Both the position numbers and the translations under genes were made by a program. Of a DNA stretch of 38,639 nt, positions 1 to 38,639 are shown piece after piece. Source of the stretch: a virus. Every line of letters begins with the position of its first letter. Within the stretch, counting starts at the first letter, position 1. The DNA lies in IMG/VR virus record IMGVR_UViG_3300048927_000789, positions 1 through 38,639 of that record; one strand, given 5' to 3'. A model generated the notes under the pieces. It was not told the DNA's origin and made no database searches. It worked only from the letters and a program-made list of their open reading frames with translations.

Positions 1-1128
1 TTATATAAATATTTTAATCCAATCTTTACCCCGATCATCATGATATCGAGCCGTTTGATTCGGTGACTTATGACCTAGCAACTTCTGAGTATCTATCCCT
101 TGAATCTCATATAGTCTTTCCGCTAACGAGCGTTGTTCATGGAAAGTAGCTGGCGTGCCATTCCCCCAATTTATGTCTGATTTATCACGAGCCTTACTGA
201 AGTTCATTGTTATTGTGTTCGACTTTACCTGAGCACCTCGTTCTGCCATTGAGGTTGCCCGAAAGAAGTGGATTAGGTATGGACTCACTGCATAGTCACG
301 GCAACGTGCAACTACATCCCTCAAACTCCAGTCAATCGCGTTAAGCCTTAGGGATAGAGGGATCGCTAGCTTGCTCCCTGTTTTCTCCTGAACGACATGC
401 AGATGGTCATCCCAAATATCGCTAAACTTCATGTTGGAGATATCCCCAAGGCGTTGACCAGTAACGAGTGCCAATAGCATTGCATTACCCATGTATTGAT
501 GGCGGGCATCAGCTATCTCGAAAATCTTTTGCCATTCGTCAAGGTTAAGACGCTGTCGGGTAATCCGTCGGCGTGGTTGTTTTGTAGCAAGAGCCGGGTT
601 ATAACCCGGCGGTACCTCGCCATAATGCTGTGCTTCCTTGAAAACATCGATCAAAACAGAGCGGATTACCTGGGCCATCCTCGGTTGACCTTCTGCAACA
701 TAGGACTCCAGTATCTGGGCAACATCCCGAACATCGACGGATGAAATCAATTTCATTCCCACGCTCTCACGAAGTAGGGCTACTGGTTTAGCCTTTTGTT
801 TATGAGTGTTCGGCTTGATATCACCATTCTCCAGTCTTTCATCCTGAATTTTCCAATAACGATCTAACCACGTATTTGTTGTTATCGCCTTTTCTTTGCT
901 GGTGGCGATCTTGTCACTGAGAGCCAAAACCTGCCTGGCGCGCTGTTCAGCTAGTCGCTCATTAGCTTCGATTGCTATTGCTGTTGCTTCAGCCTCGTTA
1001 GTTCCGAGGCTGTGAAATTTACCAGTAATAGGATGCTTATAACGCCAGTAGATTTTATTTACCTTACGACTGTAGAGCGGATAAAGATTAGGTATCTTAA
1101 CGTTGTTTTTACGTGGTCGGGCAGCCAT
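1..1128 (-). CDS. int: Phage tyrosine-recombinase integrase
   Basis: Catalyses site-specific integration and excision between attP and attB. The 375-residue protein has an N-terminal arm-binding region (residues 1-60, beginning MAARPRKNN), a core-binding domain (about 80-180) and a C-terminal catalytic domain. All catalytic residues are visible and keep lambda Int order and spacing: Arg226 in GQRLGD, Lys249 in QEKTGSK, His330 and Arg333 in HEQRS, His353 in LGHKS and nucleophile Tyr362 in ARYHDD. The start overlaps the end of the upstream excisionase by about 20 bases, so the two are translationally coupled. The stop codon is the first three bases of the window, so attL lies just outside. It appears intact. 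Lambda-family identity is nearly certain; the precise subfamily is not known. Confidence 0.97.
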   Translation of the reverse strand: MAARPRKNNVKIPNLYPLYSRKVNKIYWRYKHPITGKFHSLGTNEAEATAIAIEANERLAEQRARQVLALSDKIATSKEKAITTNTWLDRYWKIQDERLENGDIKPNTHKQKAKPVALLRESVGMKLISSVDVRDVAQILESYVAEGQPRMAQVIRSVLIDVFKEAQHYGEVPPGYNPALATKQPRRRITRQRLNLDEWQKIFEIADARHQYMGNAMLLALVTGQRLGDISNMKFSDIWDDHLHVVQEKTGSKLAIPLSLRLNAIDWSLRDVVARCRDYAVSPYLIHFFRATSMAERGAQVKSNTITMNFSKARDKSDINWGNGTPATFHEQRSLAERLYEIQGIDTQKLLGHKSPNQTARYHDDRGKDWIKIFI

Positions 1129-1354
1129 CAGACAGTATCCTTTGAAGCATAGGAGAATCAGATTTTTTAATAACGGGCTGGGTTAAATTACCTGTAATCT
1201 CGGCATCTTCTCTTACCCGCCAGTATCTTCCTTCTTTGGTGGCCGGGGGAGTGAACATGCTCTCTTTAGCGTATCGGCGTAAAGTATTCAGACTTGGGGG
1301 ATTACTCCGGTATTTTTCCGCAGCCCATTCTTCTAAAGTCAGCATTTGAAGCAT
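1109..1354 (-). CDS. xis: Excisionase (Xis-like)
   Basis: Small DNA-bending directionality factor expected to bind next to attP arm sites and steer integrase towards excision. It has 81 residues from ATG 1354, which follows a GAGGT ribosome site at 7 bases; an in-frame ATG 24 bases upstream lacks such a site. The N-terminal part (MLTLEEWAAEKY...NTLRRYAKE) has the winged-helix excisionase pattern: an aliphatic-EEWA helix, then a basic recognition helix, then a GRYWRV wing. Its end overlaps int, the usual xis-int arrangement. Assignment rests on size, position and this pattern. Confidence 0.88.
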   Translation of the reverse strand: MLQMLTLEEWAAEKYRSNPPSLNTLRRYAKESMFTPPATKEGRYWRVREDAEITGNLTQPVIKKSDSPMLQRILSDGCPTT

Positions 1355-1406
1355 ATGATTTACCTCATAATGGCCCATATCAGAGCCATTTTCTGAAATT
1401 AAAAAA

Positions 1407-3887
1407 TCAGTGTTCAGTCAGACGCTGCCAGATTGCAGACACGTATTTGATCTGATGATGAGCATCCGAAATAGCCTTGTGAGGTTCTCCCTCAAATGGG
1501 ATCTCATAGCGAGGCTTGCAGCCAACGGCTTTACCCAACTCGACAATTGTTCTTACATCCCGGTTATTCCAGAACTTCCATGGGCAGGGGATCCCCGTCC
1601 GGTCGTAAGATGCCTCAAGCAGGACATTGTCATAAGTGGCACCATTACCCCAGACCTGAACAGAATCAGGGCCGTTAACCGCATTCTCGCCTATAAACTC
1701 ATTTAGCTGCAGTAATGCATCATCGAGCGGAATAGCATCATCCATCACTAACTCTGAACGAGCTTCAGGTGAAGCTTTGAGCCAGAATATTATCGTAGAT
1801 GCATCCGGAACCCCGCCGCTGGCCATTGAAGATTCCAGGCTAATCACTTTGTAAAATTCCGATCCGGTATTACCTGTAGATGGATCAAAGAACACAGCTC
1901 CGATAGATACGACTGGCGAATCAGCCTTTTTACCAAACGCTTCAATGTCGACCATAAGGTGTGTATAGAGCATTTCAGGCTCGGCATGATTATGATGACC
2001 GGAATCATTATTTATAGCAGCTGTGCTGTTATAAGTTTCAGTAGTGCTTGCGCCTGAGATAGTTTCTTCCGTGACTTCTGATAACGCAGCACAGTTCGGG
2101 GTTTCATCATTACCAGTTTCTTCCATCTGCACATTATCGACGTACTCCGCTGCGGTATCTTGTTGGTCGATTTCAGCGTTGCTAGTGGCCAACCCTTCAA
2201 TAGAAAAAAGACCATTACCAACTTTTTCGAGAACCGGCTGCGTGTCGCCGTCGACCTGAGTCCACTCATTCTGGCCGCCAGTTTCAACAGCAGAGTCATT
2301 AGTTACCTCGTTTGTCCAGCTCACCTCAGGGTTATGGCGCGCAGCCGCAAGAGTTTCGTCTGATGGAGCAGAATGATCGCTTTCAGTCAGGTTCGCGTTA
2401 ATGAATCCGCTGAGACGTGCCGGATACAGGTAATGCTCTGGGTGAGCGCTGCGGATAAGTGCAAAAATAGCTGCACGCGAGTAATCCAAAACTCCCGGAG
2501 TTGCACGAAGAGCTTTAGACCATTCTTTGAATGGACATTCTTTTTTACTCACGATCTCTTTTGCCCGACGGAAAACACCACCAGGGATATCATAAATGTT
2601 GAAATCCATTGGTAACGTGGCCAGCGCAATCTCTAAATCGAGAGTGTCTAGATCATGTTTAAGGTCAGGGTTTCTGTCGGTCTTGTTGCCTCCGCCAGCA
2701 TTCGTACCGCTTTCAGTACGCTGTATTTCTGCAACGCGACTGCCTTTGGCCCATTCTTTTACCAGCAGGCCGCGGTCAATGTAATCAGTCGCCGCCCAGA
2801 TTCTGGTGAATCGGAGAACCAAAGCGAGTTCGTGACGCTTTTCCTGGCTAAACACTTTGCGAATGGCGTCGGTATAGCGCCAAAGGTCTTTAGCATCGTA
2901 ACCCTTAACCTGTTCGCAGTTTTCTGCCGCCAGCAGCAGGTTCTGGACATAGCTATTGTCAGTGTCCATCTCCAGCGCGCTGATACCTTCGTATTCTTCG
3001 CGGGTTAAGTGGTGGCGCAGTTCGTCGGAGGTGAACTGGGCGAGTACCTGCTTGCGGAAGGGCATGCGAACGACTGGATAACGTGTGGTTTCGTCATCAT
3101 TCTCGTCAATCTGGATACCGTTATCAGGTTCAAGACCCTGATCTGCTATAACACCGGTGTCGCTGGTGCTTTCAGATTTCACATGGGTAAATTTGCCGCT
3201 ACGCCAGGCTTCGACTAATTGGTTGCGATCGCTGGCATCTGCTTTAGCCCAGTCAGCCATGAATGCAGCGATATTTTCAGTTTCATGAACTTCATCTGGC
3301 GCGAATACCTGCTTAATCGCCTGAACGAGTTTCCACTCAGCGTTCAGGCTGAGTTCGGTAAATTCAGGGATGTCGTTCTTCGCCAGCAGCAGTTTCTGAA
3401 GATAGGTGTTGCCTTCATCCAGTGACATTTCGCTGGCAGCCAGCTGCTGCTCTTTAGTGATATGTGACTGGTATTTGTCGCTGGTCAGGTGGACGGCATA
3501 ACGAACCGCTGGAGTGCGGTTTTCAAGCGGGACAGTCTCGACGGTAGTTTCGACTTTAACGGTGGTTTCCGGTGCGGCAGAGTTGTCCACGGGTCCAGTC
3601 GACCCATCACCAGCCTTTGGCAGCCAGGTGCGTCCATCGTCCTGCAGTTCGTAGCGTTTGCACCAGGTGTAATCCACTGTGCTTTCTTCCGGCAGGTCGT
3701 TGTAAACAGGGAAATCGGTACGGACAGGCTTGCTATAATCCTTGCCCCGGCCGGTTTCAATGCCAGCATCTTCCAGCTCTACATCCAGCTGCAAATTGGC
3801 TCGCGCTTCTGATTTAGCCGTGAACCAGATAACGGCATCTTCTTTGCCGGATTTCTGTGTTGCCTTGATTAAATGAAAGAATTCCAT
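1407..3887 (-). CDS. RecE-like N-terminus fused to DEDDh 3'-5' exonuclease
   Basis: An 826-residue protein in the position of phage recombination exonucleases. Residues 1-95 (FHLIKATQKSGKEDAV..., then FPVYNDLPEE...DYTWCKRYEL) and 360-510 (TDYIDRGLLVKEWAKG, TNAGGGNKTDR, GVLDYSRA) resemble the non-catalytic N-terminal half of E. coli Rac RecE. Two copies of a ~100-residue module (about 133-233 and 284-385) are present, suggesting tandem duplication. Residues 510-640 are an acidic low-complexity linker. The last ~185 residues are a DnaQ-fold/Rv2179c-type exonuclease with Asp647 and Glu649 (MVDIEAFG), Asp753 (TYDN), His803 and Asp808 (HKAISDA), i.e. DEDDh. The RecE PD-(D/E)xK nuclease is absent and no recT-like gene follows. 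ATG 3887 has an AAGGAC site. It likely trims DNA or RNA 3' ends; substrate is unknown. Confidence 0.88.
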   Translation of the reverse strand: MEFFHLIKATQKSGKEDAVIWFTAKSEARANLQLDVELEDAGIETGRGKDYSKPVRTDFPVYNDLPEESTVDYTWCKRYELQDDGRTWLPKAGDGSTGPVDNSAAPETTVKVETTVETVPLENRTPAVRYAVHLTSDKYQSHITKEQQLAASEMSLDEGNTYLQKLLLAKNDIPEFTELSLNAEWKLVQAIKQVFAPDEVHETENIAAFMADWAKADASDRNQLVEAWRSGKFTHVKSESTSDTGVIADQGLEPDNGIQIDENDDETTRYPVVRMPFRKQVLAQFTSDELRHHLTREEYEGISALEMDTDNSYVQNLLLAAENCEQVKGYDAKDLWRYTDAIRKVFSQEKRHELALVLRFTRIWAATDYIDRGLLVKEWAKGSRVAEIQRTESGTNAGGGNKTDRNPDLKHDLDTLDLEIALATLPMDFNIYDIPGGVFRRAKEIVSKKECPFKEWSKALRATPGVLDYSRAAIFALIRSAHPEHYLYPARLSGFINANLTESDHSAPSDETLAAARHNPEVSWTNEVTNDSAVETGGQNEWTQVDGDTQPVLEKVGNGLFSIEGLATSNAEIDQQDTAAEYVDNVQMEETGNDETPNCAALSEVTEETISGASTTETYNSTAAINNDSGHHNHAEPEMLYTHLMVDIEAFGKKADSPVVSIGAVFFDPSTGNTGSEFYKVISLESSMASGGVPDASTIIFWLKASPEARSELVMDDAIPLDDALLQLNEFIGENAVNGPDSVQVWGNGATYDNVLLEASYDRTGIPCPWKFWNNRDVRTIVELGKAVGCKPRYEIPFEGEPHKAISDAHHQIKYVSAIWQRLTEH

Positions 3888-3950
3888 ATCGGGTCCTTAA
3901 TTTTGGTTGTAAGATACCCGCAGCTAGTGATTGCCGCCTTGGGTAGTGGT

Positions 3951-4065
3951 CATTGGTCAAAACTCGATTCCGGAAAGCTTTGGTCGGCTGACCGGGTACT
4001 TAACCCGCCTTGCGCGGGTTTTGTGCTTTAAGGGGCTGGTAACAGCCATTGGTCACAACTCGATT
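3951..4065. repeat. Imperfect direct repeat pair with hairpin between
   Basis: CATTGGTCAAAACTCGATT at 3951-3969 recurs as CATTGGTCACAACTCGATT at 4047-4065, 96 bases apart, and each copy is followed by a related GAAAGCT-GGCTGA/GGTCGGCTG segment. Between them is a GC stem (AACCCGC/GCGGGTT, 4002-4020) followed by a short T run on the plus strand. The region lies between the small DUF1482-like gene and the exonuclease. It could be a duplicated regulatory leader or a processing site; no function is proven. Confidence 0.45.
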
Positions 4066-4246
4066 AAAATTTGAAAGCTGGCTGATGGTCGTCAGCTGAT
4101 TTGTACGAGTAACACTCTCCTTTAACGTGCTGCTCTTTGGCAGCTGAATTACAACCAGCTTCTGTTTGGTAAACACCAAGCATGATGTCTGAGCATTCCC
4201 CGGTGAGGGCACAGACGGTAACGATCAGGGCAAAGAACGAGCTCAT
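4064..4246 (-). CDS. DUF1482-like small phage protein
   Basis: Sixty residues with a hydrophobic N-terminus (MSSFFALIVTVCAL) followed by GECSDIMLGVYQTEAGC, matching the remembered pattern of the DUF1482 family of lambdoid early-left proteins (hydrophobic start, GxCxDIxxxVYxTExxC, later Cys). Cysteines at 12, 18, 32 and 45 may form disulfides if exported. Its ATG overlaps the stop of the upstream small gene (ATGA), so the two are coupled. Function in the family is unknown. Confidence 0.7.
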   Translation of the reverse strand: MSSFFALIVTVCALTGECSDIMLGVYQTEAGCNSAAKEQHVKGECYSYKSADDHQPAFKF

Positions 4247-4365
4247 GCTTTAAGCTCTGGATTGCCTTTCTGTGCCAGTAAGTAGCAAAGCTTACGAACC
4301 AGAACTTCAAACAAATTTAAGCGAACGGCTTGGCAGCCAGCTTTTTTGCGTGCGAAATCGATCAT
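4243..4365 (-). CDS. Small early-left phage protein, 40 aa
   Basis: Starts at ATG 4365, which has a strong AGGAG site 7 bases upstream; a longer 65-residue reading from 4440 lacks this. The basic product (MIDFARKKAGCQAVRL, then a hydrophobic LFEVLVRKLCYLLAQK helix) is the first gene after the pL-like promoter at 4563-4591. Short toxic proteins such as Kil/KilR occupy this place in lambda and Rac, but I see no convincing sequence match, so no function is assigned. It ends in an ATGA overlap with the DUF1482-like gene. Confidence 0.6.
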   Translation of the reverse strand: MIDFARKKAGCQAVRLNLFEVLVRKLCYLLAQKGNPELKA

Positions 4366-4562
4366 GGTTAACTCCTGTGTGCCTTTAAGGCCAAACTGGC
4401 GGAACGGTAAACCTGCTGCGCGATTGTCTTTCCATCTCATCCGGTGTTTAGTATGTCGCCGGCAGCTACTTCATGGGCGTCCTGCTTGTTCGCTCTGTTT
4501 ACCCTTATCGCCGGGTAGGCGGAACGTTTACTGATTACTGCTGTTAAGTTTTGATAACGCTA

Positions 4563-4591
4563 ATTGTTATTTAAACCTAACAAATCGTCAA
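4563..4591 (-). promoter_or_regulatory. Predicted early leftward promoter pL
   Basis: On the minus strand TTGACG (4586-4591) and AACAAT (4563-4568) are separated by 17 bases. It drives the leftward operon. A CCTAAC half-site (4576-4581) lies within the spacer and another (4609-4614) just upstream, fitting repression by the CI-like protein. Confidence 0.65.
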
Positions 4592-4614
4592 GTATAAATT
4601 TCGCAAAACCTAAC
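4574..4614. promoter_or_regulatory. Left operator: two AACCTAAC half-sites
   Basis: AACCTAAC occurs at 4574-4581 and 4607-4614, 33 bases apart (three helical turns). The same CCTAAC/GTTAGG element occurs at the other side of the repressor gene (5102-5107 and 5140-5145). The shared half-site next to both early promoters is the expected layout of OL and OR. Confidence 0.55.
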
Positions 4615-4632
4615 ATAAGGGGCGGAAAACGC

Positions 4633-4656
4633 AAAAAGGCCGCTGTTGGAGCGGCC
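4633..4656 (-). terminator. Intrinsic terminator after repressor gene
   Basis: On the minus strand GGCCGC-TCCAACA-GCGGCC is followed by TTTTT. It lies 15 bases beyond the repressor stop and separates the repressor transcript from the pL transcript. Confidence 0.85.
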
Positions 4657-4670
4657 TATGAGGGTGAAAA

Positions 4671-5090
4671 TTATTTGATGTCGAGGTTTTTGAGGATCTG
4701 CAGGATTTCTTCTTTGCTTTTGGTTTTTATGAGGTCATTGAACGTTTGATCATAGTCCTTGACCTTGTCCCGCAAATTGATGATGTGTTGTTCTTTCTCT
4801 GCATTAGGAAGCTTGTCGAAGAGCTCTAAAAGCTGATGCTGCTGTGGGGATAACAATCTGTAGGATTCGGCTGGTGGTGGTTCATACCCCTCATCACCCT
4901 TAATAATCCAGCCCGGCTCTACGTTCAGTGCTGCAGCTAGTTTGAATAGGTTATCGCCTCTCGGTGAGGTTTCATCACGTTCCCACTGAGAGATTGTGAC
5001 ATGGGCAACCCCAGCCTGTTTACCTAGGCTGCGCTGGGTATATTTCAAGGCAGAGCGTCGCTCTTTTATACGCTGACCGATCGTTTTCAT
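4671..5090 (-). CDS. CI-position repressor, HTH only (no peptidase domain)
   Basis: A 139-residue XRE-family DNA-binding protein expected to maintain lysogeny. The N-terminal helix-turn-helix (residues 5-60) is clear: IGQRIKERRSALKYTQRSLG, then VAHVTISQWERDETSP and a GWII-KGDEGY end. The remaining ~70 residues are helical and charged (QQHQLLELFDKLPNAEKEQH) and probably oligomerise. The S24 autoprotease domain of lambda CI or LexA, with its Ala-Gly cleavage site and Ser/Lys dyad, is absent. It is divergent from cro with operators between. A cleavage-independent induction route, such as an antirepressor, is therefore likely. Confidence 0.85.
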   Translation of the reverse strand: MKTIGQRIKERRSALKYTQRSLGKQAGVAHVTISQWERDETSPRGDNLFKLAAALNVEPGWIIKGDEGYEPPPAESYRLLSPQQHQLLELFDKLPNAEKEQHIINLRDKVKDYDQTFNDLIKTKSKEEILQILKNLDIK

Positions 5091-5093
5091 AGT

Positions 5094-5150
5094 TCGGAAA
5101 TCCTAACGCGCATTGACTCTTGTTTCCTTAACATATAAAGTTAGGAAAAC
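5094..5150. promoter_or_regulatory. Right operator and pR promoter
   Basis: TTGACT (5113-5118) with TATAAA (5134-5139, 15 bp spacer) or TAAAGT (5136-5141, 17 bp) forms a rightward promoter. It overlaps an inverted repeat, GTTTCCTTAAC (5122-5132) facing GTTAGGAAAAC (5140-5150), and CCTAAC at 5102-5107. Repressor and Cro probably compete here. Confidence 0.65.
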
Positions 5151-5167
5151 TTACCAAGGAGAACCCA

Positions 5168-5380
5168 ATGAAAACCGAAGATGTAATAAAACACTTTGGG
5201 AAAAAAGCCAATGTAGCGAGAGCTCTCAACATCGCTCGATCCTCTGTCAGTGAATGGGGGGAGTTGGTCCCTGAACGACGAGCCGCGCGACTAGAAAAGA
5301 TAACGGGTGGTGCATTGAAGTACGACTCAGTTTTGTATGAGCACAAAGATAACCCAAAAGATTCAAAGGAGTCTGAGTGA
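5168..5380 (+). CDS. cro: Cro-like regulator (P22 Cro type)
   Basis: Seventy residues with a compact helix-turn-helix: MKTEDVIKHFGKKANVARAL, then IARSSVSEWGELVPERRAAR and LEKITGGALKYD. This matches P22 Cro (DVIDHFG...AVAKALGIS...AVSQWKEVIPE...GALKY). It should repress early transcription and block repressor maintenance during lytic growth. ATG 5168 follows AAGGAG. Its stop overlaps the start of the next gene (TGATG). The C-terminal tail (HKDNPKDSKESE) is charged and probably disordered. Confidence 0.88.
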   Translation: MKTEDVIKHFGKKANVARALNIARSSVSEWGELVPERRAARLEKITGGALKYDSVLYEHKDNPKDSKESE

Positions 5381-5832
5381 TGGAAATCAAAAAACTAGCA
5401 TGTGAGCTGGAGTCCTGGGCTCAGGAAAAGGGATGGAAGACGGTCACGCAGCTTATAACCCCGCATCACTTTGGCGATCTGCTTCAGCCATTGGATAACG
5501 TGACGGACCCTGACGAGTACGCGCGGCGCTTGCACAACAACAAGCAAATTATTCAGCGTGCATTCCGCAACAATACGCCTAACTACCTGAAACAGGCGGA
5601 AGTTCTGAGCTATGCCATCCGCACAGCCATTGATAACGAGCTGAAGCAGAAAGACTGCATGCTCTACCGGGCCGCCAGGGTTAACAAAGAGTGTATCGAA
5701 GCCACCAACGCGGTATTCACTGGGAAACCGCAACCGGTAATCCGCCGCGAGACTCTGGAAGCTATCGACGCGCTGGCGCAGCTGGTCGGCGTCAAAGTGA
5801 AGCTGGTTTCTACTTGTTCAAACGTAGCCTAG
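5380..5832 (+). CDS. YdaT-family / CII-position regulator
   Basis: A 150-residue protein starting at ATG 5380, 8 bases after AAGGAG; a GTG codon directly before it is an alternative. The central segment (NNKQIIQRAFRNNTPNYLKQAEVLSYAIRTAIDNELKQ) and the overall plan resemble E. coli Rac YdaT, once called a toxin and more recently interpreted as a CII-like regulator. It is the second gene after cro, the place of cII in lambda. Overexpressed members can inhibit growth. I infer a DNA-binding lysogeny regulator; the family call is from memory of pattern and synteny. Confidence 0.65.
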   Translation: MEIKKLACELESWAQEKGWKTVTQLITPHHFGDLLQPLDNVTDPDEYARRLHNNKQIIQRAFRNNTPNYLKQAEVLSYAIRTAIDNELKQKDCMLYRAARVNKECIEATNAVFTGKPQPVIRRETLEAIDALAQLVGVKVKLVSTCSNVA

Positions 5833-5854
5833 TTCAGCTGTATCGAGGTGTTCT

Positions 5855-6772
5855 ATGAGCATGGAACTGATGGTTCAGGCGATGAAGGTCAAGGTAGGAA
5901 ACCCGCTTCGTAAGCTGGTTCTGCTTAAGCTGGCCGATAACGCAAGTGACCAGGGCGAATGCTGGCCGAGCTATCAGCATATCGCTGATCAGTGTGAGAT
6001 CAGCCGTCGTTCCGTCATGAATCATGTTGCCGCGCTTTGCGAGTCTGGACTGATGCGAAAAGAGACCAGATCGGGGCCGAAAGGCAATGGCAGCAATTTT
6101 TACCGACTAACCCTGAACGGTGCAAATACCAGTTCGAGGGTAGTGCAGGAAATTCACCAGGGTGGTGAAGCAAATTCACTAGGGGGTGGTGCAGGAGATT
6201 CACCAGATGGTGAACCAAATTCACCAGGGGGTAGTGAAAGAGATTCACCCAGAATCAGTCACTCTTCTGAACCAGTCAAAGAACCAGAATATCCTTCTTG
6301 TCCGGACGCTCCGCCGTCGGACGGAAAGATGACAAAAAACGAATTTTTAAAGCGCCACCCTGAAGCGGTGATATGCAGTCCCGCGAAACGCCAGTGGGGA
6401 AGCCAGGAAGATTTGACCTGCGCGCAATGGATTTGGAAGCGCGTGCTGAAACTTTACGAAGAAGCAGCAACCTTTGACGGCGAGATTGTAAGTCCGAAAG
6501 AGCCGAACTGGACGGTCTGGGCGAATGACGTTCGACTGATGCGCACACTTGATGGGCACACTCACAAGCAGATTTGCGAGATGTTCAGGCGTGTTCAGAG
6601 CGATCCGTTCTGGGTTCGCCAGGTCAAATGCCCGGCGAAACTCCGCGAAAAATGGGATGACCTAATCCTTCGCTTGGCGTCACCGGGAGCGGGGCATTAC
6701 CAGGCTGGTGGACGGGATATAAATCAGATCTCCCGTCCAGATAACACCGTTCCGCCAGGATTCAGGGGGTAA
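5855..6772 (+). CDS. O-like replication initiator with intragenic ori
   Basis: A 305-residue phage replication protein. Residues 1-90 form a winged helix-turn-helix typical of phage O proteins and HTH_36 replication proteins: MELMVQAMKVKVGNPLRKLV, then CWPSYQHIADQCEISRRSVM and GLMRKETR. The middle (about 98-135) is low complexity (GGEANSLGGGAGDSPDGEPN) because the DNA beneath it is an iteron array. The C-terminal part (residues 150-305, rich in Trp and Lys/Arg) probably contacts the helicase loader encoded next. ATG 5855 has a GAGGTG site and the gene ends 2 bases before the DnaC-like start. Together they recruit host DnaB. Confidence 0.9.
   Translation: MSMELMVQAMKVKVGNPLRKLVLLKLADNASDQGECWPSYQHIADQCEISRRSVMNHVAALCESGLMRKETRSGPKGNGSNFYRLTLNGANTSSRVVQEIHQGGEANSLGGGAGDSPDGEPNSPGGSERDSPRISHSSEPVKEPEYPSCPDAPPSDGKMTKNEFLKRHPEAVICSPAKRQWGSQEDLTCAQWIWKRVLKLYEEAATFDGEIVSPKEPNWTVWANDVRLMRTLDGHTHKQICEMFRRVQSDPFWVRQVKCPAKLREKWDDLILRLASPGAGHYQAGGRDINQISRPDNTVPPGFRG
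6131..6250 (+). repeat. Iteron array, probable phage replication origin
   Basis: TTCACCAG-type units start at 6153, 6175, 6199, 6220 and 6244 (spacing 22, 24, 21, 24). Several contain inverted arms TTCACC...GGTGAA. A degraded copy (TTCGAGGGTAGTG) begins near 6133. The unit at 6153 is in a different reading frame from the other four, so DNA rather than protein sequence is conserved. A small A+T-rich stretch follows (6330-6352). Lambda ori has the same layout inside gene O. Confidence 0.8.
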
Positions 6773-6774
6773 GC

Positions 6775-7515
6775 ATGCAAAACGCAGGTTCGATTCTCGA
6801 TCGCCTTCGCCGTGTGATTCCGGCAGGCATTGAACCCAAATTCAAAAGTGCAGCTGAGTTGATGGCCTGGCAGCGTGAAGAAGGGCAAAAGCGCGCAGCG
6901 GAAATCGACAAGCTCAACCAGCAGGTACGGGCAGAGAAAATTTTCGGGCGATCCGGAATCCAGAACCTGCACCGCAGCTGCAGCTTCGCGAATTACATGG
7001 TGGAGGGCGATGGCCAGCGCCATGCGCTGAGTATGGCAAAGAGCTATGCGCAAAATTTTGGTACCGGATTCGCCAGTTTCGTTTTCACAGGAAAGCCAGG
7101 TACCGGGAAAAATCACCTCTCAGCGGCCATTGGAAATTATCTGCTGAAACAGGGCCGAACGGTTCTGATTGTTACGGTGCCGGACCTGACTCTGCGCGCC
7201 AGGGCCTGCTACGACGAAGGGCTGTCTGAAGCCGCGTTGCTGGATGACCTCTGCAAAGTGGATCTGCTGGTGCTCGACGAAGTCGGCATTCAGCGCGATA
7301 GCCGCGGCGAGAAAGTTTTATTGAACCAGATTATCGATCGCCGCCTGGCCGCAATGCGCCCGGTTGGCGTTCTGACCAACCTGAATTACGACGCGCTGGT
7401 AGAGACCCTGGGGGCAAGGGTTATCGATCGCCTGCGCATGGATAACGGCATTTGGGTGAACTTTGACTGGGAGAGCTATCGCGGAAACGTTAGCCACCTG
7501 AGACCTGTTAAGTGA
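6775..7515 (+). CDS. DnaC-like helicase loader ATPase
   Basis: Loads the host DnaB helicase onto the phage origin with the O-like protein. The 246 residues match E. coli DnaC in length and motifs: Walker A GKPGTGKN at 106-113, with Asn in the usual Ser/Thr place as in E. coli DnaC; Walker B LLVLDEVG at 164-171; sensor-type LTNLN near 200; and an arginine-rich GARVIDRLRMD segment. Residues 1-60 are the likely DnaB-binding region. ATG is 2 bases after the initiator stop. Phages of this type replace lambda P with such a loader. Confidence 0.95.
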   Translation: MQNAGSILDRLRRVIPAGIEPKFKSAAELMAWQREEGQKRAAEIDKLNQQVRAEKIFGRSGIQNLHRSCSFANYMVEGDGQRHALSMAKSYAQNFGTGFASFVFTGKPGTGKNHLSAAIGNYLLKQGRTVLIVTVPDLTLRARACYDEGLSEAALLDDLCKVDLLVLDEVGIQRDSRGEKVLLNQIIDRRLAAMRPVGVLTNLNYDALVETLGARVIDRLRMDNGIWVNFDWESYRGNVSHLRPVK

Positions 7516-7532
7516 ATTTTGAGGAGAAAATT

Positions 7533-8189
7533 ATGGAAACCGTACTGGATGCACTGAAAGCCATGAAAAAAGCAACATATCGCGAGGTTGCTGCCCGTCT
7601 GGAAATCGAGCCCGTTGAAGCGCTGAACATGCTGCGCGAGCAGAAAGAGCAGGGACTGTGTGATTTTGCTGACGGCGGCTGGTTCCTCGGTACCGCGACA
7701 GAGCAGAAGCCGAAGCGTATCAGACCCAAGCAGCAGTCGCCGCTGGTTGAGAGGGTGCTGTCAGCAATGCAGGGCCAGGGGGCAATGACCGCCAATCAGG
7801 TCGCAGAAAAACTGGGTAAAGGTTCGCGAGCCCTGAATGCTTCGCTGGGTGCAATGTGCAAGGACGGTCTGGTCCTGCGCCATGTTGACGGTAAAAACAT
7901 CACCTGGAGTCTTGCGGGTGAACCGGTCACTAAGCCAGAACCGCAGGAACCAGCGCCAGAGGGTTGCGACCAAGCAGCTGCGCCAGCCAGCAAATCCACT
8001 GCTGAAATTATTCAGGATATCCCAGCTTTCGCCAGCCGCCCTGATGACCTGATTATTCCGTCATCGCGCTATATCTCGACCGAAATCCGCCGCACGAAAA
8101 CGAAGCTAACAAACCTGCAGCGTCTGCAGGGCGCCGTTCGCGAGCTGCGCCGCCACAAACATCTGCTGCAGGGGATGGGAAATGACTGA
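7533..8189 (+). CDS. DUF1627-family phage protein, two winged helices
   Basis: A 218-residue protein starting at ATG 7533, which follows GAGGAG; a GTG 21 bases upstream also opens the frame. It has two winged-helix-like segments: METVLDALKAMKKATYREVA (1-50) and VERVLSAMQGQGAMTANQVA (70-125). A proline/glutamate linker and a basic C-terminal region (RRTKTKLTNLQRLQGAVREL) follow. The start and length fit the DUF1627 family seen in the replication region of many enterobacterial prophages. Function is not established; DNA binding is likely from the domains. It overlaps the next gene by 8 bases. Confidence 0.78.
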   Translation: METVLDALKAMKKATYREVAARLEIEPVEALNMLREQKEQGLCDFADGGWFLGTATEQKPKRIRPKQQSPLVERVLSAMQGQGAMTANQVAEKLGKGSRALNASLGAMCKDGLVLRHVDGKNITWSLAGEPVTKPEPQEPAPEGCDQAAAPASKSTAEIIQDIPAFASRPDDLIIPSSRYISTEIRRTKTKLTNLQRLQGAVRELRRHKHLLQGMGND

Positions 8190-8388
8190 TTTGCCGAAAT
8201 GCCCTGTATGCGGCATGTCTCCTGCACTGAGGGTCCGCAGTCGCGGGATGAACTGGGGGTCTGCAGAGGTCCGCTGTTCGAACGGTTGTCCTGGTGTCCG
8301 CGCGGGATTTTCGTTCCCGCCTGATGGAGAGGCAGCGGCCCGGCAGTTGCTTAAAGAAAAATGGAAAGAGTTAGCGGGGGCAAAGTGA
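8182..8388 (+). CDS. Lar-like small zinc-binding protein
   Basis: Sixty-eight residues with CPVCG at 8-12 and a second cysteine pair CSNGC near 31-35, then a KEKWKEL helix. This is the pattern of Lar-type restriction-alleviation proteins and related small phage zinc ribbons, which modulate host type I restriction. The start lies inside the end of the DUF1627 gene, so expression is coupled. Restriction alleviation is inferred from family resemblance only. Confidence 0.65.
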   Translation: MTDLPKCPVCGMSPALRVRSRGMNWGSAEVRCSNGCPGVRAGFSFPPDGEAAARQLLKEKWKELAGAK

Positions 8389-8431
8389 GCAATGTGGAGG
8401 GGCGAGTGACGTCTCTGCAGGAGGTGAAACA

Positions 8432-8521
8432 GTGTATCTGATGGAGCTGTTATCAGGGGCTATATGGCTGGTGGTTTTAATCCTGCTGGTGGTGCTGGCT
8501 ATGAGAAGAATTGATTATTGA
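8432..8521 (+). CDS. Tiny single-pass membrane protein, 26-29 aa
   Basis: GTG 8432 lies 6 bases after AGGAGGTG; an internal ATG at 8441 gives 26 residues. The product MELLSGAIWLVVLILLVVLA ends in MRRIDY: one transmembrane helix with a positively charged end. It is the last gene before the terminator at 8532. Small membrane proteins of this kind are usually missed; function unknown. Confidence 0.5.
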   Translation: MYLMELLSGAIWLVVLILLVVLAMRRIDY

Positions 8522-8531
8522 TTAAGCACTT

Positions 8532-8552
8532 ACCCGCTCCGGCGGGTTTTTT
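8532..8552 (+). terminator. Intrinsic terminator after replication genes
   Basis: ACCCGC-TCCG-GCGGGT followed by six T residues. It ends the early operon and insulates the LexA-controlled gene that follows. Confidence 0.85.
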
Positions 8553-8564
8553 GCGCCCAAAATC

Positions 8565-8606
8565 TTGACCCTCGTTTTTTTGGTGTTACTGTATAAATAT
8601 ACAGTT
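8565..8606 (+). promoter_or_regulatory. LexA (SOS) box with promoter
   Basis: TACTGTATAAATATACAGTT (8587-8606) is a near-perfect palindromic LexA box (CTGT-N8-ACAG). A TTGACC -35 at 8565-8570 lies 16 bases before TACTGT, so LexA would cover the -10 region. It sits 21 bases before the UmuD'-like start. Confidence 0.9.
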
Positions 8607-8627
8607 AATTATCAGGGGGTGGTTATT

Positions 8628-8951
8628 ATGGGTTTTCCATCACCAGCAGCAGACTATGCAGTACAGACTTTCACTATCGCCAGCCTTCACGGCTATGACG
8701 GCAACTGCCGAACCATCGAAACATCAGCCGGGTACGCGATCATAAACGTCGCCAGAAAGCCGGAAGTGGGTGACACCATCCTGATTTCGTTCTGCGGCAG
8801 TCTGGATTTCGCAAAAGTCCAGGGGAAAGCGCTGATCACTCAGGATGGAGAGGCTATCGAGGGTGATGCGCTGGACGATGCAACCGTAATGGGCGTGATA
8901 ACGCACCTCCTAAATCGTGTGACAGATACCGATGATCGGCCTGTGATTTAA
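8628..8951 (+). CDS. UmuD'-like protein lacking the catalytic dyad
   Basis: A 107-residue protein starting at ATG 8628 after AGGGGGTGG. It opens [10 protein letters not shown], identical to residues 25-33 of UmuD after the Cys24-Gly25 autocleavage site, so it is made already processed. The alignment continues: AGDSMI around UmuD Ser60 is here AGYAII (Ser to Ala at residue 37), GD-LL-V becomes GDTILIS, and the last core strand VFGVV becomes VMGVI. The Lys97 region (EGEFTVK) reads QGKALIT, so the lysine also appears lost. It should fold like UmuD' but have no protease activity. P1 HumD is a known phage UmuD' homologue. A role as polymerase V subunit, decoy or antirepressor is inference. Confidence 0.75.
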   Translation: MGFPSPAADYAVQTFTIASLHGYDGNCRTIETSAGYAIINVARKPEVGDTILISFCGSLDFAKVQGKALITQDGEAIEGDALDDATVMGVITHLLNRVTDTDDRPVI

Positions 8952-8982
8952 AAAGCAGGACCTGAGTACTGTGTTTTGAAAG

Positions 8983-9056
8983 CAGATCGGTTAGACAGGT
9001 CAATTATGGTTAATTGATCTTTCTAACCTATTAGACATCTGGTTAGCGGAAACCTA
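8983..9056. promoter_or_regulatory. Intergenic cluster of GGTTAG repeats
   Basis: Between the UmuD'-like gene and 9126 lie GGTTAGACA, TCAATTA-TGG-TTAATTGA (inverted), CTAACC, ATTAGACAT and GGTTAGCGG within 75 bases. It could be an operator or a leader. A 23-codon ORF (9058-9129) overlaps the next start by ATGA and may be a leader peptide. Confidence 0.4.
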
Positions 9057-9125
9057 AATGAAATCAGTTCACAGGGAGAAAAGGACCGCCCCCGCAAGGG
9101 GAAATCCATTTTTAGGGAATTGCCC

Positions 9126-9344
9126 ATGAAATTGAATGAATTTGCTGCCGGTCTCACCAAAGACGGAATGCTTGTTTTATGTCTTACTGATGGTGAAATA
9201 ACAGACTACCTGGTGACCAGCAAGGCATTACGCACACTGATTCGCCGGGAAGGAGGCGGGCTTTCAGCCCAGATTCTGGATGATGAAGATCGGATTATCA
9301 ACTTGAACTCCCTGCCAGAAGCACTTAAGGTTCTCAAGCAGTAG
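9126..9344 (+). CDS. Hypothetical small phage protein, 72 aa
   Basis: Not recognised. The product (MKLNEFAAGLTKDGMLVLCL, later DYLVTSKALRTLIRREGGGL) is acidic at both ends, with alternating strands and one long helix. ATG 9126 is chosen over a TTG 6 bases upstream; an AGGGAA precedes it. It may be coupled to a 23-codon reading frame that overlaps its ATG. It stands alone between the SOS gene and the Ref/RusA/Q block. Confidence 0.6.
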   Translation: MKLNEFAAGLTKDGMLVLCLTDGEITDYLVTSKALRTLIRREGGGLSAQILDDEDRIINLNSLPEALKVLKQ

Positions 9345-9411
9345 GTGTTGATTTATAATAATCAAACGGGCTGAACACCCACTGATTACTGCGCCAACCT
9401 GAGGAATCAAA

Positions 9412-9492
9412 ATGGCGCAGAGCATTACCCTAAACAACCCTCACCGCCCGTCTATGTGCGGTGTTTCTGCTTATGCTGGTGGTCCAGCATGA
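9412..9492 (+). CDS. 26-codon ORF coupled to the Ref-like gene
   Basis: ATG 9412 is preceded by GAGGAATC; the product is MAQSITLNNPHRPSMCGVSA followed by YAGGPA. Its stop overlaps the downstream ATG (ATGA). A good ribosome site here and a poor one for the next gene suggest it is translated and delivers ribosomes to the nuclease gene. Confidence 0.45.
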   Translation: MAQSITLNNPHRPSMCGVSAYAGGPA

Positions 9493-9782
9493 AGAAAGCA
9501 GATAGCCTCCATCTTTCGCGTGTGGCCGCATTGGGCTGCATCGTGTGCAGAAATCAGAAACTGGGCGAAACGCCTGCGGAAATCCACCACATCCGAACCG
9601 GGCAGGGCGCAAGCCAGCGCGCTGACCATCGGAAATCAATTCCTCTGTGCCATATGCACCATCGCAACGGCGGTTATGGTGTGGCCATTCATGCTGGTCG
9701 TAAGCAATGGGAGAGAAACTTCGGTACCGAGTTGCAGCTGCTGGAGCAGGTCCAGTTAGAGCTGGGAGTGTTCTATGCCTAA
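9489..9782 (+). CDS. Ref-like RecA-dependent HNH nuclease
   Basis: Ninety-seven residues with the hallmark of phage P1 Ref and related 'recombination enhancement' nucleases: a CIVC knuckle (17-20), EIHHIRTG, then KSIPLCHMHHR and GYGVAIHAG, forming a metal-binding His-Cys HNH core. P1 Ref cuts DNA only where RecA is bound. This copy is short, lacking most of the long basic N-terminal arm of P1 Ref. ATG 9489 is chosen for length and the ATGA overlap; an in-frame ATG at 9456 exists. It overlaps RusA by 8 bases, consistent with joint action on recombination intermediates. Confidence 0.8.
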   Translation: MKKADSLHLSRVAALGCIVCRNQKLGETPAEIHHIRTGQGASQRADHRKSIPLCHMHHRNGGYGVAIHAGRKQWERNFGTELQLLEQVQLELGVFYA

Positions 9783-10143
9783 ATACATCATCACCCCAGT
9801 TGGAAAACCCCGCATGACACGCCGCGATAAGTGGAAGCAGCGTCCGCCGGTGATGCGCTATCGCATGTTCTGCGATGAAGCCAGTCTGCATGGAATCCAG
9901 GTACCGGAGAGCGGCGCCCATATCACCTTCGTTTTGCCGATGCCGACGAGCTGGAGCAAGAAGAAGCGCGCAGCTATGGATGGACAACCCCATCAGCAAA
10001 AGCCCGATCTGGACAACTTAACAAAATCTCTGTTGGACGCCTTGTTTGAGGATGATTCCCACATTTGGGACGCCCGGACATCAAAAGTTTGGGGTGAAGC
10101 CGGAATGATAATTATCGAGGATATTGGAGAGAAAAATGCGTGA
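9775..10143 (+). CDS. rusA: RusA-family Holliday-junction resolvase
   Basis: Resolves four-way junctions made during phage recombination and replication. The 122 residues match E. coli RusA (120). Catalytic residues in the remembered RusA order are visible: Asp78 and Asp80 in KPDLDN, Lys84 and Asp99 in HIWDA, offset by exactly 8 from RusA Asp70, Asp72, Lys76 and Asp91. The N-terminus (ITPVGKPRMTRRDKW) gives the conserved basic loop. It overlaps the Ref-like gene upstream and the Q gene downstream. Confidence 0.95.
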   Translation: MPKYIITPVGKPRMTRRDKWKQRPPVMRYRMFCDEASLHGIQVPESGAHITFVLPMPTSWSKKKRAAMDGQPHQQKPDLDNLTKSLLDALFEDDSHIWDARTSKVWGEAGMIIIEDIGEKNA

Positions 10144-10486
10144 CATGTACGAGGTAATGGATCGTTGGGGAGCGTGGGCTGCAGCTGATAGCAGTGGAGT
10201 CGACTGGCAACCAATAGCTGCTGGTTTTAAAGGTTTACTGCCGCACGGTAAGAAGTCACGCCTGCAATGTGATGATGATGAAGGGATCATGATTGATGGT
10301 TGTGTCGCACGTCTCAAACAGCACAAGCCAGAAGAATATGAGCTGATCATAGCTCACTTCGTGATTGGTATCTCGCTGCGAGCTATTGCTAAAAAAAGAA
10401 AGTGTTCTGATGGAACAATAAGGAAAGAACTACAAACAGCGCTGGGTTTTGTGGAAGGTGTTATGAGTATCGTTATAGTAGGATAA
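10136..10486 (+). CDS. Late antiterminator Q
   Basis: A 116-residue protein of the Phage_antitermQ group (MRDMYEVMDRWGAWAAADSS, then HFVIGISLRAIAKKRKCSDG near the C-terminus with a helix-turn-helix). It modifies RNA polymerase at the late promoter so that it reads through terminators into lysis and morphogenesis genes. ATG 10136 follows GGAGAG; a further in-frame ATG 12 bases upstream is less well placed. It lies just before a strong hairpin (10488-10513), then the opposite-strand island and the presumed late leader near 12066-12160. Confidence 0.85.
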   Translation: MRDMYEVMDRWGAWAAADSSGVDWQPIAAGFKGLLPHGKKSRLQCDDDEGIMIDGCVARLKQHKPEEYELIIAHFVIGISLRAIAKKRKCSDGTIRKELQTALGFVEGVMSIVIVG

Positions 10487-10487
10487 A

Positions 10488-10513
10488 AAAAAAGCCACCG
10501 TAGTGGCTTTTTT
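10488..10513. terminator. Bidirectional terminator between Q and island
   Basis: GCCAC-CGTA-GTGGC flanked by A6 on the left and T6 on the right gives a terminator on both strands. It ends Q on the plus strand and the 49-residue gene and its partner on the minus strand. Confidence 0.9.
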
Positions 10514-10517
10514 AACC

Positions 10518-10667
10518 TTATGCTTGCGCTGGTAACTCTTTGTATAATTTGGTGAAAAAGTTAGAGTTGCCTGTAGCATTACGTCTGGTTTTCCCTGAAG
10601 CGTTTACATGGAAAAAATCGTTAACGCTTTTAGGCTGTGTTCTTTCATAAGCTTGCTTAAGTGACAT
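10518..10667 (-). CDS. Small basic protein of the 10518-11976 island, 49 aa
   Basis: ATG 10667 follows an AGGGGAAAA ribosome site. The product (MSLKQAYERTQPKSVNDFFH, then NASGKTRRNATGNSNFF and TKLYKELPAQA) is basic with no cysteine or hydrophobic helix. It lies 25 bases downstream of the Ntn-hydrolase-like gene on the same strand and ends at a shared terminator, so the two likely form one mRNA. It could be a substrate, inhibitor or adaptor of the partner; no family is recognised. Confidence 0.6.
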   Translation of the reverse strand: MSLKQAYERTQPKSVNDFFHVNASGKTRRNATGNSNFFTKLYKELPAQA

Positions 10668-10692
10668 TTTTTTTCCCCTTATCCATTTGTCT

Positions 10693-11976
10693 CTATGACC
10701 GCGAAAAGTAGTGATGGTTCAGTTCTTTTGCAAAGTAGTGCTTTCTTTTTACCCAGATAAAACCATCTGCTTTAGAAATAATCGCAACGTCTATTGGGCC
10801 GCCTACTGTTTCGGTGTCGTCGGAGACCTTGCGCTTGAAAGCAGTTAAATTAACTAATGATTCAGCCATGTAGGCAAGATCTTGCTTTGGTAAAAACTCG
10901 ATCATATTAACAACTTTGTCAACATAGTTTTCGCGTACAAAGCTATCTATACGGGCTTTACACTCGGCGACTGTCCCACGAACTACGTTAACTATAGCCT
11001 CTTTGGCTCCTTCGAGATCTGTCGCAGGAACCATATCTGTGATTACTGTATCTATACCATCCAGCAGATTAATGATTGAACTCTGATACTCATTATGAAG
11101 GTTTTGTATGAGATGGGAGCTTGCCCCCTGCATAAAAGCAGAAACCTCATCTTCTTGAGCAAAGGGGGTGACACCGCAGTTTGGAGTAATGCAACACTTA
11201 TCAGCGTTTGTGGTCTTCCTGATTTTGTTGTTAAAGAAACCACATACCTCATAGGATAGAACCTTGGGATAATAGTCTTTATCACCATAGCCAGCGATTA
11301 CAATCCCTGAGATAGAACCTATATCACTTTGCTTACAAATCATGGCCGCTAATACGTCACTAACCACTTTGGTAAGTTGTGGTGTTATGGATGCGGGAGC
11401 GAAATCATTAAATTTTTGGCTAATAATACGCTGTGAGACTGCTAAGGTGTATGTAAGTGCTGTTTGTTCGTCATCTGAACTAAATCCATCCAAATAATCA
11501 ACTTCTTCCAATCTTGTCAGCAACTGTCCGCAGTAATTTGTGAAATCTGTCACAAATTGAAGTTCATCGAAGTTTACTAGATAAGCAGGATCGAGATCTT
11601 CGGAGAAAGCATCAACCAGCATTCCAAAAACAGTTTCACTTAAGAAGTGATAGAGGTGCGCATCACGCATACCAGATGTAATTACAGCTTCTGCAGACTG
11701 CAGGTAACTGAAGAAATCCTCAGCGTACTCCTCAAGTGTGTCAAAGCATTTAGAACCTAATTCCTTCCTGTATGCCTTGATGACAAGCTCCCATGGTGCA
11801 GTACATAGGTCGCCGCTTCCATACACCATCAATCCTACTGGATGATGTTTAGTCAAAGCGAAAAGTTTTTCTGCACCATTATAAATTTTATGTTTACCAC
11901 CGCCTGAAATCGTTACAGCTGAATCTGCTGCTAAGGCTACAGCGGTCTTATTGAAAACGGCTATTTCTGCAGTCAT
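10693..11976 (-). CDS. HslV/proteasome-like N-terminal-Thr hydrolase candidate
   Basis: A 427-residue cargo-gene product. After Met removal Thr would be residue 1, and the segment TAEIAVFNKTAVALAADSAV aligns with HslV [20 protein letters not shown]: Thr1, Asp17 and the AxDxxxT turn coincide. Lys36 in GAEKLFAL stands for Lys33, allowing a three-residue insertion, and VGLMVYGSGDL matches the Gly-47 strand. A later strand, IVIAGYGDKDYYPKVLSYEV (about 225-245), resembles the central 'AGYD..GP.LY.ID' strand of proteasome beta subunits. About 140 helical residues are inserted between these parts, and a helical C-terminal region follows. It has no signal peptide. Peptidase activity is inferred from motif placement; the position between Q and lysis genes, opposite strand and low GC mark it as a moron. 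Confidence 0.7.
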   Translation of the reverse strand: MTAEIAVFNKTAVALAADSAVTISGGGKHKIYNGAEKLFALTKHHPVGLMVYGSGDLCTAPWELVIKAYRKELGSKCFDTLEEYAEDFFSYLQSAEAVITSGMRDAHLYHFLSETVFGMLVDAFSEDLDPAYLVNFDELQFVTDFTNYCGQLLTRLEEVDYLDGFSSDDEQTALTYTLAVSQRIISQKFNDFAPASITPQLTKVVSDVLAAMICKQSDIGSISGIVIAGYGDKDYYPKVLSYEVCGFFNNKIRKTTNADKCCITPNCGVTPFAQEDEVSAFMQGASSHLIQNLHNEYQSSIINLLDGIDTVITDMVPATDLEGAKEAIVNVVRGTVAECKARIDSFVRENYVDKVVNMIEFLPKQDLAYMAESLVNLTAFKRKVSDDTETVGGPIDVAIISKADGFIWVKRKHYFAKELNHHYFSRS

Positions 11977-12016
11977 TTTTTTATTCTACTTAGGGGTTAC
12001 TAGCTGTGTATTTATG

Positions 12017-12045
12017 AAAATACAAAAAAATTAACGCGTACGCAA
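12017..12045 (-). promoter_or_regulatory. Predicted promoter of the minus-strand island
   Basis: On the minus strand TTGCGT (12040-12045) and TATTTT (12017-12022) are 17 bases apart, about 40 bases before the ATG at 11976. An own promoter would allow expression in the lysogen independent of Q. Confidence 0.5.
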
Positions 12046-12065
12046 AAACTTTTGTAAGCTGTTAA

Positions 12066-12094
12066 TTGTGGCATTCACTACACACCACTAAATC
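12066..12094 (+). promoter_or_regulatory. Candidate late promoter pR'
   Basis: TTGTGG (12066-12071) and TAAATC (12089-12094) with a 17-base spacer, directly upstream of two hairpins and the lysis genes. The -10 is weak. The location after Q and before terminators is what Q-dependent late promoters show. Confidence 0.3.
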
Positions 12095-12098
12095 ATCG

Positions 12099-12160
12099 AA
12101 AGCCTGCCAAAATTGGTAGGCTTTATCATTTTTAAGGCTGCCAACTGGCGGCCTTTTTTA
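12099..12160 (+). terminator. Two tandem hairpins, presumed tR' for Q
   Basis: AAAGCCTGCC...GGTAGGCTTT (12099-12124) is followed by AAGGCTGCC-AACT-GGCGGCCTT (12134-12155) with a T run. They would stop late transcription until Q acts, then give way to the holin gene at 12211. Confidence 0.65.
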
Positions 12161-12210
12161 TTTCCCCTCAATTTTTTCTGAGAGGATCCACAGCAATAAG
12201 AGGGGGCTAA

Positions 12211-12615
12211 ATGTCCGCAGAACCAATAACTGCAACGGTAACGGCGGGCGTGGCTGCTGGTACAACTGGAATCACCTTCGCCACGCTTTTTCCAGAGGCA
12301 ACGCCAGCAGTGATGGTCTGCTCCCTCGCAGGGGCGGCGCTGTATATCCTCAGTTCTGAGGATCACAAAATCTGGAAGCAGATTCTTTTTGCGCTCATTT
12401 CCTTTATCGGTGGCATTTACTGTGCCGGTACTGCATCAGAAATTATCGCCGCCCTGATCAACGCCGGACTGAATCAGCTTAGCCCGCCAGTAACTATCAA
12501 GGTATCGCCCGCGATTGGCGCACTGGCGGCTTCAACGGTTTCCGTGACAATTCTGCTGCGCATTCTTGCCCGCTCAAAATCAGGCAATCTGCCCGGCGTG
12601 AAGGGGGAAGAATGA
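12211..12615 (+). CDS. Phage holin-like membrane protein
   Basis: A 134-residue protein with about four hydrophobic segments: near 7-30 (TATVTAGVAAGTTGITFATL), 33-50 (VMVCSLAGAALYIL), 57-85 (ILFALISFIGGIYCAGTASE) and 105-122. It ends in a charged tail (RSKSGNLPGVKGEE). This is the plan of the LydA-type holin-3 group; as first gene after the late leader it should form or trigger the membrane lesion releasing the endolysin. Its stop overlaps the next ATG (ATGA), typical of paired lysis genes. Confidence 0.78.
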   Translation: MSAEPITATVTAGVAAGTTGITFATLFPEATPAVMVCSLAGAALYILSSEDHKIWKQILFALISFIGGIYCAGTASEIIAALINAGLNQLSPPVTIKVSPAIGALAASTVSVTILLRILARSKSGNLPGVKGEE

Positions 12616-12908
12616 CGTGGCTGCTGCTGAACTTTCCATGGCTGTTGCTTCACCTTAATGCACTGGCCTGCATCATGATTTCGTTCCGCCTGATGTTTTT
12701 CCGTAAGCGCAGTATGCGGCGCCGCCGGGTAATGGAGTTTCTGGCGTATGGGCTGATTCTGGCTCCTGCATACACGGCTTTCCGCATCTGGCACGGCGAT
12801 TATGTGCAGGTCGATTACGGTGAAATCCTAATTAATCTTGTTGTCTGCGTGGCTGTCTGGCGTGCGGGCGGCAATATCGCTCGCATTACGGGAGAGAGCA
12901 CAACGTGA
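12612..12908 (+). CDS. Second holin-family protein
   Basis: Ninety-eight residues with two or three transmembrane helices: WLLLNFPWLLLHLNALACIM (3-22), a middle helix FLAYGLILAPAYTAF (43-57) and LINLVVCVAVWRAGG near 73-87. A highly basic loop, FFRKRSMRRRRV, lies between the first two. It matches the small holin_3_7 superfamily seen with GH19 endolysins. It overlaps both neighbours (ATGA before, GTGA after) and may be a holin partner or antiholin of the 12211 gene. Confidence 0.8.
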   Translation: MTWLLLNFPWLLLHLNALACIMISFRLMFFRKRSMRRRRVMEFLAYGLILAPAYTAFRIWHGDYVQVDYGEILINLVVCVAVWRAGGNIARITGESTT

Positions 12909-13534
12909 ACCAAACACAATTTCAAAAGGCGGCAGGTATCAGCGCCGGGCTAGCTGTGCGCTGGTTTCATTACATCGATGCTGCAATGAATGAATTCGGC
13001 ATTACCGCACCGCTTGACCAGGCCATGTTTATCGCACAGATGGGGCACGAGTCCTCAGGCTTTACCCGGCTGGTGGAAAACCTGAATTACGCGGCTGAAA
13101 ACCTGGTGCCTACATTCGGCAGGCACCGCATCACTCCCCAGCAGGCCGCCGCGCTCGGCAGAACGGCAACGCAACCGGCCAACCAGAAAGCGATCGCTAA
13201 TCTTGTCTACGGTGGCGAGTGGGGGAAAAAGAATCTGGGTAATCAGGTAGCGGGCGACGGCTGGAAATATCGCGGGCGCGGGCTGAAGCAAATCACCGGG
13301 CTGAGCAACTACCGCAGGTGCGGTCAGGCGCTGAAGCTGGATTTGGTGACACAGCCTGAATTGCTGGAGGTGGACGAAAACGCCGCGCACTCGGCTGCGT
13401 GGTTCTATGCTTCCCGCGGCTGCCTGCTCCACTCAGGCGATGTTGAGCGCGTTACGCTGCTAATCAACGGCGGCTTAAACGGGCAGGAGAAACGCCGTGC
13501 ACTATTTAATCTGGCTAAATCCGTGCTGGTCTGA
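12905..13534 (+). CDS. Glycoside hydrolase family 19 endolysin
   Basis: Cleaves peptidoglycan glycan strands at lysis. The 209 residues carry the chitinase-class-I/GH19 phage lysozyme pattern: catalytic Glu49 in QMGHESSGFTRL, the ENLNYAAENL helix, and substrate-groove GDGWKYRGRGLKQITG with NYRRCG (about 115-135). There is no signal peptide, so export depends on the holin. GTG start 12905 overlaps the holin stop. The family fold is clear. Confidence 0.94.
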   Translation: MNQTQFQKAAGISAGLAVRWFHYIDAAMNEFGITAPLDQAMFIAQMGHESSGFTRLVENLNYAAENLVPTFGRHRITPQQAAALGRTATQPANQKAIANLVYGGEWGKKNLGNQVAGDGWKYRGRGLKQITGLSNYRRCGQALKLDLVTQPELLEVDENAAHSAAWFYASRGCLLHSGDVERVTLLINGGLNGQEKRRALFNLAKSVLV

Positions 13535-13541
13535 GGTGGCT

Positions 13542-13814
13542 ATGAGCATCATCGAAATGATTTTGGGTGGTATTGCTGCGCTGGTGGCCGTAGCATTCAG
13601 CGGGTTTGTTGCTGGAAATATTCGTGGCAGCGGAAAGGCACAGTCCAAAGCCAAACAGCAGCGCACTGAAGAGAATGCTGCGGCGACCGTTGCCGCGGCA
13701 GAACGCAAAGCGGAAGTCACGAAAGAGGCCAGTAATGTACAGCAGACTGTTAATCACATGCCTGATGACGATGTTGATCGCGAGCTGCGCACAGACTGGA
13801 GCCGCAAGGGTTGA
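13542..13814 (+). CDS. Inner-membrane spanin Rz-like
   Basis: A 90-residue protein starting at ATG 13542. It has an N-terminal membrane anchor (MSIIEMILGGIAALVAVAFS, running to about residue 22) and a periplasmic coiled coil rich in Ala, Glu, Lys and Gln (KAKQQRTEENAAATVAAAER). It links to the outer-membrane spanin and fuses the membranes after endolysin action. It resembles the DUF2681 group. A longer reading from 13497 lies inside the endolysin and is not used. It overlaps Rz1 by 80 bases in another frame. Confidence 0.85.
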   Translation: MSIIEMILGGIAALVAVAFSGFVAGNIRGSGKAQSKAKQQRTEENAAATVAAAERKAEVTKEASNVQQTVNHMPDDDVDRELRTDWSRKG

Positions 13815-13959
13815 GGTAGTGGACACGGCTTGCGACTGGGTTAAACCCATTTACGGAACCGATCACGACTGGGATGTACTGGACCGTCAGACGAAGAAAG
13901 ACATTTTAGCGCATAACAAAGCGTGGCAGGTGAACTGCCAGAAGGTGAGTCCGCCCTGA
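13735..13959 (+). CDS. Outer-membrane spanin Rz1-like lipoprotein
   Basis: Seventy-four residues beginning inside the Rz gene in another frame. It has a lipoprotein signal (MYSRLLITCLMTMLI) with lipobox IAS-Cys18. The mature part (WVKPIYGTDHDW, KKDILAHNKAWQ) has three cysteines in total. Lipidated and sorted to the outer membrane, it pairs with the Rz-like protein. The start is set by the lipobox; a longer open frame upstream is not used. Confidence 0.87.
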   Translation: MYSRLLITCLMTMLIASCAQTGAARVEVVDTACDWVKPIYGTDHDWDVLDRQTKKDILAHNKAWQVNCQKVSPP

Positions 13960-14093
13960 TACGAACCGCTAACGCTCAAAAACCCAAAAGATTTTGTATG
14001 CGATATGGAAAAACAATCCTAAAAAATACGTATTTCTCTTTTTATCTTTAAATGGCATCATTATCTGTACTTATCATTCACTAGGAACCGCCC

Positions 14094-14621
14094 TTGGAAA
14101 CTCAGATGATCACCTCACTGCTTGGAGTCAGTAGTGCTTTGATTGGTGCTTTTGGTGGCGCAATTCTCGCTAATCATTTTGCTGAGAAAAGATATTTGAA
14201 GCAGACACAGCAAGATGCCGAAAAAGAAAAGAAAAAATTATTGATATCAAAAACAGAGGAACTTCACATATTACTTTCCAAGTGGACAAAATATATAAGT
14301 AATATTCATCTGTATAGACTCAGTTTGCTCATGAACAAAATAAATCTACATGATTATTATACTAATGTAGCTGCACTTGAGCTTGAAAGTGGTCTGCATG
14401 ATAGGATTGAGGCTCTCATTTTCCTGTACTTCCCATTTTTTGAGTCTGATCTCGTTGAAGTTAGGAAACTCTTAACAGCTTCTAATAATGCTGAGGATAG
14501 AGTACTAAATCATCGCATGGAAAGAGACGAGGCTTTTAAGATAATAGATGATTGTGGTAAAAAGCTGGAAAAGAAATTTCTTCAGATGAATAAAAAACTA
14601 GTTTCTTCAATACAGTTATAA
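14094..14621 (+). CDS. Moron: single-pass membrane coiled-coil protein
   Basis: Not recognised. The 175 residues start at TTG 14094 with AGGAA at 7 bases; ATG 14106 gives four residues fewer. An N-terminal transmembrane helix (SLLGVSSALIGAFGGAILAN, ending about residue 28) is followed by a charged coiled coil (KQTQQDAEKEKKKLLISKTE) and a helical cytoplasmic-type domain. The gene has lower GC and different codon use from the flanking lysis and terminase genes and its own terminator at 14646, so it is likely an acquired cargo gene. Superinfection exclusion is a speculation from the membrane anchor and location. Confidence 0.75.
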   Translation: METQMITSLLGVSSALIGAFGGAILANHFAEKRYLKQTQQDAEKEKKKLLISKTEELHILLSKWTKYISNIHLYRLSLLMNKINLHDYYTNVAALELESGLHDRIEALIFLYFPFFESDLVEVRKLLTASNNAEDRVLNHRMERDEAFKIIDDCGKKLEKKFLQMNKKLVSSIQL

Positions 14622-14645
14622 AATAGTCTGAGGCTAACAAAAAAG

Positions 14646-14671
14646 GCCACTGCATTTGACAGTGGCTTTTT
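14646..14671 (+). terminator. Intrinsic terminator after the 14094 moron
   Basis: GCCACTG-CATTTGA-CAGTGGC followed by TTTTT. It closes the cargo gene. Confidence 0.85.
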
Positions 14672-14776
14672 CGTATCGCAAATCATCTTAACGATATGTT
14701 TCAGTAGTGAATTAAGAAATTCATTTCATTAGATTCCTTAGCAGTTAAAAAAGTACGTGCCTAAAAGGAAAACCAA

Positions 14777-14890
14777 ATGCTGGTCACTATTAATGGTGTC
14801 CCGTATGCAACCGCATACGCAATTTCATCGCGGGTCGGGATTGTAATAACACCCCACCAGTACGCCGACGTTCTGAAACGAGAGCTTTGA
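14777..14890 (+). CDS. Small ORF upstream of cos, 37 aa
   Basis: ATG 14777 lies after AAGGA (14765-14769). The product is MLVTINGVPYATAYAISSRV followed by GIVITPHQYADVLKREL, compact and hydrophobic. It lies between the moron terminator and the cos site. No family is recognised and only good ribosome spacing supports it. Confidence 0.5.
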   Translation: MLVTINGVPYATAYAISSRVGIVITPHQYADVLKREL

Positions 14891-14951
14891 CAGCACATGA
14901 AGCATCAGTGGGCAGTATCGAATAAAATAGGTCAACTTAGCATTTTCTGAT

Positions 14952-14998
14952 GGGTCCTCCCGGCGGGGGGACCTACCACGGGGCGGCGCGCTCGCGGG
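14952..14998 (+). other. cos: Lambda-type cos site (cosQ and cosN)
   Basis: GGGTCCT (14952-14958) matches lambda cosQ. Starting 29 bases after it (30 in lambda) is GGGCGGCGCGCTCGCGGG (14981-14998), against lambda cosN GGGCGGCGACCTCGCGGG; ACG precedes both. By analogy the linear genome begins at 14981, with a 12-base 5' overhang GGGCGGCGCGCT. The terminase small gene begins about 130 bases later, leaving room for cosB. This is where packaging starts and ends. Confidence 0.9.
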
Positions 14999-15109
14999 AA
15001 ACGGCTAGTTTTTCGGATCCAGGGTCATCATCATCATGTGCGCAGGTCTTTGATTTAATTAGAGGCCATTTTCGCAAGATGTCGAATCGTTTAAAAAGTG
15101 TTCACCATC

Positions 15110-15598
15110 ATGGACCAGGAAATTGCCACTTTAAAACTCAATATCAACCAGCTGGCAGGGATAACCGGCGTACACCGTCAGACGGTTGCCGCGAGACTGA
15201 AAAATGTTGAACCTGCTCCAGGCAGCAACAGCAAGTTAAAGCTCTATCTGGTGACCGACATTCTGACCGAACTGATGATCCCTACCGTTTCGGCCAACAT
15301 CGATGATATGCCCCCCTCTGACAGGCTGTCCCACTGGAAAGCAGAGAATGAGAGGCTGAAGTTCGAACAGGATACGGGGCAGTTAATACCCGCAGATGAA
15401 GTGGCGCGAGAATTCTCATTGATGGCGAAAGCCGTCGTCATGGTACTTGAAACCCTCCCGGATGTGCTCGAGCGCGACTGTGCTTTAACGCCTGCTGCGG
15501 TAGTTCGTGTGCAAAGCGTTATTGATGATCTGCGCGACCAGATGGCGGAGAGGGTGCAGGACGCTGAAAAAGAGGAGGAAGAGCCTGAGGAGGACTGA
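15110..15598 (+). CDS. Terminase small subunit (Nu1-like, DUF1441 type)
   Basis: Recognises cos and recruits the large subunit. The 162-residue protein from ATG 15110 has an N-terminal winged helix (LKLNINQLAGITGVHRQTVA) that binds DNA. A long helix follows (ADEVAREFSLMAKAVVMVLE), then an extremely acidic tail (RVQDAEKEEEEPEED). A GTG 12 bases upstream (15098) is an alternative; neither has a strong ribosome site. The stop overlaps the large subunit start. It matches the DUF1441 family paired with GpA-type terminases. Confidence 0.85.
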   Translation: MDQEIATLKLNINQLAGITGVHRQTVAARLKNVEPAPGSNSKLKLYLVTDILTELMIPTVSANIDDMPPSDRLSHWKAENERLKFEQDTGQLIPADEVAREFSLMAKAVVMVLETLPDVLERDCALTPAAVVRVQSVIDDLRDQMAERVQDAEKEEEEPEED

Positions 15599-17700
15599 TG
15601 GCAAAGCGGGCATCCGCCAGGGACATCCGCCGCGATGTCTCCGGTATTTTACGAGCCCCGCGTCGTATGCCGGTGGCCGATGCGGTCAGTACTTATATGC
15701 GCGTGCCAATGGGGGCGGGAAACTCAGTTCCATGGGATCCGGATCTGGCACCCTATGTGATTGAGCCGATGAACTGCCTGGCATCGCGTGAATACGATGC
15801 GGTGGTGTTTGTGGGCCCGGCGCGAACAGGTAAAACCATCGGGCTGATTGACGGCTGGATTGTTTATAACATTGTCTGCGATCCGGCAGATATGCTTGTG
15901 ATTCAGGTATCTGAGGAAAAAGCTCGCGAGCATTCCAAAAAACGCCTGGACCGTACTTTTCGCTGTAGCCCTGAAGTGAAAACCCGGCTAAGCCCAAGAC
16001 GTAACGATAACAACGTCTACGACCGTACTTTCCGCGCCGGTAACTATCTGAAGCTTGGCTGGCCATCCGTCAATATCATGTCGTCCTCGGACTATAAGAG
16101 TGTGGCGCTGACGGATTATGACCGCTTTCCGGAAGATATCGACGGGGAGGGGGATGCTTTTTCACTGGCATCGAAGCGTACCACGACATTTATGTCCTCC
16201 GGGATGACGCTGGTTGAAAGCTCGCCCGGGAGGGATATCAGAGACACAAAATGGCGGCGTTCCACGCCCCATGAAGCCCCTCCGACCACCGGAATTTTAT
16301 CGCTCTATAACCGTGGTGACCGCCGTCGTCTTTACTGGCCATGCCCGCATTGCGGCGAATATTTCCAGCCGGAAATGGACAATATGACCGGGTATCGCGA
16401 CAGCAGCGATCCTGTGCTTGCCAGCGAAGCGGCTTTTCTACAGTGCCCGGCCTGTAAAGGGAGGATCACACCGGACATGAAGCGTGCGCTTAACATGCAA
16501 TGTGTCTGGCTCCGGGACGGGCAAACCATCGACAGGAAAGGCCAGGTTAGCGGTGATGGCCGTCGTTCCCGTATTGCCTCTTTCTGGATGGAAGGTCCGG
16601 CAGCTGCTTACCAGACCTGGGCGCAGCTTATTTATAAGTTCCTGACCGCCGAGCAGGAATATGAATCCACGCGCAGCGAAGAAACCCTGAAGACGGTGAT
16701 CAACACCGATTTCGGCAGGCCCTATTTGCCGCGGGCCAGCATGGAGCAGCGTAAAAGTGAATTGCTCGAGCAGCGTGCCGAAGAAGTCCCAAAACGTTCG
16801 GTACCCGATGGCGTGCAGTTTCTCACTGCGACCGTGGACGTGCAGGCCGGGCGCAACCGGCGCTTTGTTGTGCAGATTACGGGTTATGGAAGTATGGGTG
16901 AGCGCTGGATAGTTGACCGTTACAACATCCGGCATTCGCTGCGCTGCGACGGCAACGGGGAAAGCATTCAGGTGGATCCGGCGAGCTATCCGGAGGACTG
17001 GGATCTTTTACTCACCGACGTCTTTGATAAAACGTGGCCACTCGCAGCTGACCCGTCAAAGGGCATGCGGCTGATGTCGATGGCCGTGGACTCAGGGGGT
17101 GAAGATGGCGTGACGGATAATGCCTACAAATTCTGGCGCAGATGTCGCCGTGAGGGGCTGGGTAAGCGTATCTATCTCTTCAAGGGGGACAGCGTCAGGC
17201 GCAGCAAACTTATCCAGCGAACGTTTCCCGACAACACGGGCAGATCAACGCGCCGCGCACAGGCGACGGGTGATGTGCCTCTTTATCTTCTCCAGACCGA
17301 TGCCCTTAAAGACCGGGTGAATAATGCGCTGTGGCGTGATTCACCCGGCCCTGGCTATGTGCATTTCCCCGCCTGGCTGGGCAGCTGGTTCTATGACGAA
17401 CTGACGTATGAGGAACGCTCGAATGAAGGGAAATGGAGTAAGCCCGGCCGGGGCGCAAACGAAGCATTTGACCTGCTCGTTTATGCCGACGCGCTCGCCA
17501 TCCTTAGTGGTTACGAAAAAATCAAATGGCCGTCAGCTCCTGAGTGGGCACGGCGGGAAACGTGGATCGAGGACACGCAGACGGAAAATGGCGAAATGCC
17601 ATCCCCGCCGCCTGCGCCGAAATCTAAATCAAAACCAAAACGTGAGAAGCCCGTAACCGAGCAGGCTAATCCGTGGTCTTCGTCAGGAGGTTGGGTGTGA
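15598..17700 (+). CDS. Terminase large subunit (GpA type)
   Basis: Packages DNA and cuts cos. The 700 residues include an ATPase domain with Walker A FVGPARTGKT at 71-80 and a later Walker-B-like region (SVALTDYDRF). Two Cys pairs follow in CPHCGEYF and CPACKGR (about 248-290). A C-terminal nuclease region (TVDVQAGRNRRFVVQITGYG, then SMAVDSGGEDG) ends in an acidic/proline tail. It belongs to the lambda gpA family. ATG 15598 overlaps the small-subunit stop and GTG 17697 of the next gene overlaps its own stop. Confidence 0.96.
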   Translation: MAKRASARDIRRDVSGILRAPRRMPVADAVSTYMRVPMGAGNSVPWDPDLAPYVIEPMNCLASREYDAVVFVGPARTGKTIGLIDGWIVYNIVCDPADMLVIQVSEEKAREHSKKRLDRTFRCSPEVKTRLSPRRNDNNVYDRTFRAGNYLKLGWPSVNIMSSSDYKSVALTDYDRFPEDIDGEGDAFSLASKRTTTFMSSGMTLVESSPGRDIRDTKWRRSTPHEAPPTTGILSLYNRGDRRRLYWPCPHCGEYFQPEMDNMTGYRDSSDPVLASEAAFLQCPACKGRITPDMKRALNMQCVWLRDGQTIDRKGQVSGDGRRSRIASFWMEGPAAAYQTWAQLIYKFLTAEQEYESTRSEETLKTVINTDFGRPYLPRASMEQRKSELLEQRAEEVPKRSVPDGVQFLTATVDVQAGRNRRFVVQITGYGSMGERWIVDRYNIRHSLRCDGNGESIQVDPASYPEDWDLLLTDVFDKTWPLAADPSKGMRLMSMAVDSGGEDGVTDNAYKFWRRCRREGLGKRIYLFKGDSVRRSKLIQRTFPDNTGRSTRRAQATGDVPLYLLQTDALKDRVNNALWRDSPGPGYVHFPAWLGSWFYDELTYEERSNEGKWSKPGRGANEAFDLLVYADALAILSGYEKIKWPSAPEWARRETWIEDTQTENGEMPSPPPAPKSKSKPKREKPVTEQANPWSSSGGWV

Positions 17701-17912
17701 ATCCAGCAGATATTCAAAACATGATCGACCGCTACGCTGCTGCCGAGCTGTCTGTTCTGGAGGGGAAATCAATCACTTTCAACGGGCAGCAGATGACGCT
17801 CGAAAACCTGTCGGAAATCAGAAAAGGCCGTCAGGAATGGGAGCGACGACTGGCTACGCTCAATAACAAACGCCGCGGGCGACCCGGCTACAGGCTGGCG
17901 AGGTTTGGATGA
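17697..17912 (+). CDS. Head-to-tail joining protein W
   Basis: Seventy-one residues starting at GTG 17697, where CAGGAGG lies 6 bases upstream and overlaps the terminase stop (GTGA). The sequence (VNPADIQNMIDRYAAAELSV, then LENLSEIRKGRQEWERRL) matches gpW-like proteins, which cap the portal before tail joining. An upstream ATG in frame (17673) is inside the terminase gene and lacks support. The 3' end overlaps the portal ATG. Confidence 0.9.
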   Translation: MNPADIQNMIDRYAAAELSVLEGKSITFNGQQMTLENLSEIRKGRQEWERRLATLNNKRRGRPGYRLARFG

Positions 17913-19408
17913 GTTTTTTAGATGATGCGATAGGCCTGTTTTCACCAGGCTGGAAAGCCTCACGCCTGCGTGCCCGCGCAGTTATTAAGGCGTATGAGGC
18001 GGTAAAGCAAACGCGTACCCACAAAGCCCAGAAGGAAAATCGCTCAGCCGATCAGCTCAGCCAGATGGGGGCGGTTTCACTGAGGCAGCAGGCGCGCTGG
18101 CTGGACAACAACCACGATCTGGTGATTGGCGTTTTCGACAAGCTGGAAGAAAGGGTGGTGGGTGCGAAGGGCATCATAGTTGAACCGCATCCGATGCTGA
18201 CTAACGGGAAGATAGCTAAAAAGCTGGCCACTGATATCCGCAGAAAGTGGGGCGAATGGTCCGTAAGACCCGATGTTACAACCCAGTTTACCCGCCCCAT
18301 GCTGGAGCGGCTGATGCTGCGAACGTGGCTCCGGGACGGTGAGGTATTTGCTCAGCTGGTTCGCGGTACCGGAAATGGTCTTCAGCCGGTTGCTGGCGTG
18401 CCGTTCTGGCTGGAAGCGCTGGAGCCGGACTTCGTGCCGATGAACAGCGATGCCGCCACCCAGCTCAATCAGGGCGTTATTGTCGATAACTGGGGGCGCC
18501 CGAAAAAATATCAGGTCTATAAAAGCCTGCCAGTATCCGGGCGTCAGTTCGATACCAAAGAGATAGATGCAGAAAACATGCTTCATCTCAAATTCACACG
18601 ACGCCTGCACCAGACCCGCGGAACGTCTCTATTGTCAGGTGTTCTGATGCGTCTGAGCGCGCTGAAAGAGTACGAGGACTCTGAGCTTACCGCTGCCAGA
18701 ATTGCTGCCGCACTCGGCATGTATATCAAAAAAGGCGACGGACAGAGCTTCGAGTCTGATTCCAGCAGCGATGACCGCGAGCTGATGATTCAGCCCGGTA
18801 TGCTCTATGACGAGCTGCAGGCCGGGGAAGAAATCGGGATGATTAAATCCGATCGCCCGAACCCTAACCTCGAGTCGTTTCGTAACGGACAGCTGCGTGC
18901 CGTGTCCGCCGGCAGTCGCCTCAGCTTTTCCAGCACATCCAGAAACTACAACGGAACGTACAGTGCCCAGCGGCAGGAGCTTGTCGAGTCAACCGACGGA
19001 TATCTGATTCTTCAGGACTGGTTCATCGGTTCAGTGACCCGGCCCATGTACCGGGCCTGGCTGAAGATGGCTATTGCTGCCGGAGAAATCAAGCTGCCGA
19101 GAGGCATCGATATGGACTCGCTTTATAACGCGGTTTATTCGGGGCCCGTTATGCCGTGGATTGATCCCGTTAAAGAAGCGAATGCCTGGAAAACGCAGAT
19201 CCGCGGCGGTGCTGCTACTGAATCCGACTGGATACGTGCCAGCGGTCGCAACCCGGATGATGTTAAGTCACGCCGTAAAGCGGAGGTTGACGAGAACCGT
19301 GAACAGGGCCTGGTGTTTGACACCGACCCCGCCAATGATAAAGGAGGCACCAGTGCCGAAGCCAAAGAACCGGGCGCGCCACCGTCCGAAAGCCAGCGCA
19401 AAAAGTAA
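17909..19408 (+). CDS. Portal protein (lambda gpB family)
   Basis: Forms the dodecameric DNA channel at a capsid vertex. The 499 residues show lambda-type portal motifs: AYEAVKQTRTHKAQKENRSA near the start, WLDNNHDLVIGVFDKLEERV (60-85), NMLHLKFTRRLHQTRGTSLL (about 217-240) and the wing with SFSSTSRNYNGTYSAQRQEL (345-365). The basic tail is typical. ATG overlaps the gpW stop (ATGA). The capsid-protease gene begins in another frame 56 bases before its stop. Confidence 0.95.
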   Translation: MSFLDDAIGLFSPGWKASRLRARAVIKAYEAVKQTRTHKAQKENRSADQLSQMGAVSLRQQARWLDNNHDLVIGVFDKLEERVVGAKGIIVEPHPMLTNGKIAKKLATDIRRKWGEWSVRPDVTTQFTRPMLERLMLRTWLRDGEVFAQLVRGTGNGLQPVAGVPFWLEALEPDFVPMNSDAATQLNQGVIVDNWGRPKKYQVYKSLPVSGRQFDTKEIDAENMLHLKFTRRLHQTRGTSLLSGVLMRLSALKEYEDSELTAARIAAALGMYIKKGDGQSFESDSSSDDRELMIQPGMLYDELQAGEEIGMIKSDRPNPNLESFRNGQLRAVSAGSRLSFSSTSRNYNGTYSAQRQELVESTDGYLILQDWFIGSVTRPMYRAWLKMAIAAGEIKLPRGIDMDSLYNAVYSGPVMPWIDPVKEANAWKTQIRGGAATESDWIRASGRNPDDVKSRRKAEVDENREQGLVFDTDPANDKGGTSAEAKEPGAPPSESQRKK

Positions 19409-21368
19409 TTCGTGGTTCCGCATGCAGGCCAGCAATAACAGTGAGGCCGACATTTTTATCTATGACGAAATCGGGTACTGGGGCGTAACGGCGAAACAGT
19501 TCGTCAATGATCTCCGGGCACTTGGGGACGTCACCCACATCAACCTTTATATCAACTCGCCCGGTGGTGATGTCTTCGACGGTATTGCTATTTATAACGC
19601 GCTGAAGCACCACGGCGCGGCGATTACCGTGCATATCGACGGTCTCGCGGCCTCCATGGCCTCGGTGATTGCGATGGTAGGCAATCCGGTCATCATGCCT
19701 GAAAACACGATGATGATGATCCATAAGCCCTGGGGGTTTGCTGGTGGCGATGCGAGCGATATGCGCGACTATGCGGATCTTCTCGACAAGGTTGAATCCG
19801 TTCTTATCCCGGCTTATGCGCAGAAAACCGGAAAATCCACCGAAGAAATTGCGGCAATGCTGGAGGACGAAACCTGGATGAACGGCAGCGAGTGCCTTGA
19901 ACTGGGTTTTGCCGACCAGGTGACACCATCCCTTCAGGCTATGGCCTGTATTCATTCAAAACGTATTGAGGAATTTGAAAAAATGCCAAAAAGCATTCGC
20001 AACATGATCACCCCGCCGCGCAACACTACCCAGCGTGACCCGGTTATTACCCAGCCTCAGGCACCGCAGGCAAAAACAGACCCGGCGCCGGATGAAAATG
20101 TGATCCGCGCGCAGGTGTTAGCTGAGCAGAAAGCCCGTGTTAACGCTATCGGCGATCTCTTTGCCATGTTCGGCAATAAGCACATGGAACTGCAGAATCA
20201 GTGTGTGGCCGACCCTGATTGTTCCGTCGATAAGGCGAAAGATTTGCTGCTGGCAGAACTCGGTAAAACGGCCACGCCGTCCAATAAAACCACCCAGCCG
20301 CATATTCATGCGGGCAATGGTAACTTCGTCGCGGATGGTATTCGCCAGGCACTGATGGCGCGTGCGGGGTTCGAAGGTCAGGAGCGGGATAACGTTTATA
20401 ACGGTATGACGCTGCGCGAGTATGCGCGTATGGCCCTGACTGAAAAAGGTATCGGCGTGGCCAGCTACAACCCGATGCAGATGGTTGGCCTGGCACTGAC
20501 CCACAGCACCTCTGACTTTGGCAACATTCTGCTTGATGTTGCGAACAAAGCGCTGATTCAGGGCTGGGACGAGGCGCAGGAAACCTTCGAGCAGTGGACC
20601 AAAAAAGGCCAGCTGTCGGACTTCAAAACGGCGCATCGTGTCGGTATGGGTGGTTTCCCTTCGCTGCGAAAAGTTCGCGAAGGGGCTGAGTACAAGTACA
20701 TTACTACCAGTGATAAAGGCGAAACAATCGCGCTTGCCACGTATGGTGAAATCTTCTCAGTAACCCGCCAGGCGATCATCAACGACGATCTGAACCAGCT
20801 TACCGACGTACCGATGAAGATGGGGCGCGCGGCGAAAGCAACGATTGGCGATCTGGTTTACGCCATTTTGACTAAAAACCCGAAACTCTCAGACGGAAAG
20901 GCGCTGTTCCATGCCGATCACAAGAACCTGAGCGCGGGCGCAATTTCTGTGGCCAGCCTGGACGAATCGCGCAAGCTGATGCGTCTGCAGAAGGAGGGGG
21001 AGCGAACCCTGAATATCCGTCCGGCCTACATGCTGGTGCCCGTCGCCCTGGAAACTCTGGCAAATCAGACCATCAAGTCGGCCAGTGTTAAAGGTGCAGA
21101 CATCAATGCCGGGATCGTTAACCCTATCCAGAACTTTGCAGAAGTCATTGCCGAACCACGCCTGGATGAAGCTGATGCGAAAGCCTGGTATCTGGCTGCC
21201 GCGAAGGGCACCGACACCATCGAGGTCGCTTATCTCAACGGCGTCGACACGCCATACATCGATCAGCAGGAAGGCTTCACCACTGATGGTATCGCCACGA
21301 AAGTGCGTATTGATGCAGGTGTGGCGCCGCTGGACTATCGCGGCATGACCAAATCCTCTGGTCAGTAA
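19353..21368 (+). CDS. ClpP-like prohead protease / major capsid fusion
   Basis: One 671-residue polypeptide. Residues 30-190 are a ClpP/S14-type protease: NLYINSPGGDVFDGIAIY, Ser101 in GLAASMAS, His124 in MMIHKP and a following EDETWMNGSE...GFADQV segment with the acid. The next ~130 residues form a scaffold-like linker (KAKDLLLAEL). Residues about 350-671 are the major capsid domain (AYMLVPVALETLAN, VIAEPRLDEADAKAWYLAA). Normally these are separate genes; here protease, delta and coat are joined and self-processing is implied. GTG 19353 follows AAAGGAGG; an earlier in-frame ATG (19335) is less well placed. Confidence 0.93.
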   Translation: MPKPKNRARHRPKASAKSNSWFRMQASNNSEADIFIYDEIGYWGVTAKQFVNDLRALGDVTHINLYINSPGGDVFDGIAIYNALKHHGAAITVHIDGLAASMASVIAMVGNPVIMPENTMMMIHKPWGFAGGDASDMRDYADLLDKVESVLIPAYAQKTGKSTEEIAAMLEDETWMNGSECLELGFADQVTPSLQAMACIHSKRIEEFEKMPKSIRNMITPPRNTTQRDPVITQPQAPQAKTDPAPDENVIRAQVLAEQKARVNAIGDLFAMFGNKHMELQNQCVADPDCSVDKAKDLLLAELGKTATPSNKTTQPHIHAGNGNFVADGIRQALMARAGFEGQERDNVYNGMTLREYARMALTEKGIGVASYNPMQMVGLALTHSTSDFGNILLDVANKALIQGWDEAQETFEQWTKKGQLSDFKTAHRVGMGGFPSLRKVREGAEYKYITTSDKGETIALATYGEIFSVTRQAIINDDLNQLTDVPMKMGRAAKATIGDLVYAILTKNPKLSDGKALFHADHKNLSAGAISVASLDESRKLMRLQKEGERTLNIRPAYMLVPVALETLANQTIKSASVKGADINAGIVNPIQNFAEVIAEPRLDEADAKAWYLAAAKGTDTIEVAYLNGVDTPYIDQQEGFTTDGIATKVRIDAGVAPLDYRGMTKSSGQ

Positions 21369-21390
21369 AAAACAGTCCTGACAAACAGAC

Positions 21391-21409
21391 GCCCGTAAGG
21401 GCTTTTTTT
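21391..21409 (+). terminator. Intrinsic terminator after capsid fusion
   Basis: GCCC-GTAA-GGGC followed by seven T residues, then a second hairpin CAGCCCC-GCAA-GGGGCTG at 21422-21439. Both must be passed in late transcription, presumably with Q. Confidence 0.8.
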
Positions 21410-21450
21410 ATACCTGAAACCAGCCCCGCAAGGGGCTGAATGGAGAAGTT

Positions 21451-21777
21451 ATGGCTAAGAACTATGCGCAGGACGGGAAAACGATCCCTCTGGTAAGCGG
21501 CGGTGCAACCGATGTTCACAGCGGCGACCCGGTTGTTGTTGGAAAACTTATCGCGGTGGCAATTACCGATATCCCGGCTGGCGATACCGGGGACGGTTTT
21601 ACCGAGGGTGTTTTCCTTCTGCCAAAAGTATCCGCAGATGCGGTTACTGCCGGGGCGCAGGTGTATCTGAAGGACGGCAAAATCACGATCGAAGAAACGG
21701 ACGCCGTTGCCGCGGGCATTGCCTGGGAAGATGCAGGGGCAAACACCACCGTTGTTGAAGTTAAGATCAATGCCTAA
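21451..21777 (+). CDS. DUF2190-type capsid cement protein
   Basis: A 108-residue beta-rich protein (MAKNYAQDGKTIPLVSGGAT, then HSGDPVVVGKLIAVAITDIP and AGAQVYLKDGKITIEET) matching the DUF2190 family that often follows major capsid genes and includes decoration proteins. ATG 21451 follows GGAGAAG. Glycine/alanine-rich strands and no cysteines fit a capsid surface protein. It overlaps the next gene by 8 bases. Confidence 0.85.
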   Translation: MAKNYAQDGKTIPLVSGGATDVHSGDPVVVGKLIAVAITDIPAGDTGDGFTEGVFLLPKVSADAVTAGAQVYLKDGKITIEETDAVAAGIAWEDAGANTTVVEVKINA

Positions 21778-22045
21778 CCCCTTTGACCGGATGGCGGCGC
21801 GCATGGACGCGGCCACCATAAAAAAGATGGGAAAGACAGCGATCATCAATGGCAGCAGCTATGACGTTGTTCCAGCCGATCAACTCGAGGAAATGGGACC
21901 ATTGTCGGGAACAGGTACTTCGCTGGTGGTTTTCTCTGAGCTTTACCAGCCACGCCGAAACGACAGTGTCGACTACGACGGTAAGAACCTGACAGTTACC
22001 CGCTATGACATGTTCAACGGAAAACCCCGCATCCATCTCGAATGA
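21770..22045 (+). CDS. Head-tail joining protein (gpFII/Gifsy type)
   Basis: Ninety-one residues from ATG 21770. MPNPFDRMAARMDAATIKKM, then GKTAIINGSSYDVVPADQLE and LVVFSELYQPRRND match the small head-completion family related to lambda FII, in some databases called 'prophage ATP-binding sugar transporter-like'; that name is misleading. It joins capsid to tail. The start overlaps the stop of the preceding gene. Confidence 0.82.
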   Translation: MPNPFDRMAARMDAATIKKMGKTAIINGSSYDVVPADQLEEMGPLSGTGTSLVVFSELYQPRRNDSVDYDGKNLTVTRYDMFNGKPRIHLE

Positions 22046-22054
22046 GGAGGCGCT

Positions 22055-22633
22055 ATGTCTGTGAAAGGACTGGAAAGGGCTATTCAGAACCTGAACAGCC
22101 TCAGCCGGTTAATCGTTCCTGAGGCAACCGCAAAAGCACTAAACCGGGTGGCCAGCAGAACGATAAGCCAGGGGAGCAAAGCTGTAGCGAAAGAAGCAAC
22201 AGTTGATGATAACCGGAAAAAGGGGCTTCCGGTTCGTCTGGTCCGCCAGCGTTCCCGTCTGCGCAAGGCCCGTCACGATCGCCCGGTCGCGTCGATAAAA
22301 ATCAACCGCGGTAATCTTCCTGCGATAAAGCTCGGCACGGCGCGCGTCCGGCTCTCGCGTAAAAAAGGGGCCAGAAACGGAGCGGGCAGCGTCCTTAAAA
22401 TCGGGCCCTATACCTTTCGTAATGCTTTTATCCAACAGCTCTCGAACGGGCGCTGGCAGGTCATGCGGCGCGTAGGTCAGGCCCGTTATCCGATTGATGT
22501 GGTCAAAGTTCCTCTTGAGACACCGCTCACCGTGGCCTTCACCGCTATTTCAAAGCGCCTTATTGAAAGCGATATGCCCAAAGAACTTTCCGCAGCCCTG
22601 AAAAACCAACTGAGGATCCACCTGAAGCGATGA
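22055..22633 (+). CDS. Minor tail protein Z
   Basis: A 192-residue basic protein (MSVKGLERAIQNLNSLSRLI, then AVAKEATVDDNRKKGLPVRL and NRVASRTISQ) of the lambda Z/HK97 gp10 group, needed for head-tail joining. It is rich in Arg and Lys. Its stop overlaps the next ATG by one base pair set (ATGA). Position and family pattern agree. Confidence 0.87.
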   Translation: MSVKGLERAIQNLNSLSRLIVPEATAKALNRVASRTISQGSKAVAKEATVDDNRKKGLPVRLVRQRSRLRKARHDRPVASIKINRGNLPAIKLGTARVRLSRKKGARNGAGSVLKIGPYTFRNAFIQQLSNGRWQVMRRVGQARYPIDVVKVPLETPLTVAFTAISKRLIESDMPKELSAALKNQLRIHLKR

Positions 22634-23031
22634 ACAGACACAGCGCAATTCGTGCAGCCATTCTGGCAAAACTGAAAGCCGAGATCACCGACACGGTCAC
22701 CTGGTTTGACGGGCGCCCTGTTTTTCTTGAAGAGCAGGATCTCCCTGCCGTGGCTGTATACCTTTCTGACGCGGAGTACACCGGCGATTCGCTTGACGAA
22801 GATTCGTGGCAGGCGGTTGTTCACATCGAGGTATTTCTTAAAGCCTCCAGCCCCGACAGCGCGCTTGATTCCTGGATGGAAGAGAAAGTGTATCCGGCAA
22901 TGTCCTTCATCCCGGGTCTGACCGAACTGGTCGAGACGTTCACCCCGCAGAGTTATGACTATCAGCGGGATGATGAAATGGCCACCTGGGGTTCAGTCGA
23001 TTTCACGTACTTAATCACCTATTCAATTTAA
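22630..23031 (+). CDS. Minor tail protein U
   Basis: A 133-residue protein of the gpU/PF06141 type: MNRHSAIRAAILAKLKAEIT, then FLEEQDLPAVAVYLSDAEYT and SWQAVVHIEVFLK. It is the tail terminator that caps the tube end. It overlaps Z. The major tail gene follows with a GAGGT site. Confidence 0.88.
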   Translation: MNRHSAIRAAILAKLKAEITDTVTWFDGRPVFLEEQDLPAVAVYLSDAEYTGDSLDEDSWQAVVHIEVFLKASSPDSALDSWMEEKVYPAMSFIPGLTELVETFTPQSYDYQRDDEMATWGSVDFTYLITYSI

Positions 23032-23040
23032 GAGGTACTT

Positions 23041-23784
23041 ATGCCTACTCCAAACCCGCTGGCCCCCGTGAAAGGTGCCGGTACCACCCTCTGGCTTTAC
23101 ACCGGAACGGGCAACGCTTTCGCTAACCCACTCTCGGATATCGACTGGAACCGCCTGGCGAAAATTAAAGAGCTGACGCCGGGCGAAATGACCGCCGAAT
23201 CGTATGACGACACTTACCTCGACGACGAGGATGCCGACTGGAACGCCACCGCCCAGGGGGCAAAATCTGCTGGCGATACCTCGTTCACCCTCGCCTGGAA
23301 ACCGGGCGAAGAAGGGCAAAAAGACCTGGTCGCATGGTTTATTGATGGCTCAGTGCGCTATTACAAAATCAAATACCCGAACGGTACCGTCGACGTTTTC
23401 CGCGGCTGGTGCAGCAGCCTGGGTAAAGCCATTCCGGCAAAAGAGGTCATTACCCGTACAGCGAAAATCACCAATACCGGCAAGCCGGAGCTGGCTGAAG
23501 AAAGCGGGACCCCGAATATCCCCGTGACCGGCGTTACGCTCGATAAAGCCACGGCAAGCGTGGCCGTCGGCGCAACCACAACGCTTAATGTGACGGTTAA
23601 CCCTGCCAGCGCGTCAGATACCTCGTTCCGCGTGGCAACCTCTGACGGGGCAAAAGCAACGGTCACCGTTAGCGGCAATGCGATCACCGTCACCGGCGTG
23701 GCGGCGGGCACCGCTGACATTATTGTTATGACCAGTGACGGTAATTTCGTTGCGGTCTGCAAAGTCACCGTAACAGCAGCGTAA
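23041..23784 (+). CDS. Major tail tube protein V with Ig-like domain
   Basis: A 247-residue tube subunit. Residues 1-155 are the tube domain ([39 protein letters not shown]). Residues 160-247 are a BIG2-type immunoglobulin-like domain ([20 protein letters not shown], then [20 protein letters not shown]). The Ig-like domain decorates the tube and may bind host surfaces weakly; lambda gpV has the same plan. ATG follows an AAGAGGT site. Confidence 0.93.
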
Positions 23785-23794
23785 GGAAGGCCGC

Positions 23795-24226
23795 ATGTTT
23801 CTGAAAAAAGAGAAGTTCACCTGGCAAAAAGAGTCCCTGACCATCTTTGAGCTGTCGGCGCTTCAGCGTATTGAGCTCCTTACGTTTATGGCCGCAGAGG
23901 AAAAGACCGTTAGCGCTGAGAGCGACGGCATCAGCGATCAGGAAATGACGGCCAGGCTGATTGGCTCAAATATTCGCTGCGGTGCGCGGGTGATCGCAAT
24001 GTCTTTGTGGCATAACGATCCGGCTGGCACTGATGTGGAAACGTTATATCAGCAGGTCCTGAATGGCTGGCCGCCGGAGGCGATCGGTAAAGCCGAAATG
24101 GAGATAAAGCTGCTCTCCGGCATGCTAGTTCCGGTTGAGGATGACAATCCTGCCGATCCGGATGCCTCCGCGGAGGCCGAGAGCGCAGAACCCGTTACGG
24201 CGGAAAAGCCCTTGCCAGCGAGCTGA
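23795..24226 (+). CDS. Tail assembly chaperone G
   Basis: A 143-residue protein (MFLKKEKFTWQKESLTIFEL, then SALQRIELLTFMAAEEKTVS) with an acidic alanine-rich tail, as in lambda G. It coats the tape measure during assembly. Translation continues at a low rate into the T frame by -1 slippage at 24202-24208, giving a G-T fusion (separate entries). The ATG follows AAGGAAGG. Confidence 0.9.
   Translation: MFLKKEKFTWQKESLTIFELSALQRIELLTFMAAEEKTVSAESDGISDQEMTARLIGSNIRCGARVIAMSLWHNDPAGTDVETLYQQVLNGWPPEAIGKAEMEIKLLSGMLVPVEDDNPADPDASAEAESAEPVTAEKPLPAS
24202..24208 (+). promoter_or_regulatory. Programmed -1 frameshift site G to G-T
   Basis: In frame, ...GCG-GAA-AAG-CCC contains the heptamer GGAAAAG, like GGGAAAG in lambda. 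After AAG a -1 step gives GCC-CTT-GCC, opening the T frame. The T frame is exactly -1 from G and overlaps the G end. Confidence 0.75.
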
Positions 24227-24549
24227 CGTTTGTCCTGAATCTGGCGCGCGAGTTTGGGCGACCCGACTGGCGCGCCATGCTGGCTGGAATGACTTCCAGT
24301 GAGCTGGGCGACTGGCACCAGTTCTATCGGGAGCATTATTTTCAGGACGCGCAGCTCGATGCACATTTCTCAGAGCTGCTTTATTCCATCTCCACTCTTT
24401 TCTTCCGCGACCCGGAACTTACCCCCGCACATTTCAGCCTGCTTTCTCCTTCCGGAGTCGCCATCAGCGATGATGAGCCGGATGATGATGCGCTGATGAC
24501 CGCCGCTGAGGGGATCACAGGAGGTATCCGATATGGCCCAGCAAATTAG
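24208..24549 (+). CDS. Frameshift extension T (G-T fusion part)
   Basis: The frame read after slippage (ALASELTFVLNLAREFGRPD, then WRAMLAGMTSSELGDWHQFY) is 113 residues and has no good start of its own. G (138 residues to the shift) plus T gives about 251 residues. It follows gpT of lambda in place. The fusion is needed for tail assembly but is absent from the mature tail. Its end overlaps the tape-measure start. Confidence 0.8.
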   Translation, partial: ALASELTFVLNLAREFGRPDWRAMLAGMTSSELGDWHQFYREHYFQDAQLDAHFSELLYSISTLFFRDPELTPAHFSLLSPSGVAISDDEPDDDALMTAAEGITGGIRYGPAN

Positions 24550-27500
24550 CGACCTGGTCATCAACCTTGATGTCGACAGCGCCACGTTTAGCGAGCAGGT
24601 TGCCCGCATAAAGGGCCAGCTAACCGGGATGGCTGAGGACTCAGAAAAAGCCCAGACGCGAATGCAGCGCGCTTCCGAGCGGCAGGCGGCTGCGTTTAAA
24701 ACCGTGGGTGACGCTGGCGCGGCGGCTGCCGCAGATATGAAATCCCGCCAGTCGGCCGCAACGGAAGGGCTGACCAAAGACTGGCAGAACGTTTCAAAGT
24801 CCGTTGATGAAACTTACCGCCGCGTAACCGAGCTTAATCAGCGCATGCGTGAGAATGACGGGCAGGCCGCAGCGCTTGCCCGTCGACAGGATGAACTGGC
24901 GGCATCATTTTTCCGCCAGATTGACGGCGTTCGCCAGCTCAATGGTGAAACACAGTCGCTTGCGAACGTGCAGGCGCGCTTTCGCGCGGCCAGGGCACAG
25001 GGCAACATCACCCAGCAGGATTATCTCGCCCTTATTTCCCGCACCACGGCCCGGCAAAAAGAACTGCAGATCGTGGAGGAAAAATCGGCCGCCGCGCGCA
25101 CGCGATTCCTAAGCCAGCTGAAGCAACAGGTTGCAGAGCAAAAGCTCTCCGGTACCGAGCTGCTGCGCATGAAGGCGGCGCAGGTCGGTGCCAGCGATGC
25201 GGCTGAGGTCTATATCCGCAAGCTTGAAGCTGCCAAAGTGGCCACGCACGGTCTGGGGCTGCAAAGTGCTGCTGCCCGGCAGGAGCTGGGGGTACTTATC
25301 GGCGAGGTCATGCGCGGTAACTTCGGTGCGCTGCGCGGCTCCGGGATCACGCTGGCGAACCGGGCAGGATGGATAGACCAGCTGCTGTCGCTGCGCGGCC
25401 TGGGGATCGCCGGCCTGGTTGGTGGGATTGCCGCGGCGGTATTCGGGCTGGGTAAGGCCTGGTATGACGGCAGCAAAGAGTCTGAGGAATTTAACAGGCA
25501 GCTGATCCTGACCGGGAACTACGCGGGGAAAACGTCAGGGCAGCTTCAGGCGCTGGCGCGCTCGCTGGCCGGTAATGGCATCACGCAGCATGCCGCTGCA
25601 GGCGTGCTGGCGCAGGTCGTTGGAAGCGGCGCGTTCAGCGGGAATGACGTCAGCATGGTCAGCAATGTTGCCGCCAGGCTGCAGCAGGCTACCGGGCAGG
25701 CCGTTGACGAAACCATAAATCAGTTTAAGCGCCTGAAGGATGATCCGGTTAACGCGGTCGCGACGCTCAACGATTCCCTTCATTTTCTGACAGCCACCCA
25801 GTATGAACAGATAGCTTCTGCTCAGGCGCTGGGGGATTCTCAGAAGGCCGCCGAGCTGGCCATGCGGGCATATTCCGACGCGGTCATTCAGCGCGCCGGG
25901 GCGGTCGAGGATAATCTCGGAACCCTCGAAAAAGCCTGGAACTGGGTGAAGAATGCCGCCTCCGGTGCATGGGATGCGATGCTTGGCATAGGGCGTAATC
26001 CTGACACCGCGATGAAGCGCCAGGACTCTTTTGCTGAATGGCAGGCAGCAGAGAAAGAGTACCGCGCGCTGTCCAGCAATCTTAAGGTCGACCCGGATTA
26101 TGCCGGTAACAACGTTCTGCAAAAAGCGGATGCGGACAGGCTGAGAAACGCGCGCCAGCAGGTGGAGCTGAAAAAGCAGGCTTACGATCTTGCCGATCAG
26201 CAATACGCCCAGGAAGGTCTGGCAGCCGCGCGGGAAAAAATGCGGACGGACCAGCAGGCTCAGGCAATCCGGAACCAGCAGCAGTTTAACCAGCTGGTGG
26301 AGTCCGGCGCGACGGCGGCAGAAAAGCGGGCTTCAGCAGAGAAAAAGCTCAGTCAGCTTATTGAGAAAAACCGCCAGGATGCGAAAGACGGTGTCGCCAC
26401 GCTGTGGACTGAAAAGGACATTGCCGCGGCCCGCGCCGGGATTGAAAAGCAGTGGAAAGATCCAAAAACGCCGAAAGGCAAAAGCTACTCAACGCCCGCC
26501 GGCGACAAGGCCGAGGAAAAGGCCCAGGCCGAACTCCGCACCCTTCAGGCCCAGCTTAAAACGCTTGAGCAGCACACCAGCGTGAACGACGTCATAAGTA
26601 AACAGCGTCAGGATCTCTGGCAGACTGAAAACCAGTTCACCGTTCTGCATGAGGCCGCGGGGCGTCGTCAGCTTACGGCGCAGGAAAAATCCCTGCTGGC
26701 GCACAAGGAAGAAACGCTCGAGTACAAGCGGCAGCTGGCCGACCTGGGCGATAAGGTTGCCAGCCAGCAAAAGCTCAACCAACTGGCCGATCAGGCCGTG
26801 AAGTTTGAGCAGCAGCAAAAAGCCGCCAGGGCGGGCCTGCAGGCTCAGTCTGAGGGGGTATCCACCCGGGAAGCCGGGCGACAAACTACGCTGCAGCGAC
26901 TCAGCGAAAGCTATTCGTACAACCCTCAGGCGCAGCAAAAGGTTCTGGAAGAGCAAAGGGCTACGTTCGAGGCTGAAGATGCCCTGCGCGCAAACTGGCT
27001 GGCCGGTGCGAAACAGGGCTGGGCTGAATATCAGGATTCAGCGACAAACGTTTTCAGCTCTGTTCAGCAGATTTCGCAGGCCACATTCACCGGGCTGGCG
27101 GGCCAGCTCACCAGCCTTGTGACAACCGGCAAAGCCAGCTTCAGGGACTTCACCACCTCGATCCTCAAAATGATAGTAAACGTTATTAACCAGCTTCTGG
27201 TGGCTTACGCAATCCAGAGTGCAATGGGCTGGATAAGTAGCGGAACTAATACGGCCTCTGCAGGCCAGTCATTCGCGGTACCGTCTTTCCGGCCCACGGG
27301 CTACGACGTGGGTGGTTACACAGGGCATGGCGGTAAGTATGAGCCTGCAGGTGTTGTCCACCGGGGAGAGTTCGTCTTCACCAAAGAGTCGACCAGCCGT
27401 ATTGGTGTGGCAAACCTTTATCGCCTGATGCGCGGTTATGCAACGGGCGGACTGGTTGGTGGTGGTAATGCCGCTGCTGCTGGTATGGGTGGCGTTAGTG

Positions 27501-27673
27501 TTTATGCCCCTGTTTCAGTTACAACCGGGCAAGCCGGCGATCAGACGCAGCAACAAAATAGTGGTGCACTCGCTCAGGCCTACCAGAAAGTGGTCGATCG
27601 CTCTGTGCGGGAGGGGATAGCCCGTGAAATACGGCCTGGTGGGATTATCTGGAATGCTAATAAACAGAGGTAA
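24533..27673 (+). CDS. Tape measure protein H
   Basis: The largest gene after J. The 1046 residues set tail length. Residues 1-250 are coiled coil (LVINLDVDSATFSEQVARIK), and a hydrophobic segment lies near 283-305 (LRGLGIAGLVGGIAAAVFGL). Residues 310-480 contain the lambda H-type domain (EEFNRQLILTGNYAGKTSGQ, GNGITQHAAAGVLAQVVGSG). Further coiled coil and a lambda tail C-terminal domain follow (FRDFTTSILKMIVNVINQLL, GGYTGHGGKYEPAG, VHRGEFVFTKESTSRIG). ATG 24533 follows AGGAGGT and overlaps T. At about 1.5 Angstrom per residue it would give a tail near 150 nm. Confidence 0.95.
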   Translation: MAQQISDLVINLDVDSATFSEQVARIKGQLTGMAEDSEKAQTRMQRASERQAAAFKTVGDAGAAAAADMKSRQSAATEGLTKDWQNVSKSVDETYRRVTELNQRMRENDGQAAALARRQDELAASFFRQIDGVRQLNGETQSLANVQARFRAARAQGNITQQDYLALISRTTARQKELQIVEEKSAAARTRFLSQLKQQVAEQKLSGTELLRMKAAQVGASDAAEVYIRKLEAAKVATHGLGLQSAAARQELGVLIGEVMRGNFGALRGSGITLANRAGWIDQLLSLRGLGIAGLVGGIAAAVFGLGKAWYDGSKESEEFNRQLILTGNYAGKTSGQLQALARSLAGNGITQHAAAGVLAQVVGSGAFSGNDVSMVSNVAARLQQATGQAVDETINQFKRLKDDPVNAVATLNDSLHFLTATQYEQIASAQALGDSQKAAELAMRAYSDAVIQRAGAVEDNLGTLEKAWNWVKNAASGAWDAMLGIGRNPDTAMKRQDSFAEWQAAEKEYRALSSNLKVDPDYAGNNVLQKADADRLRNARQQVELKKQAYDLADQQYAQEGLAAAREKMRTDQQAQAIRNQQQFNQLVESGATAAEKRASAEKKLSQLIEKNRQDAKDGVATLWTEKDIAAARAGIEKQWKDPKTPKGKSYSTPAGDKAEEKAQAELRTLQAQLKTLEQHTSVNDVISKQRQDLWQTENQFTVLHEAAGRRQLTAQEKSLLAHKEETLEYKRQLADLGDKVASQQKLNQLADQAVKFEQQQKAARAGLQAQSEGVSTREAGRQTTLQRLSESYSYNPQAQQKVLEEQRATFEAEDALRANWLAGAKQGWAEYQDSATNVFSSVQQISQATFTGLAGQLTSLVTTGKASFRDFTTSILKMIVNVINQLLVAYAIQSAMGWISSGTNTASAGQSFAVPSFRPTGYDVGGYTGHGGKYEPAGVVHRGEFVFTKESTSRIGVANLYRLMRGYATGGLVGGGNAAAAGMGGVSVYAPVSVTTGQAGDQTQQQNSGALAQAYQKVVDRSVREGIAREIRPGGIIWNANKQR

Positions 27674-27676
27674 CTG

Positions 27677-28024
27677 ATGGCCTTAGAGCATTTTGCATGG
27701 AAGATTCAGGCAGCAAGCCAGCCCACTCTGAGCAGCAAAGATACAGTCAGAACGGCGCAGTTTGGTGATGGATACAAGCAGGTAAGTGGTTCTGGCCTGA
27801 ACGATGAGGTTCTTAATTATGCCTTTTCTTTCACCGGCGATCCGGTAACAGCCAGGGCGATTCATTCATTCCTGCGAAGGCATAAAACCAAATCATTCAC
27901 GTTTACTCCACCTGGTGGTGATTTAACGCTCTGGCGTGTTGAAGCAAACAGTCTTCAGCGAGTCACCCTGAATAAAAAAGTGGAAACCGTAACTGCAACC
28001 TTTGAACAGGCATTTGCACCATGA
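27677..28024 (+). CDS. Minor tail protein M
   Basis: A 115-residue protein of the Phage_min_tail family: MALEHFAWKIQAASQPTLSS, then VRTAQFGDGYKQVSGSGLND and FLRRHKTKSFTFTPPGGD. It is a distal tail hub component between H and L. Its stop overlaps the L start. Confidence 0.92.
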   Translation: MALEHFAWKIQAASQPTLSSKDTVRTAQFGDGYKQVSGSGLNDEVLNYAFSFTGDPVTARAIHSFLRRHKTKSFTFTPPGGDLTLWRVEANSLQRVTLNKKVETVTATFEQAFAP

Positions 28025-28776
28025 GCCTTCATGCTGATTATCAAAAACTCGAGCCGGGCAATACTGTCCGGCTTTTTACTGTAGATGGTACCACCTTCGG
28101 TATGTCTGATGTGCTTTGCTTCCATGCGCATAATATCGCGCATACACCAGAGGAGATTGATGCTGCTGGTGGGGATGAAAGTAAACTTCCTGCGAAATCC
28201 ATCTGGTGGCAGGGGCAGGAATATAAAGCTTGGCCCTGCCAGATTGAGGGGATTGAGGCTTCCACCAGTGGGGGCAGCGCGCAGCCCAAATTATCGGTTG
28301 CTAACCTCGACAGCTCTGTCACTGCGCTCTGTCTTGCCTATGATGATCTGCTGCAGGCGAAGGTCACGATCCATGATACGTTGGCCAGCTACCTTGATGC
28401 CCGAAATTTTCCAGGCGGGAACCCCACGGCAGACCCTACGCAGGAAAAGGTGAAAGTATTTTACATTGATGCCAAAAGCGCAGAGACAAACGAGGTCGTG
28501 GAATTCACACTTTCAAGTCCGATGGACCTGCAGGGACTGATGATTCCGACGCGTCAGCTGCATTCGCTCTGTACCTGGTGCATCCGGAACAAGTATCGCA
28601 CCGGCGACGGCTGCGACTATGCCGGGACCAACTATTTCGACAAAAACAATAACCCGGTCAGCGATCCGTCCCTGGATGAATGCAGCGGCACTCTGACGGC
28701 CTGCAAACTTCGGTTCGGCGAAAATAACGAACTTTCGTTTGGTGGCTTCCCGGGGACGTCTTTGATCAGGAGCTGA
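28021..28776 (+). CDS. Minor tail protein L with conserved cysteines
   Basis: A 251-residue tail-tip protein (MSLHADYQKLEPGNTVRLFT). Its C-terminal part holds Cys184, Cys187, Cys198, Cys221 and Cys228 (LCTWCIRNK, GDGCDYAG, DECSGTLTACK). Lambda gpL carries an iron-sulfur cluster through such residues, so the same is likely here. It binds M and the central fibre. It overlaps M by ATGA and is followed at once by K. Confidence 0.94.
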   Translation: MSLHADYQKLEPGNTVRLFTVDGTTFGMSDVLCFHAHNIAHTPEEIDAAGGDESKLPAKSIWWQGQEYKAWPCQIEGIEASTSGGSAQPKLSVANLDSSVTALCLAYDDLLQAKVTIHDTLASYLDARNFPGGNPTADPTQEKVKVFYIDAKSAETNEVVEFTLSSPMDLQGLMIPTRQLHSLCTWCIRNKYRTGDGCDYAGTNYFDKNNNPVSDPSLDECSGTLTACKLRFGENNELSFGGFPGTSLIRS

Positions 28777-28777
28777 T

Positions 28778-29512
28778 ATGCGTCAGAAAACCATTGATGC
28801 CATTATGGCGCATGCTGCAGCTGAATATCCTCGTGAGTGCTGTGGCGTCGTGGCGCAGAAAAGCCGCGTTGAACGTTATTTTCCGTGCCGTAATCTTGCA
28901 GCGGCGCCAGAGGACAATTTTGTGCTTTGTCCGGAAGATTACGCAGCAGCTGAAGACTGGGGAACTGTGATCGCCATCGCTCACAGTCACCCTGATGCCA
29001 CGACGCAACCAAGCGAACTGGATAAAGCGCAATGCGATGCAACGCTTTTACCCTGGCACATCGTGAGCTGGCCGGAGGGGGATTTACGTACCATCCAGCC
29101 GCGCGGAGAACTGCCGCTGCTGGAGCGTCCGTTTGTGCTTGGTCACTTTGACTGCTGGGGTCTGGTCATGAGCTATTTCCGCCAGAACCACGGCATTGAG
29201 CTGCACGATTACCGGGTAGATTATCCGTGGTGGGAAAAGGGCTATCCGGACAACTTCTATCAGGATTACTGGTACGAGTGCGGTTTCCGGGAATTCGACG
29301 GACCGCCCAGGCCTGGCGATATGGTGATCATGCAGGTCCAGGCCGATAAGTGGAATCACGCGGGGATCCTGCTTGAGGGCAACATGCTGCTGCACCACCT
29401 GTACGGAAATCTGAGCCAGCGTGTCCCGTACGGCGGTTACTGGCAGGAACGGACAATGAAAGTCGTTCGCTATAAAGATTTGAGGGGCGTTGAAGTATGC
29501 AGGAAGTCATGA
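28778..29512 (+). CDS. Tail protein K: JAMM plus NlpC/P60 peptidase
   Basis: A 244-residue two-domain protein. The N-terminal domain is JAB1/MPN-like with the metal motif AHSHPDATTQPSELD. The C-terminal domain is NlpC/P60-like with Cys nucleophile in HFDCWGLVMSYF and His in KWNHAGILL. In lambda-like phages K is thought to help tail-tip assembly or local peptidoglycan cutting. It overlaps the next gene by ATGA. Confidence 0.93.
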   Translation: MRQKTIDAIMAHAAAEYPRECCGVVAQKSRVERYFPCRNLAAAPEDNFVLCPEDYAAAEDWGTVIAIAHSHPDATTQPSELDKAQCDATLLPWHIVSWPEGDLRTIQPRGELPLLERPFVLGHFDCWGLVMSYFRQNHGIELHDYRVDYPWWEKGYPDNFYQDYWYECGFREFDGPPRPGDMVIMQVQADKWNHAGILLEGNMLLHHLYGNLSQRVPYGGYWQERTMKVVRYKDLRGVEVCRKS

Positions 29513-30096
29513 GTCGTATTGAGCTGGGTGGCGTGCTCGGTAAAACCTTCGGTAAAGTTCACCATCGCCTGATTTCCCGTGTGAGCGAGGCTGGTGTCGC
29601 ACTCGCGAAGACCATTCCCGGATTTGAGCAGTTTATGATTTCCAGCCAGCGTCGCGGGCTTACATACTCTGTATTTAAGGGTAAAAGAAACATTGGTGAG
29701 GATGATCTTGGCTTTCCGGTTACCGGTGACGTTATCCGTATCGTTCCGGTAATCATTGGTAGTAAAAAAGCGGGGTTATTACAAACAATCCTTGGCGCAG
29801 TGCTGGTCGTTGTCGGGGTGGCTGTTGGCTATTTTTCTGCTGGTACGTTATCTGCAGCCGGGTATGGTGTCGCACAATTTGGTGCGGCGATGATGGTCGG
29901 CGGGGTTGTGCAAATGCTTTCTCCTCAGCCAACCGGGCTGGCCAGCAAACAGAGTGCAGATAACCGCGCATCATACGCTTTCGGTGGCGTGACAAACACC
30001 GCGGCTCAGGGTTACCCGGTACCACTTCTCTACGGTCGCAGGCGAATCGGCGGAGCGATTATTTCTGCCGGAATTTATGTTGAAGATCAGCAGTAG
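29509..30096 (+). CDS. Tail assembly protein I
   Basis: A 195-residue tail-tip assembly protein. ATG 29509 is chosen because it overlaps the K stop (ATGA) and follows AGGA; another in-frame ATG 12 bases upstream is possible. Features: an N-terminal ubiquitin-like part (MSRIELGGVLGKTFGKVHHR), a hydrophobic glycine-rich segment (LLQTILGAVLVVVGVAVGYF, about 85-110) and the end AYAFGGVTNTAAQGYPVPLL followed by YGRRRIGGAIISAG. This matches gpI. Confidence 0.92.
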   Translation: MSRIELGGVLGKTFGKVHHRLISRVSEAGVALAKTIPGFEQFMISSQRRGLTYSVFKGKRNIGEDDLGFPVTGDVIRIVPVIIGSKKAGLLQTILGAVLVVVGVAVGYFSAGTLSAAGYGVAQFGAAMMVGGVVQMLSPQPTGLASKQSADNRASYAFGGVTNTAAQGYPVPLLYGRRRIGGAIISAGIYVEDQQ

Positions 30097-30115
30097 ATAA
30101 CAAACCTTTTTTCAG

Positions 30116-30138
30116 GCCGCCTTCGGGTGGCTTTTTTT
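30116..30138 (+). terminator. Intrinsic terminator before gene J
   Basis: GCCGCC-TTCG-GGTGGC with seven T residues, a strong UUCG-loop terminator, stands between I and J in the late operon. Confidence 0.88.
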
Positions 30139-30149
30139 ATGGGCGCAAT

Positions 30150-33100
30150 ATGGGTACAGAAAAAGTGTTGAAGGGCCGCAAGGGCGGAAGCTCCAGTTCC
30201 CGCACTCCTACCGAACAGCCAGATGATCTGCAATCTGTTGCGAAGGCTAAAATCCTCGTTGCGCTTGGGGAAGGGGAGTTTGCAGGGCAGCTAACCGGCA
30301 AAGATATTTACCTGGACGGAACGGCGCTGGAGAACGCCGACGGCTTACAAAACTTCAGCGGCGTGACGTGGGAGTTTCGCGCGGGAACGCAGGCGCAAAA
30401 TTACATTCAGGGTATTCCCGGTACCGAAAACGAAATCAGCATGGGTACTGAAGTTTCCAGTGTTACCGCATGGACACGCACTTTCACTAACACCAAGCTC
30501 TCGGCAGTACGCCTGCGTCTGAAATGGCCGTCTCTGTTTAAACAGGAAGATGACGGGGATTTGGTCGGCTATTCGATCAACTATGCTATCGACCTGCAGA
30601 CGGACGGTGGAACATGGCAGACGGTACTCAATACCAGCGTGACCGGGAAAACAACCTCTGGTTACGAGCGTAGCCACCGAATTGATTTACCTCAGGCTGG
30701 CAGTACCTGGACTATCAGACTGCGTAAGGTTACAGCCGATGCTAACAGCGCGAAGATTGGCGACACGATGACACTGCAGAGCTTCACTGAGGTGATCGAC
30801 GCCAAGTTGCGCTATCCGAACACCGCGCTGCTGTACATTGAATTCGACTCCAGCCAGTTTAACGGCTCAATCCCGCAGATCTCCTGTGAGCCCCGCGGAC
30901 GTGTTATCCGTGTGCCTGATACTTATGACCCTGAAACCCGAACCTATAGCGGTACATGGACCGGGGCGTTTAAATGGGCATGGACGGATAATCCGGCGTG
31001 GATTTTTTACGATCTGGTGGTTACCGATCGTTTCGGTCTTGGTAACCGGCTTACTGCGGCTAACATCGATAAATGGACGTTGTACCAGGTGGCTCAGTAT
31101 TGCGATCAGCAGGTACCGGACGGCAAAGGCGGAAGCGGTACCGAACCACGGTATACCTGCAACGTCTATATCCAGGACCGTAACGACGCTTACACTGTGT
31201 TGCGCGATTTTGCCGCTATCTTCCGCGGCATGACTTACTGGGGCGGGGATCAGATCGTTGCCCTTGCTGACATGCCGCGTGATGTTGATTACAGCTATAC
31301 GCGCGCGAACGTTATTGACGGTCGCTTCACCTATTCGAGCAGCACCACGAAAACCCGATACACCACAGCGCTGGTATCCTGGTCCGATCCGGATAATGCC
31401 TACGCTGACGCGATGGAGCCCGTATTTGAGCAGGCGCTGGTGGCACGTTACGGCTTTAATCAACTGGAGATGACGGCTATCGGATGCACCCGGCAATCAG
31501 AAGCAAACCGAAAAGGCCGCTGGGGCATCCTCACCAACAATAAAGACCGTGTTGTTTCGTTCGATGTCGGCCTGGATGGAAACATACCACAGCCGGGCTA
31601 CATCATCGCCGTGGCAGACGAACTGATTTCCGGAAAGGTTATGGGCGGCCGCATCAGCGCAGTTAACGGTCGCGTTATCAAACTTGACCGCGTGGCAGAT
31701 GCGGCAGCAGGTGATCGCCTGATTCTCAACCTACCTTCCGGAGCGTCGCAGAGCAGGACCATTCAGGCCGTGAACGGTGAATCAGTCACAGTCACCACGG
31801 CATACAGTGAGACGCCACAGGCCGAAGCTGTTTGGGTGGTGGAATCTGACGAGCTTTACGCTCAGCAGTACCGCGTTGTCAGCGTAAGCGATAACGATAA
31901 TGGCGCCTTCTCGATCACCGCTGCATGGCACGATCCGGATAAATATGCCCGTATCGATACTGGCGCAATTATAGACCAGCGGCCAATAAGTGTAATACCT
32001 CCTGGTAATCAGTCACCGCCAACTAACATCGTGATCAGCTCGTTTTCTGTGGTTCAGCAGAATATCAGCGTCGAAACGATGCGCGTCAGCTGGGACCAGG
32101 CGCAGAACGCTATCGCCTATGAGGGGCAGTGGCGCCGCAATGACGGAAACTGGGTGAACATGCCGCGCAGCTCCACCACGTCATTTGACGTCCCGGGGAT
32201 TTATTCCGGTCGCTACCTGGTGCGCGTGCGCGCAATTAATGCCGCTGAAATTTCCTCAGGATGGGGATATTCAGAAGAGAAGATCCTGACCGGCAAAGTA
32301 GGTAATCCGCCTAAGCCAGTAGGATTCACGGCCACGGGCATTAACTGGGGGATCCGTCTGAACTGGGGTTTTCCGGAAAACACCGGCGATACGCTAAAAA
32401 CGGAAATTCAGTACACAGCCAACAGTGACTTTTCAAATCCACTCTTGCTCTCAGATGTGCCTTATCCATCTGCGGAATACACCCAGCTCGGCCTTAAAGC
32501 AGGGCAGGAATTCTGGTACCGCGCGCAGCTGGTTGACAGAACGGGTAACGAGTCCGGTTATACCGACTGGATCAGGGGGATGTCTAACGATAACGCCGAT
32601 GATTATCTGGGTGATATTGCAGACGATTTCCTTACCTCGGCCGACGGTGACCGCCTGACCAGCGATATTGATACCAATCTTGAAGCTGCAATCCAGAACG
32701 CGCTGGCCAACCATGGAACCTTTGAACATCAATGGGCGCAATACGGAGAGGTACGTGCCGATATCCTGGTTGTGAAAACGACTATTGCAGAGGTGGATAA
32801 GGCAATGGCCGAACTATCAACGCAGGTACAGGCGCGGATAGAGGACGTCACTGCTTCACTGGAAGACAAACTTACAGCCGTCGTCGATGCCTCCGGTGCT
32901 TCTGCAATCTACACCCTCAAAACAGGCGTGAGGATAAACGGTGTGATGTACAACGCCGGGATGTCGATTGCCGTGCTTGCTGAGGCCGGGAAGCCGGTAG
33001 TTACCCGTGTTGGTTTTAACGCTAATCAGTTCGTGCTGATGAGTGGCAGTAGTAATACGCAATATTCACCGTTCGCGGTGGTTAATGGCCAGGTCTTTAT

Positions 33101-33335
33101 CAGTTCAGGTTTTATTCAGGATGGGACTATCACCAATGCCAAAATCGGCAACTTTATCCAGTCCAACAATTACGTCCCAGGGCAGTCCGGGTGGAAACTG
33201 GATAAAGGGGGGACCTGGGAAAACTACGGCAGTGACGGGCAGGGCGCAAGAAAGACTACGAACGTTACTGACAGCATAAGGGATGCGAACGGCGTCCTCC
33301 GCGTACAGATTGGTAAACTTACAGGGGTATTTTAA
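30150..33335 (+). CDS. Central tail fibre / host specificity protein J
   Basis: A 1061-residue tip attachment protein (lambda J has 1132). N-terminal region: GTEKVLKGRKGGSSSSRTPT, then LVALGEGEFAGQLTGKDIYL and YRVVSVSDNDNGAFSITAAW. Two fibronectin-like regions lie about 640-820 (VSWDQAQNAIAYEGQWRRND, RLNWGFPENTGDTLKTEIQY). A helical stem (VVKTTIAEVDKAMAELSTQV) and a variable C-terminal part (about 900-1061) follow, which should decide the receptor. The start has a weak ribosome site after the terminator. The stop overlaps the next ATG. Confidence 0.95.
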   Translation: MGTEKVLKGRKGGSSSSRTPTEQPDDLQSVAKAKILVALGEGEFAGQLTGKDIYLDGTALENADGLQNFSGVTWEFRAGTQAQNYIQGIPGTENEISMGTEVSSVTAWTRTFTNTKLSAVRLRLKWPSLFKQEDDGDLVGYSINYAIDLQTDGGTWQTVLNTSVTGKTTSGYERSHRIDLPQAGSTWTIRLRKVTADANSAKIGDTMTLQSFTEVIDAKLRYPNTALLYIEFDSSQFNGSIPQISCEPRGRVIRVPDTYDPETRTYSGTWTGAFKWAWTDNPAWIFYDLVVTDRFGLGNRLTAANIDKWTLYQVAQYCDQQVPDGKGGSGTEPRYTCNVYIQDRNDAYTVLRDFAAIFRGMTYWGGDQIVALADMPRDVDYSYTRANVIDGRFTYSSSTTKTRYTTALVSWSDPDNAYADAMEPVFEQALVARYGFNQLEMTAIGCTRQSEANRKGRWGILTNNKDRVVSFDVGLDGNIPQPGYIIAVADELISGKVMGGRISAVNGRVIKLDRVADAAAGDRLILNLPSGASQSRTIQAVNGESVTVTTAYSETPQAEAVWVVESDELYAQQYRVVSVSDNDNGAFSITAAWHDPDKYARIDTGAIIDQRPISVIPPGNQSPPTNIVISSFSVVQQNISVETMRVSWDQAQNAIAYEGQWRRNDGNWVNMPRSSTTSFDVPGIYSGRYLVRVRAINAAEISSGWGYSEEKILTGKVGNPPKPVGFTATGINWGIRLNWGFPENTGDTLKTEIQYTANSDFSNPLLLSDVPYPSAEYTQLGLKAGQEFWYRAQLVDRTGNESGYTDWIRGMSNDNADDYLGDIADDFLTSADGDRLTSDIDTNLEAAIQNALANHGTFEHQWAQYGEVRADILVVKTTIAEVDKAMAELSTQVQARIEDVTASLEDKLTAVVDASGASAIYTLKTGVRINGVMYNAGMSIAVLAEAGKPVVTRVGFNANQFVLMSGSSNTQYSPFAVVNGQVFISSGFIQDGTITNAKIGNFIQSNNYVPGQSGWKLDKGGTWENYGSDGQGARKTTNVTDSIRDANGVLRVQIGKLTGVF

Positions 33336-33637
33336 TGACGTGGGGCATTCAGACATGGGATGCCAATGGCAATCCGAACAATTATGGTATTAAGCCAGTT
33401 TCAGTGGTCGGCCGTATTCAACTTTCTGAAGGGCAGAACTCCGGAAGCTGGGCGTTTACCATTCCGGCAGGAATGAAGGTCGGGTTTGTCGTTTCTCTGG
33501 ATAAGGGGGCGGTATCGGTGGGACGCCGTATCGTCGCAAGCGGAAATACGATAACTCTTGGCGCTGCAAGCAGCGTAGGGATTGGAAACTATCCAGCCTC
33601 TGAATGTGAGCTCGTAGTTTTTGTGGAGAAGGCATAA
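33335..33637 (+). CDS. J-associated distal tail protein, 100 aa
   Basis: A beta-rich protein (MTWGIQTWDANGNPNNYGIK, then PVSVVGRIQLSEGQNSGSWA and ASECELVVFVEKA). The WGIQTWDANGN opening is shared with the next gene (WGFAIWDATGK at about 107-117). It overlaps J by TAATG and the next gene by one base, so all three are co-translated. It is likely a fibre-base or tip accessory; family name uncertain. Confidence 0.75.
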   Translation: MTWGIQTWDANGNPNNYGIKPVSVVGRIQLSEGQNSGSWAFTIPAGMKVGFVVSLDKGAVSVGRRIVASGNTITLGAASSVGIGNYPASECELVVFVEKA

Positions 33638-34314
33638 TGGCAGATTATGGCGCACTGATAGCTCTGGATAATGGGAATCCCTTTATTACGCCACAGTCCA
33701 CACCATTTTGTCTCTACAGGAAGGTAGTGGTTAACTCAGTAGCAAGCGGGGCATATCACGGTGCATCTGCAGAAGTAGCTCTGGACGTGTCTTATCCAGC
33801 AATGGTTTTTTGCAAAACGAGTGATACAGCTCAGCCGACAATAGTCAATGCGGCCAGATCAGGAGGAAATATTCTTGTTGGATCGAGCAATCCTTATGGA
33901 CAGGCACATACATTAACGGCTTACATCTTTGCTATTTATCCTCAGACATTGCCAAAATGGGGATTTGCTATCTGGGATGCCACCGGGAAGTTGGTTCTGA
34001 CAAACGAAAGTCGGATATTGAGTGACCTTGTGACTGTTGGGTCGCCTGGAGCTACGACAGGTGGAATTAATATTGACGTCACTCTGCCTGGTAGTTATGC
34101 GGTGGCACCCGCTATTCTTGGCTCCCAGATAATCCAGAACAATAACACTAAACCACCCACTATTGTGAATATCACCGCTTACTCAGGATGTCGGTTTAAT
34201 GGTTCATCAACCAGAATTAATGCCGCGCCTTCGACCACGGCTACCGGTTCTGCTGCTGGTGGGACAACGACTGGGATAGCTTTGACGGCTATCAACACTG
34301 CCGCCTATGATTGA
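33637..34314 (+). CDS. J-associated tail protein, 225 aa
   Basis: An acidic, beta-rich, Gly/Ser/Thr-rich protein. N-terminal half MADYGALIALDNGNPFITPQ; then a second half starting near 107 with WGFAIWDATGKLVLTNESRI. The C-terminal end (APSTTATGSAAGGTTTGIAL) is low complexity. It shares a module with the preceding 100-residue gene. Probably a tail-tip or fibre-associated protein; not clearly recognised. GC is slightly lower than in J. Confidence 0.7.
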   Translation: MADYGALIALDNGNPFITPQSTPFCLYRKVVVNSVASGAYHGASAEVALDVSYPAMVFCKTSDTAQPTIVNAARSGGNILVGSSNPYGQAHTLTAYIFAIYPQTLPKWGFAIWDATGKLVLTNESRILSDLVTVGSPGATTGGINIDVTLPGSYAVAPAILGSQIIQNNNTKPPTIVNITAYSGCRFNGSSTRINAAPSTTATGSAAGGTTTGIALTAINTAAYD

Positions 34315-34341
34315 TCGTTTTAAGCGATCAAATCCACATAA

Positions 34342-34369
34342 TTGATCTGTTATATCTATTTTATATTTT
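34342..34369 (+). promoter_or_regulatory. Predicted promoter of cor
   Basis: TTGATC (34342-34347), 16 bases, TATTTT (34364-34369), in an A+T-rich gap. An inverted repeat TTGATCG-TTTTAAG-CGATCAA lies just upstream (34311-34331). An own promoter would let Cor be made in the lysogen. Confidence 0.5.
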
Positions 34370-34417
34370 AATACCGCTGCGTTAGTTTTACTTATTAAAA
34401 ACTAGCCAAGGTGTGAA

Positions 34418-34657
34418 ATGACAAAAATAATATTCGCGATGGTATTCTGCCTGTTTCTTTCTGCTTGCTCCGGTTCAGTTCTGCAAAAGCAGGAACCATT
34501 ATGCGAGGCAGAAGCGCTTATTGGTGGCCAGGTTCAGTCGGTACAGATTTATGGTGTGCGTAAAGTAGCCAGTCAGACAGAATATAGAGCAGGCTACCCC
34601 TTCAACTGGCGATGGGTGAGCAAAAATAACTTCACCAGATCGACCTGTTCAAAATGA
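34418..34657 (+). CDS. cor: Phage exclusion lipoprotein Cor
   Basis: A 79-residue lipoprotein. Signal MTKIIFAMVFCLFLSA, lipobox LSA-Cys17, then EPLCEAEALIGGQVQSVQIY and YRAGYPFNWRWVSKNNFTRS. These match Cor of N15, phi80 and related phages, which sits in the outer membrane and blocks FhuA so that superinfecting phages cannot enter. It is placed after the tip genes with its own promoter and terminator, as in N15-type prophages. Confidence 0.88.
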   Translation: MTKIIFAMVFCLFLSACSGSVLQKQEPLCEAEALIGGQVQSVQIYGVRKVASQTEYRAGYPFNWRWVSKNNFTRSTCSK

Positions 34658-34668
34658 AAAAAATAAGA

Positions 34669-34689
34669 ACCCGCTTCGGCGGGTTTTTT
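34669..34689 (+). terminator. Intrinsic terminator after cor
   Basis: ACCCGC-TTCG-GCGGGT followed by T6. It closes the cor transcript before the tail fibre gene. Confidence 0.88.
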
Positions 34690-34713
34690 ATTATCTGAAC
34701 TCAGGAGTTTTTT

Positions 34714-35946
34714 ATGTCGGCAGGTACAATTAGCCTCACAAACGGGTCCGCTATTGTTGGCGGTTCCGGAACTGTTTTCACAACTGAGCTCTCTGCGGGG
34801 GACTTCATTGTCTCAACTGTGGGGGGAGTGCCTTATACGCTGCCGGTGAAATCAGTCGAGAGTAATACCCAGTTGACGCTGGTCAGTAACTTTACCGGGC
34901 CGACACAATCCGGAGCGGCCTGGTCAGCTGTTCCCCGCGTGGCGCTGAATATGGTCACGGCCGCGCTGGTGGCGCAAAGTGCTGAAGCGCTGCGTGGACT
35001 GAATTACGACAAACAGAACTGGCAAAGTATTTTTTCTGGAACCGGAAATGTAACGGTAACCCTGCCAGATGGAACAACATGGACGGGCCCAGCCTGGAAT
35101 AGCATTACAACATCACTTTCAGGCAAGGCGGCAAAAGGTGCAAACCGCGACATCACATCTCTCAGCGGACTTACGACAGCGCTATCTGTAGAGCAGGGCG
35201 GTACCGGTTCGACAACGGTATCAGGCGCTCGCACAAACCTCGGTTTAGGAAACAGCTCCACCAGGGACGTTGGAACAGCAGCGGGAACCGTCGCCGCCGG
35301 GGATGATTCTCGGCTCGGCACGGTGAACGGAAAGAGCGGGGGAACGCTGACAACACCATCACTTTTTACATCGGCATATTCGGCTAACGCGGGTAATAAA
35401 GTAGGAATGCAGTCATTTGACACTGGCACTGTTGGAGGTGTTATTGGAAGGGCTTCATTCCAGTATTTTAACGATGCCGGGTATATCGGTGCGAGGCGTG
35501 GTGGTAGCACGGCCATCCAGGACGTGGCTATTGGAATAGATAAAGCTAACGGTACATGGGTCACATGGCTTTTTTCTGATGGTGGTAACGCCACAGCCAG
35601 CAATGGTTCATGGATAAATAATTCCGATAAGCATATCAAAACGAATATTAAGCGAGTTGAAAACCCTCTCGATAAGATGCGTATGGTACGTGGGTGCACA
35701 TGGGATCGACTGGACAATGCTCCACCGGGACAGGGTTTTATCGCACAGGAGCTGATGGAGGTAATGCCGACTGCGGTTTTTGAAGGCGGGGCTACTGAGC
35801 TTATGGATGGCACAATAGTGGAGAAGACATTAGCAGTCGATGTTGCTGGTGCGGCCGCAGCGCTTCACCACGAAGCCATCCTGGCACTAATGAATCAAGT
35901 TGAAGAATTAACGAAAAAGGTCGAGACGATGCGACAAGGAAACTGA
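34714..35946 (+). CDS. Side tail fibre with S74 self-cleaving chaperone
   Basis: A 410-residue fibre. Residues 1-100 (MSAGTISLTNGSAIVGGSGT, VALNMVTAALVAQSAEALRG) form the tail-attachment domain. The middle contains VEQGGTGSTTVSGARTNLGL repeat-like motifs typical of fibre shafts. The C-terminal ~110 residues are a peptidase S74 intramolecular chaperone: NNSDKHIKTNIKRVENPLDK with the cleavage Ser at 304, QGFIAQELMEVMPTAVFE, and a final coiled coil (ALMNQVEELTKKVETM). It trimerises and cleaves itself. ATG follows CAGGAG. Confidence 0.92.
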   Translation: MSAGTISLTNGSAIVGGSGTVFTTELSAGDFIVSTVGGVPYTLPVKSVESNTQLTLVSNFTGPTQSGAAWSAVPRVALNMVTAALVAQSAEALRGLNYDKQNWQSIFSGTGNVTVTLPDGTTWTGPAWNSITTSLSGKAAKGANRDITSLSGLTTALSVEQGGTGSTTVSGARTNLGLGNSSTRDVGTAAGTVAAGDDSRLGTVNGKSGGTLTTPSLFTSAYSANAGNKVGMQSFDTGTVGGVIGRASFQYFNDAGYIGARRGGSTAIQDVAIGIDKANGTWVTWLFSDGGNATASNGSWINNSDKHIKTNIKRVENPLDKMRMVRGCTWDRLDNAPPGQGFIAQELMEVMPTAVFEGGATELMDGTIVEKTLAVDVAGAAAALHHEAILALMNQVEELTKKVETMRQGN

Positions 35947-36130
35947 AAAGTTTGCAACTCGTCGTTTGCAAAAACGTACTCAGGTCGATTTAATTCTGCT
36001 CACACAGAGCCATTATCGAAAAATTTACAAAAGAGATAATTCGAAACGAGTGAGAAACTTAGAAACGAAACGGCGAAGCTTTAAACAGTGACGATAGGGC
36101 CTGTAGCTTGCGGACACTTATAAATAAAAC

Positions 36131-36150
36131 TACTGTATATAAAAACAGTA
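36131..36150 (+). promoter_or_regulatory. LexA (SOS) box of umuDC
   Basis: TACTGTATATAAAAACAGTA is a consensus LexA operator and, as I recall, the same as that of E. coli umuDC. It ends 15 bases before the umuD ATG. Confidence 0.95.
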
Positions 36151-36165
36151 TTCGAGGTGTGTGCA

Positions 36166-36585
36166 ATGGAATTCATCAGGCCAACAGAACTGCGAGAAAT
36201 TATCGCTCTTCCGCTTTTCAGTGACTTAGTACAGTGTGGTTTCCCAAGCCCCGCAGCTGATTATGTTGAACAGCGTATCGATCTCAATGAGTTACTTGTC
36301 GCTCATCCGAGCTCTACATATTTCGTCAAAGCCGCGGGTGATTCAATGATCGAAGCCGGGATAAGCGACGGTGATCTGCTGGTGGTGGACAGCTCCAGGA
36401 CTGCTGAGCATGGTGACATTGTCATTGCCGCAGTAGAAGGGGAGTTCACTGTTAAACGTCTGCAGCTTCGTCCAACCGTCCAACTCATACCGATGAACAG
36501 CGCATACTCGCCGATTATTGTCGGGAGTGAGGACACGCTCGACGTATTCGGCGTCGTGACTTTCATTGTTAAATCGGCGAGCTGA
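36166..36585 (+). CDS. umuD: UmuD (polymerase V accessory, autocleaving)
   Basis: A 139-residue protein, the E. coli length, starting at ATG 36166. Cleavage site Cys24-Gly25 (LVQCGFPSP), Ser60 in AGDSMIEAG and Lys97 in EFTVKRL are all present, so RecA-stimulated self-cleavage to UmuD' is expected. With UmuC it makes translesion polymerase V. It lies 2 bases before umuC and behind a LexA box. Whether it belongs to the phage or was acquired as a moron, it lies inside the prophage limits. Confidence 0.96.
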
Positions 36586-36587
36586 GT

Positions 36588-37856
36588 ATGTTTGCGCTCT
36601 GTGATGTGAATTCGTTCTACGCATCATGCGAGACGGTGTTTCGGCCCGATTTGAGAGGGCGGCCAGTAGTTGTTCTCTCGAATAATGACGGCTGCGTAAT
36701 CGCGCGCAGCGCCGAGGCCAAGGCCGCTGGAATTACCATGGGAGAGCCTTTCTTCAAACAAAGAGAGCTTTTCCGGCGCGCTGGCGTTATTTGCTTCAGC
36801 AGCAATTACGAGCTTTACGCTGATATGTCGAACCGGGTAATGACGACGCTGGAGGAAATGAGCCCCCGCGTCGAAATTTACAGTATCGATGAAGCTTTTT
36901 GTGACCTGAGCGGTGTTAGGAACTGCCGGGACCTGACGGAGTTCGGGAAAGAGATCCGCGCTACAGTTCTGAAGCGTACGCACCTGACGGTCGGTGTTGG
37001 CATTGCCCAGACAAAGACACTGGCGAAGCTCGCAAACCATGCCGCCAAAAAATGGCAGCGGCAGACAGGGGGAGTGGTTGATTTGTCTAATATCGACCGG
37101 CAGCATCGCTTGTTGGCGATCGTGCCTGTAGAGGATGTATGGGGCGTCGGCAGGCGCATCAGTAAGAAGCTGAACGCCATGGGCATCAAAACAGCTCTGG
37201 ACCTTTCTGAACAAAGCACGTGGATTATCCGCAAACACTTCAATGTCGTGCTGGAGCGAACCGTCCGGGAACTGCGCGGCGAGCCCTGTCTCGAGCTGGA
37301 GGAATTTGCGCCGGCAAAGCAGGAGATCGTCTGTAGCAGGTCATTCGGTGAACGCGTCACTGATTACGAACAAATGAGGCAGGCCATTTGCAGTTATGCG
37401 GCCCGAGGCGCAGAAAAGTTGCGGGGAGAGCATCAGTACTGCCGCTTTATTTCTGCGTTCGTGAAAACCTCTCCCTTTGCGCTTAACGAGCCGTATTACG
37501 TGAACAGTGCGTTCATGAAGCTTCTCACCCCTACTCAGGATTCACGCGACATTATCAACGCCGCGGTAAAGTGCCTGGACAAAATCTGGCAGGATGGTCA
37601 CCGGTACCAGAAAGCCGGCATTATGCTCGGGGACTTCTTCAGCCAAGGCGTGGCCCAGCTCAACCTGTTCGATGAGAACGCGCCGCGTGCTGGTAGCGAG
37701 AGGTTGATGGAAGTTCTGGATTATCTGAACGGGAAAGATGGAAAGGGAACGCTTTATTTTGCCGGGCAGGGCATACAGCAGCAGTGGCAAATGAAGCGAG
37801 AAATGTTGTCGCCTCGATATACGACGAGATATTCAGACCTGCTTAGGGTCCGATAA
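36588..37856 (+). CDS. umuC: UmuC, DNA polymerase V catalytic subunit
   Basis: A Y-family polymerase of 422 residues, the E. coli length. Motifs: [20 protein letters not shown] (metal Asp6), [13 protein letters not shown] (catalytic Asp-Glu near 100), [20 protein letters not shown], and the C-terminal [10 protein letters not shown], a beta-clamp-binding QLNLF. It starts 2 bases after umuD. SOS-inducible mutagenesis of host and phage is the expected effect. Confidence 0.97.
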
Positions 37857-38008
37857 ATTTTCCTGATGTCTTGGGCCGCGTCAGGAGGAAAATTATTGCC
37901 GAACGTCTAGCCCTTCTGCCTCCTGTCAACAAGCTTAGCTTTCTGAGATACGCCAGGCGCTAGGAAATCAATATTAACATCAAACGATTAATGCAACAAA
38001 AATACGAT
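37857..38008 (+). other. Gap between umuC and flxA with inverted repeat
   Basis: Starting at the umuC stop, ATTTTCCTGA...TCAGGAGGAAAAT (about 37857-37894) forms an imperfect hairpin that may end umuC mRNA, although no clean T run follows. Downstream the gap is A+T-rich up to the sigma-28 promoter. No gene seen. Confidence 0.4.
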
Positions 38009-38035
38009 TAAAGATATTTTATTGCGTGCCGATAG
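38009..38035 (+). promoter_or_regulatory. Sigma-28 (FliA) promoter of flxA
   Basis: TAAAGATA (38009-38016), 11 bases, GCCGATAG (38028-38035). This is the flagellar class-3 consensus TAAAGTTT-N11-GCCGATAA with only 3 differences. It lies 23 bases before the flxA ATG. Confidence 0.88.
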
Positions 38036-38058
38036 TGCTTTTTTAAAAGGAGAAATCT

Positions 38059-38391
38059 ATGTCTGTCACAATTCAGGGGAACGCCTCAACTGCCATTTTA
38101 AACAACTCCGCCCCGGAAGGAACATCAAAAATAGCCAAAATCATGAGACAAATTCAAGTGCTGACTGAAAAGCTTGGGAAAATCTCATCGGAAGAGGGGA
38201 TGACGCCAGAGCAGAAAAAAGAAATGGCTGCACTAGTACAGAAGCAAATTGAAAGCCTCAGAGTTCAACTTGAACAGTTGTTACGGCAGCAGGCAGAGAA
38301 ACAGAATAAGGATGCGAAAGTTCAGCCTGATAACAAAGTAGAGAGAAAGGACGATACAAATACTGCCGGCACCATTGATATTTACGTCTGA
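38059..38391 (+). CDS. flxA: FlxA-like protein under flagellar control
   Basis: A 110-residue protein (MSVTIQGNASTAILNNSAPE, then coiled-coil KIAKIMRQIQVLTEKLGKIS and QKQIESLRVQLEQLLRQQAE) matching E. coli FlxA, which lies in the Qin prophage and is made with the flagellar regulon. AAAAGGAGA precedes ATG. Its stop (38389-38391) lies inside the attR junction and overlaps, tail to tail, the truncated host yedK. Function in motility is unknown. It is a prophage gene wired to a host sigma factor. Confidence 0.85.
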   Translation: MSVTIQGNASTAILNNSAPEGTSKIAKIMRQIQVLTEKLGKISSEEGMTPEQKKEMAALVQKQIESLRVQLEQLLRQQAEKQNKDAKVQPDNKVERKDDTNTAGTIDIYV

Positions 38392-38400
38392 GTGGTTGCC
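38382..38400. other. attR: attR junction (approximate) in yedK
   Basis: On the minus strand the yedK reading frame is host-like through LINARIETA and then runs into TTQT-stop, where the full-length protein continues as AATSRMF. The switch thus lies near 38385-38395. The exact core cannot be fixed because attL is outside the window. Confidence 0.65.
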
Positions 38401-38639
38401 GTCTCGATACGCGCATTAATCAGTGGCGTATTATCCCACCATTCGGGCGCGTAAGACCACAGGACTGGATCAAGATGCAGCTGCTCGTTGCGTTTGCTCA
38501 GGAGCAGCACCTTGGTACCGGGCGAGACGTTGTTCCTGCCTATAGGTTCCGGGTCGTATGGAATGTCGCGATCGACTTCATCGGCCAGATAGGTCAGATA
38601 TTCTTCACGCGTTTGAGCTTGTGCAAAACGTCCGCACAT
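38382..38639 (-). pseudogene. yedK: Host yedK (SRAP/HMCES) 5' part, cut by prophage
   Basis: The first 85 codons of the SOS-response-associated peptidase, a protein that forms a stable thiazolidine crosslink with abasic sites in single-stranded DNA. Catalytic Cys2 (MCGRFAQ) and Asn75 (LINAR) are present. Glu105 and His160 of the full ~222-residue protein are lost, as the frame stops after TATTQT. The remainder should lie left of int. The start is the last codon of the window. The gene is therefore disrupted in the lysogen and would be restored on precise excision. Confidence 0.88.

Follow-up and report, generated by a model that had tools for sequence, protein, structure and literature searches.

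A short, LexA-controlled UmuD'-like protein without a protease site heads a putative SOS unit in a prophage

Why should a prophage that carries umuD and umuC also encode a protein that begins where processed UmuD' begins? The question is raised by a 107-amino-acid ORF on the plus strand (8628..8951) of the window, by which we mean the whole 38,639-nucleotide stretch analyzed (IMG/VR record IMGVR_UViG_3300048927_000789). We scanned the window with a matrix built on known E. coli LexA boxes, which themselves score 16.6 to 29.2, and found only two strong boxes. The near-consensus box TACTGTATAAATATACAGTT (8587..8606, no strand assigned) scores 27.4 and lies at a distance of 41 bp from the start of the ORF. 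The other, likewise near-consensus (36131..36150, no strand assigned; score 29.2), stands ahead of umuDC on the plus strand. There, umuD (36166..36585) is complete, with the arm, GDSM, and Lys97 (Pfam S24, 5.9e-31), and is followed by a 422-amino-acid ORF for umuC (36588..37856); PF00817 was found at the same place in the near-identical record G002. The two boxes and the full umuDC had been pointed out in an earlier note on this DNA, and all are present.

The ORF is a real gene. Its ATG at 8628 is preceded by a Shine-Dalgarno sequence, AGGGGG (8614..8619, plus strand), and its first codons (8628..8657, plus strand) encode an arm that aligns with UmuD residues 25 to 33, the N-terminus of processed UmuD'. 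The first residue of the protein is the equivalent of Gly25, directly after the UmuD cleavage site, exactly as the earlier note had proposed; the N-terminal 24 residues of UmuD, which include that site, are absent. An extra N-terminal part would have meant that this start was wrong, but the single longer in-frame ORF begins at TTG 8565, upstream of the LexA box, and in-frame stops lie upstream of the start in many relatives. The gene is under purifying selection, with a median dN/dS of 0.14 against 53 relatives, and an identical 107-amino-acid protein is encoded on a genome contig of Enterobacter vonholyi (L099).

The resemblance to UmuD extends over the whole domain. The protein matches PHROG_3469 (UmuD-like protein) essentially at full length (E = 7.6e-45, positions 1 to 104 of 106), and that family is tied to the UmuD family PHROG_811 by members from Erwinia and Pantoea, two of which match PHROG_811 over nearly their full length (2.7e-11 and 5.8e-11). 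A profile of the family matched UmuD (7e-11) and UmuD' (3e-10) in the PDB across residues 2 to 96, and its hhalign match to HumD of phage P1 had a probability of 99.7%. With the single sequence, the arm was the sole PDB match, the family profile being needed for the whole domain, and direct comparison with UmuD likewise placed the similarity mostly in the arm; Pfam S24 gave no match to the 107-amino-acid protein. Because searches with one sequence reveal mainly the arm, the earlier uncertainty as to whether any structural match reaches past the first ten residues is explained. It does: an AlphaFold (AF2) model of the protein (pLDDT, 82.5) has UmuD' (1umu) as its closest structure (Z = 10.3; rmsd, 2.8 over 87 residues), followed by the C-terminal domains of LexA, the 186 repressor, and the lambda repressor. 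Given the PHROG_3469 match, the family profile, and the predicted fold, the homology to UmuD and UmuD' is not due to chance.

Loss of the catalytic site was examined in an alignment of 59 sequences, 52 of which were of the short form. None of these 52 short-form relatives has the segment that holds Ser60, UmuD residues 56 to 66; its 11 residues are deleted. At position 97 the window protein has Ala (A62), and the family has Ala, Gly, Val, or Thr, never Lys. The earlier note had also called the protein catalytically dead, and had further proposed that Ser60 was replaced by Ala in a motif AGYAII and Lys97 by Thr. Both substitutions were alignment errors: residues G35 to D49 (GYAIINVARKPEVGD) pair with a stretch of UmuD in the alignment, and AGYAII is not the equivalent of AGDSMI. 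Since the Ser segment is deleted and Lys97 has become Ala, the 107-amino-acid protein, as read from its sequence, cannot be a Ser/Lys protease. The long HumD relatives retain the segment, most of them without the GDSM signature; P1 HumD still has ADSHH and the Lys. The sequence evidence supports a pre-processed, nonproteolytic UmuD' homologue under LexA control.

The nearest characterized relative is P1 HumD, which is itself born processed, so the idea of a pre-processed UmuD' is not new; the window protein is a shorter variant of such UmuD'-sized forms. According to a note in the P1 record, HumD complements UmuD'. HumD, with its counterparts N15 gp26, phiKO2 gp23, and that of HK639, likewise starts MGFPSPA.DY behind a LexA box, ends in a similar acidic tail closing with Pro and two hydrophobic residues, and forms no operon with umuC. 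It differs in length, at about 127 amino acids, and in keeping the segment that holds Ser60 in UmuD. Against the HumD family model NF051876 (NCBIfam), the window protein scored 23.3 bits, over residues 1 to 14 only, far from the cutoff of 120, whereas it shares with the wider HumD-like group the start at the UmuD' end, the LexA box, whole-domain homology, and the HumD-like tail. With E. coli UmuD' it has the fold, the first residues, and LexA control in common; unlike UmuD', it needs no processing, lacks the Ser60 segment and Lys97, carries an extra tail, and has no umuC behind it.

The short form belongs to a widespread phage family, HumD-related and annotated yet unstudied. Relatives' loci were gathered by pattern scans and mostly with the N-terminal motif, so whole-protein tblastn is the best unbiased evidence for them. 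Starts in the family read (M/V/L)GF[PA]SPA, often with an in-frame stop 0 to 8 codons upstream. The arm is missing from three of the tblastn records read: the protein starts elsewhere in L006 and L016, and that of L018 is interrupted. The Ser/Lys pair, whose loss the earlier note proposed to check in homologues, is absent from every short-form relative aligned. We collected 137 distinct short-form proteins, 133 of them with sufficient upstream DNA, and an exact CTGT-N8-ACAG box occupied a conserved place in 121 of the 133. Forty-four of these genes stand alone, with the box near -38. For 75, which come after a gene for a 79-amino-acid protein (PHROG_3893), it sits near -280, and another 2 have a distant box. 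The other 12 showed no exact box at that position. Of the 50 relatives' phage records searched, only 3 encode UmuC, among them G002, a near copy of the window prophage, and phage CobraSix. In CobraSix (L006, 22674-24247), the UmuD'-like protein lacks the GFPSPA arm and the UmuC gene lies directly behind it. Since most of the relatives' phages lack UmuC, the target would be UmuC, UmuD, or RecA of the host.

The surroundings of the gene recall the LexA-controlled dinI-gftA/gfoA unit of the Gifsy prophages, whose second genes are antirepressors (Lemire 2011, PMC3121763). In Gifsy-2 the order is terminator AACCCGCTGCGGCGGGTTTTTT, LexA box, dinI, and antirepressor gene. In the window, a rho-independent terminator, ACCCGCTCCGGCGGGT followed by TTTTT (8532..8552, plus strand), precedes the LexA box and would insulate the SOS unit from the early operon; a stem of this type occurs in Gifsy-2 and ahead of the box in several related loci. 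The two systems also share a small gene followed by a small antirepressor gene (here a predicted one), a position behind the replication genes, and a short noncleavable repressor. They differ in the first gene, which in the window encodes a UmuD' mimic in place of DinI. The next gene, d72 (PHROG_22673; 9126..9344, plus strand), is a predicted LexA-controlled antirepressor gene, and no sense-strand terminator was found between the two, which form a putative co-transcribed unit. The window's repressor (4671..5090, minus strand; 139 amino acids) is of the DicA type, with an HTH and a helical C-terminal domain but no S24 domain, and is not self-cleaving.

In the clade to which the window belongs, the position after the UmuD'-like gene is held by one of two unrelated genes, d72 or d55. 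The d72 form was paired with repressor C-terminal domain B at 36 of 36 loci (HTH types of about 139 and 131 amino acids), and d55 with domain A at 24 of 24 (about 163, 146, and 126). The agreement of form with C-terminal domain in all 60 unique loci (L223 to L285), across five HTH types, comes from loci that are related and recombining rather than from 60 independent events, and neighboring genes served as the control for joint inheritance. The HNH, RusA, and DnaC-like neighbors agreed with the type at 58 to 68%, much as the UmuD'-like gene did: its nearest neighbors shared a repressor type at a frequency of 0.61, against 0.50 by shuffling, and three identical UmuD'-like proteins occur with both d72 and d55. 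At L256, L257, and L259 (upstream of 10001), d72 is preceded, at about 160 bp, by a LexA box behind a terminator, and the UmuD'-like gene is missing from the interval. Specificity that follows the repressor, as befits an antirepressor, was thus found for d72 and not for the UmuD'-like gene. Judging by these patterns, d72 is the better antirepressor candidate and probably the real prophage switch, and d72 and d55 are likely new antirepressors, both under LexA control and each specific for one type of repressor C-terminal domain.

Two characterized pairs bear comparison. Rem is an antirepressor of DicA in prophage Qin (PMC10448788). The window repressor belongs to the DicA family, C-terminal domain included, and d72 is weakly like Rem (shuffle z, 4.6); PHROG_340, the family of Rem (4e-21), comes second among the family matches of d72 (E = 0.08 to 0.14). 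However, direct profile comparison of d72 with Rem fell below significance (E = 0.23; hhalign, 9%), and no LexA control is known for rem. No significant sequence similarity was seen between d72 and GftA, neither d72 nor d55 had a tblastn match in the phage collection, and the structure model of d72, with a pLDDT of 50, was too poor to interpret. SPC32H Rep-Ant (PDB 5d50) likewise combines a noncleavable repressor with a separate small antirepressor, but its proteins are unlike the window's repressor and d72, and Ant has its own LexA-like box, the UmuD'-like gene lying elsewhere. One subgroup of relatives has this pair: its repressor and a separate 86-amino-acid gene behind a LexA-like box correspond to SPC32H Rep and Ant (PDB 5d50). 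An SPC32H-type Ant gene, next to a tail-spike gene and accompanied by a Rep-type repressor, lies behind such a box at 27639-27899 of L005; the same arrangement of 5d50 relatives was seen in G008, G011, G013, G014, G017, G018, G023, and G028.

The DNA itself shows the homology, the start, the missing dyad, the LexA box, and the purifying selection. As to function, we give about an even chance to the reading that the protein is a short HumD-type mimic that acts for UmuD' and that its gene leads an SOS unit with the likely antirepressor gene d72 in second place. On cleavage of LexA, a UmuD'-like protein would be present at once as a dimer, either alone or mixed with UmuD or UmuD' of the host or of the window prophage. 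It would stand in for UmuD' in error-prone Pol V, acting on UmuC and RecA filaments with no wait for RecA-driven cleavage, while d72 would inactivate the noncleavable DicA-type repressor. Induction and a ready-made mutagenesis cofactor would then be switched on together, the mimic sitting in the dinI slot of Gifsy. The profile match, the UmuD'-like model, the match to HumD, the missing dyad, the conserved box, the low dN/dS, and the UmuC of CobraSix favor this reading, as do the agreement of d72 and d55 with the repressor, the box ahead of d72 at L256, L257, and L259, and the gene order of Gifsy-2. The rarity of UmuC in relatives' phages, where the partner would usually be the host's, speaks against it. 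So do the 11-residue deletion close to what is the active site in UmuD, the concentration of single-sequence similarity in the arm, and the fact that complementation is recorded only for the long HumD; the short protein might inhibit instead of activate. By analogy, the most likely role is nonetheless the one recorded for HumD, replacement of UmuD'; it may also, as the earlier note suggested, pair with UmuD in mixed dimers and activate UmuC early.

The main rival, which we consider doubtful, is that the protein damps the SOS response as DinI does, either by titrating UmuD, UmuD', or UmuC or by occupying RecA filaments, thereby keeping the host alive or sparing the phage genome from mutation during induction. 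The gene occupies the dinI slot of a Gifsy-type unit and 47 of the 50 relatives' phages lack UmuC, as damping would have it, but the conserved arm resembles the active UmuD' end, and HumD is recorded as complementing UmuD'. In some relatives the UmuD'-like gene is immediately followed by a dinI-like gene that has a separate LexA box, which also fits damping. That the UmuD'-like protein is itself a LexA-controlled antirepressor of a noncleavable repressor, another suggestion of the earlier note, is very improbable. The idea was prompted by the stand-alone-class phages, which have no S24 or other cleavable repressor in the records searched (an S24 repressor is present in nearly all phages of the PHROG_3893 arrangement); the gene also sits in the Gifsy antirepressor region, and in several of the stand-alone records retrieved no other gene immediately follows a strong LexA box. 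It was dropped because d72 and d55 covary with the repressor whereas identical UmuD'-like proteins stand beside both C-terminal types, because d72 is driven by the box where the UmuD'-like gene is missing, and because many relatives co-occur with a cleavable CI, and one subgroup with the known SPC32H antirepressor.

The C-terminal tail, TDTDDRPVI (8922..8948, plus strand), is acidic and ends in Pro and two hydrophobic residues, like the C-terminal tip of SSB, DFDDDIPF. Among 50 family representatives, 34 had the tail motif, compared with 28 of 3,789 background ORFs (0.7%), and the HumD tails EFDDCPVI and EFDDSPFI are comparable to the SSB tip as well. The tail might thus mimic SSB and recruit or block SSB-binding host proteins (such as PriA, RecO, RecG, and Pol III chi), with the UmuD' part as a dimer scaffold. 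This we think unlikely, since SSB requires its last Phe and penultimate Pro (PMC10164576), whereas Pro is mostly third from the end in the family, the final residue is Ile or Met, and some members lack the motif. The tail looks like the SSB tip yet differs at the strict positions of SSB. Equally a long shot is a composite in which a protease-free UmuD' dimer would bring two SSB-like tails to stalled forks and commandeer host UmuC or SSB-bound repair proteins at induction, its gene sharing a transcript with that of an exchangeable antirepressor fitted to the C-terminal domain of the repressor.

The observations that appear new are the short form without the whole Ser60 segment, control by LexA only, the dinI-like slot, and the matched pairs of d72 or d55 with a repressor; a search of the open literature returned nothing on any of the four, which does not prove their absence. 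The family has passed beyond control by RecA-driven cleavage, so that its only known control is LexA, and it could show directly whether UmuD' depends on cleavage for its function or only for its timing. A further prediction is that d72 and d55 read the repressor's C-terminal domain as a swappable lock and key, allowing SOS induction with noncleavable repressors. No mEp390 copy was found in complete E. coli genomes. In the plasmid collection, 50 plasmid records carry the UmuD'-like gene, and several of them are probably phage-plasmids.
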